NCBI RefSeq assembly: GCF_002008365.1
Contig: NZ_MRDL01000015.1
Coordinates: 186,001 to 250,000 of the forward strand
From: Rhizobium leguminosarum bv. viciae USDA 2370
Lineage (GTDB): Bacteria > Pseudomonadota > Alphaproteobacteria > Rhizobiales > Rhizobiaceae
Length of the DNA: 64,000 nucleotides
Direction of reading: 5' to 3'
Positions 1 through 64,000 of this stretch are shown piece after piece. Below the pieces are notes generated by a model that had not been told where the DNA came from, ran no database searches, and was given only the letters and a program-made list of their open reading frames with translations. Within the stretch, counting starts at the first letter, position 1, and the number at the start of each line of letters is the position of its first letter. The translations under genes and the position numbers were made by a program.

Positions 1-1096
1 CGAGCTGAAGTTCGCCGCGGCCGGACACGTAGAACGAATCCTTGCCTTCGGCTTCTTCGATCTTCAGGGCGACGTTGCCTTCTGCTTCCTTGAAGAGACG
101 GTCGCGGATGACGCGTGAGGTCACCTTGTCGCCTTCGGTGCCCGCCAGCGGGCTATCGTTGACGATGAAGGACATGGTGACGGTCGGCGGATCGATCGGC
201 TGCGCCGGCAGCGGTGCGGTGATCGAAGGATCGCAGAAGGTATCGGCGACCGTGCCCTTGGAAAGGCCGGCGATCGCAATGATATCACCTTGATGCGCTT
301 CTTCGATCGGCTGACGTTCGATGCCGCGGAAGGCGAGGATCTTGGAAATACGGCCGGTTTCGATCGTCTTGCCGTCAGCGTGGAGAACCTTCACTGCCTG
401 GTTCGGCTTGATGGAACCGGAATTGATGCGGCCGGTGATGATGCGACCGAGGAAGGGGTTGGCTTCGAGAATCGTACCGATCATCGTGAACGGGCCTTCG
501 TGGACGGTCGGCTCCGGAACATGCTTGAGCACCAGGTCGAGAAGCGGCGTAAGACCCTGATCCTTCGGACCTTCCGGATTGACGTTCATCCAGCCGTCGC
601 GGCCCGAACCGTAGAGGATCGGGAAGTCGAGCTGCTCGTCGGTCGCGTCGAGGTTTGCAAAGAGGTCGAAGACTTCGTTGATGACTTCTTCGTGGCGGCC
701 ATCCGGACGGTCGATCTTGTTGATCGCGACGATCGGGCGAAGGCCAACCTTCAGCGCCTTGCCGACCACGAACTTGGTCTGCGGCATCGGGCCCTCGGAC
801 GCATCGACGAGAACGATCGCGCCATCCACCATCGAGAGAATGCGCTCGACTTCACCGCCGAAGTCAGCGTGGCCGGGGGTATCGACGATGTTGATGCGGA
901 CACCCTTCCATTCCACCGAGGTCGCCTTGGCGAGAATGGTGATGCCGCGTTCTTTTTCGAGATCGTTCGAGTCCATCACGCGCTCAGCGACACGCTGATT
1001 TTCGCGGAACGAGCCGGACTGCTTGAGAAGCTCATCCACCAGGGTCGTTTTGCCATGGTCAACGTGCGCGATGATCGCGATATTGCGAAGTGCCAT
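1..1096 (-). CDS. typA: GTP-binding protein TypA/BipA, 5' part (3' end outside window)
   Basis: Ribosome-associated translational GTPase of the EF-G family, involved in ribosome assembly and stress adaptation. The minus-strand reading frame opens [18 protein letters not shown], the TypA G1 loop (AHVDHGKTT), close to the N-terminus. About 365 codons are inside the window, covering the GTPase domain and the following beta-barrel region; the family is usually a little over 600 residues, so the C-terminal part lies beyond position 1. The start is chosen because the conserved G-domain begins a few residues later. The stop cannot be seen. Long plus-strand open frames over this stretch are antisense shadows. 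Confidence 0.95.
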
Positions 1097-1253
1097 ATGT
1101 GAAATCTCTGAAGCTGGGGCGCACGCTCTAGAGGGCGCGCCTATTAGTTTGGGGCGTCCATACAGTTTTTTTTGCGTTTGCGAAAGGGGGGAACGCGCAA
1201 AAGCTGCGGCAAGGCTGTCGCCCCGCCGCATCATCGCATGTCATCAAATTGTC

Positions 1254-3341
1254 TTAGGCGTCGCTGCCTGTCAATTCCTCGAAGGTCGAAAGTCCTTTTT
1301 TGACGAGCATCGCATCCGGGCTCGGCAGCTTGCCGCGGAAGGCCTTGTAGGCGTCCTCCGGATCGACCGAGCCGCCGACGGAATAGATGTTGTCCTTGAG
1401 CTTGCGCGCCATCTCGCCGTTGAAGGCGTCTCCCGTCTCCTCGAAGGCGGCGAAGGCGTCGGCGTCGAGCACCTCAGACCACATGTAGGAGTAATAACCG
1501 GCCGAATAACCGCCTGAAAAGATGTGCTGGAAGTGCGGCGTCGCATGGCGCATGACGATCGACTTCGGCATGCCGATCTCGGCCAGCACCTCACCCTGCA
1601 CCGCCATCGGGTCCTCGACGGTCGTTCTCGTGTGAAACGCCATGTCGACCAGCGCCGACGAGGTGAACTCGACCGTATTGAAGCCGGCATTGAAAGTGCG
1701 CGCTGCCAGCACCTTGTCGAGCAGAACCTGCGGCATCGGCTCGCCGGTTTCGACATGCACGGCATAGCGCTTCAGGATAGCGGGCACCGTCAGCCAGTGC
1801 TCGTAGAGCTGCGACGGCAACTCGACGAAATCGCGCGAAACGCCGGTGCCCGAAACCGAGGGATAGGTGACATTCGAAAGCATGCCGTGCAGCGCATGGC
1901 CGAATTCGTGAAACAGCGTGCGGGCATCATCGAGCGACAGCAGCGCCGGCTTGCCTTCCGCCGGCTTGGCGAAGTTGCAGACATTGTAGATGATCGGCAA
2001 TTCGCCGTGGCGGCCATCCTTCAGTTCCAGCCTGTGCTGCGATTGCAACGAGCTCATCCAGGCGCCGGAACGTTTCGAGCTGCGGGCGAAATAATCGCCG
2101 AGGAACAGGGCGACGAGCTTGTCCTCGCGGTCCCTGATTTCGAACACCCTGACATCCGGGTGATAGGCGGCCACGCCCTTCTTCTCGACGGCGCGGATGC
2201 CGAACAGCCGGCCGGCCACGTCGAAGCAGGCTTCGATGATCTTCTCGAGCTGCAGATAAGGCTTGAGCTCGGCTTCGGAGAAATCGAACTTCCGTGCGCG
2301 GATCTTTTCGGCATAGTGGCGCCAGTCCCAGGGCATCACCTCGTGGTTCCGGCCTTCCTCGGCGATCAATGCGGCGATGTCGACCTCCTCCTCGCCGGCG
2401 CGTTTCACCGCCCGCGCCCAGACGGCCCTCAGCAGGCCGTTCACCGCATCCGCCGTCTTCGCCATCGTGTTGTCGAGCTTCAGCTCGGCGAAATTGCCGT
2501 AGCCAAGCAGCGTCGCGACCTGATGGCGCAGCGCCAGCGTTTCCCTGATGACCGCGCGGTTGTCCGTCTCCCCGTCATTTTCGCCGCGCGCCACCCACGC
2601 CTTGAAAGCCTGCTCGCGCAGATCGCGGCGCTCCGAAAAGGTCAGGAACGGCTCGATGATCGAGCGTGACAGCGTCACCGCATATTTGCCCTCTTCGCCG
2701 CGTTCGCGCGCTGCCGCCGCCATCGCGTCACGAAGGAATTCCGGCAGGCCCTCGAGCTCGGCGTTGTCCGAAAGGACCAGTGCCCAGGCTTTCTCGTCGG
2801 CCAGCACGTTCTGGCCGAATTGCGTCCCGAGGCCGGCAAGCTTTTCATTGATCGCGGCGAGTTTTTCCTGTTCGGCCTTGTCAAGCTTGGCGCCCGATTT
2901 GACGAAGCCTTTCCAATGGCGTTCCAGCACGCGTGTCTGCTCGAGCGTCAGGCCAAGCGTCTCGCGATTCTCCCAGAGCGTGTCGATACGGGCAAAAAGC
3001 GCCGCATTCATCCCGATCTTCGAATAGTGGCGCGACATCTTCGGCGAGATCTCCCGCTCCAGCGCCTGGATCACATCATTGGTATGCGCGCCTGCTTTGT
3101 TCCAGAACAGCGCCGAGACACGCGACAGTGCGTCGCCGGCAATCTCCAGCGCCACGACCGTATTGGCGAATGTCGGCGCATCGCCGTTTCCGGCGATCTC
3201 GTCGATCTCCTTTTCATGCGCGGCAAGCCCGGCCTCGAAGGCGGCGGCAAAATCACCGTCATCCAGGGCATCGAAACGCGGCAGGCCGTGAAGACCGTCC
3301 CAGGTCACCAGCGCCGGATTGAAATCATGTGGAGAAGGCAT
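1254..3341 (-). CDS. dcp: M3 family zinc metallopeptidase, peptidyl-dipeptidase Dcp type
   Basis: 695-residue cytoplasmic zinc peptidase that degrades short peptides. The zinc/catalytic motif HEFGH is at residues 478-482, and downstream segments SGTGVSRDFVELPSQ and YEHW resemble the Dcp branch more than oligopeptidase A. An upstream ATG at 3458 would add 39 unconserved residues. The start at 3341 is preferred because AAGGAATTC lies just ahead of it and the protein then opens MPSPHDFNPALVTW, a normal M3 N-terminus. It stands alone on the minus strand, about 160 bp from typA, with no obvious terminator. The exact substrate class (dipeptidase versus oligopeptidase) is inference. Confidence 0.9.
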   Translation of the reverse strand: MPSPHDFNPALVTWDGLHGLPRFDALDDGDFAAAFEAGLAAHEKEIDEIAGNGDAPTFANTVVALEIAGDALSRVSALFWNKAGAHTNDVIQALEREISPKMSRHYSKIGMNAALFARIDTLWENRETLGLTLEQTRVLERHWKGFVKSGAKLDKAEQEKLAAINEKLAGLGTQFGQNVLADEKAWALVLSDNAELEGLPEFLRDAMAAAARERGEEGKYAVTLSRSIIEPFLTFSERRDLREQAFKAWVARGENDGETDNRAVIRETLALRHQVATLLGYGNFAELKLDNTMAKTADAVNGLLRAVWARAVKRAGEEEVDIAALIAEEGRNHEVMPWDWRHYAEKIRARKFDFSEAELKPYLQLEKIIEACFDVAGRLFGIRAVEKKGVAAYHPDVRVFEIRDREDKLVALFLGDYFARSSKRSGAWMSSLQSQHRLELKDGRHGELPIIYNVCNFAKPAEGKPALLSLDDARTLFHEFGHALHGMLSNVTYPSVSGTGVSRDFVELPSQLYEHWLTVPAILKRYAVHVETGEPMPQVLLDKVLAARTFNAGFNTVEFTSSALVDMAFHTRTTVEDPMAVQGEVLAEIGMPKSIVMRHATPHFQHIFSGGYSAGYYSYMWSEVLDADAFAAFEETGDAFNGEMARKLKDNIYSVGGSVDPEDAYKAFRGKLPSPDAMLVKKGLSTFEELTGSDA

Positions 3342-3488
3342 CGGAGAATTCCTTTTGGCATGCAGATGGATCGTCAATATAGGAGAGCCGTCGTGAAATT
3401 GGTATGTTGCCGGGTAGGGCCTTTTGCCCCGTCTGCCAATCTGATGGACGTCCGTCAAATCTGGTGGACAACAATTGATACGTGAAAA

Positions 3489-3504
3489 TTAACCAATCGT
3501 TAAC
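3489..3504 (+). promoter_or_regulatory. Candidate CtrA binding box
   Basis: The sequence reads TTAA-CCAATCG-TTAAC, an exact match to the TTAA-N7-TTAAC consensus of the alphaproteobacterial cell-cycle regulator CtrA. It overlaps a perfect 16-bp palindrome, CAATCGTTAACGATTG, at 3494-3509. It lies 65 bp upstream of the start of the unknown gene at 3569, a suitable distance for promoter control. No other full site was noticed elsewhere in the window by eye. Binding is inferred from the motif only. Confidence 0.55.
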
Positions 3505-3568
3505 GATTGACGCGAATCACGCGCAGGCGCTAGTTTTCCGATGTTCTTCTTGTAAGGGGACATGCGCC

Positions 3569-4000
3569 ATGGAAATTTTTTCTGTGCGGTCTTCTCAGAG
3601 TTTGCTTTTTAAAAACAATCCGAATAACGCAAAAAGTTCGAAGACCTCTGATATTGAAATCGAGACCAGAGCTGTCGCCCCGGCCTCGTTCCAGATCGAA
3701 GACGAAGTTGGCGAAGGCCCGGATTTCACCGCGGTCAGCCCTGGAGAGCTGCGCAATTACGCACGCCAGAGCTTCGACAGCGGCCTGATCGATCAGAATA
3801 CCTACGCCGCGATCTCCGAACCGCTGCCGATGCATGCGATCGATCCACTCGGCAACGTCATCGATCTCTCCAGCGTCACCGACGGCACCAGCTTCAATTT
3901 CCTCGATTATTACAAGAACCAGCTGCAGGTCGCCATGTCGATCGGCGATGCCAACGAGGTCCAGACGCTAAAATCGATCGTCAATTTCCTCGATGGCTGA
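3569..4000 (+). CDS. Unknown protein of 143 residues behind a CtrA-type box
   Basis: I do not recognise a family. The protein begins MEIFSVRSSQSLLFK, has a polar, acidic first third, and then a compact segment (GELRNYARQSFDSGLIDQNTY) followed by a predicted helix (FLDYYKNQLQVAMSIGDANE). No signal peptide, membrane segment or cysteine motif is visible. Start choice: an in-frame ATG at 3482 exists, but it lies upstream of the CtrA box; the ATG at 3569 has AAGGGGA about 8 nt ahead. A palindromic intergenic repeat follows immediately. The flagellar/cell-cycle flavour suggested by the CtrA box is inference. Confidence 0.7.
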   Translation: MEIFSVRSSQSLLFKNNPNNAKSSKTSDIEIETRAVAPASFQIEDEVGEGPDFTAVSPGELRNYARQSFDSGLIDQNTYAAISEPLPMHAIDPLGNVIDLSSVTDGTSFNFLDYYKNQLQVAMSIGDANEVQTLKSIVNFLDG

Positions 4001-4002
4001 TC

Positions 4003-4104
4003 GGAGCATGACGCCGAAAAGTGCGCAGCGGTTTTAGGATAGCGACATGCATAACAACAAAGACAAGCGCGTCGCATGATTCAAGTTTGGCGCGACGCGC
4101 TTTA
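4003..4104. repeat. Rhizobial intergenic palindromic repeat (RIME-like), copy 1
   Basis: Non-coding element containing GCGCAGCGGTTTT and an 11-bp inverted repeat, AAGCGCGTCGC (4065-4075) with GCGACGCGCTT (4092-4102). A diverged second copy with the same GCGCAGCGGTTTT block and the same CGACGCGCTTTAA end lies at 26571-26650. It resembles the RIME-type intergenic mosaic elements of Rhizobium. It sits between convergent genes, so the stem could also serve in 3'-end formation. Confidence 0.7.
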
Positions 4105-4105
4105 A

Positions 4106-4747
4106 TCAGGCCTTGCGCCAGCCGAGCAGGCCGGGCGTTGCGTGCCAGAGCGCCTGGGCGGCAAACCCCATGAAAAGCACGCCGGAGCAGCGCACGATCA
4201 ATCGCTCATGGGCGCGATAGAAGCGCCGCACCGTACCGGCGCCGATGATGCCGATCAGGATGATGTCGGCAGTCACGAAACCGACGAACGACACGACGAG
4301 AAGCACCGGCAACGCCTCGAAATCAAGCGCGCCGGCCGAGCCTGCAACCAGTGCGGTGAAGGTGGCGAGCGCCACCGGATAACCCTTCGGATTGGTGACG
4401 CCGAAGATCAGACCGCGGCGAAACGGCCGCTCGACCACAACAAGTGCCTGCCCTTCCGCTTTCGGCTTGGCATTGACCGCGCTCCAGCCGATCCAGGCGA
4501 GGTAGAAACCGCAGGCAAGGCCGAGCAGGTCGAAGACGAAGGTTCCGATCGTCTTTGCGCCGACGATCGCGATCAGCGCCAGCGACGACCAGATGAGATC
4601 CCCGACCAGATGCCCCATCATGAAGAAGGCGCCGGCCTTGCGGCCCTGCCCGGCGCCGATGCCGAGCAGTTGCAGGAAGGCAGGTCCTGGAATGAGCACG
4701 TAGAAGAGCGCCGCCAGAAAGGCGCCGAAGAGCAAAGACTGCGTCAT
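4106..4747 (-). CDS. LysE family amino-acid exporter / translocator
   Basis: 213-residue inner-membrane protein with about six hydrophobic segments. It opens MTQSLLFGAFLAALFYVLIPGP, the LysE/RhtB N-terminal pattern of a first helix ending in P-G-P. Members export amino acids such as lysine, arginine, threonine or homoserine lactones; the substrate cannot be told from sequence. It appears monocistronic. A second, only distantly similar member is at 20055. The start has CGGAGCA about 6 nt upstream. Confidence 0.85.
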   Translation of the reverse strand: MTQSLLFGAFLAALFYVLIPGPAFLQLLGIGAGQGRKAGAFFMMGHLVGDLIWSSLALIAIVGAKTIGTFVFDLLGLACGFYLAWIGWSAVNAKPKAEGQALVVVERPFRRGLIFGVTNPKGYPVALATFTALVAGSAGALDFEALPVLLVVSFVGFVTADIILIGIIGAGTVRRFYRAHERLIVRCSGVLFMGFAAQALWHATPGLLGWRKA

Positions 4748-5033
4748 GGAAATGCTCCGGAGGATGATGACGCCAGACTAAGCGATCACAGCCATCCGTC
4801 AAGGGTGGTGCACTGCCATGGAGAGTGGGATCTACCGGAGGCGGCTTTCGGCCCGAGGCGGACATCTGTTCGTTGGATGCCGCTGCTTTGCGTCCCCAAG
4901 TCGGTCGTCTACGGCGCTAGGCCCATCCCACAAGCCGACATCGTTGGGGTACTTCCGACCGCCACAGGACAGCTTAAATGCAAGCGTTCGAATCGCACCG
5001 GTGGCCGCGGTGGTACTGTCGTGTTGCTGGGAA

Positions 5034-5333
5034 CTATCCGACCTCTACCGCCTCCAGCACCCAGGCCGTTCTCTCTGCCAGTTCGGGAATCTTGGCCAGA
5101 TAGGCTTGATAATGGGGTGTCATGCGATGCACCTCGACGGCGGCGGCGTCCAGATAGAGTTCATCGAGCACGTATCGCTCGCCATGCGCCCGGTCGCACC
5201 AGACATCCCAGCGCAGATTGCCGGGTTCGGCCCGGCAAAGCGGTGCCATGCCAACAAGCAATGCTCGTAACTCGACGGCCTTTCCGAGATGAGCTGTCAG
5301 GATGGCTGTGATCTTGGTCGGCGACTGTGTCAT
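5034..5333 (-). CDS. Putative antibiotic-biosynthesis-monooxygenase (ABM) fold protein
   Basis: 99-residue protein starting MTQSPTKITAILTAHLGK. Pattern and size match the ABM/quinol-monooxygenase superfamily of small dimeric ferredoxin-like folds: a beta strand, then a helix (AVELRALLVGMAPLCRAEPG), then YVLDELYLDAAAVEVHR..PHYQAYLAKI, as in YgiN-like proteins. Members act on quinones or other electrophiles, or serve as heme-degrading enzymes; the substrate is unknown. The start at 5333 has AGGAGC about 8 nt upstream and is preferred to an ATG at 5444. It lies 115 bp downstream of the DJ-1/PfpI gene on the same strand and may share its transcript. Confidence 0.75.
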   Translation of the reverse strand: MTQSPTKITAILTAHLGKAVELRALLVGMAPLCRAEPGNLRWDVWCDRAHGERYVLDELYLDAAAVEVHRMTPHYQAYLAKIPELAERTAWVLEAVEVG

Positions 5334-5448
5334 ACAGAACGCTCCTGATGGAATGCATGAGGTAACTTGCTTGGGCGGACGAGACGTCGCGGGCCGGGAT
5401 AACAGCATAGAAGGCACGCCATCACCTTCCATGCCGTGTTCCATCAGA

Positions 5449-6249
5449 TCACGCCGAAACCGTCACCCGGTTGAGGGCCTCGACCAGTTTCGCCGCAAGA
5501 GGATGATCCGATCGCGGATTTTGGCCTGTGATCAGCTCGCGGTCCTCTATCACATGGGGGGAGAAGTCGACCGGGTTCGTCGTGACGTCGCCACCCGCCA
5601 TGCGCAATGCGTCTGGCATGTTGAAATAGAGCTTGCCATGAAGGACCTGTTCTTCGATCGGTTTCTCCTCACTGGCGGAGAACACCGTCATCTTATAACC
5701 GGCATACTGCCAGCCCCTAGCGAGTTCAGACGCTTCGGAAACATCGCCTGCAATCAGGGCAGCCCGATATTCCTTTGCGTGCGGCAGTGCGGCAAGCGAG
5801 GCGATCGGCCCGTGGCAAAGAAAGGCCGTGGGTTTCCGGCGAGCATGAAAGCGGCGGAGGATCTCGCCGAGATCGGCATCCTGCATAAGATCGACGGCCG
5901 GTGCCTGACCGCCGGGTACGAAGACGCCGGCATAACCATCGATCCCGTCTTCGATGACTGATCTCAATGTCCTGATATCGTTCATCGCCCGATGGTCGTC
6001 GAAAAAGGCGCGCCCGCGCTTGTGAGCAGCTTCGTCGCCGTCAAAATGCTGTGCCGCGTCCGACACGGGATCGATGTGCGGCTTGGTGCCGTCGGGCGTT
6101 GCCAACACGATCTCGTATCCGGCGGCAACAAGAGCCATGGCTGGCACCACGGTTTCGTTGAGATATTGGCCGGTTGGGCCAGTTCCACCGCCCTGAATTT
6201 CAATCCGGGTGGCATTCGACCCAACGACAAGAACGTTACCCTTGCTCAT
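5449..6249 (-). CDS. DJ-1/PfpI family protein (class-I glutamine amidotransferase-like, Hsp31-like)
   Basis: 266-residue cytoplasmic protein. The nucleophile elbow FLCHGP places the reactive cysteine at residue 145, followed by His146 as in the DJ-1/PfpI/Hsp31 superfamily. The flavodoxin-like opening strand is NVLVVGS and the strand before the active site is GVFVPGG. Family members act as glyoxalase III/deglycase, chaperone or oxidative-stress proteins. The neighbours (ABM protein, hydrolase, oxidoreductases) fit a role in reactive-carbonyl or redox stress, but that is inference. The start is the first ATG, with AAGGAGGATTC-type ribosome binding sequence 6-8 nt upstream. Confidence 0.85.
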   Translation of the reverse strand: MSKGNVLVVGSNATRIEIQGGGTGPTGQYLNETVVPAMALVAAGYEIVLATPDGTKPHIDPVSDAAQHFDGDEAAHKRGRAFFDDHRAMNDIRTLRSVIEDGIDGYAGVFVPGGQAPAVDLMQDADLGEILRRFHARRKPTAFLCHGPIASLAALPHAKEYRAALIAGDVSEASELARGWQYAGYKMTVFSASEEKPIEEQVLHGKLYFNMPDALRMAGGDVTTNPVDFSPHVIEDRELITGQNPRSDHPLAAKLVEALNRVTVSA

Positions 6250-6476
6250 AGAATCCTCCTTATTTGATGTGGTTAATTGGTGCCGTACGGCGGATGGTCA
6301 CGATGGTAGAGCCCTTCAGGGATGTCTGCAGGCCACCTTGGCTCCGCCTTCCGTAAGCATCCATTTCGCTTCGAAGCGTAAGGCTATAACGAGGGGTGGC
6401 ATCGTCTTATTCGCCTCTGTCGATCCGGATTTCAGTTGTTTCGCCCAAGCGAAAGAGGCGTGCTCGCCCTTGCCAC

Positions 6477-7232
6477 CTATTGGGCCGCCTTCACAATGAG
6501 ATCCGCTACCTCCTCGGGATGGGAGAGCATCGCCACGTGGCCGGAAGGTACTTCGATCATCTCCGCCTTTGCAGATTTCACCTGATCCCTTTGCATCTGG
6601 GGAGCGATGATCTGGTCCTGCGTCGCCACGACCATGAAAGACGGTTTGTCACGCCAGGCGGCATGGCTGACGGGCATGGTGGTGGCACGCACATGGAAAC
6701 GTCCCTGCACGACGGCAACGAGCCTCTGCTCGTCCGGGGAGAGGCCGGCCGCGAAGTACCTGGAAATGCCGTCATCGCTTATCTTCAGATACCCATCCTC
6801 GTCCTTGACGAATGTCTTCCGGCTTTCCTGGTCAGGGTATTTGGAGGCGACATCGACCAGCGATTGACCGGCATCAGGCGCGTAGGCGGCAACGTAGACC
6901 AGGGATTTCACCTTCTGGTCATCACCCGCTTCCGTGATGACTACGCCGCCCCACGAGTGACCGACGAGTACGATGGGTTCTTCGGCATCGCGGATCGCGC
7001 GCTTGGTGAAGGCCACGTCGCTCTCCAGGGACTCCAATGGATTTTGGACGGCGACAACTTTCAATCCGGCCTTTTCCAGAAGAGGGATGACTTTCTGCCA
7101 GGACGATCCGTCGGCGAAAGCGCCGTGAACAAGGACAACGGTCTTGGCTTTGAGATCCGCAGCGACCGCGGCGGGAGATGTGCTTGCGAACGCCACTAGG
7201 GCGCTGAAGATAAGTCCAAGGTTTCGGGACAT
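6477..7232 (-). CDS. Exported alpha/beta hydrolase
   Basis: 251-residue alpha/beta-fold hydrolase. The N-terminal 25 residues (MSRNLGLIFSALVAFAS...AAVAA) look like a Sec signal peptide, so the enzyme is probably periplasmic. Fold motifs: oxyanion strand VVLVHGAFADGSSW (residues 32-45), nucleophile elbow GHSWG with Ser93, probable acid Asp206 (TQDQIIAP) and His232 (SGHVAM). It resembles the salicylate-esterase/hydroxynitrile-lyase-like branch often annotated only as alpha/beta hydrolase; substrate unknown. Start at 7232 has GGAGAA upstream. It lies downstream of the truncated STAND regulator on the same strand, which may control it. Confidence 0.85.
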   Translation of the reverse strand: MSRNLGLIFSALVAFASTSPAAVAADLKAKTVVLVHGAFADGSSWQKVIPLLEKAGLKVVAVQNPLESLESDVAFTKRAIRDAEEPIVLVGHSWGGVVITEAGDDQKVKSLVYVAAYAPDAGQSLVDVASKYPDQESRKTFVKDEDGYLKISDDGISRYFAAGLSPDEQRLVAVVQGRFHVRATTMPVSHAAWRDKPSFMVVATQDQIIAPQMQRDQVKSAKAEMIEVPSGHVAMLSHPEEVADLIVKAAQ

Positions 7233-7453
7233 GCGAGTTCTCCGATCATTGATCTCGATGGCGACACGGGGAATAATCGACCAACCCAGCCTCGGACGCA
7301 TATTAATTGTGGTTAAATCCTGCGATTTTGCCGTGCTTAGTCGCGTGTTGGACTATTCGGGCTTTTTCTTTCGGATCCTTCGCCTATCGGGAACTGTCGA
7401 AGCCTGCGGCAGTCGTCCGTCACCGCCACAAACCCCGGAATTGCAAGGACGGC

Positions 7454-9004
7454 CTAAGACGCCCGGAGCTGCACCGTCTGTCCGCCATCCGAAGAGACAG
7501 CCATGCTTGCGCGGCACTGTTGAGGCGCTTGAACATGGTACAAAGACTGGCGTTGTTCGATGGGTGCGCGCTCCCCGGAGGCAAGGAGCTTGAACGCCGC
7601 ATAGGCTTTAGCGATGCCCGATAGCTTGAGGTGCGCAGGTCCTGTTCCCGGATGAAGTGAGAGGAGGGACTTGTCGATAAGATTGCCGATCGATTTGATG
7701 ATATCTGCCTGCTCGAAGTCATCATCTTCCACGACCGCGAGGGCAGCATCAACGGAGAACTCGCCCGGGAATACCGACAGTCGCCTGAATACCCGTTGAT
7801 CCATGTCGGATAAAAGAGCGTAACTCCAATCCATCATCGCTTCTGCGGTTTGGTGGCGTGGGTTGGCGTATCGGCTGCCCCTCCATCGCAAGGAGAGCTG
7901 GTTGTCCAACAGCTCCGCGACCCGATCTAGGCCGTAGGGGGCCATGCGGCTCGCCACAAGTTCTATCGCCAGCGGATTGCCGTCCAATCTCCGGCAAACA
8001 GCCGCTATTGCCGCTGCTTCCTCGTCGCCTAACGACTCCAGATAGCCGCCATCGACCGCACGTTCCACGAAAAGCTGAATCGCAGGCCAAAGTAGCGCCT
8101 GAGCGGCAGTCAAACGCCCTGTAGGCGGAGGAACACCAAGTGGCCGGAGAAGATATACGGCCTCGCCGGGCAAACGGAACGCTTCTCGGCTCGTGGCGAG
8201 AATATGCACACTGGCGGTACGCCTGAGCACCGAACTCACGATATCGGCCACGGTGTCAATAACGTGTTCGCAGTTGTCAAGGATTACGAGGGTGCCTCGT
8301 GGAGACAACTGACCGATGATGTCGCCGATGGCATCGCCTGCTGAAAAGGGGATCTCCAGAGCCGAGGCTACCGCTTCCAAGACGGCCGTTTCATCATCGA
8401 TGATGCCGAGATCGACAAAACACGCATGGTCAAACATGTGGAGGGCGTGCGCCACCAAGATGGCCAGAGTCGTCTTGCCGACCCCTCCTGCACCCACAAC
8501 GGTCACGAACCGGCGCTCAGCCACCATCTGCGAAAGCTTGGAAATATTCTCGTCTCGGCCGATAGGGTGGCTCAAACGAGGCGGAAAAGAGGTATTCGTT
8601 GCGCCGTCAGATCCATTGCAGCAAGCCTGATCGCAGCTCAAGGGCGCATACCTGTCCTCCGGCTCGGACGCCTCTTCCCATATGACGGGGGCGACGAAGC
8701 TGTAGCCGCGGCCCACCACGCTGACGATATAGCGATTACCGTTTTCGCCACAGCCGATTTCGCGCCTCAGATGCGTCATTTGCACTCTTATGTTGGAGGC
8801 TTCGACGTGGAGACCGGGCCATGCGAATGCCATGAGCTCCCCGTGAGAGAGAACCCGTCCATGATTTTGAACGAGAGCGGCAAGGACGTCGAAGGCGCGG
8901 CTGCCTATCGCAAGCAGATCGTCGCCTCGCCGGAGAACTCTTGCAGCCGGATTCAAGCGATATGGTCCGAACCCGAAATAGCCGTTCCCAGCGTGAGTTT
9001 CCAT
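7454..9004 (-). CDS. Winged-helix + STAND/NB-ARC ATPase regulator, short form lacking the C-terminal repeat domain
   Basis: 516 residues. Residues 8-107 form an OmpR/PhoB-type DNA-binding winged helix (FGFGPYRLNP...VVGRGYSFVAPV). A STAND-type NTPase follows: Walker A VGAGGVGKTT (170-179), Walker B LVILDNCEHV (239-248), sensor-1 ILATSREAFRL (268-278) and the GxPLA motif DGNPLAIELV (341-350), then a second winged-helix region. The similar gene at 9475 continues for roughly 450 residues of helical repeats; this one stops about 30 residues after the ASGER segment, so the sensor domain is missing. The start at 9004 has AGGGGA about 7 nt upstream. Likely an ATP-dependent transcription regulator of adjacent genes. 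Confidence 0.8.
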   Translation of the reverse strand: METHAGNGYFGFGPYRLNPAARVLRRGDDLLAIGSRAFDVLAALVQNHGRVLSHGELMAFAWPGLHVEASNIRVQMTHLRREIGCGENGNRYIVSVVGRGYSFVAPVIWEEASEPEDRYAPLSCDQACCNGSDGATNTSFPPRLSHPIGRDENISKLSQMVAERRFVTVVGAGGVGKTTLAILVAHALHMFDHACFVDLGIIDDETAVLEAVASALEIPFSAGDAIGDIIGQLSPRGTLVILDNCEHVIDTVADIVSSVLRRTASVHILATSREAFRLPGEAVYLLRPLGVPPPTGRLTAAQALLWPAIQLFVERAVDGGYLESLGDEEAAAIAAVCRRLDGNPLAIELVASRMAPYGLDRVAELLDNQLSLRWRGSRYANPRHQTAEAMMDWSYALLSDMDQRVFRRLSVFPGEFSVDAALAVVEDDDFEQADIIKSIGNLIDKSLLSLHPGTGPAHLKLSGIAKAYAAFKLLASGERAPIEQRQSLYHVQAPQQCRASMAVSSDGGQTVQLRAS

Positions 9005-9474
9005 ATTGGTTCCCCTCAATGGTTTTGCAATCGTAGGGCAGTTAATCCATATATATTCAGCTTCAATATTATGAGAGTTCGCTCCCAATGGGAGGTAAAA
9101 TCCGGTAAATATTGGCGTGGAATGGTTTGCCGCGGCAGAAACTTCGCGCCGGCGGTCCGAGACTTTACAGGCTGTAAGCAGTTATGCGCGACGGAGGCAC
9201 TGACCAGCAGACCTGTGCGGCGACGTTGTTTATTGATTTGAAGATCCAAGCATCGGGTGTTCCGTCGAGGAAAGACTGAACGGCGAGCGGTGGGCGCGGC
9301 CCTTAAAAATGAGGCAACTGGGGTCAGTTCGTCCGACAGGCCCACAGGCGGAAGGCAGACCCTCCCGTGTTCGTTCGCTTAGAGTGATGTTGAGATTGCC
9401 GCGTCCACCCGCGCGATAGTGACATTGATATCATTCTTGCGCCGGGTCGATCATCGGCACGCTAAGAGGAACAC
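9005..9474. other. 470-bp divergent intergenic region between two paralogous regulators
   Basis: It contains no convincing gene on either strand. It must carry the promoters of both the minus-strand regulator (start 9004) and the plus-strand one (start 9475). I could not identify consensus promoter hexamers or a clear operator palindrome by eye. The base composition is less GC-rich near the minus-strand start (TCCATATATATTCAGC around 9047). Confidence 0.5.
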
Positions 9475-12326
9475 ATGGTACCGACGGAACCGGATGATGT
9501 GGTGGCATTTGGTCCCTTTCGCCTTTACGGGGAGCATCGCCGTTTGTTTTGCGGTGCCGAAGAGGTTCAGCTTGGCGGTCGGGCAATGGAGATGCTCGTG
9601 ACCTTGGCCCGGAAGAAGGGTGAGTTGGTACATAAGGAGGAGCTGTACAATGCCGCGTGGCCCGGCATCTTTGTCCATGAAGCCAATCTGAAAGTGACGA
9701 TCGCTTCGCTTAGGCGGGCATTAAGGGAATACACTCCCACAGAAGACTATATCAGGACGTTCGTAGGCCGTGGCTACCGGCTGACCGATCAGGTCATTAC
9801 CGGAGAAATCCCAAAAATTGCGGATCTTCCCGTTGTGGCAAACACCCGATTTCCCGAATTGGCCACGGTTATCGGACGGGATGCCGAAATCGCTGAATTG
9901 CGAGCTAGGATTGCCGCCAACCGGCTGACGACGATCGTTGGCCCCGGGGCATCGGCAAGACAACGGTTGCAGTCGCCACAGTGCAACTGCTCGAAGACGA
10001 AGAGGGAGATCTCATCACCTTCATAGATTTCTCCCGAGTGGCCGGCGAGGAATTCGTCATCCCTTCAGTTGCGGCTGCGCTGGGCATCAGTTCAGGTAGC
10101 CAGGATCGCCTCGACGCGATCTCATCCATCCTCGCTCGAAGGAAGACCTTGCTGTTGCTGGACACGTGCGAGCATGTGCTCAATGCCGTTGCCCATCTCT
10201 GCGACGTCATTGTGGCAAACACAAGTGATGTGAGGATTCTGGCGACGAGCCGCCAGGCTCTCCGCGCGAAGCGAGAAGAGGTCTTCTGGCTTGCTCCTCT
10301 GGAAGTTCCGCCGCCTGACCATATCCATACAGCCGAACAAGTCCTCCGTTATTCCGCACCACAACTTCTCGTCGTACGAGCGTCCGAGAAAGGGAAATAC
10401 AAGACGGAGGATGGGGATGCATCTGCCGTTGCCGAGATCTGCAGGCGGCTAGACGGATCGCCTCTCGCTATAGAACTTATCTCATCCCGGCTCGGAAGCC
10501 GAAGTGCTGCTGATGTCCTCGAAGAACTTGACGATCGTTTCGCCACACTGGTCGGACGTGACCAGGAGGGACCGCTTCGTCAACAGACTCTGCTTGCGAC
10601 GATGCAGTGGAGCTACGCACTCCTTACGAAGAACGAGGCAGCCGTGTTGCGTGCCATCTCGATCTTCATGGGCACGTTCGATATGGATGAGGTTGTTTGC
10701 ATCGTTGTCCACCATGGTTTGGATCCAACGGTCGTCTTTGATGCCATTGCCGGCCTGCGCGCCAAGTCGATGCTGAGCGTCGAACAGATGTCAGGTGGTA
10801 TGCGATACCGGCTTCTCGACAGTACTCGAGCATTCGCAGGCAATCTGCTGGAAGCCGCGGGGGAACTGACCGCTGTGTCTCAGGCCCACGCCCGACTTGT
10901 GCTGGACATCTTCACTCGTGCGAATGCCGACCAGGCAAGACTTCCGACGCGGCAGTGGCATATCGCCTACGCCAGTCGTGCGGACGATTTGCGCAGGGCC
11001 ATCGGCTGGGCACTCTTTCTTCGCGCCGATCCGCTGCTTGGCATGCAGTTGGTGGCATCGGGATTGCCACTGTGGCATGAGTTGTCGTTGAGCGAAGAGG
11101 CCCGCAGCAACTGCGAACAGGCGCTCGTCGAGTTCGATCGGACTGGCTGCAGAGACACAACCCTGAAGCTCAAGCTGGTCGTCGGGCTCGCCGCAGTGAG
11201 CAGCTACATATCACCCAATGCGGAGAAGGCTATCAAGATCTTTGAAACAGCAATTCAGCTATCACGTCAGATCGGCGATAGTCGGGCCGGGTGCCAAGCC
11301 TTAGGCGCCCTGGCGAGATATCGGCTCCTGCCTGGCCACCAGACCGAAGCCCGGAAGACTCTCAGAGAATTGAAAGGGCTCGCCATGCGCTCCAATAATC
11401 GGGCGGCGCAGTGGGAGCATGAGCATCTTTGTACGGAATGGGAAATCATACGTTGCGAGTACCGGCCGGCGATTGCACGGTTGGAGAAATTGCGTCTGGA
11501 GTTGCAAAATACCGCCGATGGCACGGTTTCTCGCTTCGACCTCGATCCAAGGATCAGGACGGATACTATATTGGCCGCACTCTACTGGCTCGGATCGCGC
11601 AGGCCTGGGACTGGTTTGAATAGAGTTCAAGCTGCAGCGAGGGAGGCTTTGGAAGCCCGTCATGGATGGACGCTTATTTATTGCTACACTCACGGGGTGC
11701 TTTTCGTGCTGTGCGAATGTCAGGAGCATGCTCTAGCCAGGGAATATGCCGCGCTACTAAAGGATACGATCTTCCGTCACGGCATGCCGGCATGGATTCC
11801 GGTCGCAAGCTGCTACATTGAGGCGCTTGACGCGCTTTCAGGCGTTCGAAAGGACCCGGATGGACTAATGTCAGCGTTCGATGGGCTCCGCACGGGCCTC
11901 AAGCAGATCGGACGTCATGTTTATTATGCGCTTTTGATAAGAGCCCTCTATGCGAACGGGCACATGGATGAGGGCGTACGGATTCTCGACTATTTGTTTG
12001 AAGTGGGACCGCAACGTTCGATGGTGCCCGAGCTGCTACGTCTTAGGGCTGTCAAAGAACGATCGGTCGGCCGCGACGAAGAAGCACTTTCCACCTTGCG
12101 GGGATCTTTGACAGTGGCGGAGGAAAATGGAGCATGGGCGTGGCAAATTCGCTGCGCAACTGATCTTGCTGCTCTGCTTAGAGACCGATTGCAGATCGAT
12201 GAGGCCAAGAGCGTTCTCGAGCCAGTGTATGGCCAGTTCATCGATGGGTTCGATACTCCGGACTTGCAGAGAGCCCGAAACCTTATGACGGAGCTGCAGG
12301 ATCTTGGACGACTTCCGGGCTCATAG
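9475..12326 (+). pseudogene. Winged-helix + STAND ATPase + helical-repeat regulator, frameshifted in Walker A
   Basis: Intact this would be about 950 residues: OmpR-type winged helix (residues ~8-103), STAND NTPase, winged helix and a long alpha-helical, TPR-like C-terminal region. Frame 1 runs from ATG 9475 (AAGAGGAAC upstream) to 10026, but ends in a nonsense tail after ..TTIVGPG. Translation then resumes in another frame as ..GKTTVAVATVQLL. Inserting one G in the run at 9946-9949 restores a perfect GPGGIGKTT Walker A. Later motifs are intact: Walker B TLLLLDTCEHVL, sensor-1 RILATSRQAL, DGSPLAIELI. Either a recent inactivating deletion or a homopolymer sequencing error. The 3' end overlaps the convergent oxidoreductase gene by 6 bp. 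Confidence 0.75.
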
Positions 12327-14054
12327 CGAGTTGCCAGACGCATCCTCAAACGCCACCGATCGATCCGCTGTTTCGCGGCTCACCGGATTGCTCGCCAGCC
12401 AGCCGTGGATCGAGTGGACCACGACTGATCCTTCGCCGACGCTGGAGGCAACGCGCTTGACGGATTTGGCTCGGACGTCGCCGACCGCGAATATGCCCGG
12501 GACGCTGGTCGCATAGGGCGAACCGTTCGGTGCGCCGTCGTGGTCGTAGCCAGTCAGGATGAAACCCCGATCATCGAGTTCGACGCAACCGTCCAGCCAG
12601 TCCGTGTTTGGGACAGCCCCGATCATCAGAAAGAGGTTCGATATCATATGTTCGGACTCTTCCTTCCCGGGTTGTCCCCATCGAACCGATGAAAGGTAGC
12701 CTTCACCGGCAAGCGAGGTGATTTCGCTGCGGGTATGTAGGGTAATCCGCGGGGACTGCATGATGCGACCGACAAGATAGTCCGACATAGCGTCCGAAAG
12801 TCCGTCACCCCGGACGAGGAGATGCACATGACGCGCCTTTGCCGACAGGAAGATCGCGGCCTGCCCGGCAGAGTTTCCACCGCCCACCACCACGGCTTCC
12901 GTGCCTTCGCAAAGCTGCGCCTCGATCGACGTCGCCGCATAGTGAATTCCCTTCCCCTCGAAGCGTTGGGACTCGGGAATATCCAGTCTTCGGTAGCGAG
13001 CGCCGGTCGCGACAACGACAGATCGGCCAAACACCACGTTGCCACCTTCCAAATGCACCCCAAACGGATAGCAAGTGCAATCGAGACGCCGCGCCGCCTC
13101 GGCGACGGCGAAACGTGCGCCGAACTTCTGAGCCTGTATTTGCGCTCGCCGGGCGAGATCCTGTCCCGAAATACCCATTGGAAATCCGAGATAGTTCTCG
13201 ATGCGCGAACTCGTGCCCGCCTGTCTGCCAGGCCCAACCGCCTCTATGACCAGCGTGTTCAGTCCTTCGGATGCGGCATAGACCGCCGCGGCGAGACCGG
13301 ATGGCCCGGCACCCACGATAACCACGTCATATGCATGCGAAGAGTTCAGCCGCTCCGTGATCCCGAGAGCCTCGGCAAGATCATGGTTGGTCGGCTGAGT
13401 GAGTACCCTGACGCCGTTGAGAACAACGATCGGCAGGCTATCGGCGTCGGCATGGAATGTCTCCATTGCAGCCCGTGCATCGTGGTCGACGTCAGTGTCG
13501 AGGCAGCGATAGGGATAGCCGTTCCTTTCCAGGAAAGTCTGAATGCGGACCGTATTTCCGGAGCGGCAACTGCCCACGATCACGGTGCCGCCCTCGGCGA
13601 ATTCCAGAAGTCTGGCGCGCCTCAGTATAAGCGCACGCAAAATGATCTCTCCGATGTCCGGCTCGGCGTTCACCAGCCTGAGAAGCGATACGCGGGAAAG
13701 GCGGATGACAGACGTGGAAGCCGTGGTTTGCGCGCATACCAGAACCGCCCGTCCGCTTAGATGATGCAACTCTCCAGTGAATTGATTGACCTGGTGCCTG
13801 GCGACAATCGCGTGGCCCCCGTGTCCGTCGCTTTCGAACACGTCGACTGACCCGTTCAGAATGATGAAGAAATCGACCTCCCGATCACCGACTTCATACA
13901 AGTATTCACCGCCGTCGAATTGATCCCTCCGTCCGAACGGGGCAATGCGTGCCATCATCTCGGGCGTGAGGCGAGGAAACGCCTCGCCAGGTATCTCCCT
14001 TAGTTCGGCGGAAATCGGGCTATTGGCTGTGCTGAAGTCACCGCTATAGGCCAT
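12321..14054 (-). CDS. cNMP-binding / glutaredoxin-like / thioredoxin-reductase-like FAD oxidoreductase
   Basis: 577 residues in three parts. A cyclic-nucleotide-binding fold spans residues ~35-150, with FDGGEYLYEVGD and a cassette-like FTGELHHLSGR (92-102). A glutaredoxin/thioredoxin-like segment at 157-232 begins VIVGSCRSGNT and keeps only one cysteine. A thioredoxin-reductase-like flavoprotein runs from 241 to the end: FAD motif GAGPSG (248-253), NAD(P)H motif GGGNSAG (391-397) and GDV (525-527). The redox CxxC of true thioredoxin reductases is replaced by AATS (373-376), so dithiol transfer is unlikely; it may be a ferredoxin/flavodoxin reductase or NAD(P)H sensor. It overlaps the UBP zinc-finger gene by 11 bp, implying translational coupling. 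Confidence 0.85.
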   Translation of the reverse strand: MAYSGDFSTANSPISAELREIPGEAFPRLTPEMMARIAPFGRRDQFDGGEYLYEVGDREVDFFIILNGSVDVFESDGHGGHAIVARHQVNQFTGELHHLSGRAVLVCAQTTASTSVIRLSRVSLLRLVNAEPDIGEIILRALILRRARLLEFAEGGTVIVGSCRSGNTVRIQTFLERNGYPYRCLDTDVDHDARAAMETFHADADSLPIVVLNGVRVLTQPTNHDLAEALGITERLNSSHAYDVVIVGAGPSGLAAAVYAASEGLNTLVIEAVGPGRQAGTSSRIENYLGFPMGISGQDLARRAQIQAQKFGARFAVAEAARRLDCTCYPFGVHLEGGNVVFGRSVVVATGARYRRLDIPESQRFEGKGIHYAATSIEAQLCEGTEAVVVGGGNSAGQAAIFLSAKARHVHLLVRGDGLSDAMSDYLVGRIMQSPRITLHTRSEITSLAGEGYLSSVRWGQPGKEESEHMISNLFLMIGAVPNTDWLDGCVELDDRGFILTGYDHDGAPNGSPYATSVPGIFAVGDVRAKSVKRVASSVGEGSVVVHSIHGWLASNPVSRETADRSVAFEDASGNSL

Positions 14055-14358
14055 CACAAAACCTCGGAATCGGCCCGCGCCGCGGCGTTTGATCGGGAAG
14101 CACGACGAACTCTTCGTCGACGTAGCACCAGCCCCATCCCTCCGGCGGATCGTAGCCTTCGATGATCGGATGGGCCGTGGCGAAATAATGCGCGGTCGCA
14201 TGTCTACCTGGCGAGTTGTCACAGCATCCGACATGCCCGCAAGACCGGCACAGCCGCAAATGTACCCATGCCATGCCGGATGCCAAGCATTCCTCACATC
14301 CCAGGGATTGAGGAACGACATTTGAAATGCCCAGCCGATGATTGCAGGACTGTGACAT
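14044..14358 (-). CDS. UBP-type zinc-finger protein
   Basis: 104-residue protein that is essentially one ZnF-UBP domain, the fold that binds the ubiquitin C-terminus in eukaryotic deubiquitinases and HDAC6. Candidate zinc ligands: C5, C21, C24, C37, C40, C45, H53, H57 and H63, in CEEC, CRSCGHVGCC and GRHATAHY. Bacterial members have no known ubiquitin partner. Start at 14358 is chosen because AGGAG is 6 nt upstream; an ATG 18 bp earlier lacks this. It is the first gene of a pair whose second cistron, the FAD oxidoreductase, begins inside it, which suggests that the two products work together. Confidence 0.85.
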   Translation of the reverse strand: MSQSCNHRLGISNVVPQSLGCEECLASGMAWVHLRLCRSCGHVGCCDNSPGRHATAHYFATAHPIIEGYDPPEGWGWCYVDEEFVVLPDQTPRRGPIPRFCDGL

Positions 14359-14996
14359 CTTTTCTCCTAACGACATCCGGCGACTTACTTTCGGTCATCG
14401 CCGAGTCATCCAACGGGGAATGCTCGACGAAAGCCTACCTGCGTCCGCCTGCGGCAGCCCGTTAAACAGCGCTTATCATCGTGAAATACTGGGAAACGGC
14501 GAAACTGCCGCTGGCCATATACGGAGGACGTTCGTGAAAACAACGGGCCGGCCGGTCGCCTTCAACCTGCATAGTCACAGATAACGGTCGGCAAGTGATC
14601 AAAACCGAAGGACCTTTCATCAGCCACGAAGGACTTTGCTAATTCGAGCAAGGGCGATGAGATGCCAGATTTCGCGCACATTCACCCCATTTAGCGCGCG
14701 CCGCCGCGAGCAAATGTTAACCTGCATCCACTCCAAACGACGGGAACGCATCGCCCGGACGCTCCGGCTTGCCGCCCGTGAACATGGAAAGTCCGGCAGG
14801 ACGGCGCGCTGATCGGCAGCGTCATCATCTTCGACGGCGCGCTCCCCGTCGTCCGCGCACGGCGGTTGATTAGGTGCCGTGGGAGCAAGCGCTGGATCGG
14901 TGGAGCAGGACATCGCTGTCGCCGAGGCCGCCATATCCGCCGTCGACCTCAATCCAGCAGATACGCATTTCGCCACTCAGGAAAGGAGCAAACAAG
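14359..14996. other. 638-bp region with no supported gene
   Basis: This stretch lies between the divergent UBP zinc-finger gene and the SDR gene and should contain both promoters. Short open frames on either strand (for example minus 14620-14976) show biased, low-complexity translations and no family resemblance. A 32-codon plus-strand frame from 14714 has an arginine-rich product that could be gene debris. I see no tRNA, IS end or strong terminator. Confidence 0.45.
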
Positions 14997-15737
14997 ATGA
15001 CGACCAATATCGAAGGAAAAGTCGTGTTGATCACCGGTGGCGGCACGGGCCTGGGCGCGGAGACCGCCCAGATGCTCGCCTCGAAGGGGGCGAAGGTCGC
15101 GATCGCCGCGCGTCGGCGGGGCAAACTCGACGAGGTAACCTCCAGGATTTCCTTCTCCGGCGGCAAGGCGAAAGGCTATGAGCTGGATGTGGCAGACAAG
15201 AACCAGTTCAAATCGGTCGTGGACGCGGTTGTATCCGATTTCGGGAAGCTGGATGTCCTGATCAACAATGCCGGGCTGATGCCCATCCGTCCCATGGTGG
15301 AAGTGAACACGGAAGAATGGGACGCGATGATCGACGTAAACCTCAGAGGCAGCCTGTATGGTATCGCCGCGGTTCTTCCGATGTTCATCAAACAGGAAGC
15401 GGGCCACATCATCAACATCAGCTCCGTCGCGGGGGTCAAGGTCTTCGCGCCGGGTGGCACGGTCTACTCCGGCACCAAGTTCGCCGTCCGGGCCATCTCG
15501 GAGGGGTTGCGCCAGGAGGTCGGAAGCAAGATCAGGGTGACCTCGATCGAGCCCGGCGCCGTCGAGAGCGATCTCAAGCACACGACCAGCGGCACGTCGC
15601 AGGGCACGGTCATGGAATTCTACAAGTCGGCGATCCCCGCCAGTTCCGTCGCCAGGGCGATCACCTTCGCCATCGAGCAACCCGCCGATGTGGACATCAA
15701 CGAGATCGTGCTGCGTCCGACGGCGCAGGAATTCTGA
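14997..15737 (+). CDS. SDR family NAD(P)-dependent oxidoreductase
   Basis: 246-residue classical short-chain dehydrogenase/reductase. Cofactor motif TGGGTGLG (13-20), NNAG (90-93), catalytic Ser142/143 in NISSVAG, and Tyr157-xxx-Lys161 in VYSGTKFA. Closest in pattern to the YdfG-like/clavaldehyde-dehydrogenase-like SDRs that act on small carbonyl compounds; the substrate is not readable. Start at 14997 has GAAAGGAG about 8 nt upstream; an ATG at 14874 would add an unconserved tail. It is followed after 135 bp by an aldehyde dehydrogenase on the same strand, so a two-step alcohol/aldehyde conversion is plausible. Confidence 0.9.
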   Translation: MTTNIEGKVVLITGGGTGLGAETAQMLASKGAKVAIAARRRGKLDEVTSRISFSGGKAKGYELDVADKNQFKSVVDAVVSDFGKLDVLINNAGLMPIRPMVEVNTEEWDAMIDVNLRGSLYGIAAVLPMFIKQEAGHIINISSVAGVKVFAPGGTVYSGTKFAVRAISEGLRQEVGSKIRVTSIEPGAVESDLKHTTSGTSQGTVMEFYKSAIPASSVARAITFAIEQPADVDINEIVLRPTAQEF

Positions 15738-15872
15738 TCGGCGGATCGAATCCACCGCTGCCGCGACTCTGACGATCCAGACCCCCGAACCGGGTCGCGG
15801 TGTGCGTGAACGCGCGTCTCAAGGTTCAAAGACCGGTCGTTTCCGACCCCGATATAGAAAGGAGACTATGAC

Positions 15873-17243
15873 ATGGCCTATCAGAGCGTAAATCCGGCGA
15901 CCGGCAAGGTCCTTAAGACATTCGACAATCACAGCGACGCGGAAATCGAACGCGCGCTCGCCTCGGCGCATTCCCTCTACAAGTCGCCGTGGTGCAAGGG
16001 CGGCAGGGCTCCCCGGCTCAAGGTCCTGAGCCGGTTTGCCGAATTGGCGAACGAGCGCGTTGAAGACCTGGCACGCATTCTCACCCTGGAAATGGGCAAG
16101 CGCATCAACGAAGCGCGCACGGAGGTGCGCATCATCGCCGATATCGCAAACTACTATGCCGACAACGCGGAAACCTTTCTCGCCCGCGAGAAAGTTGAGA
16201 CATCGAAGGGCGATGCATGGCTGGAGTATCATCCGATCGGTGTCGTCGTCGCCGTCGAGCCCTGGAACTTCCCCTTCTACCAGTTGATCCGCGTGGCCGG
16301 ACCGAATCTGGCGATCGGCAATCCCGTGCTCGCGAAACATGCCAGTATGGTCCCACAGGCCGCCGTCGCCTTCGAAGAGCTGCTGGCCGAAGCGGGTGCG
16401 CCGGAGGGCGCCTGGACGAATATCTTCGCGACGGGTGACCAGATCTCCAGGCTCATCGCCGATGACCGGGTCCAGGGCGTGGCTCTCACCGGTTCCGAGG
16501 GTGCGGGCAGCATCGTCGCGGCCAACGCCGGCAAGAACCTGAAGAAGTCCGTGATGGAGCTCGGCGGAAGCGATGTCTTCGTCGTTCTCGACGATGCCGA
16601 CATCGACAAGGCGGCCGTCGTCGGCGTCGAGGCCAGGCTCCGCGGATGCGGTCAGGTCTGCAATGGCGCGAAGCGCTTCCTCATCCACGAGAAGGTCGCC
16701 GACGAATTCGTGAAGAAGCTCGCTGAGAAATTCACCAACACCAAGATCGGCGACCCCATGGATGAAACGGTCGGATTGGGGCCGATGTCGTCGATCGAGG
16801 CACGAGACGACATCGCCGGGCAGGTCCAGCGCGCTGTCAAGGCCGGGGCCAAGGTCCTGGTCGGCGGGGAGGTGATCGAGGGGCCGGGTGCGTACTACAA
16901 GCCGACCATCCTGACCAATGTGTCTCGGGACAATCCCGCCTATTTCGAGGAGTTTTTCGGTCCAGTGGCGCAGGTTCATGTCATCAAGGACGATGAGGAT
17001 GTCGTCAGGATCGCGAACGATTCGAACTTCGGGCTTTCCGGGGCTATTTTCACTGCAAACGTCGAGCGCGCCAAGTCCCTCGCTTCGCAGGTCGAGACCG
17101 GCTCCGTATGGATCAACACATCCTCCTTCACCGGGCCGGAACTTCCTTTCGGCGGGGTCAAGAGATCCGGCTATGGTCGCGAGCTCGCGGGCGCGGGTAT
17201 TAAGGAACTGGTAAACCAGAAGATGGTGCTCGTCGCGCATTGA
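15873..17243 (+). CDS. NAD(P)-dependent aldehyde dehydrogenase, succinate-semialdehyde dehydrogenase-like
   Basis: 456-residue ALDH superfamily enzyme oxidising an aldehyde to its acid. Key residues: Asn132 in EPWNFP, Lys155 in VLAKHAS, Glu229 in MELGGSD and catalytic Cys263 in GQVCNGAKR. The length (about 455) and the GQVC motif match the short SSADH-like branch (Sad/GabD type). ATG 15873 has GAAAGGAG upstream. It shares orientation with the preceding SDR gene and ends in an intrinsic terminator, so the two probably form one transcript. The substrate is inference; a detoxification role fits the surrounding genes. Confidence 0.9.
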   Translation: MAYQSVNPATGKVLKTFDNHSDAEIERALASAHSLYKSPWCKGGRAPRLKVLSRFAELANERVEDLARILTLEMGKRINEARTEVRIIADIANYYADNAETFLAREKVETSKGDAWLEYHPIGVVVAVEPWNFPFYQLIRVAGPNLAIGNPVLAKHASMVPQAAVAFEELLAEAGAPEGAWTNIFATGDQISRLIADDRVQGVALTGSEGAGSIVAANAGKNLKKSVMELGGSDVFVVLDDADIDKAAVVGVEARLRGCGQVCNGAKRFLIHEKVADEFVKKLAEKFTNTKIGDPMDETVGLGPMSSIEARDDIAGQVQRAVKAGAKVLVGGEVIEGPGAYYKPTILTNVSRDNPAYFEEFFGPVAQVHVIKDDEDVVRIANDSNFGLSGAIFTANVERAKSLASQVETGSVWINTSSFTGPELPFGGVKRSGYGRELAGAGIKELVNQKMVLVAH

Positions 17244-17291
17244 TCGGCCTCCGAAGCCGGGCGCATCACATTGAGAGCTACCGGTGCCACG

Positions 17292-17324
17292 ATGGGCCGC
17301 AGCCGAGCGGCCCATTTTGTTTTA
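17292..17324 (+). terminator. Intrinsic terminator after the aldehyde dehydrogenase gene
   Basis: Perfect 9-bp stem ATGGGCCGC / GCGGCCCAT with a 6-nt loop, followed by TTTGTTTTA. It lies 48 bp after the stop codon, a normal distance for a rho-independent terminator. Confidence 0.85.
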
Positions 17325-17346
17325 GTGCCGAGGGGAGGACTAACAT

Positions 17347-17366
17347 ACTGAACCATATAGTTCAGT
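17347..17366. promoter_or_regulatory. TetR-type operator palindrome without an adjacent regulator gene
   Basis: Two perfect 7-bp arms, ACTGAAC and GTTCAGT, separated by CATATA. This size and sequence are typical of operators of alphaproteobacterial TetR/AcrR repressors (..TGAACYATATGGTTCA..). The next 300 bp (17367-17660) contain no supported gene on either strand, so the operator is orphaned here. Confidence 0.5.
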
Positions 17367-17656
17367 GTTTAACCTGATCGCGCAGGAAGCGCAAGCGTCC
17401 CGAACTTTCCGTGCCGTAGACCGGTCATCCGAGGTCATGCGCCGCGGCGGCGGCAGCAAAATCGTCTGCTGCGGGGCAAAAGCGGACCTTCGAGCTCCTG
17501 ATGAACCAATGTCAGCTTTCGGCGCCTGCTCCCCGAAAGCCGTCCGCCGGCGGCCCCGTAGCGGTCGTCTATCCAAGCCGAGCCGATATCCGTTGTTGGT
17601 GCAATCCGGCCATACCAGAACGCTCTAAGAGTTTGGTCGCGTTTGCTACCTCACTC
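17367..17656. other. Gene-poor stretch downstream of the orphan operator
   Basis: About 290 bp with only short open frames of biased composition (for example plus 17365-17628, starting at an ATT/ATG-like context without a ribosome binding site). It may be the remnant of a gene once driven from the operator at 17347. No recognisable domain remains. Confidence 0.4.
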
Positions 17657-17690
17657 CGCGAAAAAGCCCGCGCGGCGATGCCGGCGGGCT
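17657..17690 (-). terminator. Intrinsic terminator of argG
   Basis: On the minus strand the sequence reads AGCCCGCC-loop-GCGCGGGCT followed by TTTTTCGCGG, 28 bp beyond the argG stop codon. GC-rich stem and U-tract are both present. Confidence 0.8.
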
Positions 17691-17717
17691 CATATCCGGT
17701 TCGAAGGAGAACCGTGA

Positions 17718-18941
17718 TTATTTCCCGAGGTTGCGCTTGGCGAGCGTGCGCAGGCGCAGCGCATTGAGCTTGATGAAGCCGGCCGCATCCTTCTGGTCGT
17801 AGGCTCCCTGATCGTCCTCGAAGGTGACGAGCTTGTCGGAATAGAGCGACTTGTCGCTTTCGCGGCCGATGACCATGACATTGCCCTTGTAGAGCTTCAG
17901 CGTCACTTCGCCTTCGACATGCTCCTGGCTCTTGTCGATCAGCGCCTGCAGCATCTCGCGCTCCGGCGAGAACCAGAAGCCGTAATAGATCAGCTCGGCG
18001 TAGCGCGGCATGATCTCGTCCTTGAGATGGGCGGCACCACGGTCGAGGGTGATCGATTCGATGGCGCGATGCGCCGAAAGCAGGATGGTGCCGCCTGGAG
18101 TTTCGTAGACGCCGCGCGACTTCATGCCGACGAAGCGGTTCTCGACGAGGTCGAGACGGCCGATGCCGTTGTCACGGCCGTAATTGTTGAGTGTCGCGAG
18201 CAGCGTCGCCGGGCTCATCCGCACGCCATTGATCGAAACCGCGTCACCTCTTTCGAAGCCGACCTTGATGGTCGTCGCCTTGTCGGGTGCGGCCTCCGGA
18301 GAGATCGTGCGCATATGCACATATTCGGGCGCCTCCTGCGAAGGGTCCTCAAGAACCTTGCCCTCGGAAGAGGAATGCAGAAGGTTGGCGTCGACGGAGA
18401 ACGGCGCTTCGCCCTTCTTGTCCTTGGCAACCGGGATCTGATGCTGTTCGGCAAAGGCGAGCAGGTCGGTGCGGCTCTTGAACGCCCAGTCGCGCCACGG
18501 CGCGATGATCTTGATGTCGGGGTTCAGGGCATAGGCCGACAGTTCGAAACGGACCTGGTCGTTACCCTTGCCGGTCGCGCCGTGAGCGATCGCATCCGCA
18601 CCCGTCTTGCGGGCGATATCGATCAGATGCTTGGAAATCAGAGGCCGGGCGATCGACGTGCCGAGCAGGTAGACGCCTTCATAGACGGCATTGGCGCGAA
18701 ACATCGGGAAGACGAAATCGCGCACGAATTCCTCGCGCACATCCTCGATATAGATCTCCTTGATACCGAGCATCTCGGCCTTCTTGCGCGCCGGCTCCAG
18801 CTCTTCGCCCTGGCCGAGATCGGCGGTGAAGGTGACGACTTCGGCGCCGAGTTCCGTCTGCAGCCACTTCAGGATGATCGAGGTGTCGAGGCCGCCGGAA
18901 TAGGCGAGAACGACTTTCTTCACGTCTTTGTATGATGCCAT
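17718..18941 (-). CDS. argG: Argininosuccinate synthase
   Basis: 407-residue cytoplasmic enzyme joining citrulline and aspartate with ATP, the penultimate step of arginine synthesis. The N-terminal pyrophosphatase loop AYSGGLDTS (13-21) and the segments [13 protein letters not shown] and YETPGGTIL identify the family. Length is standard. It is monocistronic, divergent from an SDR gene across a 177-bp spacer, and followed by an intrinsic terminator. Confidence 0.98.
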
Positions 18942-19118
18942 GATGATGAGGTCCGTTGCATAAAAGGCCGGCGAAAACCCGGTGTCGCGGCACTTTTAGC
19001 GAGATTGGCGCGTGACGCAAGGCCAAGTGCGACGCTGATAGTGCCGATACCGTTTGACAGCGCGAAAGCGGAGCCCATATTCGCCAGCGTCCGCAAATGC
19101 TCGAGGAGAGGCTGCCCC

Positions 19119-19970
19119 GTGACGAATATTCAAGACATTTTCAAGAAGTCCAATGTTGCCGTCATCACCGGCGGCGCCTCCGGCATCGGTCTTGCCGCGG
19201 CGAAATATTTCGCCGGACGCGGCATGAGCGTCGCCATCGCCGATCTCGGCGGCGATCGGCTGGCCGACGCCGCCAACGAACTCAAGGCCATTGCCGGCGA
19301 GGAAAATGTGATGGCGGTCGAGACCGACGTCGCAGTCAAAGAATCCCTGGAGGCGCTCGAGCGCGCCGTGCTCCAGCGTTTCGGCCGTGTGCACGTGCTG
19401 ATGAACAATGCCGGCATCGGCCCGGAAACCTCGATCTTCAGCCCGCAGGCGAACTGGGACCATATCTTCGCCGTCAACCTGATGGGTGTGATCAACGGCA
19501 CACGCACCTTCGGCCCGAAGATGCTGTCGCACGGCGAGCCAGGCCTCATCATCAACACCGGCTCCAAGCAGGGCATCACCACACCGCCCGGCAACCCCGC
19601 CTACAACATCTCCAAGGCTGGTGTGAAAGTCTTCACCGAAGCGTTGCAGCATGAGCTTCGCAACACCGAAGGCGGAAAGATCTCCGCCCATCTTCTGATC
19701 CCCGGCTTCGTCTTCACCGGCCTCACCAAGGGCGACCGCGCGGAAAAACCGGCTGCCGCCTGGACGCCGGAACAGACCATCGATTTCATGGTCGAAAGCC
19801 TCGAACGCGGCGATTTCTATATTCTCTGCCCCGACAATGACGTGGCGCGTCCGGTCGACGAACGCCGAATGGCCTGGGCGGCCGGCGATATCATCGAGAA
19901 TCGTCCGCCGCTATCACGCTGGCACCAGGACTTCGCCGACAAGTTCAAGGCCTTCCTCGACCAGAAGTAA
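19119..19970 (+). CDS. SDR family oxidoreductase
   Basis: 283-residue short-chain dehydrogenase. Cofactor loop TGGASGIG, NNAG in MNNAGIGPE, and catalytic Y-x3-K in PAYNISKAGVK. Start: an upstream in-frame ATG at 19005 would place 38 unconserved residues across the argG promoter region; GTG at 19119, preceded by GAGGAGAGG with an 8-nt gap, gives a normal SDR N-terminus about 12 residues ahead of the first strand. The extended C-terminal part (after residue 200) resembles SDRs of unknown substrate. No operon partner is evident. Confidence 0.85.
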   Translation: MTNIQDIFKKSNVAVITGGASGIGLAAAKYFAGRGMSVAIADLGGDRLADAANELKAIAGEENVMAVETDVAVKESLEALERAVLQRFGRVHVLMNNAGIGPETSIFSPQANWDHIFAVNLMGVINGTRTFGPKMLSHGEPGLIINTGSKQGITTPPGNPAYNISKAGVKVFTEALQHELRNTEGGKISAHLLIPGFVFTGLTKGDRAEKPAAAWTPEQTIDFMVESLERGDFYILCPDNDVARPVDERRMAWAAGDIIENRPPLSRWHQDFADKFKAFLDQK

Positions 19971-20003
19971 TCGGCACCATCAGAAGGTTTGATTGGTAAT
20001 TTT

Positions 20004-20046
20004 CTGAAAGCCGGGTAAGAGATCCCAGATCCTTTCCGGCTTTCAG
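20004..20046. repeat. 11-bp inverted repeat directly ahead of the LysE-type gene
   Basis: CTGAAAGCCGG (20004-20014) and CCGGCTTTCAG (20036-20046) form a perfect stem with a 21-nt loop. The second arm ends 8 nt before the ATG at 20055 and no T-run follows, so it is not a classical terminator. It would sequester the ribosome-binding region of the downstream gene or act as an operator. Confidence 0.6.
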
Positions 20047-20054
20047 AGTGTGTC

Positions 20055-20696
20055 ATGGATTTCCTGCCCAGCCTGCCGACCCTTCTCGCCTTTGCCGCCG
20101 CGACGCTGCTGCTTGCGGCGACCCCAGGCCCCGACATGACGCTGTCGATCAGCCGCGCGCTGGCCCAGGGCAAGAAGGCGGCCCTCTTCGTTGTCGTCGG
20201 CACCAGCCTCGGCATCGTCGTCCACACCATGCTGGTCGCTTTCGGCATTTCGGCGCTGATCACCGCCTCGCCGACCGCCTTCCTGATCCTGAAGACCGGG
20301 GGTGCCGCCTATCTGCTCTGGCTGGCGGTGCAGGCGATCCGCTTCGGTTCGAAGCTCACCGTCGCCAAGGTCGAGGAGCAGAAGGGCACGCCACTTTCGA
20401 ACATCTCGTCGGGCTTCTGGGTCAATCTTCTGAACCCCAAGGTCATCATCTTCTTCATGACCTTCCTGCCGCAGTTCGTCAGCGCCGGCGATCCAGCCGT
20501 CACCCAAAAGCTGCTCTTTCTCGGCTTCTGCTTCATCCTGATCGGCATGCCGGTCAATGCCAGCGTCGTCTTTGCCGCCGACTGGCTGGCCTCCTGGCTG
20601 CAGAACAACAAGAAAGTGCTGCGCGGCATGGACTACACCTTCGCCGGCGTCTTCTCGGTCTTCGCCGCGAAGATCCTGCTCACCCAGGCGAGGTAA
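20055..20696 (+). CDS. LysE family translocator (RhtB-like)
   Basis: 213-residue inner-membrane exporter with about six hydrophobic segments. The N-terminal pattern LLLAATPGPDMTLSISRALAQGKKA is the RhtB/LysE signature, and FWVNLLNPKVIIFFMTFLPQF is the conserved mid-protein motif. The substrate is unknown (amino acid or homoserine lactone type). The ATG lacks a good Shine-Dalgarno sequence and is preceded by a stem-loop, so translation may be regulated. It is convergent with the ABC transporter cluster, 37 bp apart. Confidence 0.9.
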   Translation: MDFLPSLPTLLAFAAATLLLAATPGPDMTLSISRALAQGKKAALFVVVGTSLGIVVHTMLVAFGISALITASPTAFLILKTGGAAYLLWLAVQAIRFGSKLTVAKVEEQKGTPLSNISSGFWVNLLNPKVIIFFMTFLPQFVSAGDPAVTQKLLFLGFCFILIGMPVNASVVFAADWLASWLQNNKKVLRGMDYTFAGVFSVFAAKILLTQAR

Positions 20697-20733
20697 GCCC
20701 CCAGACATTTACCCGATCAGCCCGCTGTCGGCC

Positions 20734-21528
20734 TTAGCCGATCAGCAGGGCGTCATCATCCAGCGTCTGCCCGCGCATCTTGCGGAACATCGCGATCAGA
20801 TCCTCGACCTGCAATGTCTTGCGGCTGTCGCCGGCGACATCGAGCACGATCTCGCCGCCATGCAGCATCACCGTCCGGTGGCCATAATCGAGCGCCTGGC
20901 GCATCGAATGCGTCACCATCAGCGTCGTCAGCCTGCGCTCGGAAACGATTTTCTGGGTCAGGCCCATGATGAATTCTGCCATGCCGGGGTCAAGCGCCGC
21001 CGTATGTTCGTCGAGCAGCAGCACTTCCGAGCCCGCCAGCGTCGCCATGACAAGCGAGACCGCCTGCCGCTGGCCGCCGGAAAGCAGGTCCATGCGGTCC
21101 TTCATGCGGTTCTCCAGCCCGAGATTGAGTTCGGCGATCCTCTCGCGAAAATGCTCGCGCCGTTTTGCGCCAAGCGCCGAAACAAGCCCGCGCCGCTCGC
21201 CGCGCCGCGCCGCAAGCGCCAGGTTCTCCTCGATCGACAAGGCACCGCAGCTTCCGGTCAGCGGGTCCTGAAAGACACGGGCGACAAGTCCGGCGCGCGC
21301 CGCCGTCGTCTTGCGTGTCACGTCGGCATTGCCGATCAGCACCTGCCCCTCGCTTGCCAGCACATCGCCGGCGAGCACGCCGAGCAGCGTCGATTTGCCG
21401 GCGCCGTTCGAGCCGATGACGGTAACGAAGGAGCCTTCCTCGATCGTCAGGCTGACACCCGAGAGCGCCTGCTTCTGCAGCGGCGTGCCGCGCCCGAAGA
21501 CGACCTTGATGTTCTTGAGGTTGATCAC
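20734..21528 (-). CDS. ABC transporter ATP-binding protein (PF04392-type importer)
   Basis: 264-residue ATPase of an ABC importer. Walker A IGSNGAGKSTLL, signature LSGGQRQAVSL and Walker B VLLLDEHTAALDP (His replaces the usual Pro after Glu, as in this COG1101 group). The open frame extends upstream within the permease gene; the start is placed at GTG 21528, which overlaps the permease stop (GTGA) and is preceded by GGAGGTGCC. It is translated in coupling with the permease. Members of this system import aromatic amino acids or remain uncharacterised. Confidence 0.92.
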   Translation of the reverse strand: MINLKNIKVVFGRGTPLQKQALSGVSLTIEEGSFVTVIGSNGAGKSTLLGVLAGDVLASEGQVLIGNADVTRKTTAARAGLVARVFQDPLTGSCGALSIEENLALAARRGERRGLVSALGAKRREHFRERIAELNLGLENRMKDRMDLLSGGQRQAVSLVMATLAGSEVLLLDEHTAALDPGMAEFIMGLTQKIVSERRLTTLMVTHSMRQALDYGHRTVMLHGGEIVLDVAGDSRKTLQVEDLIAMFRKMRGQTLDDDALLIG

Positions 21529-22403
21529 GACGCGGCACCTCCACGCAAACGGGGAAGGATGAGCGCCACGGTCACCAGCACGGCGGTGACGAAATTGAGA
21601 TCGGACGCCTGCAGACCGATGACGTCGCTCGAAAGCGCCAGCTGGATCGCGATGCGATAGAGGATCGAGCCGAGCACACAGCCGATCAACGCGATCAGCA
21701 GACCGCGCCGCCCGAGCAGCGTCTCGCCGATGATGACGGCAGCGAGGCCGACGACGATCGTGCCGACGCCGGAGGTGACGTCGGCAAAGCCGTTCGTCTG
21801 GGCAAACAGGGCGCCGCCGAGCGCCACCAGCGCATTCGAGATCGCCATGCCGAGATAGATCTGCCGGCTGGTATCGACGCCCTGGGCCCGCGCCATCCTT
21901 GCATTGGCGCCGGTCGCCCGCATTGCCAGCCCCGCATCGCTTTCCAGGAAACGCCAGACCAGGATGAGGGCAATGACGACCAGAATACCGACGAAGAGCG
22001 GCCGCACGTAGAAATCGCGAAGGCCATGGCCGAAGAACGGGCTGATCATCGTGTCGGCATTGATGAGCGCGACATTGGGTTTGCCCATCACGCGCAGATT
22101 GACGGAAAACAGCGCGATCATCGTCAGGATCGAGGCGAGCAAATTGAGGATCTTGAAGCGCACGTTGAGCAGCGCCGTCACCATGCCCGCAGCCGCACCG
22201 GCCGCCATGGCGATCAGAGCCGCAAGCCAGGCGTTGACGCCGGCAATGATCAGCACGGCTGTCACCGCCGCGCCAAGCGGAAAGGAGCCGTCGACCGTCA
22301 GGTCGGGAAAGTCGAGAACTCGAAAGGCGAGATAGACGCCGAGAGCGACGAAAGAATAGACTAGGCCGAGCTCGACGGCCCCCCAGAATGCGATTTGGCT
22401 CAA
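21525..22403 (-). CDS. ABC transporter permease
   Basis: 292-residue inner-membrane permease with about 8-9 hydrophobic segments, resembling the branched-chain/ribose-type permease fold (COG4120). It starts MSQIAFWGAVELGLVYSFVALGVYL. It overlaps the ATPase gene by 4 bp and follows the binding-protein gene after a 123-bp gap that contains a stem-loop. Together the three genes make a complete importer. Confidence 0.92.
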   Translation of the reverse strand: MSQIAFWGAVELGLVYSFVALGVYLAFRVLDFPDLTVDGSFPLGAAVTAVLIIAGVNAWLAALIAMAAGAAAGMVTALLNVRFKILNLLASILTMIALFSVNLRVMGKPNVALINADTMISPFFGHGLRDFYVRPLFVGILVVIALILVWRFLESDAGLAMRATGANARMARAQGVDTSRQIYLGMAISNALVALGGALFAQTNGFADVTSGVGTIVVGLAAVIIGETLLGRRGLLIALIGCVLGSILYRIAIQLALSSDVIGLQASDLNFVTAVLVTVALILPRLRGGAAS

Positions 22404-22467
22404 GGCTTTCAGCCCCTTTTTGTGTCCGTTCCGCCCGTCGCGAAACGGAGCCTTTTAATACAAACAA

Positions 22468-22491
22468 CCGCTCCCGTGCAAACGAGAGCGG
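22468..22491 (-). terminator. Stem-loop between binding-protein and permease genes
   Basis: Minus-strand reading: CCGCTC...GAGCGG with inner partial pairing, followed by TTGTTTG. It sits inside the operon, after the substrate-binding gene. A leaky terminator or mRNA-stabilising hairpin would give excess binding protein over the membrane components, a common arrangement in ABC importers. Confidence 0.5.
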
Positions 22492-22526
22492 CTGAATACG
22501 ACGAAGGCGCTAGACGTACCGGCCGA

Positions 22527-23480
22527 CTATTCGATGACTTTGTTAGCGCGGGAAAGCACGCTCTGCGGCAGGGTGACGCCCATCTTCTCGGCCGCAGCCT
22601 TGTTGACGACGAGGTCGCTGCCGGCGGCAGTCTTGACCGCGATGTCGCCGGGGTTCTCACCCTTCAACACGCGCACGACGATGTCGCCGGTCTGCTTGCC
22701 GACATCATAATAGTTGAAGCCGAGGGCGGCGATCGAACCGCGCGAAACCGAATCCGTGTCAGCAGTGAAGAGCGGCAGCTTGCTCTCCTCGGCAACCGCG
22801 ACGGCGCCTTCGAGCGCGGAGATGATCGTGTTGTCGGTTGGAATGTAGATCGCATCGGCGCGGCCGACGAGCGCGCGTGCCGCACCCTGGACCTCGGCCG
22901 ACTTGGTGGCGGCCGATTCGACCACCTTCAGGCCAGCCTTTTCGGCTTCAGCCTTCAGCACGGCGAGCAGCGAAACGGAATTCGCCTCGCCGGAATTGTA
23001 GAGATAGCCGATGGTTTTCACATCAGGCAGGATTTCCTTGATCAGCGCTATGTGCTCGGCGACCGGCGACATATCGGAAAGGCCGGTGACATTGCCGCCG
23101 GGCTTGTCCATGTTCTTGACGAGTTGGGCGCCAAGCGGATCGGACACGGCCGTGAAGACGACGGGGATGTCACGCGTCGAGGAGACGACGGCCTGGGCCG
23201 AGGGCGTCGAAATCGGCACGATGACATTGGGCTCGTCGCCGGCGAACTGGCGGGCAATCTGGGCTGCCGTCGCCGGATTGCCCTGCGCCGACTCGAAGAC
23301 GAATTTCAGGTTCTCGCCCTCTTTATAGCCGGCGGCCGTCAGCGCATCGAGAACGCCCTTGCGCGCCGCATCCAGCGCCGGATGTTCGACGATCGCCGTC
23401 ACGGCGACGGTGACGTCATCGGCCTTTGCGGGCAGGGAAAGGGCCAAACTGGCGGCAAGAGCGAGCAAAATCGGGCGCAT
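22527..23480 (-). CDS. ABC transporter substrate-binding protein (PF04392 family)
   Basis: 317-residue periplasmic binding protein. The first ~20 residues (MRPILLALAASLALSLPAKA) are a Sec signal peptide. The body shows the ABC_sub_bind pattern: DDVTVAVTAIVEHPALDAARKG..., VPISTPSAQAV and DIPVVFTAVSDPLGA. Start at 23480 has AGGAGG 7 nt upstream; a GTG at 23525 would add residues ahead of the signal peptide. First gene of a three-gene importer; TrpX-like relatives bind aromatic amino acids, but the ligand here is unknown. Confidence 0.92.
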   Translation of the reverse strand: MRPILLALAASLALSLPAKADDVTVAVTAIVEHPALDAARKGVLDALTAAGYKEGENLKFVFESAQGNPATAAQIARQFAGDEPNVIVPISTPSAQAVVSSTRDIPVVFTAVSDPLGAQLVKNMDKPGGNVTGLSDMSPVAEHIALIKEILPDVKTIGYLYNSGEANSVSLLAVLKAEAEKAGLKVVESAATKSAEVQGAARALVGRADAIYIPTDNTIISALEGAVAVAEESKLPLFTADTDSVSRGSIAALGFNYYDVGKQTGDIVVRVLKGENPGDIAVKTAAGSDLVVNKAAAEKMGVTLPQSVLSRANKVIE

Positions 23481-23573
23481 GGGGATCCTCCTGAATGATT
23501 TTGGCGCCACTTTTAGGAAAAGCACCCCCTGAAATCAATCGCGGAGAATTGTAGCGAGGATCAAACTTGCTGA

Positions 23574-24806
23574 TCAGTCGTCGGCGCCGTGATTGGCGAT
23601 CATCATCGCCTCGAAGGCCAGACGTTCGGTCTTGCGCATGCGTTCGGATTCCGATTTCAGCTGGCCGCAGGCGGCAAGAATGTCGCGGCCGCGCGGCGTG
23701 CGGATCGGCGAAGCATAGCCCGCCGAATTGATGAAATCGGCGAACTTCTCAATCTGCTCCCAGTCGGAACACTGGTAATTGGTGCCGGGCCAGGGATTGA
23801 ACGGAATGAGGTTGATCTTCGCCGGCACGCCCTTCAGGAGCTTGATCAGCCCCTTGGCGTCTTCCAGGCTGTCATTGACATCCTTCAGCATCACATATTC
23901 GAAGGTGATGCGCCGGGCGTTCGAAAGGCCCGGATAGGTCCGGCAGGCCTCGATCAGCTCCTTCAGCGGGTACTTCTTGTTGATCGGCACGAGAATGTCG
24001 CGCAGATCGTCGCGCACCGCATGCAGCGAAATCGCCAGCATGACGCCGATTTCCTCGCCGGTGCGGAAGATCTCCGGCACGACGCCGGAGGTGGAAAGCG
24101 TCACGCGGCGCCTGGACAGCGACAGGCCGTCACCATCCGTGGCGATCAGCAATGCCTGCTTGACGGCATCGAAGTTATAAAGCGGCTCACCCATGCCCAT
24201 CATGACGATGTTGCTGACCTTGCGGCCCTCGGCAGGCATGATCGTACCCTGCGGCGCTTCGCGGTCCGGGAAATCCCCAAGTCGGTCGCGGGCAAGCAGC
24301 AGCTGCGAAAGAATTTCCTCCGCCGTCAGGTTGCGCACCAGACGCTGCGTCCCGGTATGACAGAAGGAACAGGTGAGCGTACAGCCGACCTGGCTTGAGA
24401 TACAGAGCGTGCCGCGGCCCTCTTCCGGAATGTAGACGGCCTCGATCTCGACGGGACGTCCGGCGCCCCGCGGCGGAAAGCGCAGCAGCCATTTGCGCGT
24501 GCCGTCGTTGGAGACCTGCTCCTCGACGATCTCGGGACGTGCGATGGTGAAATGCTGCTTCAGCATCTCCCGCATGTCCTTGGCGACATTCGTCATATGG
24601 TCGAAGTCGGAGACGCCGCGCACATAGATCCAGTTCCAGAGCTGCGAGACGCGCATCTTGATCTGCTTCTCAGCCACACCCTTTTCCCGGAGTGCCGCCC
24701 CCATCTCCTCACGCGACAGGCCGATCAACGAGGGTTTCTCGATGTTGGCGGACGTGCGCGCCTGCGGCTTGGTGACAACGATCGCATCCATGACGGACAT
24801 AGGCAT
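23574..24806 (-). CDS. rlmN: 23S rRNA (adenine-2503-C2)-methyltransferase / tRNA A37 methyltransferase RlmN
   Basis: 410-residue radical-SAM enzyme methylating A2503 of 23S rRNA and A37 of some tRNAs. The 4Fe-4S cysteines are C142, C146 and C149 in [12 protein letters not shown]. The segments MGMGEPL and [13 protein letters not shown] are typical. The C-terminal ACGQL motif supplies the second catalytic cysteine. Two ATGs (24806 and 24800) are equally possible starts; ribosome binding is weak for both. Located between an ABC transporter and an ialB-type gene, transcribed alone or with the former. Confidence 0.96.
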
Positions 24807-25102
24807 TTATCCCGAATTCGAACATGTGCCGGCTCTGCGAGCCCGCGCGCTTCAGGGGGTAAGCCGGAAGACTTGCGGGCGCATGACGGCACATCGGCAG
24901 AAATTGAATGGCGGAACGGCGACTGGTATCGCGATCTGTCCGCTGTTGGCGCCGGCTTTACCATCATTTTGCCCGCGCGTCACTATCAAGCATGTCGCGC
25001 AAAAACACGCGGCGGTTTTGCGATTACGGCACGCTCAAACCAAACTCCTAAAGCGCGGCAGGCGGATCTGAAAGACCGCGTCGCGCTTTAGATGGAAACG
25101 AG
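24807..25102. other. Intergenic region with a short palindromic repeat
   Basis: It includes the rlmN promoter region and a 9-bp inverted repeat TAAAGCGCG (25049-25057) / CGCGCTTTA (25082-25090), the same terminal motif as the RIME-like elements at 4003 and 26571. This copy lacks the GCGCAGCGGTTTT core, so it looks like a degraded or partial element. No gene is supported here. Confidence 0.5.
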
Positions 25103-25127
25103 AAGAGCCGGCGCAAGGCCGGCCCTT
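25103..25127 (-). terminator. Hairpin downstream of the IalB-family gene
   Basis: Inverted repeat GAGCCGGC / GCCGGCC-type around 25105-25124, about 28 bp after the stop codon. On the minus strand the stem is followed by TCTTCTCGTTTCC, a poor U-tract, so termination is likely but inefficient. Confidence 0.45.
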
Positions 25128-25152
25128 GAAATTCTGCGGCCGGAAGGACCGC

Positions 25153-25662
25153 CTACTTGCAGGTTTCGATCTGCTTCAGGGCAGCCGAGATGCCCGAGAG
25201 CGAATAGCTGTAGGAGGTGCCGGTGCCCTTGCGCGAAACGGCATTGACCGTCATCGAATGGCCGGTCTTCATCGCCGCGACGAGGGCCGGCTCCTGCGCC
25301 GCGTTCTCGACCCAGCCAGCCTTGTCCTTGGTGAACATCACGAAGGTCTTGTTGTCGATGACGACGTTGATCTTCGAATTTTCCTTGACCGTGTAGCCCA
25401 TCATCGCCTGCGGCTCGTAGGAAATGTTCTGGCCCGGACGCTGCGAGACGATGAAGAAATTGTCGCCGTGGTCGACGCTTGCCGGCTGCTTTGCCGTCGG
25501 AACGGAAAGCACGTAGCAGACGGTGCTGCTGCCCGACTTGTAGGAGTAGGCGCCCCATGCCTGGAACTGCTGGATGCGGTTCGGCGCGGCCTGCTGCGCT
25601 TCCGCAACTCCGGCCATAACAAGGGTGAGTGCGAGAGCGGATACGATACTTTTTACAAACAT
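25153..25662 (-). CDS. Invasion-associated locus B (IalB) family protein
   Basis: 169-residue exported protein. Signal peptide MFVKSIVSALALTLVMAGVAEA, cleaved before QQAAPNR. The body shows the IalB pattern FQAWGAYSYKSGSSTVCYVLSVP and a C-terminal cysteine (ETCK), likely paired with the Cys in VCYVLS. The name comes from Bartonella IalB; in free-living rhizobia these are periplasmic proteins of unknown function. Start at 25662 has AGGA upstream; an ATG at 25689 would extend the leader by nine polar residues. Confidence 0.85.
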   Translation of the reverse strand: MFVKSIVSALALTLVMAGVAEAQQAAPNRIQQFQAWGAYSYKSGSSTVCYVLSVPTAKQPASVDHGDNFFIVSQRPGQNISYEPQAMMGYTVKENSKINVVIDNKTFVMFTKDKAGWVENAAQEPALVAAMKTGHSMTVNAVSRKGTGTSYSYSLSGISAALKQIETCK

Positions 25663-25998
25663 GGATTCCTGCCGGTTCTTGCGATTCAAGGCCCGAAGCG
25701 ATCATAGCGGGCGCCGCATAATCACGATCTGCTTTATTTTGACTTAATTCAGGTTACCAAATGGTCAACAATAGCTGCGATTTGTATCTGCCTGTGTCAT
25801 TTCAGCTCGAGTGTCAATTTTCGCCCCTTTGACGGTATCGACCGCGACACCGTGCCCCAATGGCACTGATCGTCCGTTCGGCTGAATTTAAGACACAAAG
25901 ATTCAGGCAAGAGTTTGACCTTTCCCAAATCCGTTGTACCTCATTAAGACTTGGAAATCCGGGACGAAATTGTTGCCGCAGGGGGCTGGTGAGGGGAT
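25663..25998. other. 336-bp divergent promoter region (IalB gene / ECF sigma gene)
   Basis: AT-richer than its surroundings (TTTATTTTGACTTAATTCAGG around 25731-25751). It should carry both promoters. A near-miss to a CtrA box, TTAA-N6-TTAC at 25743-25756, has the wrong spacing. I could not see a clear ECF-type (GGAAC) promoter ahead of the sigma gene. Confidence 0.45.
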
Positions 25999-26559
25999 AT
26001 GGATGCCGAGGAAAGACAGCGTTTCGCTGCCCTCGCGAAGGCCGTCGCGAACGATCGCGACCAGCAGGCCTTTTCCATCCTGTTCGACTATTTCGCACCC
26101 CGCCTGAAGGCCTGGCTGATGCGCCAGAGGATGACATCAGGCGAGGCCGAGGAACTGGTCCAGGAGATCATGATCGTGCTCTGGCACAAGGCAGACCTCT
26201 ATGATGCCACGCGATCTTCACTTTCGACCTGGCTTTTCCGCATTGCCCGCAATCGCCGCATCGACATGCAACGCCGCGCCAATACCCGCATCTTCGATGA
26301 GACTGATCCGGCCCTGCAGCCGCCGGCCGATATCGGCGCGGAAGAACTCATCGCCAATGACGATCGCGACGCCAAGATACGCGCCGCCGTCGGTCAACTG
26401 CCGGAGGAACAGCGCGACATGCTGCGCGCCGCGTTCTTCCTCGGTCAATCGCATTCGGAGATCGCCGAATCGACCGGGCTGCCGCTCGGCACGGTGAAGT
26501 CGCGTATCCGGCTTGCCTTCGGCAAGCTTCGCAAGGTGCTGGAACGCGAAAACGCCTGA
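25999..26559 (+). CDS. ECF-type RNA polymerase sigma factor
   Basis: 186 residues. Region 2 spans about residues 25-90 (FSILFDYFAPRLKAWLMRQRM...EELVQEIMIVLWHKA...STWLFRIARNRRIDMQRR) and region 4 about residues 125-180 (LPEEQRDMLRAAFFLGQSHSEIAESTGLPLGTVKSRIRLAFGKLR). This directs RNA polymerase to a stress-specific promoter set. GAGGGGAT precedes the ATG. Unusually, no anti-sigma gene (for example ChrR type) follows; the next element is a palindromic repeat and then convergent genes. Its signal and regulon are unknown. Confidence 0.9.
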   Translation: MDAEERQRFAALAKAVANDRDQQAFSILFDYFAPRLKAWLMRQRMTSGEAEELVQEIMIVLWHKADLYDATRSSLSTWLFRIARNRRIDMQRRANTRIFDETDPALQPPADIGAEELIANDDRDAKIRAAVGQLPEEQRDMLRAAFFLGQSHSEIAESTGLPLGTVKSRIRLAFGKLRKVLERENA

Positions 26560-26570
26560 CGTATGTCGCC

Positions 26571-26650
26571 CAGAAGGGCGCAGCGGTTTTGAGATGACGA
26601 CACGCATGAAACAAGCGTGTCACATCCCGGCTCGATTCGACGCGCTTTAA
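26571..26650. repeat. Rhizobial intergenic palindromic repeat (RIME-like), copy 2
   Basis: It shares GCGCAGCGGTTTT, an ACGACAYGCATRA block and the terminal CGACGCGCTTTAA with the element at 4003-4104. An internal inverted repeat ACACGC...GCGTGT is visible. Its right end overlaps the stop codon of the following minus-strand gene by 4 bp. Confidence 0.65.
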
Positions 26651-27039
26651 ATCGTCTTCATCGCTTCTTCCGGCCGATCGGCGAGAACGCGGTCGGCTGC
26701 TTCGTAATGGCCCGGCCGGATATGGCCGCGCACCATGGCGAAGGCGGCCGAAAGCACGGCGATGTCATCGGAAAAGCCGATGACGGCGAAAATATCCGGG
26801 ATCATGTCGATCGGCATGACAAAATAGGCGAGCGCCGCAAGCAGCACGCCGCGCACCTTTGTCGGCGTCTGCGGATCGAGCGCGCAATAGAAACCTGCGA
26901 CCACATCGCGCGAGAACGGGATCTGTCGCACCGCCCGTCGGAACGTCGGCCAGAATTTCTGCCTGACGGTCTTCTCGCGCCGGCTTTGGGTGTCCTCGTC
27001 GCCCGGCAAGAGGATTTCGCCGAATTTGACCTCGTCCAT
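26647..27039 (-). CDS. YkvA family (DUF1232) membrane protein
   Basis: 130 residues. The DUF1232 core is present: ALDPQTPTKVRGVLLAALAYFVMPIDMIPD, with the diagnostic PxDxIPD motif at the end of the hydrophobic stretch, then DDIAVLSAAF. Function unknown across bacteria; thought to be a small membrane-associated protein. Start: ATG 27039 (MDEVKFGE) has GCAGGG immediately upstream, whereas the ATGs at 27060 and 27123 lack a ribosome binding site. The stop codon lies in the palindromic repeat. Confidence 0.8.
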   Translation of the reverse strand: MDEVKFGEILLPGDEDTQSRREKTVRQKFWPTFRRAVRQIPFSRDVVAGFYCALDPQTPTKVRGVLLAALAYFVMPIDMIPDIFAVIGFSDDIAVLSAAFAMVRGHIRPGHYEAADRVLADRPEEAMKTI

Positions 27040-27119
27040 CCCTGCATCCCTTTTGTCCATGCGAACATATGGTGACGGCGCCCAGTCTTTCAATCGGCCC
27101 CTTTCAATCGGCCCCATTT

Positions 27120-27425
27120 TCAAACGACACGTCGCGCCGCAGCCTTCTCCATTGCTTTGGCGAGCTTGAAATCCAGTTCCGTCAGCCCGCCGGCATCATG
27201 CGTGTTCAGCGTCACATCCACCCTGGAATAGACGTTGAACCATTCGGGATGGTGGTTAAGCTTCTCGGCCGCAAGTGCTGCCTGCGTCATGAAGCCGAAA
27301 GCCTCGACGAAATTTGCGAACTTGAACGTCTTCGATATCGAAGAACCCGCATCATTGAGCACCCAGCCCGAAAGCTCCGTCAGTTGCGCTTCGGCCGCCG
27401 TCCGTTCCAGTTTTTCCATTTTCAT
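27120..27425 (-). CDS. phhB: 4a-hydroxytetrahydrobiopterin (pterin-4a-carbinolamine) dehydratase
   Basis: 101-residue enzyme that dehydrates 4a-hydroxy-tetrahydropterin, recycling the cofactor of phenylalanine hydroxylase. The active-site motif [32 protein letters not shown] spans about residues 54-85, with the His-His-Pro pair and downstream His conserved. The open frame extends far upstream, but ATG 27425 gives the normal family length. It is divergent from the phosphatase gene across only 34 bp. No phenylalanine hydroxylase gene is visible in the window. Confidence 0.92.
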
Positions 27426-27459
27426 GCCATGGTCCTCTTCTCTGTCCGACAGGTTACCG

Positions 27460-27960
27460 ATGAAACGCATCAGCATCCTCTTCGTTTGCATGGGCAATAT
27501 ATGCCGTTCTCCGCTCGCGGAGGGAATTTTTGGCCATCTCGTCGCCGCGGCGGGGTTGACCGGCGATTTTACGATCGATTCCGCCGGCACCGGTGGCTGG
27601 CATGAAGGCGACCCGCCCGACCGGCGTTCAATCGCCATCGCGAAAGGCCACGGCATCGACATATCGAGACAGCACGCCCGCCGCGTCCAACCGAGGGATT
27701 TCAAGGATTTCGATCTGATCCTCGCCATGGACCGCGACAACCTGGCGGCGCTCGAAAAGAGTGCGCCGCATGGGGCGAACATCCACCTTTTCGGTGACAC
27801 GGCGCTGGGAACGGGAGAGGATATTCCCGATCCCTATTATGGCGGCCCGGGCGGTTTCGAGCTGGTCTACACCAGGCTCTTGACCGGCTGCTGCAGCCTG
27901 CTCGAAACGCTGGGCGTCGAGCGCGCCTCGTGCAGCGGGAACACTTCCTCGGTCAGGTAA
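27460..27960 (+). CDS. Low-molecular-weight protein-tyrosine phosphatase
   Basis: 166-residue cytoplasmic phosphatase. The P-loop C-x5-R is [10 protein letters not shown] with Cys10 and Arg16, and the general-acid Asp lies in DIPDPYYGG (about residue 129). Family length is about 155; here the C-terminal tail is slightly extended and its last 94 bp overlap, in antisense, the 3' end of the convergent thpR gene. The start is the ATG 4 residues before the first strand. The substrate is unknown; rhizobial relatives are often tied to exopolysaccharide control, but no such genes are nearby. Confidence 0.92.
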
Positions 27961-28460
27961 GGCCCGCCACCAACCGATTCGCGCGACGAAAGCAGCACGA
28001 AGCGCGGTGCGGTGAAGGTTGTGGTGTGGAAGTTGCCGCGCCCCGCCAGATATTGCACGACATCGTCGAGCCGCGAGGATTTGAGCCGCGCCAGCGTCAC
28101 ATGCGGCATGAATTTGCGGGGATCCGGCGGCAGGCCGATACGCTGGCAGATGCGCTCGATCTCGCCTTGCAGGGCATACATTTCTGGCGATTGCGAGACA
28201 CCGGCCCAGACCGAATGCGGTTTCTTCGATCCGAAGGAACCGATGCCTTCGAGCCGGAACTGGAATTCCGGCCGGTCGATCCGGTCGAGGCGTTCAACGA
28301 TTTCATCGGCCGTGCGGCCGTCGACATCACCGATGAAGCGCAGGGTGATGTGGTAATTCTCCACATCGATCCATCGTGCTCCGGGGAGGCCACCGCGCAG
28401 CAATGAAAGACTCATCGCCGCATTGCGCGGAATTTCGAGGGCGGTAAACAGTCTCGGCAT
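27867..28460 (-). CDS. thpR: RNA 2',3'-cyclic phosphodiesterase (LigT/2H family)
   Basis: 197-residue 2H phosphoesterase. Both catalytic H-x-T motifs are present: HITL at residues 37-40 and HVTL at 120-123. It hydrolyses 2',3'-cyclic phosphates at RNA ends and can ligate tRNA halves in vitro. Start ATG 28460 has GGGGAG about 8 nt upstream and gives MPRLFTALEIP, a standard opening. Its 3' end overlaps the convergent phosphatase gene by 94 bp. Confidence 0.92.
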   Translation of the reverse strand: MPRLFTALEIPRNAAMSLSLLRGGLPGARWIDVENYHITLRFIGDVDGRTADEIVERLDRIDRPEFQFRLEGIGSFGSKKPHSVWAGVSQSPEMYALQGEIERICQRIGLPPDPRKFMPHVTLARLKSSRLDDVVQYLAGRGNFHTTTFTAPRFVLLSSRESVGGGPYLTEEVFPLHEARSTPSVSSRLQQPVKSLV

Positions 28461-28528
28461 CACGAGCACTCCCCGAATCTTTTGCAGGTGCTCACACGGA
28501 ATCACGCAATCAACAACCGCGCAAGCCC

Positions 28529-29173
28529 CTATTTCTTCACAGAAGAAATCGTTTCGACGAAATTTGTGACAGCAGGCTCCATCTTTTCGACCATGACGTC
28601 GACACCTCTCGCGTTTGGATGCATGCCGTCTTCGAGCTTCAAGTCGGCCTCCAGCGCGACGCCGTCGAGGAAGAAGGCATAGAGTGGAAGCTTATGTTTT
28701 TCCGAGAGTTTCTGATAGATCGGGTTGAATCGTGCGGCATAATCCGCCCCCATGTTTGGCGGCGCTATGATACCGGCGAGCAGCACGCCAATCCCACGCT
28801 CCTTTAGCCGGGTAATCATTTGATCGAGATTCTTCTCGCTCTCCTCTGGCGGGATGCCGCGCAACGCATCATTGGCGCCAAGCTCGAGAATGACCCCATC
28901 GGTGCCGTCGGGCACCGACCAGTCGATGCGCGCAAGGCCTGCCGTCGTCGTGTCGCCGGAGACCCCGGCATTGGCAATGGTGACGTCGAGCCCCTTCGCC
29001 TTCAAGGCCGCCTGCAGCTTCTCGGGAAAGCCATCGCCGGGCGGCAACTGATAGCCCGCCATCAAACTGTCCCCAAAACCGACGAGATTGATCGTCCGGG
29101 CATCGGCTGCAGTGGCAAAGATCAGCGAGACGGCAATGACGGTGAATTGAAGGGCGGCAACTTTAAATCTCAT
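28529..29173 (-). CDS. Periplasmic SGNH/GDSL arylesterase, TesA-like
   Basis: 214 residues with a signal peptide (MRFKVAALQFTVIAVSLIFATAADA). SGNH blocks: GDS with Ser36 in FGDSLMAGYQ, Gly in NAGVSGDTT, Asn101 in GANDALRG, and Asp182/His185 in DGMHPN. Corresponds to E. coli TesA (thioesterase I/protease I/lysophospholipase L1). It is divergent from an ABC ATPase-permease pair, reproducing the E. coli tesA-ybbA-ybbP arrangement, which supports the assignment. Confidence 0.9.
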   Translation of the reverse strand: MRFKVAALQFTVIAVSLIFATAADARTINLVGFGDSLMAGYQLPPGDGFPEKLQAALKAKGLDVTIANAGVSGDTTTAGLARIDWSVPDGTDGVILELGANDALRGIPPEESEKNLDQMITRLKERGIGVLLAGIIAPPNMGADYAARFNPIYQKLSEKHKLPLYAFFLDGVALEADLKLEDGMHPNARGVDVMVEKMEPAVTNFVETISSVKK

Positions 29174-29245
29174 GCTGGCTTCCCTAGATTGGCGAGGTGC
29201 CGTTATGCGGCCATTCGATTACGGACTTATATAGGGCGATTTCTG

Positions 29246-29953
29246 TTGGCAAAAACCATTATCGAGTTGAAGGGCGCCGATCTGACCCTTGGCAGCGCAG
29301 CCGCCTCCGTCCATGTGCTGAAGGGCATCGATCTCGATATCGCTGCCGGTGAATCCGTTGGCATCGTCGGCCCTTCCGGTTCCGGCAAATCCACCCTGCT
29401 GATGGTGCTTGCCGGGCTGGAGAAACTCGACAGCGGTGAGATCAACATCAATGACACGCCGCTCCATAGCCTCAGTGAGGACCAGGTCGCCGATTTCCGC
29501 GGCCGCAACATCGGCATCGTCTTCCAGTCCTTCCACCTGATCGCCAACATGACGGCGCTGGAAAACGTCGCCGTGCCGCTCGAGCTCGCCAATGTCAGCA
29601 ACGCCTTCGAGATCGCTCATCGCGAGCTGAAATCGGTCGGCCTCGGCGAACGGCTGAGCCACTATCCCGGTCAGCTTTCCGGCGGTGAACAGCAGCGCGT
29701 GGCCATCGCCAGGGCGCTCGCCCCGTCGCCGGCCCTGCTGATCGCCGATGAGCCGACCGGCAATCTCGATACCGAGACCGGCCGCCAGATCGCCGACCTT
29801 CTGTTCTCCAAGCAGGCCGAACGCGGTATGACCCTGCTTCTCGTCACCCACGACGTCTCGCTTGCAAACCGATGCTCGCGCCAAATTCGCGTCCGCTCCG
29901 GCAGGATCGAAGGTGACAGTGCCGCCCACCGCAGCGAAGCGGCGATCGCATGA
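29246..29953 (+). CDS. ABC transporter ATP-binding protein, YbbA-like
   Basis: 235 residues. Walker A GPSGSGKSTL, Q-loop VFQSFHLI, signature LSGGEQQR, Walker B LLIADEPTGNLD and switch His in LVTHD: the LolD/MacB-type ATPase pattern. No ATG precedes the conserved region closely; TTG 29246 (LAKTIIELKG) with AGGGCGA upstream is the best start, and CTG at 29243 is possible. Its stop overlaps the permease start by 4 bp (ATGA), so the two are translationally coupled. Confidence 0.9.
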   Translation: MAKTIIELKGADLTLGSAAASVHVLKGIDLDIAAGESVGIVGPSGSGKSTLLMVLAGLEKLDSGEININDTPLHSLSEDQVADFRGRNIGIVFQSFHLIANMTALENVAVPLELANVSNAFEIAHRELKSVGLGERLSHYPGQLSGGEQQRVAIARALAPSPALLIADEPTGNLDTETGRQIADLLFSKQAERGMTLLLVTHDVSLANRCSRQIRVRSGRIEGDSAAHRSEAAIA

Positions 29954-32493
29954 GGATCATCACGCCACGCGTCTCGCTCGCTTTTCGCCTGGCGCTGCGC
30001 GAGCTGCGCGGCGGCATCCGCGGCTTCTACATCTTTCTTGCCTGCATCGCGCTCGGCACGGGCGCCATCGCCGCCGTCAATTCCGTTTCGCAGTCGATCA
30101 CCGACACGATCGCCTCGCAGGGGCAGGAACTGCTGGCCGGCGACGTCCGTTTCGAACTCAACAACCGCGAAGCCACACCTCAGGAAAAAGCTTTCCTCGA
30201 AGGCCTCGGCACCGTTTCGGTGTCAACAGGCCTGCGCTCGATGGCCCGCAAGCCCGACGGTTCCGATCAGGCACTGGTCGAGGTCAAGGCCGTCGATGAC
30301 GCCTACCCGCTCTACGGCAAGTTCGTGGCCGAACCGGACTATCCGCTTGCAGCACTGCTTTCGGGCCAAGGCGGCACCTATGGTGCGGTCGCAGCCCCGC
30401 TGCTTCTCGATCGGCTCGGGCTTGCGGTCGGCGACGAATTGCTGCTCGGCAACGTCAAGCTCAGCATCACCGGCACGGTGAAAACCGAACCGGATGCGCT
30501 GTCGGAAGGTTTTGGCTTTGCGCCGCGTCTGCTCGTCAGCCGCCAGGCGCTTCTAGCCTCCGGGCTGATCCAGACGGGAAGCCTGGTCGAACACGCCTAC
30601 AAGATCCGGCTGGAAGACAAGGCCGCGATGTCGGGCATCCAGGCGCGCGCCTCGAAGGAATTCCCCTCCGCCGGCTGGGCGATCCGCACCAGCGACCGCG
30701 CCGCGCCCTCGCTCACCGAAAACATCACCCGCTTCTCGCAGTTCCTGACGCTGGTCGGCCTCACCGCGCTGATCGTCGGCGGTGTCGGTGTCGCCAATGC
30801 GGTGCGCGCCTTCCTCGATTCCAAACGCACCACCATCGCCACTTTCAAATGTCTCGGTGCACCGGCGCAGGTCGTCGTTCTGATCTATCTCTTCCAGATC
30901 GCCATCATCGCTCTCGGCGGCATCCTGATCGGCCTCGTCATCGGCGCCCTGTCGCCGATGTTTGCCGCGCAATTCCTGGCGCAATTCCTGCCGGTCTCCA
31001 CGACGCCGACCCTCTACCCCGGCGCCCTGCTGCTCGCCACGCTCTTCGGCATCCTGACGACGCTCGCCTTCGCCATCCTGCCGCTCGGCCACGCCCGCGA
31101 AGTGCCGGCGACGGCCCTTTTTCGCGAACAGGGCTTCGAGGCCCGCCACCTGCCCTCCTGGCCCTACATCCTGCTTGCCGCCCTGTTCATGGCCGCCCTT
31201 GCCGGGCTTGCCATCCTCACCGCCTATGACCGCTTCATCGCCGTCGTCTTCGTCGGCGCGATCGTTTTTGCCTTCGTCGTCCTGCGCCTGGTCGCCGCCC
31301 TGATTGCCTGGCTCGCGCGCCGCAGCCCGCGCGTCAATTCGCCGGCACTGCGGCTTGCGATCGGCAACATCCACCGCCCCGGCGCACTGACCCCCTCGGT
31401 CGTGCTCTCGCTCGGCCTTGGCCTGGCATTGCTGGTGACGCTCACCCTGATCGACGGGAACCTGCGCCAGCAGCTAACCGGCCGTATGAACGAGGGTGCG
31501 CCGAACTTCTTCTTCGTCGATATCCAGAGCGCCGAGGTCGATGCATTCCGCGATCTCGTCCAGGGCCAAGCGCCGCAGGGCAAGCTCGTCGAAGTGCCGA
31601 TGCTGCGCGGCCGGATCATCACCTTCAACGGCGAGGATGTCACCAAGATGAACGTGCCGGCGGCCGGCCGCTGGGTGCTGAACGGCGATCGCGGCATCAC
31701 CTATGCCGAAACCCTGCCGGAGAACGCCGCCCTCACCGAAGGCAAATGGTGGGACAAGGATTACAGCGGCGAGCCACTCGTCTCCTTCTCCTCGGAAGAG
31801 GCGCATGAGCTCGGCCTCAAGATAGGCGATAAGGTCACCGTCAACGTGCTCGGCCGCAACATTACGGCGAAGATAGCCAATCTGCGCCGCGTCGAGTGGG
31901 AATCGCTGTCGATCAATTTCGTCATGGTCTTCTCGCCGAATACCTTCCGCGGCGCCCCGCATGCGTGGCTCGCGACGCTGACCGATCCCTCTTCGACACC
32001 GGCCGAAGATGCGGCGATCCTGAAATCCGTCACCAACACCTATCCGACGATCACCAGTGTGCGCGTCAAGGACGCGATCGATATCGTCAACCAGCTGGTC
32101 GCACAGCTTGCGACCGCGATCCGCGCCGCAGCCTCCGTCGCCCTCATCGCCTCGATCCTCGTCCTTGCCGGCGCGCTTGCCGCCGGAAACCGGGCGCGCA
32201 CCCACGACGCGGTGGTGCTGAAGACGCTCGGAGCCACGCGCGCCATGCTGATCCGCGCCTTCAGCTACGAATATCTGATCCTCGGGCTTGCGACCGCAAT
32301 CTTCGCGCTGATCGCCGGCGGCGTTGCCGCCTGGTTCATCGTCGCCCGCATCATGCGTCTGCCCTCGACATTTCTGCCCGACGTGGCGGGACTGACGCTT
32401 GTGACCGCGCTCGTCCTCACCGTCGGCATCGGCCTTATCGGCACCTGGCGCATCCTTGGGCAGAAGGCGGCCCCCGTTTTGCGCGAGCTCTGA
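29950..32493 (+). CDS. ABC transporter permease of FtsX type, YbbP-like
   Basis: 847-residue inner-membrane protein. One N-terminal helix (GFYIFLACIALGTGAIAAVNSVSQ), a periplasmic domain, a cluster of helices around residues 260-500 and a C-terminal four-helix FtsX bundle from about 700 (AASVALIASILVLAGALAAGNRART). The duplicated FtsX arrangement is that of YbbP. Function is poorly known: possibly export or lipid/lipoprotein-related. It works with the preceding ATPase. A terminator-like hairpin lies 49 bp after the stop. Confidence 0.9.
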   Translation: MRIITPRVSLAFRLALRELRGGIRGFYIFLACIALGTGAIAAVNSVSQSITDTIASQGQELLAGDVRFELNNREATPQEKAFLEGLGTVSVSTGLRSMARKPDGSDQALVEVKAVDDAYPLYGKFVAEPDYPLAALLSGQGGTYGAVAAPLLLDRLGLAVGDELLLGNVKLSITGTVKTEPDALSEGFGFAPRLLVSRQALLASGLIQTGSLVEHAYKIRLEDKAAMSGIQARASKEFPSAGWAIRTSDRAAPSLTENITRFSQFLTLVGLTALIVGGVGVANAVRAFLDSKRTTIATFKCLGAPAQVVVLIYLFQIAIIALGGILIGLVIGALSPMFAAQFLAQFLPVSTTPTLYPGALLLATLFGILTTLAFAILPLGHAREVPATALFREQGFEARHLPSWPYILLAALFMAALAGLAILTAYDRFIAVVFVGAIVFAFVVLRLVAALIAWLARRSPRVNSPALRLAIGNIHRPGALTPSVVLSLGLGLALLVTLTLIDGNLRQQLTGRMNEGAPNFFFVDIQSAEVDAFRDLVQGQAPQGKLVEVPMLRGRIITFNGEDVTKMNVPAAGRWVLNGDRGITYAETLPENAALTEGKWWDKDYSGEPLVSFSSEEAHELGLKIGDKVTVNVLGRNITAKIANLRRVEWESLSINFVMVFSPNTFRGAPHAWLATLTDPSSTPAEDAAILKSVTNTYPTITSVRVKDAIDIVNQLVAQLATAIRAAASVALIASILVLAGALAAGNRARTHDAVVLKTLGATRAMLIRAFSYEYLILGLATAIFALIAGGVAAWFIVARIMRLPSTFLPDVAGLTLVTALVLTVGIGLIGTWRILGQKAAPVLREL

Positions 32494-32541
32494 CCGGGCA
32501 GCGGCACTCAAACCCTTCACCTTACGGCGATTTAACCGGCC

Positions 32542-32566
32542 GAGGCTTTGCAAGCCTCTTGTTTGC
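32542..32566 (+). terminator. Terminator-like hairpin after the YbbAP-type genes
   Basis: Stem GAGGCTT / AAGCCTC (perfect, 7 bp, 3-nt loop) followed by TTGTTTGC. It overlaps the -35 box of the promoter for the Bax-inhibitor gene, separating the two units within a few bases. Confidence 0.5.
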
Positions 32567-32587
32567 AATGGGCGAAAGCCTCATATT
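32558..32587 (+). promoter_or_regulatory. Predicted sigma-70 promoter of the Bax-inhibitor-1 gene
   Basis: CTTGTT (32558-32563), 18-nt spacer, CATATT (32582-32587), close to the rhizobial CTTGAC-N17-CTATAT consensus. Transcription would start around 32594, just before the structured leader. Confidence 0.4.
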
Positions 32588-32599
32588 GTTCGCAGGCAT

Positions 32600-32665
32600 G
32601 CTGGAGCTCCGCAGCGGCGCCCGGGTCGAAAACCCCGACACCGTATATCCATCGGAGCTTGTAAG
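32600..32665 (+). ncRNA. Probable ybhL leader RNA
   Basis: The leader of this Bax-inhibitor-1 (ybhL-type) gene folds with a closing stem AGCTCCG (32605-32611) / CGGAGCT (32653-32659) and an inner hairpin GGGT-CGAAA-ACCC (32623-32635). Position, host group and target gene match the Rhizobiales ybhL leader motif described from comparative genomics. The last stem arm ends directly before the ribosome binding site (TAAGAGG), so folding could affect translation. A covariance-model match was not computed. Confidence 0.6.
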
Positions 32666-32673
32666 AGGAAACT

Positions 32674-33402
32674 ATGGCTGATCTTCGTAACTATCAAAGC
32701 CGCGCTCAGACCGGCGAGATGATTGATCAAGGCCTGCGCGCTTATATGCTCAAGGTCTACAACCTGATGGCGCTGGGTCTGGCGATCACCGGTGTGGCCG
32801 CATATCTGTCGTTCCAATTCGCCTTCGCCAATGGCGAACTGACCGCTTTCGGTCAGGCGATCTATGTAAGCCCGCTGAAGTGGGTGGTCATTCTGGCGCC
32901 GCTCGCTCTGGTGTTCTTCCTGAGCTTCCGGATCAATACCATGACGGTGGCCGCCGCCCAGACGACCTTTGCGGTCTACGCTGCGCTCGTCGGTCTGTCG
33001 CTCTCGTCGATCTTCCTGATCTACACGGGCCAGAGCGTCGTTCAGACCTTCTTCGTCACCGCCGCCTCCTTTGGCGCGCTGTCGCTGTACGGCTACACGA
33101 CGAAGCGTAACCTGTCGGCGATGGGCTCGTTCCTGATGATGGGTCTCTTCGGCCTGATCATCGCTTCGCTGGTCAACATCTTCCTGGCGTCGTCCGCCGT
33201 CCAGTTCGCGATCTCGGTGCTCGGCGTCCTGATCTTCGCAGGCCTCACCGCCTACGATACGCAGCGGATCAAGGAATTGTACCTGGAAGCCGATGACGTC
33301 GCCGTCGCCGGTCGCAAGGCGATCATGGGTGCGCTGACGCTCTATCTCGACTTCATCAACCTCTTCATGTTCCTGCTGCAGTTCATGGGCAACCGTAAAT
33401 AA
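32674..33402 (+). CDS. Bax inhibitor-1 / YccA family membrane protein
   Basis: 242-residue protein with about seven hydrophobic segments, beginning MADLRNYQSRAQTGEMIDQGLRAYM. The late segment GLTAYDTQRIKELY contains the conserved Asp implicated in the pH-sensitive calcium-leak pore of BI-1 relatives, and the C-terminal helix is LYLDFINLFMFLLQFMGNRK. AAGAGGAAA precedes the ATG. It lies behind the ybhL leader and ends in a strong terminator, so it is a monocistronic unit. Physiological role in bacteria is unclear. Confidence 0.93.
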   Translation: MADLRNYQSRAQTGEMIDQGLRAYMLKVYNLMALGLAITGVAAYLSFQFAFANGELTAFGQAIYVSPLKWVVILAPLALVFFLSFRINTMTVAAAQTTFAVYAALVGLSLSSIFLIYTGQSVVQTFFVTAASFGALSLYGYTTKRNLSAMGSFLMMGLFGLIIASLVNIFLASSAVQFAISVLGVLIFAGLTAYDTQRIKELYLEADDVAVAGRKAIMGALTLYLDFINLFMFLLQFMGNRK

Positions 33403-33419
33403 GCAGGGCAGACTGAGAT

Positions 33420-33449
33420 CGAAAAGGCGGCTTCGGCCGCCTTTTTTGT
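33420..33449 (+). terminator. Intrinsic terminator of the Bax-inhibitor-1 gene
   Basis: AAAAGGCGG-CTTCGG-CCGCCTTTTTT: perfect GC-rich stem, tight loop and a run of six T. It starts 18 bp after the stop codon. Confidence 0.92.
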
Positions 33450-33475
33450 TGCGCAGGCTTTCGCGGGGTGGTTCG

Positions 33476-33580
33476 ACAGCGCCGCGCGTCTTTTCAGACG
33501 CGCAAAGGACGCTGTAGCATTTTGAATTGCTGCATAATTTCGTCCTTAAATCGATTCCGATTAAAGGAATTATGCAGTAG
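33476..33580. repeat. Rhizobial palindromic intergenic repeat, family 2, copy 1
   Basis: It starts ACAGCGCCGCGCGTCTTTTC, then AGACGCGCAAAGGACGCTGTAGCA, and ends in a long imperfect palindrome CTGCATAATT...AATTATGCAG (33529-33578) with an inner CCTTAAATCG/CGATTAAAGG. Related copies are at 34721-34824 and, reversed, at 51717-51807. It is typical of R. etli/R. leguminosarum intergenic DNA. Confidence 0.75.
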
Positions 33581-33615
33581 GAAGGCCTTACCCACTCCTA
33601 TGGACCTGCCGCGAA

Positions 33616-34173
33616 ATGTCCTTCCTCCTGCGCGATGCCTCGAACGCCGATATTCCCGCCATTGCCGATATCTATCGCGAATCCGTCCTGAACGGCGTCG
33701 CGAGCTATGAGATCGTGCCGCCGTCAGAGGCCGAGCTGGCGCTGCGTTTTTCGGCGATCGTCAGCCACCAGTATCCCTATATTGCCGCAACCGATGCGGA
33801 TGGAGTCCTGCTCGGCTACGCCTATGCCTCGGCGTTTCGCACGCGTCCCGCCTATCGCTGGCTGGTCGAGGATTCGATCTATCTCGCGCCTGAGGCCCGC
33901 GGCCGGGGCATCGGCAAGGCGCTGCTCGCCGAACTGATCACCCGCTGCACCGGACTCGGTTTCCGTCAGATGGCCGCCGTCATCGGCGGCGCCAGCCCCG
34001 CCTCGATCGCGCTTCATCGCGCAGCCGGCTTCGAGGAGGTCGGTCTGATGAAGGGCACCGGCTACAAGCACGGCCGCTGGCTGGATACGATGTTCATGCA
34101 GCGCGTCCTCGGTGAGGGCATGGGCACCGATCCGGACCCGTCAGCCTATCCCGGCACGCTGTTTGCCGGCTAG
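33616..34173 (+). CDS. GNAT family N-acetyltransferase, phosphinothricin-acetyltransferase-like
   Basis: 185 residues. GNAT motif A is VEDSIYLAPEARGRGIGKALLAELITR, with the acetyl-CoA loop RGRGIGKAL; motif B is GFRQMAAVIGGASPASIALHRAAGFEEVG. N-terminal IYRESVLNGVASYEIVPPS and the HGRWLDTMFMQRVL end match the PAT/Bar/YncA group, which acetylates phosphinothricin, methionine sulfoximine or related amino acids. The natural substrate is unknown. It starts 35 bp after a palindromic repeat. Confidence 0.88.
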   Translation: MSFLLRDASNADIPAIADIYRESVLNGVASYEIVPPSEAELALRFSAIVSHQYPYIAATDADGVLLGYAYASAFRTRPAYRWLVEDSIYLAPEARGRGIGKALLAELITRCTGLGFRQMAAVIGGASPASIALHRAAGFEEVGLMKGTGYKHGRWLDTMFMQRVLGEGMGTDPDPSAYPGTLFAG

Positions 34174-34223
34174 CGCATCGTGCTTTGCGCGTTTGGAAAG
34201 AGGCGCAGCGCTGTAAGTGCGGC

Positions 34224-34625
34224 TTACTTGTCGACGAGCTTCAGGGCCTTGTCGAACACCTTCAGCACCTGGTTCAGCTCGTGACCACGCTTCAGGATCG
34301 TACCGTTGGTGTTGATGACGGAATAGGCGCCCTGCTTAGCGGCGAGCTTCGGGTTTTTCTCGATGCGGAAGAGCGGCATTTCGCCGGAACGCTTGAAGAC
34401 GGAAAAGACTGCCCTGTCCTTGAGGTGATCGATGGCGTAGTCGCGCCATTCACCGTCACCGACCATACGGCCGTAGATCCAGAGGATGGCGTCCAGTTCG
34501 CGCCGGTGGAAGGTCACCGGAAGCGGGTCCTTGCTTTGCTTGTATTCCCTGAGATCGACGACGACTGAGGAACTGTGGTCGACGGAACGGCTTTCGCCGT
34601 GTCGCAAATCCGGCTGATCTGTCAT
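34224..34625 (-). CDS. DUF2794 protein
   Basis: 133 residues, soluble, no signal peptide. Conserved alphaproteobacterial family of unknown function; the recognisable core is VTFHRRELDAILWIYGRMVGDGEWRDYAIDHLKD..VFSVFKRSGEMPLFRIEKNP. ATG 34625 is taken as start; GTG 34631, six bases earlier, lies closer to a GGAGG and is an alternative. The open frame continues upstream through a repeat, but that part is not conserved-looking. It appears monocistronic. Confidence 0.8.
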   Translation of the reverse strand: MTDQPDLRHGESRSVDHSSSVVVDLREYKQSKDPLPVTFHRRELDAILWIYGRMVGDGEWRDYAIDHLKDRAVFSVFKRSGEMPLFRIEKNPKLAAKQGAYSVINTNGTILKRGHELNQVLKVFDKALKLVDK

Positions 34626-35009
34626 CAGTCTCACAAGGCCTCCACATGTGACAGGAGAGTGACAGTTTGCCCGAGCCGCCGCAAATTGCAAGAGTGCCAG
34701 CCGCCACATTCGGCCGCACCACAGCGCCGCGCGTCTCTCGCGCAAGGGCGCTATAGCACTTTGAGTCTGCGCATCATGCCTTCCGAAAGTTGGGTCCGAT
34801 TTTCGGAAGGCATGATGCGCTGGGCAGGCCAACGCTTTCTCGACAGCGCCGCATTTCAGTCAAAACAGCGCCTCATTTGCAGGAGATTTATGAATTCCAG
34901 TTTGGCGCCAGCGCGCCAAAGGGCCCGGCGGAGCGTATCGACCTTAACCCCAGCCCCGAATACGCTCGGCCGGGCCGCCCCAGTATTTCATCCGTAACCG
35001 GATGAAATT
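34626..35009. repeat. 384-bp intergenic region with family-2 repeat copy 2 and a stem-loop
   Basis: Positions 34721-34824 carry ACAGCGCCGCGCGTC..GCGCAAGGGCGCTATAGCA and a long palindrome GCGCATCATGCCTTCCGAAA...TTTCGGAAGGCATGATGCGC, a second copy of the 33476 element. Positions 34985-35008 form a perfect 10-bp stem ATTTCATCCG/CGGATGAAAT directly after the DUF1223 stop codon. A 35-codon frame at 34890 has a good ribosome binding site (GGAGATTT), but its product is unrecognisable and it is not called. Confidence 0.65.
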
Positions 35010-35750
35010 TCAGATATTTTTTCCAGCCATCACCACGGTTGCGCCAAGGATCGCTGCCGGATCTCCGTCTGCGGTCGCCGATTGCAGCAGAATCGCGCAG
35101 CCCTCGAGCTGCGGACGCTGCAGGACGCTGGCCGGCAGCGTCAGACTGGTCGCCTTGCCGTCCCACATGCCGACGGTTTCGACATTGGTGACGCTGTGCA
35201 GATAAGAGATCTTCTGGCCGCTGTTCTCACCCTTTTCGACGTCGATTGTCTTTTCCTTGTCGAAATAGACCATCACGACATTGGCTTTGCCCTGTCCGGC
35301 GCCGATCTTGATCTCCAGTTCGTCGCCGCGCATCGCGGCGTTGATGGGAACGGTCAGACCGTTGCCTTCGCTGCTAAAGGTGTCGATCTTGCTGTTGATG
35401 CCGTTGAGATCGGCGCCGGCCAGATGGCCGCGTCCGTTGACGATGGCCTGCGGCGTGTAGACGTTGCTTCGGCCCATCGTCCTGGCATAGCCGTACTGCC
35501 GCTCGGTGTTTTCCTTGGAGCTCAGCGTATCGGCCCAGCCGAGATAGTTCCAGTAATCGACATGATAGGCGAGCGCGATGACATCGCCCTGGTTCACCAG
35601 CTTGCGGAAAGCGGCGTCAGCGGGAGGACAGGAGGAGCAGCCCTGCGCCGTGAAGAGTTCGACGACACCTTTCGGCGTGCCGTCCTCGGCCTGCAACGGG
35701 CCTGAGAAAACAACGCTAGCGATCAGCGGAATCAAAAAACGGGGGGACAT
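35010..35750 (-). CDS. DUF1223 thioredoxin-fold protein, exported
   Basis: 246 residues. N-terminal signal peptide MSPRFLIPLIASVVFSGPLQA. A thioredoxin-like active site follows: ELFTAQGCSSCPPAD with Cys38 and Cys41. The rest (YWNYLGWADTLSSKENTERQYGYA, YTPQAIVNGRGH) is typical of DUF1223. A periplasmic dithiol/disulphide role is plausible but unproven. It is monocistronic; the stem-loop just after the stop probably defines the mRNA end. Confidence 0.88.
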   Translation of the reverse strand: MSPRFLIPLIASVVFSGPLQAEDGTPKGVVELFTAQGCSSCPPADAAFRKLVNQGDVIALAYHVDYWNYLGWADTLSSKENTERQYGYARTMGRSNVYTPQAIVNGRGHLAGADLNGINSKIDTFSSEGNGLTVPINAAMRGDELEIKIGAGQGKANVVMVYFDKEKTIDVEKGENSGQKISYLHSVTNVETVGMWDGKATSLTLPASVLQRPQLEGCAILLQSATADGDPAAILGATVVMAGKNI

Positions 35751-35925
35751 TCACCTGCACCTCTTTTTCAGCGCCGACGGCGTGTTCGAACCGGAGGCCC
35801 TGACATATGAACGTACGAATAATCCTTCCGGGTCCAAACGAAAAGTCACGAACGGGTGAGACGTAGCTCGACGGGAACTTGCGCAAAACAAATCATCGTG
35901 AGCCCCGCTTAAATGGCGTCGCCGC

Positions 35926-35960
35926 AAAGAAAAGCCGCCGGAAACTGCTCTCCGGCGGCC
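35926..35960 (-). terminator. Intrinsic terminator of acnA
   Basis: Perfect 9-bp stem GCCGCCGGA / TCCGGCGGC with an 8-nt loop. On the minus strand it is followed by TTTTCTTTGC, 25 bp after the acnA stop. Confidence 0.85.
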
Positions 35961-35984
35961 ATTATCATGTGAGTTTCTTAAAAA

Positions 35985-38675
<2,691 letters not shown>

Positions 38676-38937
38676 GAGATACCCCGTTTCTGATAGCCAA
38701 CACAGTCGTGCGAACGCCTATGCACTTAATGCACATCAGGATGCGGGTACGGCCATTTCCGCTGTCCGCACGTGGAACAGACGCTCCAAGTTCGGCGCAA
38801 GGATGAAATTCACGCCGACCGCTGGCGTGGTTGCAGGTCTTATAGATAATTTCCTAAAAACTTGCCATACCCGAGGACAGTCAAAATCGGACATTTTTTG
38901 ACCCCGCCGGAAGCCGAAACCAAGAAAGAGCCGACGC

Positions 38938-39585
38938 ATGCATCTCACCGCCGAAAATCTGGCTGCAAGGCGCGGTGAGGATCTCATTTTCGTTAACATT
39001 TCCTTTCACTTGGCAGCCGGCGAGGCGCTTGTTCTCACGGGTAGAAATGGATCGGGAAAGTCCACTTTGTTGCGTGTGGCCGCCGGACTGCTGAGGCCGG
39101 AAAAAGGCACTGTCATCTTCCGCGACGAAGAGGGCCGGGAAGGCAGGCATCCCGGCGAGGTCAGCCACTACCTCGGCCATAGAAATGCGATGAAGAATGA
39201 ACTTACGGTTGCAGAAAACCTCGATTTCTGGCGTACCTTTCTCGGCAGTACAGGCGGCGACGCCGGCCTCGCCGTCGAGGACGCCGCCGAGGCGGTCGGT
39301 CTTTCGGGAATCACTCACCTTCCCTTCGGTTATCTCTCCGCCGGCCAGCAGCGCCGATTCGCCTTCGCCAAACTACTCGTCGCTTACCGCCCCATCTGGA
39401 TCCTCGATGAACCCACAGCGGCACTCGATGCCAGCGCCGACCGGCTGCTTGCCGATTTGATCTCGGCCCATCTGGCAAAGGGCGGCATCGTGCTGGCGGC
39501 AACCCATCAGCCCCTGGGGCTGCAGAATACACAGGAATTGAAGATGACGGGCTTTGCCGGCGTGGATCATGGGGTATGGGGTTGA
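38938..39585 (+). CDS. ccmA: Heme exporter ATP-binding protein CcmA
   Basis: 215 residues, ATPase of the CcmABCD complex that delivers heme to CcmE for cytochrome c maturation. Walker A TGRNGSGKSTLLRVAAGL, signature LSAGQQRRFAFAKL (CcmA-type variant of LSGGQ) and Walker B WILDEPTAALD. First gene of ccmABCDG, divergent from acnA. No ccmE, F or H gene is in the window; rhizobia usually keep these in a separate operon. Confidence 0.97.
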   Translation: MHLTAENLAARRGEDLIFVNISFHLAAGEALVLTGRNGSGKSTLLRVAAGLLRPEKGTVIFRDEEGREGRHPGEVSHYLGHRNAMKNELTVAENLDFWRTFLGSTGGDAGLAVEDAAEAVGLSGITHLPFGYLSAGQQRRFAFAKLLVAYRPIWILDEPTAALDASADRLLADLISAHLAKGGIVLAATHQPLGLQNTQELKMTGFAGVDHGVWG

Positions 39586-39637
39586 TGTTTCTCGATGTGG
39601 CTACCCCGTCCACCGCTGACGCAAAGAGCCGCCGCGC

Positions 39638-40297
39638 ATGACCGCCCTCTTTTTCCGCGACCTCAAACTCTCGATTCGCGCCGGCGGCGGCGCGCTGATC
39701 GGCGTACTGTTCTTCCTGACCATCGTCGCCGTCATCCCCTTCGGCGTCGGTCCCGATCTCAAGCTGCTTTCGCGCATCGGCCCCGCCATCGTCTGGATCG
39801 GAGCCCTGCTTGCCGCCCTCCTCGGCCTCGACCGCCTGTTCCAGGCCGAGCGCGACGACGGATCGCTCGACTTGATGCTGATGCAGGAAACGCCGCTCGT
39901 CCTGACGGTGCTGGTCAAATGCTTCGCCCATTGGACGGCCACCAGCCTGCCGCTGGTCATCGCCTCGCCGCTGCTCGGCCTCTTCATGAACATGGACGAG
40001 ACGGCGATCGGCGCGACCATGTTGACGCTGCTCGTCGGCTCGCCCGCCATCACCTTCATCGGCGCTGTCGGCGCCGCTGTTGCCGTGGCGCTGCCTCGCG
40101 GCGGCCTGCTGGTCTCGATCCTCGTGCTGCCTCTGACCATCCCGGTGCTGATCTTCGGCGTCAGCGCCACCTATGCCGCGGTCGAGGATCCGGCCCCGTT
40201 CCTGCCGCCCTTTCTGATCCTCATCGCTCTGACACTCTTCTTCGCGGTCATCGGCCCGGCAGCAGCCGCCCTTGCGCTGCGAAACACGGCGGATTGA
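39638..40297 (+). CDS. ccmB: Heme exporter protein CcmB
   Basis: 219-residue inner-membrane protein with six hydrophobic segments, opening MTALFFRDLKLSIRAGGGALIGVLFF. The segment LMLMQETPLVLTVLVKCFAHW is CcmB-like. Partner of CcmA and CcmC in the release of holo-CcmE. It follows ccmA after 52 bp on the same strand. Confidence 0.97.
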   Translation: MTALFFRDLKLSIRAGGGALIGVLFFLTIVAVIPFGVGPDLKLLSRIGPAIVWIGALLAALLGLDRLFQAERDDGSLDLMLMQETPLVLTVLVKCFAHWTATSLPLVIASPLLGLFMNMDETAIGATMLTLLVGSPAITFIGAVGAAVAVALPRGGLLVSILVLPLTIPVLIFGVSATYAAVEDPAPFLPPFLILIALTLFFAVIGPAAAALALRNTAD

Positions 40298-40344
40298 TTG
40301 GTCATTCGATTGCAGGAAAAACCGGATCAAGGTATGGAAGCGAC

Positions 40345-41106
40345 ATGAGCGAAACGAGCCTTGCCATCAGCAAATTCAGCGATCTCGCCAACCCGACGCG
40401 ATTTCTGGCGCTGGCGGCGCGCGCCATTCCGTGGCTGGCCGGCATCACCGCCCTCTGTTTTACCGTTGGTCTCTATCTGAGCTTCGCCACCGAAGGCGAC
40501 TACCAGCAGGGCGAGACCGTGCGCATCATGTATATCCACGTCCCCGCCGCCTGGCTTTCGATGATGTGCTATACGATCATGAGTGTCTCGGCGATCGGCA
40601 CGCTGGTCTGGCGCCATCCGCTGGCCGATGTCTCCGCCAAGGCCGCAGCCCCGCTCGGCGCCGCCTTCACCCTGCTCGCGCTCGTCACCGGCTCGCTCTG
40701 GGGCAAGCCGATGTGGGGCACCTGGTGGGTCTGGGATGCACGGCTGACCTCCGTGTTCATCCTCTTCCTGATGTATCTCGGCCTGATTGCGCTCAGCCGC
40801 GCCATCGATGATCCGTCGAAGGCCGCGCGCGTCAGCGCCGTGCTCATTCTCGTCGGCTTCGTCAACATCCCGATCATCAAATTCTCGGTCGAGTGGTGGA
40901 ACACGTTGCACCAGTCGGCGAGCGTGCTGCGCCTCGACGGCCCGGCGATCGATCCGGAATTCCTGCGCCCGCTGTTCATCATGGCGATCGCCTTCACCCT
41001 GCTTTTCTTCACGCTGCACATCATGGCGATGAGGAACGAGATCTGGCGCCGCCGCATTGCCGCCCAGCGCCGTCTTGCCGCCCGCATGGCGAGCCGGGAG
41101 GAATAG
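40345..41106 (+). CDS. ccmC: Heme exporter protein CcmC
   Basis: 253-residue membrane protein that loads heme onto CcmE. The tryptophan-rich heme-handling motif is present as [18 protein letters not shown], flanked by conserved histidines in [11 protein letters not shown] and WNTLHQ. The frame is open upstream into ccmB, but ATG 40345 ([11 protein letters not shown]) fits the family length. It follows ccmB by 47 bp. Confidence 0.97.
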
Positions 41107-41108
41107 CC

Positions 41109-41276
41109 GTGACGCATGCCTTCTACGCCTACGCCTCCTATGGCTTCGCGGCCCTGGTGACGATCGCCGTCACCGTCTGGACCTGGGCCGACGGCCGCGC
41201 CCGTCGCCGGGAACTTGCAGCCCTTGAGGCCGCCGGTATCCGCCGCCGCTCGGCGCGCGCAAGGGACGGCGAATGA
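41109..41276 (+). CDS. ccmD: Heme exporter protein CcmD
   Basis: 55-residue single-span membrane protein ([39 protein letters not shown]). The Tyr-rich start, one hydrophobic helix and a basic C-terminal tail are the CcmD pattern; it stabilises the CcmABC-CcmE complex. It starts with GTG at 41109, two bases after the ccmC stop, and overlaps ccmG by 4 bp, so it is translationally coupled on both sides. Confidence 0.93.
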
Positions 41277-41881
41277 ACGACACACCGGAAAAGACGACCG
41301 ACAAACCGCGCGGGCTGGGTCGCTACACCTTGGCGCTTCTGCCGCTGATCGTCTTCGGCGGCATTGCGGCCACGGCCGCAAAAATGCTCTACGACCAGGA
41401 TTTCCATGGCAAGAACATTGCCGAAATTCCCTCCGCCCTGATCGGCACCAAGGCGCCGACGCTGAACCTGCCGCCGCTCGACGGCGCCAACCTGCCGGCG
41501 CTGACCGACGCGGCAATCAAGGGCAAGCTGACCCTCGTCAACGTCTTCGCCTCATGGTGTCTCCCCTGCCGGGACGAACATCCGGTGTTGAAGGAACTGG
41601 CGAAAGACGGACGGCTGAACATCGTCGCCATCAATTACAAGGACCAGAGCGACAACGCCCTGCGTTTCCTCGGCGAACTCGGCAACCCCTATCAGGCGAT
41701 CGGCATCGATCCGAACGGCAAGGCGGCAATCGACTGGGGCGTCTACGGCATTCCGGAAAGCTATCTGGTCGGGCCAGACGGCACGATCCTCTACAAGCGC
41801 GTCGGCCCCTTCGACGATATCAGCCTGAAGGAAGGGCTGTTTCCAGCGATGGAAAAGGCGCTCGGCAAGCCGGTTTCGTAG
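41273..41881 (+). CDS. ccmG: Periplasmic thiol:disulphide oxidoreductase CcmG/DsbE
   Basis: 202 residues. An N-terminal anchor (about residues 18-36, [18 protein letters not shown]) is followed by a periplasmic thioredoxin fold with active site WCLPC (Cys96, Cys99). The acidic [15 protein letters not shown] stretch is CcmG-typical. It keeps apocytochrome c haem-binding cysteines reduced. Last gene of the ccmABCDG cluster; its family name in rhizobia is also CycY/TlpB. Confidence 0.96.
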
Positions 41882-41897
41882 CGATTACTCCACAAAG

Positions 41898-42048
41898 CCC
41901 CCTCCCCAACCCCTCCCCACAAGGGGGATGGACTAACTCGTGGCCCGCATCGAGCAAATATCAGCCTCTCTGCGGATGAAACGATGAAATGAAAAGCGTC
42001 GGAGCGGCATCTAAGCCCCTCCCCTTGTGAGAGGGGTCGGGGAGGGTT
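41898..42048. repeat. Inverted pair of CCCTCCCC-type palindromic repeats
   Basis: CCTCCCCAACCCCTCCCCAC-AAGGGGG at 41900-41928 and its near-reverse complement (CCCCTCCCCTTGTGAGAGGGGTCGGGGAGGG) at 42016-42046 flank about 90 bp of unremarkable sequence. The pair lies between the convergent ccmG and DUF2585 genes and may form a large stem in RNA. Confidence 0.7.
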
Positions 42049-42066
42049 TATCGGGACAAAGAAGCG

Positions 42067-42654
42067 CTAAAGCCCGCTCTGCCAGACCTTGATCGCCTCC
42101 ACCGGCCAGATCAGCATGACAACGTTGAGCGTCAGGTTGTCGCGGATCATATAGCCGGTGAAAATCTCGAAGAAGATGGCGATCGCCACCGTCAGTGCCA
42201 CCGGCGCGCGCCGCGCGAAGAAGAAGCCGATGCACATGAAGACGGTGTCCATCGCCGAATTCAGGATGCTGTCGCCGTAATAATCGAGCGCGATCGTCGC
42301 CGTGCGGTAGCGGTCGATGATGAGAGGTGAATTCTCGAGCAGCTCCCAGCCGGATTCGATGACGAGCGCCAGCAGCAGCCTTGCCGCCAACGGCTTGCCG
42401 CGCAGGATAAGATGAGCGAGCCCGTAGAACAGGAAGCCGTGGATGATGTGCGACGGCGTATACCAATCCGAAAGATGCTGCGAATTGCCGCTGGTATTGA
42501 CCCCGCCCTCCCACAGCTTGACATAACCGCAGGCGCAGATCGGCACGCGGCCCATCATATATTCGGCGGCAATCTGAATGATCAGAACCGCAAGGCAGGC
42601 GGCGAACCAAAAGGTTTGGTGTCTTACCCGGTATTCGGCCTCTGCAGCGCTCAC
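42067..42654 (-). CDS. DUF2585 (UPF0314) membrane protein
   Basis: 195 residues with about five hydrophobic segments. The conserved block is [45 protein letters not shown], with two adjacent cysteines and several histidines, followed by [19 protein letters not shown]. The family is largely restricted to alphaproteobacteria; function unknown. It starts with GTG overlapping the yciB stop codon (GTGA), so it is the second gene of a coupled pair. Confidence 0.88.
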
Positions 42655-43295
42655 TTCTCGCCGTCCGTTTCCAGATTGATGCTATGCTTCAACACCAGCG
42701 GCATCTGCGCCAGCGTGAAGATGATGGTGATGGGCATCGTGCCCCAGACCTTGAAGGCGACCCAGGTACCGTCGGAAAAATTGCGCCAGACGACTTCGTT
42801 CAGCACCGCGAGGAAGAGAAAGAAGATGCCCCAGCGGATGGTGAGCTTGCGCCAGCCCTCGGCATCGAGCTGAAAGGCCGCATTGAAGACATAGCCGAGC
42901 AGCGACCTGCCGAAGGCCAGCCCGCCGAGAAGCGTCACCCCGAACAGTGCATTGACGATGGTCGGCTTCATCTTGATGAAGGTCTCGTTCTGCAGCCAGA
43001 TCGACAGCGAGCCGAAAATGAGGACGACGATGCCGGACACAAAGGGCATGATCGGCAGATGGCCGAGCACGATCTTCGACACGATCAGCGAGATGATCGT
43101 CGCCGCCATGAAGAGTCCGGTCGCGACGAACAGCGGCCCGCCCAATTCGGAAAGAGCAGGAAACGTCTCCACCAGCCACTGGCCACGCAGATTGGCGAAG
43201 AAGAAGATCATCAGCGGCCCAAGTTCCAGCGCCAGTTTCAGCAGCGGGTGATGCCGGTCGGCTGCGGTCGGGGTGATATCGCTTTCGGTGCTCAT
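42651..43295 (-). CDS. yciB: Inner membrane septation-related protein YciB/IspZ
   Basis: 214 residues with about five hydrophobic segments. Family signatures [16 protein letters not shown] and [44 protein letters not shown] are clear. Known as intracellular septation protein A; affects cell envelope and division. ATG 43295 gives the normal length; an upstream ATG at 43496 would overlap ftsY. It lies 76 bp downstream of ftsY on the same strand and is coupled to DUF2585. Confidence 0.94.
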
Positions 43296-43371
43296 GCGTT
43301 CTTCAAACCTGTTTTCCTGGAAACCTGTTTCCGGCCGTGCCTTGCAGGCTTTCGGCGGCATATCTGTGGCA

Positions 43372-44967
43372 TCATTGCCCAAGTCCGGCAATGGCATGGG
43401 CAAAGTCCTCAGCCTCGAACGGTTCCAGATCCTCGACGCCCTCGCCGACGCCGATGAAATAGACCGGCAGCTTGTGCTTGGCGGAGATGGCAACAAGAAT
43501 ACCGCCGCGCGCCGTGCCGTCGAGCTTGGTCATGATCAACCCGTTGACGCCGGCGACGTTGCGGAAGATCTCGACCTGGCTGAGCGCATTCTGCCCGGTC
43601 GTGGCATCGAGCGTCTGCAGCACGGTGTGCGGCGCATCGGGATCGAGTTTGCCGAGCACGCGCACGATCTTCTCGAGTTCGGCCATCAGCTCGGCCTTGT
43701 TCTGCAGGCGGCCGGCGGTATCGACGATCAGCACGTCGCATTTTTTCGCCTTCGCCTGTTCGAAGGCATCATAGGCAAGGCCGGCGGCATCGGCGCCGAG
43801 CTTGGTGCCGATGAATTCGGATTTGGTCCGGTCGGCCCAGATTTTCAGCTGCTCGATCGCAGCCGCACGGAAAGTATCGCCGGCGGCCAGCATCACCTTC
43901 AGCCCGGCGCCGGAAAGCTTCGCCGCAAGCTTGCCGATCGTTGTCGTCTTGCCGGTGCCGTTGACGCCGACGACGAGGATAACATGCGGCTTGTGCGAGA
44001 GGTCGAGCTGCAGCGGCTTGGCGACCGGCTTCAGGACCTTGGCGATTTCGGACGCCATGATCCGGCTCACATCCTCGCCGGTGACATCCTTGCCGTAGCG
44101 TTCGGAAGCAAGCGTGTCGGTGACGCGCATGGCGGTCTCGACGCCGAGATCGGCCTGGATCAGCAGATCTTCGAGATCCTGCAGCGTCTCGTCATCGAGC
44201 TTGCGCTTGGTGAAGAGCGCGGTGATCTGGCTGGTCAGCTGCGAAGAGGTGCGTGCAAGGCCGTTGCGCAGGCGCTGGAACCAGCTGAGCCTCGGTTGCA
44301 GGGCAACCGGCTCCGGCTCGACGACCTTCGGGCCGGTGGCGAAGCCTTTGGGGAGGATGGGAGAGCCAATCTCCGGTTCTGCCGGGGGGCTACCCCCCTC
44401 TGCCCTGCCGGGCATCTCCCCCAGAGGTGGGGAGATTGGCTGGGAGGGCGAATCCAGTCCTGCATCATCCTCAGTCGGAATCTCTTCCGGTTCAGTTGGA
44501 ATCTCTTCCGGAAGCCTTTCGACGATCTCTTCGAGGTCAGCCGGCTGTTCTAGCGCTCCGGTCTCCACATGATCTCCCGCCTCGTGGGGGAGATGTCCCA
44601 GAGGGACAGAAGGGGGTATTTCCGCAACGGTTTCGGCGACCGCCTGGATTTCAGTCTCCGCCTCCGCTGCTGCCTCGGCTTCCAGCAATGAAAGCGGCAC
44701 GACACCCATGTCGCTCAATTGGTCGGCGGCGGGCAGGATTGCGGATTCGACATCATCTTCAGCAACCGGCGCCTCGACCCCGCCCTCGTCAATATCTGAA
44801 GCAGGCCCGCCGGCAGTATCCATTTCCTCGGCCAGCACTGGATCGTCAGCAACCGGCAGATCTTCGACGCGCGAACGCGGCTCCAACTCCTTTTCCACGG
44901 CCGCAGGCACAGGTTCTTCAGCCGGCTTGCCGAAGGTGAAGACCTTTTTGATGAAACTGAGCGCCAT
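43372..44967 (-). CDS. ftsY: Signal recognition particle receptor FtsY
   Basis: 531-residue SRP receptor GTPase targeting ribosomes to the inner membrane. Residues 1-225 are a long acidic, low-complexity A domain; the NG domain follows with P-loop GVNGTGKTT (334-342), DTFRAAA (364-370), DTAGR (416-420) and TKLDG. Two copies of a palindromic DNA repeat are embedded in frame in the A domain (residues ~116-133 and ~175-193), with a small tandem duplication [13 protein letters not shown] between them. That makes the A domain longer than usual. Same-strand order from upstream: dapF, mtaB, ftsY, yciB. Confidence 0.97.
44384..44440. repeat. Palindromic repeat inside ftsY, copy 1
   Basis: Plus strand: CTACCCCCCTCTGCCCTGCC, GGGCATCTCCCCCAGAGGTG, GGGAGATTGG. 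Read in the ftsY frame it encodes [19 protein letters not shown]. It is homologous to the reverse complement of the element at 44570-44620. Confidence 0.75.
44570..44620. repeat. Palindromic repeat inside ftsY, copy 2 (inverted)
   Basis: Minus strand: ATACCCCCTTCTGTCCCTCT, GGGACATCTCCCCCACGAGG, CGGGAGATC. It matches copy 1 in opposite orientation, and so encodes a different peptide, [16 protein letters not shown]. Both copies keep the ftsY frame open. Confidence 0.75.
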
Positions 44968-44983
44968 GGGGATTCCGTGAAAG

Positions 44984-46258
44984 TCAGGCCGCGGCTGCGG
45001 CCGTCAATTGCATGTCGAGATGCTTGCCATTGTGGCCGGTGATCGTGACCGGCACAAGTTCGCCGGGACGAAGGCCGGGTGCGGCGACCAGCGTGAAGTT
45101 CTCCGTATGCGCCAGGCCGTTGTTTTCAACAAGCAGCCATTGCCGGGTTCCGATCATCCCATCGAGATGGGATTGATGCAGCCTATGTCCAGTGGCGCGC
45201 AGCCTTGCGGCGCGATCCTTGACCAGCGACCGGTCGAGCTGCGGCATGCGCGCTGCCGGCGTGCCGGGACGCGGACTGTAGGGGAAGACATGCAGATGGG
45301 CGATAGCAGCCTCTTCGGCCAGCCGCACGGCATTCTCGAACATCTCTTCGGTTTCCGTGGGAAAGCCGGCGATCATATCGGCGCCGAAGCTCATCTCCGG
45401 GCGAAGGCGACGCGCATCCTCGATGAAACGCAGCGCATCGGCGCGCAAATGCCGGCGCTTCATGCGCTTCAGGATCATGTCGTCGCCATGCTGCAGCGAG
45501 AGATGCAGATGCGGCATGAAGCGTAGCTCGTCGGCGATGAGATCCATCAGGTGGGCATCGGCCTCGATGCTGTCGATCGAGGAAAGCCGCAGGCGGCGGA
45601 TATCGGGGATCTGCTTCAGAAGGGTCTTCGCCAAAAGCCCGAGCGTCGGGGCGCCCGGCAGATCGCCGCCATAGCTGGTGGCATCGACGCCGGTCAGCAC
45701 GATCTCGCGGTAACCGCCATCGACGAGATTGCGGGCCTGGTCGACGACAGCTCCCATCGGCACGGAGCGGGAATTGCCGCGGCCATAGGGAATGATGCAG
45801 AAGGTGCAGCGATGGTCGCAGCCGTTCTGCACCTGGATGAAGGCGCGCACATGGCCATCAATGTGCCTGACCATCTGCGGCGCCGTCGCCTTGACACTCA
45901 TGATGTCGTTGACGCGAAGTTTCTCTTCGGCCGAAACGCCGAAGTCCGGCAGGCCGCGATAGGAGGCGCTCGTCAGCTTCTCCTCGTTGCCGAGCACGGC
46001 ATCGACCTCCGCCATCGCGGCGAAGGTCTGCTTTTCCGTCTGCGCGGCACAGCCGGTGACGATGATGCGGGCATGCGGATTGTCACGCCGTGCCCGGCGG
46101 ATCGCCTGGCGGGCCTGGCGCACCGCTTCGCCGGTTACGGCACAGGTATTGACCAGGACGGCATTGTTGAGCCCGGCCTTTTCAGCCTGCGCCTTCATCA
46201 CTTCGGATTCATATGTGTTGAGGCGGCAGCCGAAGGTAATGACCTCGATGCCGCTCAC
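44984..46258 (-). CDS. mtaB: tRNA (N6-threonylcarbamoyladenosine-37-C2)-methylthiotransferase MtaB
   Basis: 424-residue radical-SAM methylthiotransferase converting t6A37 to ms2t6A37. Auxiliary cluster cysteines C11, C39 and C70 (FGCRLN, NTCAV, TGCAAQ); radical-SAM cysteines C147, C151 and C154 in [10 protein letters not shown]. The opening [14 protein letters not shown] is MtaB-type rather than MiaB or RimO. It overlaps dapF by 4 bp (ATGA) and is followed by ftsY after 16 bp. Confidence 0.96.
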
Positions 46259-47160
46259 TGCGCCTCCGCCTCTCGGTCAGCCTCGCGCGACCAGAGACCG
46301 GTCGCAGGATCGAGCCTGCCCGACCATTCCCATTCGGCCGGGCCGGTCATGATCACATGATCGTCGCGCTCGCGCCATTCGATGGAAAGCGTGGCCGGCG
46401 GCTTGGCGCTGGCCACATTGATCGTCACCTTGCGGCCGGTACGGCCGGTGCGCGCAGCACTGACGGCAGCAGAACAGGCAGCCGAGCCGCAGGCGAGCGT
46501 CAGTCCAGCGCCGCGCTCCCAGGTGCGCGTCGTAACTGATGTCGGCGACGTCACTTGCGCCAGCGTGATATTGGCGCGCTCGGGAAACATCGGATGGTTT
46601 TCCAGCAGCGGTCCGAAGCGGGCGAGATCATAGGACATCACGTCCCTGTCCACCCAGAAGATCGCATGCGGATTGCCCATCGACATCGCCGACGGCGAAT
46701 GCAGCACCGGCTTGTCGATCGGACCGATCTGCAGTTCGATGCGGCTGGTGTCGTGGAATTCTTCCGCCAGCGGGATCCTGTCCCAATCGAACACCGGCCG
46801 GCCCATATCGACCGAAATCGTCCCGTCCTCGTGCTCGACGGCGTTGAGGATGCCGGCGACCGTCTGGAAGGTAAAGACCTTCCTGCCGGTCTCGGCGGCA
46901 AGCGCCTGCACGACGCAGCGCGTGCCGTTGCCGCAGGCCTGCGCCTTCGAGCCATCGGAATTCAGGATATCGATGAAGGCATCGGTGCCTTCGGCCTTCG
47001 GATCATGGATCGCCATGATCTGATCGAACTCAGTCTGCGGATCGGCATTGAGCGCGACCGCCGCCGCAGGCGTCACCTTGTCCGGCCGGCCGCGCATGTC
47101 GACGACCAGGATCTTGTTGCCAAGCCCGTTCATCCTCGCGAATTCGACCGTTGCGCTCAT
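46255..47160 (-). CDS. dapF: Diaminopimelate epimerase
   Basis: 301 residues. Converts LL- to meso-diaminopimelate for lysine and peptidoglycan synthesis. The two catalytic cysteines are Cys76 in ACGNGTRC and Cys224 in LACGSAACS, with the MNGLGNK opening. First gene of the dapF-mtaB-ftsY-yciB run on the minus strand; a 4-bp overlap couples it to mtaB. Confidence 0.97.
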
Positions 47161-47277
47161 GGGATCATTCCGTCTGTCTTTCCGGTGTATATGGCGGAAA
47201 TGCGAAGGAATTACCAGTGGGTGAGTGCCGGACAGGCGTAGCGGCCTGCTGACCCCTTCGAGGCAGCAGTTCGGCTT

Positions 47278-47481
47278 TTACCGCTGCGCACCGTCGGGAT
47301 CGAAGGACGCAGCATGGGCTTCCACAATGGCTGCGGTGATGACCTTTCTCAGCTCGTAGACCAGCGAGCGGGACCGTTTGCGATCCAGATCCTGTGCCGC
47401 CTTCGCAAGATTCAAGCCTTCGTTCAGAACAATATGATGGGCCCGCGCCAGCGCCCAACTCTCAATATCAAGATTTATCAT
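47278..47481 (-). CDS. Unknown small protein, 67 residues
   Basis: Begins MINLDIESWALARAHHIVLNEGLNLA and is predicted to be almost entirely helical (AKAAQDLDRKRSRSLVYELRKVITAAIVEAHAASF). No known domain recognised. Supported as a gene by GGAGAT 7 nt before the ATG at 47481, an AT-rich upstream region and a non-GC-biased composition unlike the shadow frames. An upstream ATG at 47502 is less well placed. Could be a small regulator; this is a guess from size and charge only. Confidence 0.55.
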   Translation of the reverse strand: MINLDIESWALARAHHIVLNEGLNLAKAAQDLDRKRSRSLVYELRKVITAAIVEAHAASFDPDGAQR

Positions 47482-47777
47482 TCGATATCTCCGCCGATTC
47501 ATTCGGCATCAAGGATATTCACGAATCATTTTACAGGACGCACTTAAGTAGAAAGTAGAATCATAAGCAGAATAATTTGCAACTGGCCCCTCCAGCGAAT
47601 TCGGGTCGCCAATCGGAATTTTTGCCAGCAAAAATCGGAAAAATCAGGCGGAGTGCGGAAGCCAATACAGAGGTCGGCTTGAACACGTACTTTCGTGCGT
47701 GTCCAGCGGCACATTCCGGCCGCGCCCATGTCACGCGGCTTTGAAAAGTCGCCATGCGGTCATTTGCCCGCATTCAC
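47482..47777. other. AT-rich spacer upstream of the small unknown gene and the ffh RNA unit
   Basis: No gene supported. It contains a 7-bp inverted repeat TTTTTGC-CA-GCAAAAA at 47619-47634, which could be an operator or small hairpin. The AT-rich part (47540-47640) presumably holds the promoter of the minus-strand gene at 47481. Confidence 0.45.
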
Positions 47778-47807
47778 CTTGACTTTCGCCCGACTTTCCT
47801 GTTTATC
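47778..47807 (+). promoter_or_regulatory. Consensus-like sigma-70 promoter upstream of ffh
   Basis: CTTGAC at 47778-47783 is the exact rhizobial -35 consensus; TTTATC at 47802-47807 is a fair -10 with an 18-nt spacer. Predicted start near 47814, about 180 bp before ffh and about 60 bp before a strong terminator. Confidence 0.6.
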
Positions 47808-47813
47808 GCGCCC

Positions 47814-47908
47814 AATCCGCGACGAGCCACACGACTCCGAGCCGCCGACCGGGACCTGAGATCCCGGAGGTCAACACCCGACAGCGCGATGCGCCCTCGG
47901 GTGCTTTT
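47814..47908 (+). ncRNA. Candidate small RNA (or attenuated leader) upstream of ffh
   Basis: About 95 nt bounded by the promoter at 47778 and an intrinsic terminator. Internal hairpin CCGGGA (47849-47854) / TCCCGG (47862-47867), then a strong 3' hairpin CACCCGA (47875-47881) / TCGGGTG (47897-47903) with an inner GCGC-GAT-GCGC stem, followed by CTTTTTGG. No ribosome binding site plus ORF is evident inside. It does not show the conserved loop of bacterial SRP 4.5S RNA. Either a free-standing sRNA or a termination-controlled ffh leader. Confidence 0.5.
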
Positions 47909-47994
47909 TGGCTTTGCGTCTTGTTTTCGTCAAGGAAAAGCACGACGTTTCCGGGCATGTAAAAACCCACCCGAAACGTATCAAGGAAGAGCCG

Positions 47995-49578
47995 ATGTTT
48001 GAAAACCTCCAGGACCGTCTTGGATCCATTCTGAATGGACTGACAGGCCGTGGCGCGCTTTCGGAAGCCGATGTTTCCGCAGCGCTGCGCGAGGTTCGCC
48101 GTGCGTTGCTGGAGGCCGACGTCGCGCTCGACGTCGTGCGTTCCTTCACCGACCGCGTGCGTGAAAAGGCCGTCGGCGCCGAGATCCTGAAGTCGATCAA
48201 GCCCGGCCAGATGGTCGTCAAGATCGTGCATGACGAACTGATCGAGATGCTGGGTGGCGAAGGCGTCGGCATCGACCTGCATGCGGCCGCCCCGGTCGTC
48301 GTCATGATGGTTGGTCTGCAGGGCTCCGGCAAGACGACGACGACGGCGAAGATCGCCCATCGCCTGTCGACGCGCGAGAAGAAGAAGGTGCTGATGGCAT
48401 CGCTCGACACGCGCCGTCCGGCAGCCCAGGAGCAGCTTCGCCAGCTCGGCGCGCAGGCCAATATCGACACGCTGCCCATCATATCAGGCCAGTCGCCGAC
48501 GGATATCGCCACCCGCGCCGTGCAGGCGGCAAAGCTCGGCGGCCATGACGTCGTCATCCTCGATACCGCCGGCCGCACGCATATCGACGAGCCCTTGATG
48601 GTCGAGATGGCCGACATCAAGAAGCGCTCGAACCCGCATGAAATCCTGCTGGTCGCCGACAGCCTCACCGGTCAGGACGCCGTCAACCTCGCCCGCAGTT
48701 TCGACGAACGCGTCGGCATCACCGGTCTGGTGCTGACCCGCATGGATGGCGATGGCCGCGGCGGTGCCGCCCTTTCGATGCGCGCCGTCACCGGCAAGCC
48801 GATCAAGCTGATCGGCGTCGGCGAGAAGATGAGCGAGCTGGAGGAGTTCCATCCCCGCCGCATCGCCGACCGCATCCTCGGCATGGGCGACATCGTTTCG
48901 CTCGTCGAGCGCGCGGCTGAAAACATCGACGCCGAGAAGGCGGCCGCCATGGCCGCCAAGATGGCCAAGGGCAAGTTCGACCTCGACGACCTCGCCGACC
49001 AGCTGCGCCAGATGCAGAAGATGGGCGGCATGGGCGGCATCATGGGCATGATGCCCGGCATGGCGGGCATGAAGGACAAGATGGCCGCAGCCGGCCTCGA
49101 CGACAGACTTTTCGGCCGCCAGATCGCCATCATCCAGTCGATGACCAGGGCCGAGCGCGCCAATCCCGACCTGCTCAAGCATTCGCGCAAGAAGCGCATC
49201 GCCGCCGGCTCCGGTACCGATGCCGCCGCCATCAACAAGCTTCTGAAGATGCACCGCCAGATGGCGGACATGATGAAGATGATGGGCGGCAAGGGCAAAG
49301 GCGGCATGATGAAGCAGATGATGGGCGGCCTTGCCGGCAAGATGGGGCTCGGCGGCATGGGCGGTATGGGTGGCGGCATGCCCGATCTCTCGAATATCGA
49401 TCCCCGACAGCTCGAGGCCCTGCAGAAGCAGGCCGAAGCGGCGGGGCTTGGAAAGCCGGGTGGGGGTATGCCCGGTCTCGGCGGTCTGCCGGGTGGTTTG
49501 TCGGGCCTCGGCGGCGCCAAGCTGCCGGGCCTTGGCGGTGGTTTCCCGGGATTGCCCGGATTGCCGAAGAAGAAGTGA
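47995..49578 (+). CDS. ffh: Signal recognition particle protein Ffh
   Basis: 527-residue SRP54 GTPase binding 4.5S RNA and signal sequences. N domain MFENLQDRLGSILNGLTG; P-loop GLQGSGKTTTT (107-117); DTAGR; TRMDGD. The methionine-rich M domain (MGGMGGIMGMMPGM) follows, and the C-terminal tail is a Gly/Met/Pro-rich repeat. ATG 47995 with AAGGAAGAG upstream; the longer open frame runs into the sRNA terminator. It leads the rpsP-rimM-trmD-rplS cluster; its receptor ftsY is 3 kb away on the other strand. Confidence 0.97.
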   Translation: MFENLQDRLGSILNGLTGRGALSEADVSAALREVRRALLEADVALDVVRSFTDRVREKAVGAEILKSIKPGQMVVKIVHDELIEMLGGEGVGIDLHAAAPVVVMMVGLQGSGKTTTTAKIAHRLSTREKKKVLMASLDTRRPAAQEQLRQLGAQANIDTLPIISGQSPTDIATRAVQAAKLGGHDVVILDTAGRTHIDEPLMVEMADIKKRSNPHEILLVADSLTGQDAVNLARSFDERVGITGLVLTRMDGDGRGGAALSMRAVTGKPIKLIGVGEKMSELEEFHPRRIADRILGMGDIVSLVERAAENIDAEKAAAMAAKMAKGKFDLDDLADQLRQMQKMGGMGGIMGMMPGMAGMKDKMAAAGLDDRLFGRQIAIIQSMTRAERANPDLLKHSRKKRIAAGSGTDAAAINKLLKMHRQMADMMKMMGGKGKGGMMKQMMGGLAGKMGLGGMGGMGGGMPDLSNIDPRQLEALQKQAEAAGLGKPGGGMPGLGGLPGGLSGLGGAKLPGLGGGFPGLPGLPKKK

Positions 49579-49594
49579 AAGGATCGCTTGCCCC

Positions 49595-49915
49595 ATGAAT
49601 GATCCAAACGTCAAAGCCCAGCTCGCGAGCTATCGTCAGTCGATCGACAATATCGATGCCGCTCTCGTGCACATGCTGGCCGAACGCTTCCGCTGCACCA
49701 AAGAGGTCGGCGTGCTGAAGGCCAAATACAATCTGCCGCCGGCCGACCCGGCGCGCGAGGAATACCAGATCGAACGCCTTCGCCAATTGGCGAAAGCCGC
49801 CAATCTGGATCCGGATTTCGCTGAGAAGTTTTTGAACTTCGTCATCAAGGAAGTCATCCGGCATCATGAGCAGATCGCTGCGGATCACGCTGAACAAAGC
49901 GCCGCGGCCCGATAA
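49595..49915 (+). CDS. Chorismate mutase (AroQ class)
   Basis: 106-residue all-helical chorismate mutase giving prephenate for Phe/Tyr synthesis. AroQ pattern: YRQSIDNIDAALVHMLAERFRCTKEVGVLKAKYNLPPADPAREEYQIERLRQLA, with the conserved Arg and Lys residues of the active site (R43, K46-type positions). It is monofunctional, not fused to a dehydratase. It lies 16 bp after ffh and 48 bp before rpsP, so it is probably cotranscribed; the placement in a translation cluster is seen in several rhizobia. Confidence 0.92.
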   Translation: MNDPNVKAQLASYRQSIDNIDAALVHMLAERFRCTKEVGVLKAKYNLPPADPAREEYQIERLRQLAKAANLDPDFAEKFLNFVIKEVIRHHEQIAADHAEQSAAAR

Positions 49916-49963
49916 CCGTACCGCTCAAGAAAGCGGTCAAGAAAAGCCCAAGGAGTAAAGAAC

Positions 49964-50335
49964 ATGGCACTGAAAATTCGTCTCGCCCGCGGTGGCTCCA
50001 AGAAGCGCCCGTACTACCACGTCGTTCTCGCCGATGCGCGCAGCCCGCGTGACGGCCGCTTCCTCGAAAACCTCGGTTCCTGGAACCCGATGCTTGCCAA
50101 GGACGATGAGAAGCGCGTTCAGCTGAACGCCGAGCGCATCAAGCACTGGATCGAAAACGGCGCTCAGCCCACCGACCGCGTTCTGCGCTTCCTCGATGAG
50201 GCCGGCGTTGCCAAGCGCGAAGTCAAGAACAACCCGGTCAAGGCAAAGCCTGGCAAGCGCGCCCAGGAACGCGCCGCCGAAAAGGCTCAGAAGGTCGCTG
50301 ACGCCGCCGCTGCTGCTGCCGACGCCGCGGAATAA
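49964..50335 (+). CDS. rpsP: 30S ribosomal protein S16
   Basis: 123 residues: [42 protein letters not shown] is the S16 core, followed by a Lys/Ala-rich tail of about 40 residues typical of rhizobial S16. AAGGAG lies 8 nt ahead of the ATG. A small hairpin ACCGCT/AGCGGT (49920-49937) precedes it. Confidence 0.98.
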
Positions 50336-50448
50336 TCGGGACATTCCCTTCGAGCGGGCGGCATGGCGACATGCCGCCCGTTTTCGTTTCCAATCGCCCG
50401 CACTTCGTTTATGAGAAACCTGTCTTTCGGCTTCACATGAAGGAACCC

Positions 50449-51018
50449 ATGACAAAGCTTGAAAACCCCGTTCTGATGGCGACGATCGGTGGCGCGCAAG
50501 GCCTCCGGGGCGAGGTGCGCGCCAAGGCCTATACGGCCGATCCCAGCGCGCTTGGCGACTACGGCCATCTCCACAGCATGGACGGCCGCAGCTTCGAAGT
50601 CCTCGAGATCCGCGAGATGAAGAATGTCGTCGTCGTTCGTTTCCGCGGCGTCAACGACCGCAATGCCGCCGAGGCTCTGAACGGACTTGAACTCTATATC
50701 GAGCGGGACAACCTGCCGGACGAGGAGCTGGAGGACGACGAGTTCTACTATGCCGATCTCGAAGGGCTCGAGGCGCGGGACGACAAGGGTGTCAGTTATG
50801 GCACGGTCACCGGCGTTTTCGATTTCGGCGCCGGCGACCTGCTGGAACTCAAAGGTCCGGGCAAACGCCCGGTGCTGATCCCCTTCTCCGAAGCCTCGGT
50901 GCTGGAGATCGACCTTGAGGCCGGCACGCTGCTGATCGATCCGCTGGCGGCGGGTCTGGTCGACGATCCGGAAGAGCTTTCGAAATTCACCCCGGACAAG
51001 CCGAAAAAGAAGAAGTGA
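50449..51018 (+). CDS. rimM: Ribosome maturation factor RimM
   Basis: 189 residues. 16S rRNA processing factor binding S19. N-terminal beta-barrel opens [25 protein letters not shown] and the PRC-barrel covers [17 protein letters not shown]...[28 protein letters not shown] 50449 with AAGGAA 5 nt upstream is preferred over ATGs at 50437 and 50371. It lies between rpsP and trmD (4 bp to trmD), as in many bacteria. Confidence 0.96.
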
Positions 51019-51022
51019 CGCC

Positions 51023-51706
51023 ATGGTTTTCCGGGCGAGCGTGCTGACACTTTATCCGGAAATGTTTCCGGGGCATCTGGGCTTCTCGCTCGCCGGCAAG
51101 GCGATGGAGCGGGGGCAATGGTCGCTGGAGGCGGTGCAGATCCGCGATTTTGCCACCGACAAACACCGCACCGTCGACGACACCCCGGCAGGCGGCGGCG
51201 CCGGCATGGTGCTGAAACCAGACGTTCTCGCCCGCGCGATCGATAGCGCCTCAGAAAACGATCCCCGCCCACGGCTTCTGATGAGCCCGCGCGGCCGGCC
51301 GCTGACGCAGCAGCGTGTGCGCGAGCTCGCGGCCGGCGACGGCGTCATCATCGTCTGCGGCCGCTTCGAGGGCGTCGACCAGCGCGTGATCGAGGCACGC
51401 GGACTGGAAGAGGTCTCGATCGGCGACTACGTACTATCAGGCGGCGAGCCGGCGGCGCTGATCGTGCTCGATGCGATCGTCCGCATCCTGCCTGGTGTCA
51501 TGGGCAACGATCTTTCCGGCCTGCACGAAAGCTTCGAAGGCGGACTGCTGGAACATCCGCATTATACCCGGCCGCAGGAATGGGAAGGCCGGGAAATCCC
51601 CGCAATCCTCACCTCGGGCAACCACGGCGCCATCGAGAAATGGCGGCATCAGGAAGCGGTCCGGCTGACCCGGGAGCGGCGGCCGGATCTGCTCGAAGAG
51701 GGCTAG
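51023..51706 (+). CDS. trmD: tRNA (guanine-37-N1)-methyltransferase TrmD
   Basis: 227-residue SPOUT methyltransferase preventing frameshifting by methylating G37. Motifs: [48 protein letters not shown], and the SAM-binding trefoil knot [30 protein letters not shown]. The catalytic Asp lies in the EFG-type knot region. It starts 4 bp after rimM. A family-2 repeat separates it from rplS. Confidence 0.97.
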
Positions 51707-51716
51707 CCTATCGGCT

Positions 51717-51807
51717 CAAAAATCGGATCGATTTTCCGAAGGCACGACGTGTAGATTCAAAACGGTACAGCGTCCTTTGCGTGTCAGAAAAAGACGCGCG
51801 GCGCTGT
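51717..51807. repeat. Rhizobial palindromic intergenic repeat, family 2, copy 3 (reversed)
   Basis: The reverse complement begins ACAGCGCCGCGCGTCTTTTT, then CTGACACGCAAAGGACGCTGTA, matching the repeats at 33476 and 34721. The rest of the trmD-rplS gap (51808-52041) contains no gene; its open frame continuous with rplS shows no conserved N-terminal extension and an rplS promoter is presumed there. Confidence 0.7.
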
Positions 51808-52041
51808 AAAGTGAGAAAAACGGCTGATTTCGCAGCCCTTTTCACAAAAATGCCGCCCAAGGGATGACAAGCCCTGGCCTTTCGTGTATTGGCGCACGCG
51901 GAAATGGGGTTTATCCCCGTCTGCCAGCAAACAAAGAATGGCGAATCCGCTCCCGCCCTTGATGGGCAAAGTCCTGAGGCCAGTTCCGAAGGATCAGTGT
52001 TGAGCGCTCTGGCTGTTTCAGAAGAACCAAAGGTTAAGACG

Positions 52042-52587
52042 ATGAACATCATTCAGCAGCTTGAGGCCGAACAGGCCGCCAAGATCGAAGCCAAGCGCAC
52101 GCTTCCCGAATTTTCCCCGGGCGACACCGTCCGTGTCAACGTGAAGGTCACGGAAGGCAGCCGTACCCGCGTTCAGGCCTATGAAGGCGTCTGCATCGCC
52201 CGCTCCGGCGGCGGCCTGCAGGAAAACTTCACGGTCCGCAAGATCTCCTACGGCGAAGGCGTCGAGCGCGTATTCCCGGTCTACTCGCCGATGATCGAAA
52301 GCGTCGACGTCGTTCGCCGCGGTAAGGTCCGTCGCGCCAAGCTCTATTACCTCAGAGATCGTCGCGGCAAGTCTGCCCGTATCGTTGAAGACACCGGCGT
52401 CCGCGCCCGCAAGCTCAACGACGCCGAGCGCGCCGCTATTGCCGAGGAAAAGGCACGCATCGAAGCTGAAAAGGTCGCAGCAGCTCAGGCGCTCGCCGCC
52501 GAGAAGGCAGCAGCCGAAGCTGCGGAAGCCAAGGCCGCTGCTGAAGCAGCTGCTGCTGCCGCCGCAGCGGAACCGGCAGCTGAATAA
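52042..52587 (+). CDS. rplS: 50S ribosomal protein L19
   Basis: 181 residues. L19 core: [52 protein letters not shown]...[23 protein letters not shown]. The remaining 60-plus residues are an Ala/Glu/Lys-rich helical tail absent from E. coli L19 (about 115 residues) but common in rhizobia. AAAGGTTAAG precedes the ATG. A UUCG-loop terminator follows. Confidence 0.97.
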
Positions 52588-52616
52588 GATCTGCGCTACG
52601 CAAAATTCTTTGCTTG

Positions 52617-52651
52617 GAAAGGCGGCCTTCGGGTCGCCTTTTCTATTTTTT
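52617..52651 (+). terminator. Intrinsic terminator of the rpsP-rplS cluster
   Basis: AGGCGGCC-TTCG-GGTCGCCT (one G-U wobble) with a stable UUCG tetraloop, followed by TTTCTATTTTTTG. It starts 30 bp after the rplS stop codon. Confidence 0.9.
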
Positions 52652-52732
52652 GTTTCGGCACGCAGCCGGCGGCCTTGCCTCAGGCCCATCTTCCGTGACA
52701 GTTTTTGCCGTTCAATTTAGGGGAACCGTTCA

Positions 52733-53530
52733 ATGTTGTTTCGCCGTACCGTTCTTGCGAGCTTCGCCGCCCTTGCTCTTCTGCCCCTGGCCGCATCGGC
52801 CGCCGAACTGCCTGATCTCGGCGGTAAGAGCGTCGTCGTCGTCACCGAGAATGCCTATCCGCCGCTGCAGTTCGTCGATCCGAAATCCGGCAAGGCGATC
52901 GGCTGGGAATATGATGCGATGAACGAGATCGCCAAGCGGCTGAACGTCAAGGTCGAATACCAGAACACCAGCTGGGACGCGATGATCCAGGCGGTTTCCG
53001 ACGGCCAGTACAACATCGGCATGACCGGCATCACCATCAAGGAAGACCGCAAACAGAAGGTGGATTTCTCCGACCCCTACATGCGCTCGCAGCAGTTCAT
53101 GCTGGTGCGCGGCGACGAGAAGCGCTTCACTGACGCCAAGTCCTTCGGCGAATTCAAGGACGGTCTGGTGGGCGCGCAGCCCGGCACCACGCCCTTCTAC
53201 ACCGCGGTCTACGAAGTGCTTGATGGCAACGAGCAGAACCCGCGCATCAAACTCTTCGAAACCTTCGGCGCCACCGTCCAGGCCCTGAAGGCTGGCGACG
53301 TCGACGTTGTGCTGACCGACGGCACAGCCGGCAAGGGCTATGTCGATGCCTCGAACGGCGCCCTGAAGCTGATCGGCGAACCGCTCGGCACCGAGGATTT
53401 CGGCTTCATCTTCCCGAAAGGGTCCGATCTTGTCGCCCCGGTCAATGCCGCCATCACCGCACTCAAGGCCGACGGTACGCTGGATGCGCTGAACAAGAAG
53501 TGGTTCCTCGACTACAAGATGGGCGAATGA
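52733..53530 (+). CDS. Amino-acid ABC transporter substrate-binding protein
   Basis: 265-residue periplasmic binding protein. Signal peptide MLFRRTVLASFAALALLPLAASAAE. SBP family 3 pattern: TENAYPPLQFVDPKSGKAIGWEYDAMNEIAKRLNVKVEYQNTSWDAMIQAVSDGQYNIGMTGITI, the polar-amino-acid class (LAO/HisJ/GlnH). FSDPYMRSQQ and GTEDFGFIFPKGSDL are also typical. It pairs with the permease 16 bp downstream; no ATPase gene is adjacent, so a shared ATPase from elsewhere is likely. Confidence 0.94.
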   Translation: MLFRRTVLASFAALALLPLAASAAELPDLGGKSVVVVTENAYPPLQFVDPKSGKAIGWEYDAMNEIAKRLNVKVEYQNTSWDAMIQAVSDGQYNIGMTGITIKEDRKQKVDFSDPYMRSQQFMLVRGDEKRFTDAKSFGEFKDGLVGAQPGTTPFYTAVYEVLDGNEQNPRIKLFETFGATVQALKAGDVDVVLTDGTAGKGYVDASNGALKLIGEPLGTEDFGFIFPKGSDLVAPVNAAITALKADGTLDALNKKWFLDYKMGE

Positions 53531-53546
53531 CGCCGAGCTGCAACTG

Positions 53547-54359
53547 ATGGCCTTGCGACCATCTCCCGACAGATACGTCAAGGATGACTATCCCTGGTGG
53601 CTGGTCGCGCTTGTCGCGATCGGCCTCGTCCTTGCCGCCGTCATCGTCACCAACGATATCTATGCCCAGGTCTTCCGCACCGTCGTCAACGGTGTCGGCA
53701 TCACCGTCTTCGTCACGCTGGTCGCCTTCGTGCTCGCCACCGTGCTCGGCCTCGGCATCTGCCTGCTCGGCATGGCCGACAGCCAGGTATTGCGTCAGAT
53801 TGCACGATTCTACATCGAGATCATCCGCGGCATCCCGATTCTCGTACTGTTGTTCTACGTCGCCTTCGTCGGCGCGCCGGCCCTGGTCGCAGCCTATAAT
53901 TTCCTGATTTCGCCGCTGGTGACATCAGGTGTGACCGAGCCCATTCTGGTGCGCGACCTCTCGCTGATGTGGCGAGCGATCATCGCCCTGACGGTCGGCT
54001 ATTCCTCCTTCATCGCCGAAATCTTCCGGGCCGGTTTCCAGTCGGTCGACCTCGGCCAGATCGAGGCGGCAAAGGCCCTCGGCCTCTCGCGCTACCGGCG
54101 CTTCCGCTCGGTCGTCTTCCCGCAGGCGATCCGGGTGATCTTCCCACCCCTCTCCAACGATTTCGTCTCGATGGTGAAGGACAGCTCGCTCGTCTCCGTC
54201 CTCGGCGTCGCCGACATCACCCAGATGGGCAAGGTCTATGCCGCCGGCTCCTTCCGCTTCTTCGAAACCTATTCGATCGTCACCTATATCTATCTGATCC
54301 TGACGATCGGTCTGTCGCTGGCGCTGCGGCGGACGGAGAAATGGATGAAGTCGCGGTGA
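53547..54359 (+). CDS. Amino-acid ABC transporter permease
   Basis: 270-residue HisM/GlnP-type permease with about five to six hydrophobic segments. GYSSFIAEIFRAGFQSVDLGQIEAAKALGLSRYRRFRSVVFPQAIRVIFPPLSNDFVSMVKDSSLVSVLGV is the EAA loop and following helix. The N-terminus (MALRPSPDRYVKDDYPWW) is hydrophilic. It is cotranscribed with the preceding binding protein. No ATP-binding subunit lies downstream: the next gene is leuC. Confidence 0.94.
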   Translation: MALRPSPDRYVKDDYPWWLVALVAIGLVLAAVIVTNDIYAQVFRTVVNGVGITVFVTLVAFVLATVLGLGICLLGMADSQVLRQIARFYIEIIRGIPILVLLFYVAFVGAPALVAAYNFLISPLVTSGVTEPILVRDLSLMWRAIIALTVGYSSFIAEIFRAGFQSVDLGQIEAAKALGLSRYRRFRSVVFPQAIRVIFPPLSNDFVSMVKDSSLVSVLGVADITQMGKVYAAGSFRFFETYSIVTYIYLILTIGLSLALRRTEKWMKSR

Positions 54360-54413
54360 CGGCGCCAATGCCGCATCACCGAGGGGTCTCAGAAGGCCGC
54401 CTGATGATTCAAA

Positions 54414-54441
54414 TTGAAGCCGCCGCGAAAAATCGCTATAT
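54414..54441 (+). promoter_or_regulatory. Predicted promoter of leuC
   Basis: TTGAAG (54414-54419), 16-nt spacer, CTATAT (54436-54441); the -10 is the exact rhizobial consensus. Transcription from about 54448 gives a leader of some 190 nt before leuC. A 38-codon frame (ATG 54450) begins almost at the predicted start, but is not leucine-rich, so a leucine attenuator is not supported. Confidence 0.5.
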
Positions 54442-54641
54442 GCAGGGCCATGGAATCCAAGTTCAGATGCATTGGTGCGCATATTTTCGTGCTGCAGGAC
54501 CATTATCGCCTGCCGGCGCGGTTTTTTGCATGCGTGTCCGGTGCGCTCAACAGCCGACTTCGTTGATCGAATGACGGCCGGCGGAGCCTGATCTGCCATT
54601 TCTCGATTTTCCAAAAGCTTTAGAAAAACGGACTTAACGCC

Positions 54642-56051
54642 ATGAGCGCACCGCGTACCCTCTACGACAAGATCTGGGACGATCATCTGGTCGATGAACA
54701 GGCAGACGGCACCTGTCTTCTCTACATCGACCGCCATCTGGTCCACGAAGTCACCTCGCCGCAGGCTTTCGAAGGCCTGCGCATGACCGGCCGCAAGGTT
54801 CGCGCGCCGGAAAAGACGCTCGCCGTCGTCGACCATAACGTCCCGACCTCGCCCGACCGCCATCTCGGCATCAAGAACGAGGAAAGCCGCATCCAGGTGG
54901 AAGCGCTGGCCACCAATGCCGCCGAATTCGGCGTCGAATATTATTCGGCAAGCGACAAGCGCCAGGGTATCGTTCACATTGTCGGCCCGGAACAGGGCTT
55001 CACCCTGCCCGGCATGACCATCGTCTGCGGCGACAGCCATACCTCGACGCATGGCGCCTTCGGCGCCCTGGCGCACGGCATCGGCACCTCAGAGGTCGAG
55101 CATGTGCTGGCGACCCAGACGCTGATCCAGAAGAAGGCAAAGAACATGCTCGTGCGGGTCGACGGCGTGCTTCCGCCGCACGTCACCGCCAAGGACATCA
55201 TCCTTGCCATCATCGGCGAGATCGGCACGGCCGGCGGCACCGGCCACGTCATCGAATTTGCCGGCGAAGCGATCCGCGCGCTGTCGATGGAAGGCCGCAT
55301 GACCATCTGCAACATGACGATCGAAGGCGGCGCCCGCGCCGGCCTGATCGCCCCTGACGAAAAGACCTTCGAATATATCAAGGGCAAGCCGCGCGCGCCG
55401 AAGGGCGAGGCGCTGGAACAGGCAATCGCCTACTGGAAGACGCTGCAGACCGACGAGGGCGCTCATTACGATCGCGTCGTCGTACTCGATGCCGCCAGCC
55501 TGCCGCCGATCGTTTCCTGGGGCTCTTCGCCCGAGGATGTCATCTCCGTCCAGGGCATCGTTCCGAACCCCGACGACATCCAGGACGAAACCAAGCGCAC
55601 CTCTAAGTGGCGCGCGCTCGATTATATGGGCCTGAAGCCGGGCACGAAGATGACCGACATCACGCTCGACCGCGTCTTCATCGGCTCCTGCACCAACGGC
55701 CGCATCGAGGATCTGCGGGAAGTCGCCAAGGTCGTCGAAGGCAAGACGGTTGCCCCAACCGTCGACGCGATGATCGTGCCGGGCTCCGGCCTCGTCAAGG
55801 AACAGGCGGAAGCCGAGGGCCTCGACAAGATCTTCAAGGCCGCCGGTTTCGACTGGCGCGAGCCGGGCTGCTCCATGTGTCTTGCCATGAACGACGACCG
55901 CCTGAAGCCGGGCGAACGCTGCGCTTCGACCTCGAACCGCAACTTCGAAGGTCGTCAGGGCTTCAAGGGCCGCACGCACCTCGTCTCGCCGGCAATGGCA
56001 GCCGCAGCCGCGATCGCCGGGCACTTCGTCGATATCCGCGAGTGGAACTGA
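54642..56051 (+). CDS. leuC: 3-isopropylmalate dehydratase large subunit
   Basis: 469 residues. Isomerises 2- to 3-isopropylmalate in leucine synthesis with LeuD. Cluster cysteines: GSCTNGR and [10 protein letters not shown]; other blocks [31 protein letters not shown] and [12 protein letters not shown]. Preceded by a predicted promoter and followed by a strong terminator, so it is monocistronic; leuD is not in the window. Confidence 0.98.
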
Positions 56052-56077
56052 TCTGATCCGGCCAACGGATGAGATTG

Positions 56078-56107
56078 AAAGCCGCCCGATACGCATCGGG
56101 CGGCTTT
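56078..56107. terminator. Intrinsic terminator of leuC
   Basis: Perfect 13-bp stem AAAGCCGCCCGAT / ATCGGGCGGCTTT with loop ACGC, A-rich before and T-rich after, able to act in both directions. It lies 27 bp after the leuC stop. The remaining stretch to 56377 holds no supported gene; AATTGCTGTGCTAAAGCGCG near 56200-56219 is a fragment of a common rhizobial repeat. Confidence 0.92.
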
Positions 56108-56377
56108 GCATTTTATGGCGTCTGTCGCTTCGACACCCACATGTTGCGATCCGCACAGCTCCGCGCCTTCTCCCACGCGCAAGAGCTCTGCAGCCCTCTG
56201 AATTGCTGTGCTAAAGCGCGTGGCGGGCGAGCCCGTTTGTGCATGGCCCGCCTTCCCAATTTCATCCTTTCGGGCAATCGACATCGATAAATTCCTGTGG
56301 CCTCATCGATAATCAGGCGCGACACGCGACAGATACCGTTCAGGCTTCGGCGAACACCGCGCCATCGGGGAAGCGCC

Positions 56378-56725
56378 ATGAGGCAGAAATTAGTAGTGAG
56401 TTTACTGCGAGCCAGCCTGATCATGTTTGCACCGCTGGCATCGATCGACGCCGTCGGCGCCGCGCCGATGCATCCAGCCATACCGACAGTCACGGTCGCC
56501 TCGGACCAACCGCTGCAGGTCGCGCAGAAGAAGATACCTTCACTTAACGGATATCGCGGCTACAGCAGTGGCCGGCCCGGCTATATCAAGAGCGCCAATG
56601 GTTATTGGTATCCCTCACGCGCCTTCGACGATTATACCGGCTCAATTGGAAGACCGCAGAGCCTGGGCAATAGCTGCAGTTACGGCTTCGCGCCGACCAA
56701 CGGATCGTCCAATTGCAATTATTGA
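56378..56725 (+). CDS. Small secreted Gly/Tyr-rich protein, function unknown
   Basis: 115 residues. A probable signal peptide (MRQKLVVSLLRASLIMFAPLASIDAVGAA) is followed by a short mature part with aromatic/Gly repeats (NGYRGYSSGRPGYIKSANGYWYPSRAF) and two cysteines near the C-terminus (NSCSYGF...SNCNY), probably disulphide-bonded. GGGGAAG precedes the ATG at 56378. I do not recognise a family. Likely a periplasmic or surface protein. Confidence 0.65.
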   Translation: MRQKLVVSLLRASLIMFAPLASIDAVGAAPMHPAIPTVTVASDQPLQVAQKKIPSLNGYRGYSSGRPGYIKSANGYWYPSRAFDDYTGSIGRPQSLGNSCSYGFAPTNGSSNCNY

Positions 56726-56806
56726 CTGAAGGCTGCATGCCTCCGTCAAGTGCGGCCGCCCGGGTGATCTCTCCTCCGGGGCGACCGCTGATGCCCTCGA
56801 TAGTGC

Positions 56807-57637
56807 TCAGAAGGCGGCCGTCATCGGATCCGGTCCCATGCGGGCGCTGGCGCTGTCGAGCTTGGCGATCGCGGCCATGTCGTCGGCATCGAGCTTGAAG
56901 TCGAACACCTGGAAGTTCTCCTCGATGCGCGACGGCGTCACCGATTTCGGGATGACGACAAGACCGGTATCGATGTGCCAGCGAATGATCACCTGAGCCG
57001 GCGTCTTCTGATGCTTTTTGGCGATCTCGCCTATATCAGCGTTCGAGATGAACTTGCCCTGGCCGAGCGGGCTCCAGGATTCGGTGGCGATACCAAGCTT
57101 CTGATGAGCCTCCTGCGCCGCCTTCTGCTGGAAATCGGGATGCAGCTCGATCTGGTTGATGACGGGAACGACGCCGGTTTCGCCGATGATACGCTCGAGA
57201 TGTTCAGGATAGAAATTCGACACGCCGATCGAGCGGGCGCGACCCTCTTCCCGGATGCGCACGAAAGCCTTCCAGGTCTCGGTATAAAGGCCGCGATGCG
57301 GCGACGGCCAGTGAATGAGATAGAGGTCGACATATTCGGAACCGAGCTTCTTCAGGCTGCCGTCGAAGGCGCGCAGCGTATTGTCATAGCCCTGATCGGT
57401 ATTCCTGAGCTTGGTGGTGACGAAGATGTCCTTGCGGTCGAGGCCGGAAGAACGGATGCCTTCGCCGACGCCCTCTTCGTTGTCGTAACCGGAAGCCGTA
57501 TCGATGTGACGATAGCCGGCGGCGATCGCAATGCGCACGGTGGGAGCGGCAATATCCTGCGGCGTCTGCCAGACGCCGAGGCCGACTTGTGGAATGGAAT
57601 GTCCGTCATGGAAAGTGATGATAGGTTGAGCGGTCAC
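56807..57637 (-). CDS. Aldo/keto reductase (2,5-diketo-D-gluconate reductase type)
   Basis: 276-residue TIM-barrel NADPH-dependent reductase. Motifs: GYRHIDTASGYDNEEGVGEGI with the catalytic Asp and Tyr, TKLRNTDQGYDNTLRAFDGSLKKLGSEYVDLYLIHWPSP with Lys and His, and VVIPKSVTPSRIEENFQVFDF for cofactor binding. DkgA/B-like. Start is GTG 57637, with CGGAGAT 6 nt upstream; the ATG at 57712 would add 25 Ser-rich residues without conservation. Monocistronic. Confidence 0.92.
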   Translation of the reverse strand: MTAQPIITFHDGHSIPQVGLGVWQTPQDIAAPTVRIAIAAGYRHIDTASGYDNEEGVGEGIRSSGLDRKDIFVTTKLRNTDQGYDNTLRAFDGSLKKLGSEYVDLYLIHWPSPHRGLYTETWKAFVRIREEGRARSIGVSNFYPEHLERIIGETGVVPVINQIELHPDFQQKAAQEAHQKLGIATESWSPLGQGKFISNADIGEIAKKHQKTPAQVIIRWHIDTGLVVIPKSVTPSRIEENFQVFDFKLDADDMAAIAKLDSASARMGPDPMTAAF

Positions 57638-57768
57638 AATATATCTCCGGGAGTTTGAAGAATTGGACGAGGCATGAATTGCGCCCGCGCTTACGGACGT
57701 CCCTGAACGCATTTCAGCCGGAGCGTTCGGTCACCGGAAGCATATAGGCGACCGCATCCGGAAGACAA

Positions 57769-58290
57769 TCAGACGACGCGGACAATCGTTCCCTTTCGAA
57801 GGTGGGGCAGCAGGCGGCGCATGTCACGCAGGCTTACCGCCACGCAGCCTGCCGTCGGCTCGTAGCCTGGCCGGATGAGATGGAAGAAGATCGCCGAGCC
57901 GCGATTGCGCGCACGCGAGGAAATGTTCCAGTCCATTACCAGGCAGATATCGTAGAGCCCGTCGCTGCGCCGCATCTCCTCATGACTTGCCCGGAACGGC
58001 GCCCTGACGAGGCGGTTGTAGCTGGCATTGCCAGACTGATCGCACCAGAGCATGTCAGGACGGATGCGGCGGATGGAAAGCGGGGTGACGAGCCGGCCGT
58101 TCCGGTCGCCGCGCCGGAAGCCTGATATCAGCCTCATCGAGGCGATTGGCGTCGCGCCGTCACCCTCGCGTTTCATCACCGTGCGGCCGGAGCGGCCGAT
58201 CGCAGCGGGCACGGTGATGGCGCCGAGCCGGACGATCGCCCGGCTCTTGCGCCCCGGCGCAGGACGCACCACGATCGTCGACGCCGTCAT
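57769..58290 (-). CDS. L,D-transpeptidase (YkuD) family protein
   Basis: 173 residues. C-terminal catalytic segment with His137 in FFHLIRPGYEPTAGCVAVS and nucleophile Cys149, the H-x..-GC pattern of the ErfK/YkuD superfamily (COG3786 type). Such enzymes cross-link peptidoglycan or attach proteins to it. ATG 58290 has GAGG upstream; ATG 58317 and a longer frame to 58467 exist, but no form shows a convincing signal peptide, which is unexpected for a cell-wall enzyme. It is divergent from the response-regulator gene. Confidence 0.78.
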   Translation of the reverse strand: MTASTIVVRPAPGRKSRAIVRLGAITVPAAIGRSGRTVMKREGDGATPIASMRLISGFRRGDRNGRLVTPLSIRRIRPDMLWCDQSGNASYNRLVRAPFRASHEEMRRSDGLYDICLVMDWNISSRARNRGSAIFFHLIRPGYEPTAGCVAVSLRDMRRLLPHLRKGTIVRVV

Positions 58291-58457
58291 ACTCGGCCTC
58301 TGCCTTGCTTTTTCCATTTTTCTCGCATGTCGTGCCTTGTCTGGGGCTTCGATTGAAATCATATCGAAACTGGCCCGGCAACAGCCCGTTGCCCGATCCT
58401 TGCCAAACCAGGAATTTGGCGTAGGACTAGGGGACTTAACATGAGGACGCAAACGGC

Positions 58458-59141
58458 ATGACCGCACGCACCATTCTTCTGGTGGATGACGACGATGACC
58501 TTCGACAGACGCTGACGGAGCAATTGTCGCTGTACGAGGAATTCACGGTTCTGCAGGAAGCCAACGCCGGCAAAGGTGTAGCGACCGCCCGCTCGACGCC
58601 GGTCGACCTGCTGATCATGGATGTCGGCCTGCCCGATATGGACGGCCGCGAGGCGGTGAAGCTGCTGCGCAAGGGCGGCTTCAAGGCGCCGATCATCATG
58701 CTGACCGGCCACGATACCGATTCGGACACGATCCTCGGTCTCGAAGCCGGCGCCAACGACTATGTCACCAAACCTTTCCGCTTCGCCGTTCTGCTCGCGC
58801 GCATCCGCGTGCAGCTGCGCCAGCATGAGCAGAGCGAGGACGCGACCTTCACCGTCGGCCCCTATCTCTTCAAGCCGAGCCAGAAGCTTCTGACCACCGA
58901 TAACGGCCAGAAGATCCGGCTGACGGAAAAGGAAGCGGCGATCATCCGCTATCTCTACCGCGCCGAACAGAAGGTCGTCACCCGCGACGTGCTGCTCGAA
59001 GAGGTCTGGGGCTATAATTCCGGCGTGACGACGCATACGCTGGAAACCCACGTCTACCGCCTGCGCCAGAAGATCGAGCGCGATCCGTCCAATGCCGAAA
59101 TCCTCGTTACGGAAAACGGCGGCTATAAGATCATACCCTAG
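58458..59141 (+). CDS. OmpR/PhoB-family response regulator, CenR-like
   Basis: 227 residues. Receiver domain 1-120 with phospho-acceptor Asp55 (LLIMDVGLPDMDG), Thr83 and Lys105; the winged helix occupies the last 100 residues (RLTEKEAAIIRYLYRAEQKVVTRDVLLEEVWGYNSGVTTHTLETHVYRLRQKIERDP). The receiver sequence (LLVDDDDDLRQTLTEQLSLYEEF) resembles alphaproteobacterial CenR, an envelope-control regulator; its location next to an L,D-transpeptidase would fit. There is no histidine kinase gene adjacent. The CenR identity is inference. Confidence 0.9.
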   Translation: MTARTILLVDDDDDLRQTLTEQLSLYEEFTVLQEANAGKGVATARSTPVDLLIMDVGLPDMDGREAVKLLRKGGFKAPIIMLTGHDTDSDTILGLEAGANDYVTKPFRFAVLLARIRVQLRQHEQSEDATFTVGPYLFKPSQKLLTTDNGQKIRLTEKEAAIIRYLYRAEQKVVTRDVLLEEVWGYNSGVTTHTLETHVYRLRQKIERDPSNAEILVTENGGYKIIP

Positions 59142-59276
59142 AGCATTTCCGTTTTTCTCCGAATCACGGAAATGCTTTATCTCTTTGTTTTCACGCAATT
59201 CCCGGCAAAAGCGTTTCACGCTTTGCCTGGCAAAACCGCTAGGCACTTTTGCTGGAATTGCTCTAAGGCGAAAAGC
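59141..59276. repeat. Rhizobial palindromic repeat, family 3
   Basis: GAGCATTTCCGT...ACGGAAATGC (perfect 10-bp arms, 59143-59152 and 59166-59175), then CACGCAATTCCCGGCAAAAG..., ending GCTGGAATTGCTCT, typical of Rhizobium intergenic repeats. It fills the gap between the response regulator and the cNMP-domain gene and may terminate the former. Confidence 0.7.
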
Positions 59277-59280
59277 CCGC

Positions 59281-59736
59281 ATGGCGCTGACCGACGACAT
59301 CCACATGCTCGCGCAGCTTCCTCTGTTCAAGGACATGAACGAGGATCAACTGCGGTTGATTGCCTTCGGCGCCGACCGGCGCATGATCGCTGCCGGCCAG
59401 ATGCTGTTTCGCCAGGGCTCACCCGCCGAGAGCGCCTATGTCATCCTCAGCGGCAGCCTGGAGCTGAGCGCGACGAGCAGCGACGGCATGCAGAGGACAG
59501 AGGGGATCGCCGGTCCCGGAACCCTGGTTTCCGAGCTGGCGCTGGTGACGCTGGTGGAGCGCAAGTTCACCGCGGTAGCGCGCGAGGACACCAGCATCAT
59601 CCGCATCACCCGCGCCCTCTTCCACCGGCTGATCGAAGAATATCCGGACGCAGCCCGGCTGATCGAGAACCGGATCCGCGACAATCTCGCGGAGCTTGCG
59701 GCAAAGGCCGCAAGCCAGTTCTACCGCTTCAGCTGA
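59281..59736 (+). CDS. Cyclic nucleotide-binding domain protein
   Basis: 151 residues consisting of one CRP-type cNMP-binding domain (ADRRMIAAGQMLFRQGSPAESAYVILSGSLELS...GPGTLVSELALVTLVERKFTAVAREDTSIIRITRALFHRLIEEYP). There is no DNA-binding domain. The cassette has SELALV rather than GELAL.., so ligand binding is uncertain. ATG 59281 directly follows the repeat; AAGGCGAAAAG is the probable ribosome binding region. The partner is unknown. Confidence 0.85.
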   Translation: MALTDDIHMLAQLPLFKDMNEDQLRLIAFGADRRMIAAGQMLFRQGSPAESAYVILSGSLELSATSSDGMQRTEGIAGPGTLVSELALVTLVERKFTAVAREDTSIIRITRALFHRLIEEYPDAARLIENRIRDNLAELAAKAASQFYRFS

Positions 59737-59769
59737 TCTTGATAGAGGCCGCGCCTCCGAGAGGATGCG

Positions 59770-60573
59770 CTACAAATCGAAATGCGCCGTCACCGGCACG
59801 TGGTCGGAAGGACGATCCCAGCCGCGCGCCTCCTTCAGGATCTCGATCCGCTTCAGATGCGGCCCGAGATCCGATGACGACCAGATATGGTCGAGACGGC
59901 GGCCGCGATCGGCGGCCTCCCAGTCCTTGGCGCGGTAGCTCCACCAGGTGTAGAGCTTCTCGTTTTCAGGAACATGCTGACGCATCAGATCGAGCCAGTC
60001 GCCGCGTTTCATCACCTCGAGCAGCCCTTCGGTTTCGACAGGCGTATGGCTGACGATCTTCAGAAGCTGCTTGTGCGACCAAACATCATGCTCCAGCGGC
60101 GCGATGTTGAGGTCGCCGACGAGGATGGCCGAGGTGTTGGCCTCGCCGTTGGCTTTCAGCAGCTTCATCTCCTCGATGAAATCGAGCTTGTGGCCGAATT
60201 TCGGATTGATCGTGCGATCCGGCTCGTCGCCGCCGGCCGGGACGTAGAAATTATGCAGCCGGACGCGACGATTGCCGTGCTCGAAGATCGCCGAGATGTG
60301 GCGGGCGTCGCCGACGCCGCAATAATCCTGCCGGTGATCCTCGGTCAGCGGAATGCGCGAGGCGATCGCCACGCCGTGATAGCCCTTCTGGCCATGGATG
60401 ATGATGTGATTGTAGCCCATCGCCCGCAGCGGTGCCGCCGGAAACAGGTCGTTCGTCACCTTGGTTTCCTGCAGGCAGAGGATATCGGGCCTGTGCTTGA
60501 GAACGAGCTGCTCGACAATCGGCATGCGCAGCCGCACCGAGTTGATGTTCCAGGTGGTGATCGAAAAGCCCAT
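59770..60573 (-). CDS. xthA: Exodeoxyribonuclease III
   Basis: 267-residue AP endonuclease/3'-5' exonuclease of base-excision repair. Motifs ITTWNINSVR, CLQETKV (catalytic Glu), HGQKGYHGVAIASR, GDLNIAP, and the C-terminal RRLDHIWSS..PSDHVPVTA. The open frame extends upstream to 60645; ATG 60573 gives the standard MGFSITTWNINSVR start. Convergent with the cNMP-domain gene, 33 bp apart. Confidence 0.97.
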   Translation of the reverse strand: MGFSITTWNINSVRLRMPIVEQLVLKHRPDILCLQETKVTNDLFPAAPLRAMGYNHIIIHGQKGYHGVAIASRIPLTEDHRQDYCGVGDARHISAIFEHGNRRVRLHNFYVPAGGDEPDRTINPKFGHKLDFIEEMKLLKANGEANTSAILVGDLNIAPLEHDVWSHKQLLKIVSHTPVETEGLLEVMKRGDWLDLMRQHVPENEKLYTWWSYRAKDWEAADRGRRLDHIWSSSDLGPHLKRIEILKEARGWDRPSDHVPVTAHFDL

Positions 60574-60680
60574 GCCCCATACCCTCTTGCGTCCAATGCC
60601 AGCGTGCCGGCCGAGCTGCAGTGGCTCGACGCGACGCGCTTTCATGAAAGGGCTTTAAAACAAAGGCGGACGCGAGGGAA

Positions 60681-60704
60681 CCGGCCGCGTGTGAAAGCGG
60701 CCGG
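60681..60704 (-). terminator. Hairpin downstream of the LolA-family gene
   Basis: Perfect 8-bp stem CCGGCCGC / GCGGCCGG with an 8-nt loop, 19 bp beyond the stop codon. On the minus strand it is followed by TTCCCTCGCG, so the U-tract is weak. Confidence 0.5.
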
Positions 60705-60722
60705 CGATCAACCGAAAAGGTT

Positions 60723-61391
60723 TCAATCGCGCGACTGAGGCGTGCCCGGAATGGTTTCATAGGGCACGCGGAAGACGCGATCGTCGAACTGCACGCCGGT
60801 TTTGACGTTGAAGATCATCACCGAGGTGTCCTTGCCCTGATTGTCGGTGATCGTCCACTGACGCAGGTCGTAGGTCTTCGGATCGAACATCATGGTGATG
60901 GTCGAGTTTCCGAACACCGTATTGTTGCCGAGCGCGATCGTCGTCAGATCAGACTCTTCCTTCACGCCCTTCACCATGCCGGCCGAAAGGTCGATATGCT
61001 GCGCCAGGAGCAGGCTGAGCGGGGTCTTGGAGAGCGGATAGAGATCCCAGGTTTTGAGCTTCGTATTGCCGATCGCGACATTCTTGCCGTCAGCGATCAC
61101 CCGCATCGGCGACGGATCGTCATAGTTGAAACGCAGCTTGCCGGGACGCTGGATGAAGAACTTGCCGCCGGTCTGTTCGCCGCGCGGGCCGAACTGCACG
61201 AATTCACCCTGCATCGTCGTGACGCCGGAGAAATGATCGGCGATCGCCTGCGCCGTGCCGGAGGCGGGAGCTGCCGCCTGCGCGTAAGCGCCGAGGGGAA
61301 TGGCGCTCGCCATCGCAGCTACGGCGAAGGCGCCGAGAAGGTCGCGGCGCGTTACCGTCAGGCCGGAGAGGAAGGTATCGGAGTGACTCAT
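60723..61391 (-). CDS. LolA-family outer-membrane lipoprotein carrier-like protein
   Basis: 222 residues, periplasmic. The mature part has the LolA pattern: DHFSGVTTMQGEFVQFGPRGEQTGGKFFIQRPGKLRFNYDDPSPMRVIADGKNV and TWDLYPLSKTPLSLLL. The signal sequence contains TRRDLLGAFAVAAMASAIP, resembling a twin-arginine motif, unlike the Sec-type leader of classical LolA. It follows ftsK on the same strand, the ftsK-lolA order common in proteobacteria, after a 139-bp gap. Confidence 0.9.
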   Translation of the reverse strand: MSHSDTFLSGLTVTRRDLLGAFAVAAMASAIPLGAYAQAAAPASGTAQAIADHFSGVTTMQGEFVQFGPRGEQTGGKFFIQRPGKLRFNYDDPSPMRVIADGKNVAIGNTKLKTWDLYPLSKTPLSLLLAQHIDLSAGMVKGVKEESDLTTIALGNNTVFGNSTITMMFDPKTYDLRQWTITDNQGKDTSVMIFNVKTGVQFDDRVFRVPYETIPGTPQSRD

Positions 61392-61530
61392 CTAAATCTC
61401 CTTTATGCCATCTGCATGCTGCCGAAAGGCGGCGTCTTCAAGGCGTTGCGATCGGCCTGCGAGAGGTAACGGCTTCGATGCTATCAGGTTTCCGCAAAAG
61501 CGGCTGCATCGGAAATATATGCCTGTTCTG

Positions 61531-64000
61531 TCAGCGGTCGAGGATGTCGCCTTCTGTGGGAACGAGAATCTCGCGCTTGCCGGCGTGGTTGGCCGGCCCG
61601 ATGATGCCCTCCTTCTCCATGCGCTCGACGAGCGAGGCGGCGCGGTTGTAGCCGATGCCGAGCCGGCGCTGGACGTAGGAGGTCGACGCCTTGCCGTCGC
61701 GCAGCACGATGGCGACCGCCTGGTCGTAGGGATCTTCCGATTCGGAAAGATTGGACGTGCCGGCCGGACCGCCGCCACCGCCGCCATAATCGCCGTCCTC
61801 GTCGTCATCGGCGGTGATCGCGTCGAGATATTGCGGCGAGCCCTGGGTCTTCAGATAGGAGACGATCTCTTCCACCTCGACATCCGAAACGAACGGGCCG
61901 TGCACGCGCTGGATACGCCCGCCGCCCGCCATGTAGAGCATGTCGCCCATGCCGAGCAGCTGTTCGGCGCCCTGTTCGCCGAGAATGGTGCGGCTGTCGA
62001 TCTTCGACGTCACCTGGAAGGAGATGCGGGTCGGGAAGTTTGCCTTGATCGTGCCGGTGATGACGTCGACCGACGGACGCTGTGTCGCCATGATCACGTG
62101 AATGCCGGCGGCGCGCGCCATCTGCGCCAGACGCTGGACGGCGCCTTCGATATCCTTGCCGGCGACCATCATCAGGTCGGCCATCTCGTCGATGATCACG
62201 ACGATATAGGGCATCGGCCGCAGATCGAATTCTTCGGTCTCGTACATCGCCTCGCCGGTATGGCGGTCGAAGCCGGTCTGCACCGTACGCGAGATCGCCT
62301 CGCCCTTCGACAGCGCCTGCTCGACGCGGGTGTTGAAGCCATCGATGTTGCGCACGCCGATCTTCGACATCTTCTTGTAGCGCTCTTCCATCTCGCGAAC
62401 GGTCCATTTGAGCGCGACGACGGCCTTTTTCGGATCGGTGACGACAGGCGAAAGCAAATGCGGGATACCGTCATAGACGGAGAGTTCGAGCATCTTCGGG
62501 TCGATCATGATCAGCCGGCACTGTTCCGGCGTCATGCGGTAGAGCAGCGACAGGATCATCGTATTGATGGCGACAGACTTGCCGGAGCCGGTGGTGCCGG
62601 CCACCAGCAGGTGTGGCATCTTGGCGAGATCGGCGATGACGGCTTCGCCGCCGATCGTCTTGCCGAGCGCCATGGCGAGCTTCGCCTTGCTGCCTTCGAA
62701 ATCCCTGGAGGCGATGAGTTCACGCAGATAGACGGTCTCGCGCGTCTGGTTCGGCAATTCGATGCCGATCGCGTTGCGGCCGGGCACGACGGCAACACGG
62801 GCGGCAATGGCGCTCATCGAGCGGGCGATATCGTCGGCAAGGCCGATGACGCGCGACGACTTGATGCCGGGCGCCGGCTCCAGTTCGTAGAGCGTGACGA
62901 CGGGGCCTGGACGGACGTGGATGATCTCGCCCTTGACGCCGAAATCTTCCAGCACGCCTTCGAGCATGCGGGCATTTTGTTCCAGCGCATCGGCTGAAAG
63001 CGTGGAGTCGCGCACGACATTCTTCGGCTCGGCGAGCAGATGCATCGACGGAAGCTGGAAACCCTCGGGACGGATGAACGAGCCCTGCGCCTCCCGCTCG
63101 ATGCGGGCGCTGGGCTTCGGACGTGCGACCACCGGGACGACGCGCGGTTCCGGCTTGCCGGCCGCCTTTGCCGGCGCGCGGATCATCCAGTCGTCGTCAT
63201 CGTCGTCGGGCAGGATATCGGCCGGGCGCGGCGGCATGTCGCTATCAAAGGGCAGGTCGTCGTCATTGTCGTCGTCGTCATCGATCGACAGCGACGGCGC
63301 GGAAACGATGCGCCGCGGCGAAGCCGCCCTTGCTCCCATCGACGGTTCCATCGAGGGCTCCATGCGCTCGCCGCGGACGGTCTGCGCCTTGGCGCGAACG
63401 GGTTCGTTCAGCGTGCCGAACTCGTCATCGTTGAAATCATAAGGTGATTCGTAATCGCCCTGACGGCGCTTGCGCGGTCCCATGCCGAAGAGCCGGCGCA
63501 GCCGGCCCTGGCTCATGTACCAGGCATGCGTCACGGCCCCGCTGAAAGCGACCCAGCGGGACTCATCCTCGTCCTCGTCCTCGTCTCCGACGACGCGAGC
63601 CTTGCTACGCGTATCGACGTAATCTTCCTCGACCTCCTCGTCGGTGTCGCTGCGACCGACGAGGCCGGAGGCAAAGAGCATCATCCAGGCGGTCGGCGCG
63701 GCAAAGATGCAACCGACGATCATGGCGAAGGTGCCTGTCGGATAAGCGCCGACAAAGAGTGCCGGAAAACGCAGGATCATGTCGCCGACGACGCCGCCGA
63801 TGCCGTTCGGAATCGGCCAGGTGAGTGGCGGCGGAAAACAGCCGATGACGGCGGAAGAGAGTACCGAACCGGCAAACCAGGCGCCGATGCGGGCAGGAAT
63901 ACGGCTGAAGCGGCGGCCCGAGATCAGCGTCAGCGCCCAGGCAACGATCGGCAGCATCGAAACAACACTGGCAAGGCCGAGGAATTGCATGACGATATCG
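61531..64000 (-). CDS. ftsK: DNA translocase FtsK, 3' part (5' end outside window)
   Basis: At least 822 codons of the septal DNA pump. Two or more membrane helices at the visible N-terminus ([42 protein letters not shown]), an acidic/proline-rich linker with runs of Asp (residues ~240-270), and the motor domain with Walker [17 protein letters not shown], Walker [16 protein letters not shown]. The C-terminal winged gamma domain ([30 protein letters not shown]) recognises KOPS. The frame is open to position 64000; an in-frame ATG at 63990 lies within a helix and is not the start. Confidence 0.96.

Follow-up and report, generated by a model that had tools for sequence, protein, structure and literature searches.

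A ZnF-UBP finger gene overlapping that of a thioredoxin-reductase-like flavoprotein without CxxC in Rhizobium leguminosarum

Described relatives and the Rhizobium locus

ZnF-UBP fingers are best known for reading ubiquitin. In ubiquitin-binding fingers, an arginine of the binding pocket contacts the C-terminal carboxylate of ubiquitin. The zf-UBP domains of USP20 and USP33 are reported (PMC13376213, 2026) to bind [KR]xxL[NED] motifs and not the ubiquitin C-terminus. In two further studies, zf-UBP is listed as one of the mini-proteins conserved in bacteria and archaea, with chimeras as its main pattern (PMC2602986), and described as a RING-like binuclear treble clef (PMC4506424). The closest solved relative of the finger described here is 2ida, a bacterial zf-UBP protein that is homologous over its full length (E 1.4e-46) and carries the PDB label 'Hypothetical protein'. 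The solved fingers of USP16, USP33, USP49, USP20 and HDAC6 rank far behind. We take 2ida to be RPA1320 of Rhodopseudomonas, for which a literature search returned no paper.

Thioredoxin reductases carry HRRxxxR as their NADPH motif. In AhpF, a thioredoxin-like part precedes a thioredoxin-reductase-like core and both parts contain CxxC; we know of no cNMP-binding-like domain in AhpF. Thioredoxin-reductase-like ferredoxin/flavodoxin-NADP reductases are not known to have CxxC or extra domains, and they do pass electrons on. In the KefF-KefC system of glutathione-gated K+ efflux, a separate protein, the ancillary NAD(P)H flavoprotein KefF, controls the antiporter KefC. To our knowledge, no finger is part of the described KefF-KefC system.

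The window analysed here is a stretch of 64,000 nucleotides from R. leguminosarum bv. viciae USDA 2370. It contains a finger gene and a flavoprotein gene that overlap and have the following features.

14044..14358, minus strand: stand-alone ZnF-UBP protein, 104 aa from the likely ATG (zf-UBP profile, homology to 2ida, AGGAG)
14218..14220, minus strand: codon of D53, at the position of the USP16 Arg (invariant in 29/29 finger rows)
14044..14054, minus strand: 11-nt overlap of the finger and flavoprotein genes; ATGGCCTATAG contains the flavoprotein start and the finger stop
12321..14054, minus strand: flavoprotein with cNMP-binding-like, thioredoxin-like and thioredoxin-reductase-like parts, 577 aa (translation, Pfam, AlphaFold model)
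13668..13922, minus strand: cNMP-binding-like domain, residues 45-129 (Pfam cNMP_binding 34.8 bits, cut-off 27.5)
13365..13586, minus strand: thioredoxin/glutaredoxin-like segment, residues 157-230, without CxxC (LP.V conserved; AlphaFold strand/helix order)
12429..13331, minus strand: thioredoxin-reductase-like FAD/NAD(P) domains, residues 242-542 (Pfam Pyr_redox_2 112.7 bits; VIA-align)
12927..12938, minus strand: AATS replacing CxxC, residues 373-376 (alignment of 78 sequences)
12909..12911, minus strand: codon of C382, in E[AGS]xxC (C382 in 77/78 sequences, the window's included)

The finger gene has two candidate starts. An in-frame upstream ATG at 14376 gives a protein of 110 aa, and the finger residues are numbered on this longer form. 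The second ATG at 14358 is likely the better start and has a Shine-Dalgarno-like AGGAG ahead of it (14368-14364, minus strand); it coincides with the end coordinate given in a preliminary description of the locus. The same description had placed the flavoprotein start 11 nt within the ZnF-UBP gene, and this is confirmed by the finger stop at 14044. The flavoprotein ATG follows a GAGG at 14065-14062 (minus strand) by 7 nt. A promoter and terminator scan gave one promoter site and no terminator site, about no more than shuffled sequence yields.

Domains of the flavoprotein and binding surface of the finger

The three-part architecture proposed earlier for the flavoprotein is upheld by Pfam (cNMP_binding, Pyr_redox_2) and, for the thioredoxin-like segment, by the AlphaFold model. 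The model (alignment of 45, pLDDT 86.9, pTM 0.85) is poorly predicted at residues 1-20, at about 281-300 and in the last 17 residues, and well predicted elsewhere. Conservation counts refer to 78 distinct sequences and include the window's protein. The phosphate-binding cassette of cyclic-nucleotide-binding proteins relies on a Glu and an Arg. In the cNMP-binding-like domain, E95 is found in 73 of the 78 sequences, with D in the other 5, and R102 in 57; the loop between E95 and R102 looks short. In the model, the strand and helix order at about residues 157-230, judged by eye, is thioredoxin-like; the Pfam match to Glutaredoxin (residues 170-216) stays at 13.9 bits under a cut-off of 22.9. The segment had been called single-cysteine, which does not hold: it contains C163 and C184 and no other cysteine, and neither is conserved. 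Position 163 is most often P (21), A (18), E (8), S (6) or D (6), and position 184 most often V (34) or L (15). One active cysteine in this segment was thus ruled out as a candidate.

The thioredoxin-reductase-like core lacks the redox cysteines throughout the family. AATS indeed stands in the window's protein where thioredoxin reductase has CxxC, and none of the 78 flavoproteins has Cys at either of the two positions; the first is occupied by W in 57 sequences, A in 18, S in 2 and G in 1. E378, a few residues further on, is invariant (78/78) and precedes the nearly invariant C382, near which no second conserved cysteine was found among the 78 sequences. The family conserves the FAD- and NAD(P)-binding motifs but not HRRxxxR.

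The core resembles low-molecular-weight TrxB in its FAD and NAD(P) domains, its GxGxxG-type motifs and its fold. VIA-align, with rows spanning flavoprotein residues 236-559, superposed the model on 5mh4 with Z 33.7 and an rmsd of 2.0 A over 301 residues, and on 5u63_B with Z 33.8, so the two-domain FAD/NAD(P) fold is present. The flavoprotein differs from TrxB in having no CxxC, an incomplete HRRxxxR and additional N-terminal cNMP-binding-like and thioredoxin-like parts. The top Foldseek matches by E-value were to AhpF (1hyu, 4o5q, 4xvg), which has the same succession of thioredoxin-like part and core; in contrast to AhpF, segment 157-230 of the flavoprotein has no redox CxxC. The AhpF equivalog TIGR03140 scored 161.9 bits and did not reach its cut-off of 502.9. 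The fold is also common to the thioredoxin-reductase-like ferredoxin/flavodoxin-NADP reductases (Z 28.2 to 8c16), with a sequence match to 8c16 (E 1.4e-13) weaker than the best match (5.4e-48). KefF is flavodoxin-like, unlike the thioredoxin-reductase-like flavoprotein. The structures 5mh4 (flavin-reducing) and 5mjk (flavin-oxidising) are conformers of one enzyme, the Lactococcus thioredoxin reductase, and the model is much further from 5mjk (rmsd 7.3 A over 299 residues). As weak evidence, the flavin-reducing conformer of the model would fit a hydride passing from NAD(P)H to FAD with no second half-reaction to follow.

The finger is a clear zf-UBP member by Pfam (45.7 bits, cut-off 22.7). Its AlphaFold model (pLDDT 59) was too poor for use, and its surface was read from 29 aligned rows, the window's finger plus a choice of 28 from 80 named loci. 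C11, H13, C27, C30, C43, C46, C51, H59, H63, H69 and C84 are invariant in all 29 rows and presumably are the zinc ligands. D87 is equally invariant, at a position that we take to be Cys in HDAC6, as are W37 and W83, presumably the aromatic residues of the pocket. The Arg of the USP16 GCGR motif aligns with D53. When an actinomycete finger is aligned with USP33, the position of D53 falls on a Glu of USP33. USP20 and USP33 thus share with the bacterial finger an acidic residue at the USP16 Arg position (Glu as seen in USP33, Asp in the bacterial finger), and differ in that their zf-UBP domains are parts of deubiquitinases, the bacterial finger being stand-alone, and in a second acidic residue (D59/D90) without counterpart in the bacterial finger. 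From its spacing of four to an Asp, we infer that the aligned Glu is E86 of USP33. Because an invariant Asp replaces the USP16 Arg, and because the acidic fingers of USP20 and USP33 bind internal motifs, the bacterial finger is probably no ubiquitin-tail reader. On the same grounds a plain ubiquitin-tail reader was discarded as a candidate, and the recognition of protein tails suggested in the preliminary description finds no support. A search for E2 and ubiquitin gave no match in the window genome, but none in 14 control genomes either, and absence is not implied.

Co-occurrence, geometry and rearranged parts

A genome survey of the two families had been set beforehand as a check, and co-occurrence was not rare. 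In 299 Pseudomonadota genomes, with at most 20 finger and at most 4 flavoprotein candidates scored per genome, zf-UBP was found in 10 genomes (11 genes), and each of the 11 fingers has a full-length flavoprotein on its own strand no more than about 500 bp away. Full-length flavoproteins occur in 29 of these genomes and 19 of the 29 have no zf-UBP, therefore the finger is not essential to the enzyme. With 19 of 289 finger-less genomes encoding the flavoprotein, co-occurrence has a Fisher p of 1.5e-11 with kinship ignored, a value that overstates independence because six of the ten finger genomes belong to one genus. Among 149 genomes of Actinomycetota, the phylum of the genome with locus L126, 31 carry zf-UBP, 32 the flavoprotein (E 1e-55 or better) and 20 both; 11 of the 31 finger genomes have no flavoprotein at this threshold.

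The named finger loci are the best 80 of 592, picked by similarity to alphaproteobacterial fingers and biased accordingly, and a few overlap the 299-genome sample. A flavoprotein is nearby in 53 of these 80. The two genes share a strand within 500 bp in 46, with the flavoprotein before the finger in 41 (including three incomplete frames, L085, L092 and L103) and after it in 5; in 7 they are on opposite strands within 3.1 kb, 4 of them within 500 bp and 3 at 1.1-3.0 kb. The other 27 of the best 80 have no flavoprotein in their flanks, some of which stop at contig ends. A flavoprotein is found elsewhere in the genome for 21 of these 27, and the six genomes without any are, according to their titles, metagenome-assembled. 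Spacing, measured from the nearest start codon ahead of the finger in 39 measurable flavoprotein-then-finger pairs, shows overlapping or abutting genes in 19 and distances within 20 nt in 27. A tree of 107 flavoproteins was built by a quick maximum-likelihood run (linkage labels assigned by hand, no shuffle control, several rows identical or long-branched and the window protein on a long branch). On this tree, order or orientation must have changed at least 6 times among the 67 linked rows, and linkage with the finger must have been gained or lost at least 13 times. The pair persists while gene order differs between lineages. The adjacency recurs across families and phyla and is not chance, and the pairing very probably reflects a real partnership.

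The preliminary description had spoken of a two-component system. The two families do pair, but the term is too narrow, as versions with kinase-like, receiver and antiporter parts exist. In four actinomycete genomes, the flavoprotein, a cNMP-binding-HATPase_c protein and the finger stand in a row, with the kinase-like protein and the finger fused in one of them. That genome (G422, L193) has a lone finger, a flavoprotein of receiver, thioredoxin-like and thioredoxin-reductase parts, and a cNMP-binding-HATPase_c-finger fusion. In the rows L194, L195 and L196 (Pfam was run on L194 and L196), the kinase-like gene sits between flavoprotein and finger, with 30-54 nt between the matched kinase and finger stretches. 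In most flavoproteins of Actinomycetota, the match to the window's protein begins at about residue 150; upstream of this point, Pfam recognised a receiver domain in the flavoproteins of L193 and L196 and none in that of L197. A 584-residue frame at L165 was rejected as a kinase-finger fusion, since Pfam found only zf-UBP in it and the neighbouring kinase-like protein is in another frame.

Antiporters form another set of neighbours. The finger is fused C-terminally to Na+/H+-exchanger-type antiporters in Phycisphaerae (L125), Deinococcus (L130) and actinomycetes (L156, L174, L177), following a TrkA_N domain in L125 and L130. In four Rhizobium genomes (L244-L247), a finger-KefF-KefC row, with KefF identified by Flavodoxin_2, faces a flavoprotein 2.7 kb away. 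L245 and the named L071 (Rhizobium sp. 16-449-1b) are one genome, counted once. The facing flavoprotein of L244 is truncated at the edge of the sequence examined and those of L245-L247 belong to the window's clade, whose antiporter link comes from just four genomes of a single genus. A Rhodococcus plasmid carries dnaK, grpE, a J protein gene, cbpM, clpB, trxA, finger, flavoprotein and DUF1931 in a row, with overlapping finger and flavoprotein genes. None of the tested neighbours was found within about 6 kb of 25 of 39 Actinomycetota fingers, some with flanks that stop at contig ends, and the incomplete gene tables of plasmid fingers of Variovorax (L129), Oscillatoria (L131) and Paraburkholderia (L132) list no such neighbour. 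A greedy choice of ORFs and clustering over 82 loci placed the flavoprotein and the finger as the top two neighbour clusters; 13 more clusters occur in at least 4 of the 82 loci, and several of these look like antisense ORFs.

Proposed role and rival readings

We suggest, tentatively and at somewhat less than even confidence, that the pair is a finger-docked redox sensor or non-thioredoxin reductase acting in a stress response. The two overlapping genes would form one translationally coupled unit, in which the flavoprotein moves hydride from NAD(P)H onto FAD. With both redox cysteines gone, the flavoprotein should be unable to pass electrons as thioredoxin reductase does, and its role would therefore be to sense redox state or to reduce some partner that is not thioredoxin. 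Its activity might be set by the cNMP-binding-like domain at the N-terminus, in whose place some actinomycete relatives have a receiver; the nucleotide gating of the preliminary description is a putative feature of this domain. The ZnF-UBP finger would be the docking subunit, binding a short, probably basic, internal motif and thereby holding the flavoprotein on its target; the position of D53, where motif-binding USP33 has Glu, suggests such docking. The proposal draws further on the co-occurrence, the short spacings, the persistence of the pair through rearrangements and, as Rosetta-type evidence, the kinase-like and antiporter arrangements of the finger. The many flavoproteins without a finger, the actinomycete fingers without tested neighbours and the missing second acidic residue of USP20/USP33 speak against it. 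The targets may serve redox, electrophile or ion stress, as the neighbours include Kef-type antiporters with KefF, cNMP-binding kinase-like proteins and one chaperone row.

The flavoprotein might instead be a catalytic reductase for a dedicated electron carrier (thioredoxin, ferredoxin or quinone), in which C382 would be the redox thiol at a new position and the finger would bind the carrier or stabilise the enzyme. Such an enzyme is an unlikely though serious alternative. The conservation of C382 and E378 speaks for it, as does trxA directly before the finger and flavoprotein genes in the Rhodococcus chaperone row, and FNR-type relatives without CxxC do pass electrons on. However, C382 has no conserved partner cysteine nearby, and no carrier gene was recognised by eye among the neighbour clusters found in at least 4 loci. 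It is highly improbable that the database name is right and the protein is an ordinary thioredoxin-disulfide reductase to which a domain has been added. The Rhodococcus record is annotated in this way and the fold matches thioredoxin reductases with Z 33, but CxxC is missing from 78/78 sequences and the thioredoxin-disulfide reductase equivalog TIGR01292 scored 221.2 bits, not reaching its cut-off of 343.45.

Mere co-regulation of finger and flavoprotein in a stress island, without physical contact, is quite unlikely. Among the best 80 of 592 loci, opposite strands in 7 of the 53 nearby cases and separate locations in 21 genomes would agree with it, and so would the 25 of 39 actinomycete fingers without tested neighbours. 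Gene overlaps and short spacers, the occurrence of more than one gene order, and the finger fused to a kinase-like protein beside the flavoprotein all argue against it. A finger that reads free C-terminal tails, ubiquitin-like or other, is still less plausible: its membership in zf-UBP is clear and W37 and W83 are retained in every row, but D53 occupies the place of the USP16 Arg.

Beyond the finger-docked redox sensor or reductase, bacterial ZnF-UBP fingers at large could be ubiquitin-free docking adaptors of modular redox signalling, a reading that we consider possible but somewhat unlikely. The interchangeable parts would be the cNMP-binding-like domain, the receiver, the histidine-kinase-type ATPase, the finger, the CxxC-less flavoprotein and the Kef-type antiporter with KefF. 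The flavoprotein would read NAD(P)H or oxidant state, and this state would control K+/H+ exchange or a phosphorelay via the finger.

Despite their reputation as ubiquitin readers, ZnF-UBP fingers are kept by bacteria beside one flavoprotein family. A literature search found no publication on the pair, and an earlier mention in Burroughs et al. 2011 is conceivable. If the pair is a docking-plus-redox unit, bacterial fingers gain a function and show which roles the finger may have had before or outside ubiquitin. Such a unit would also explain a family of CxxC-less flavoproteins that databases name 'thioredoxin-disulfide reductase'. In the window genome, zf-UBP occurs in two genes, and a flavoprotein of the same three-part architecture directly follows each; the two pairs fall in different clades of the flavoprotein tree.

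The second pair in the same genome

The genome of the window holds another ZnF-UBP finger gene paired with a flavoprotein gene:
L003 (surveyed locus) 5138-7271, minus strand: second finger-flavoprotein pair
Its flavoprotein is 45% identical to the one in the window and belongs to a different clade. The gene upstream of this pair appears, by eye, to encode a GntR-type regulator.

Regulators near the flavoprotein gene in the window

Window 9475-12326, plus strand: winged-helix (Trans_reg_C) regulator with TPR part, in two overlapping frames
Window 7454-9088, minus strand: second regulator, apparently akin to the first as judged by eye
The break between the two frames of the Trans_reg_C/TPR regulator (9475-10026 and 9981-12326) falls close to a stretch that, judged by eye, resembles its P-loop. 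The last 6 nt of the regulator are shared with the end of the flavoprotein gene.

Antiporter and chaperone neighborhoods

Fingers are also found C-terminally fused to antiporters of the Na+/H+-exchanger plus TrkA_N type, and one lies at the end of a chaperone row:
L125 6336-8261: antiporter-finger fusion, Phycisphaerae
L130 6246-8279: antiporter-finger fusion, Deinococcus
L128 696-10390: chaperone row with finger and flavoprotein, Rhodococcus pyridinivorans plasmid
Four genomes from the same genus as the window (L244-L247; L071 shares its genome with L245) each have a finger-KefF-KefC row that faces the flavoprotein. The plasmid row dnaK-grpE-J-cbpM-clpB-trxA closes with finger and flavoprotein, followed by a DUF1931 gene.
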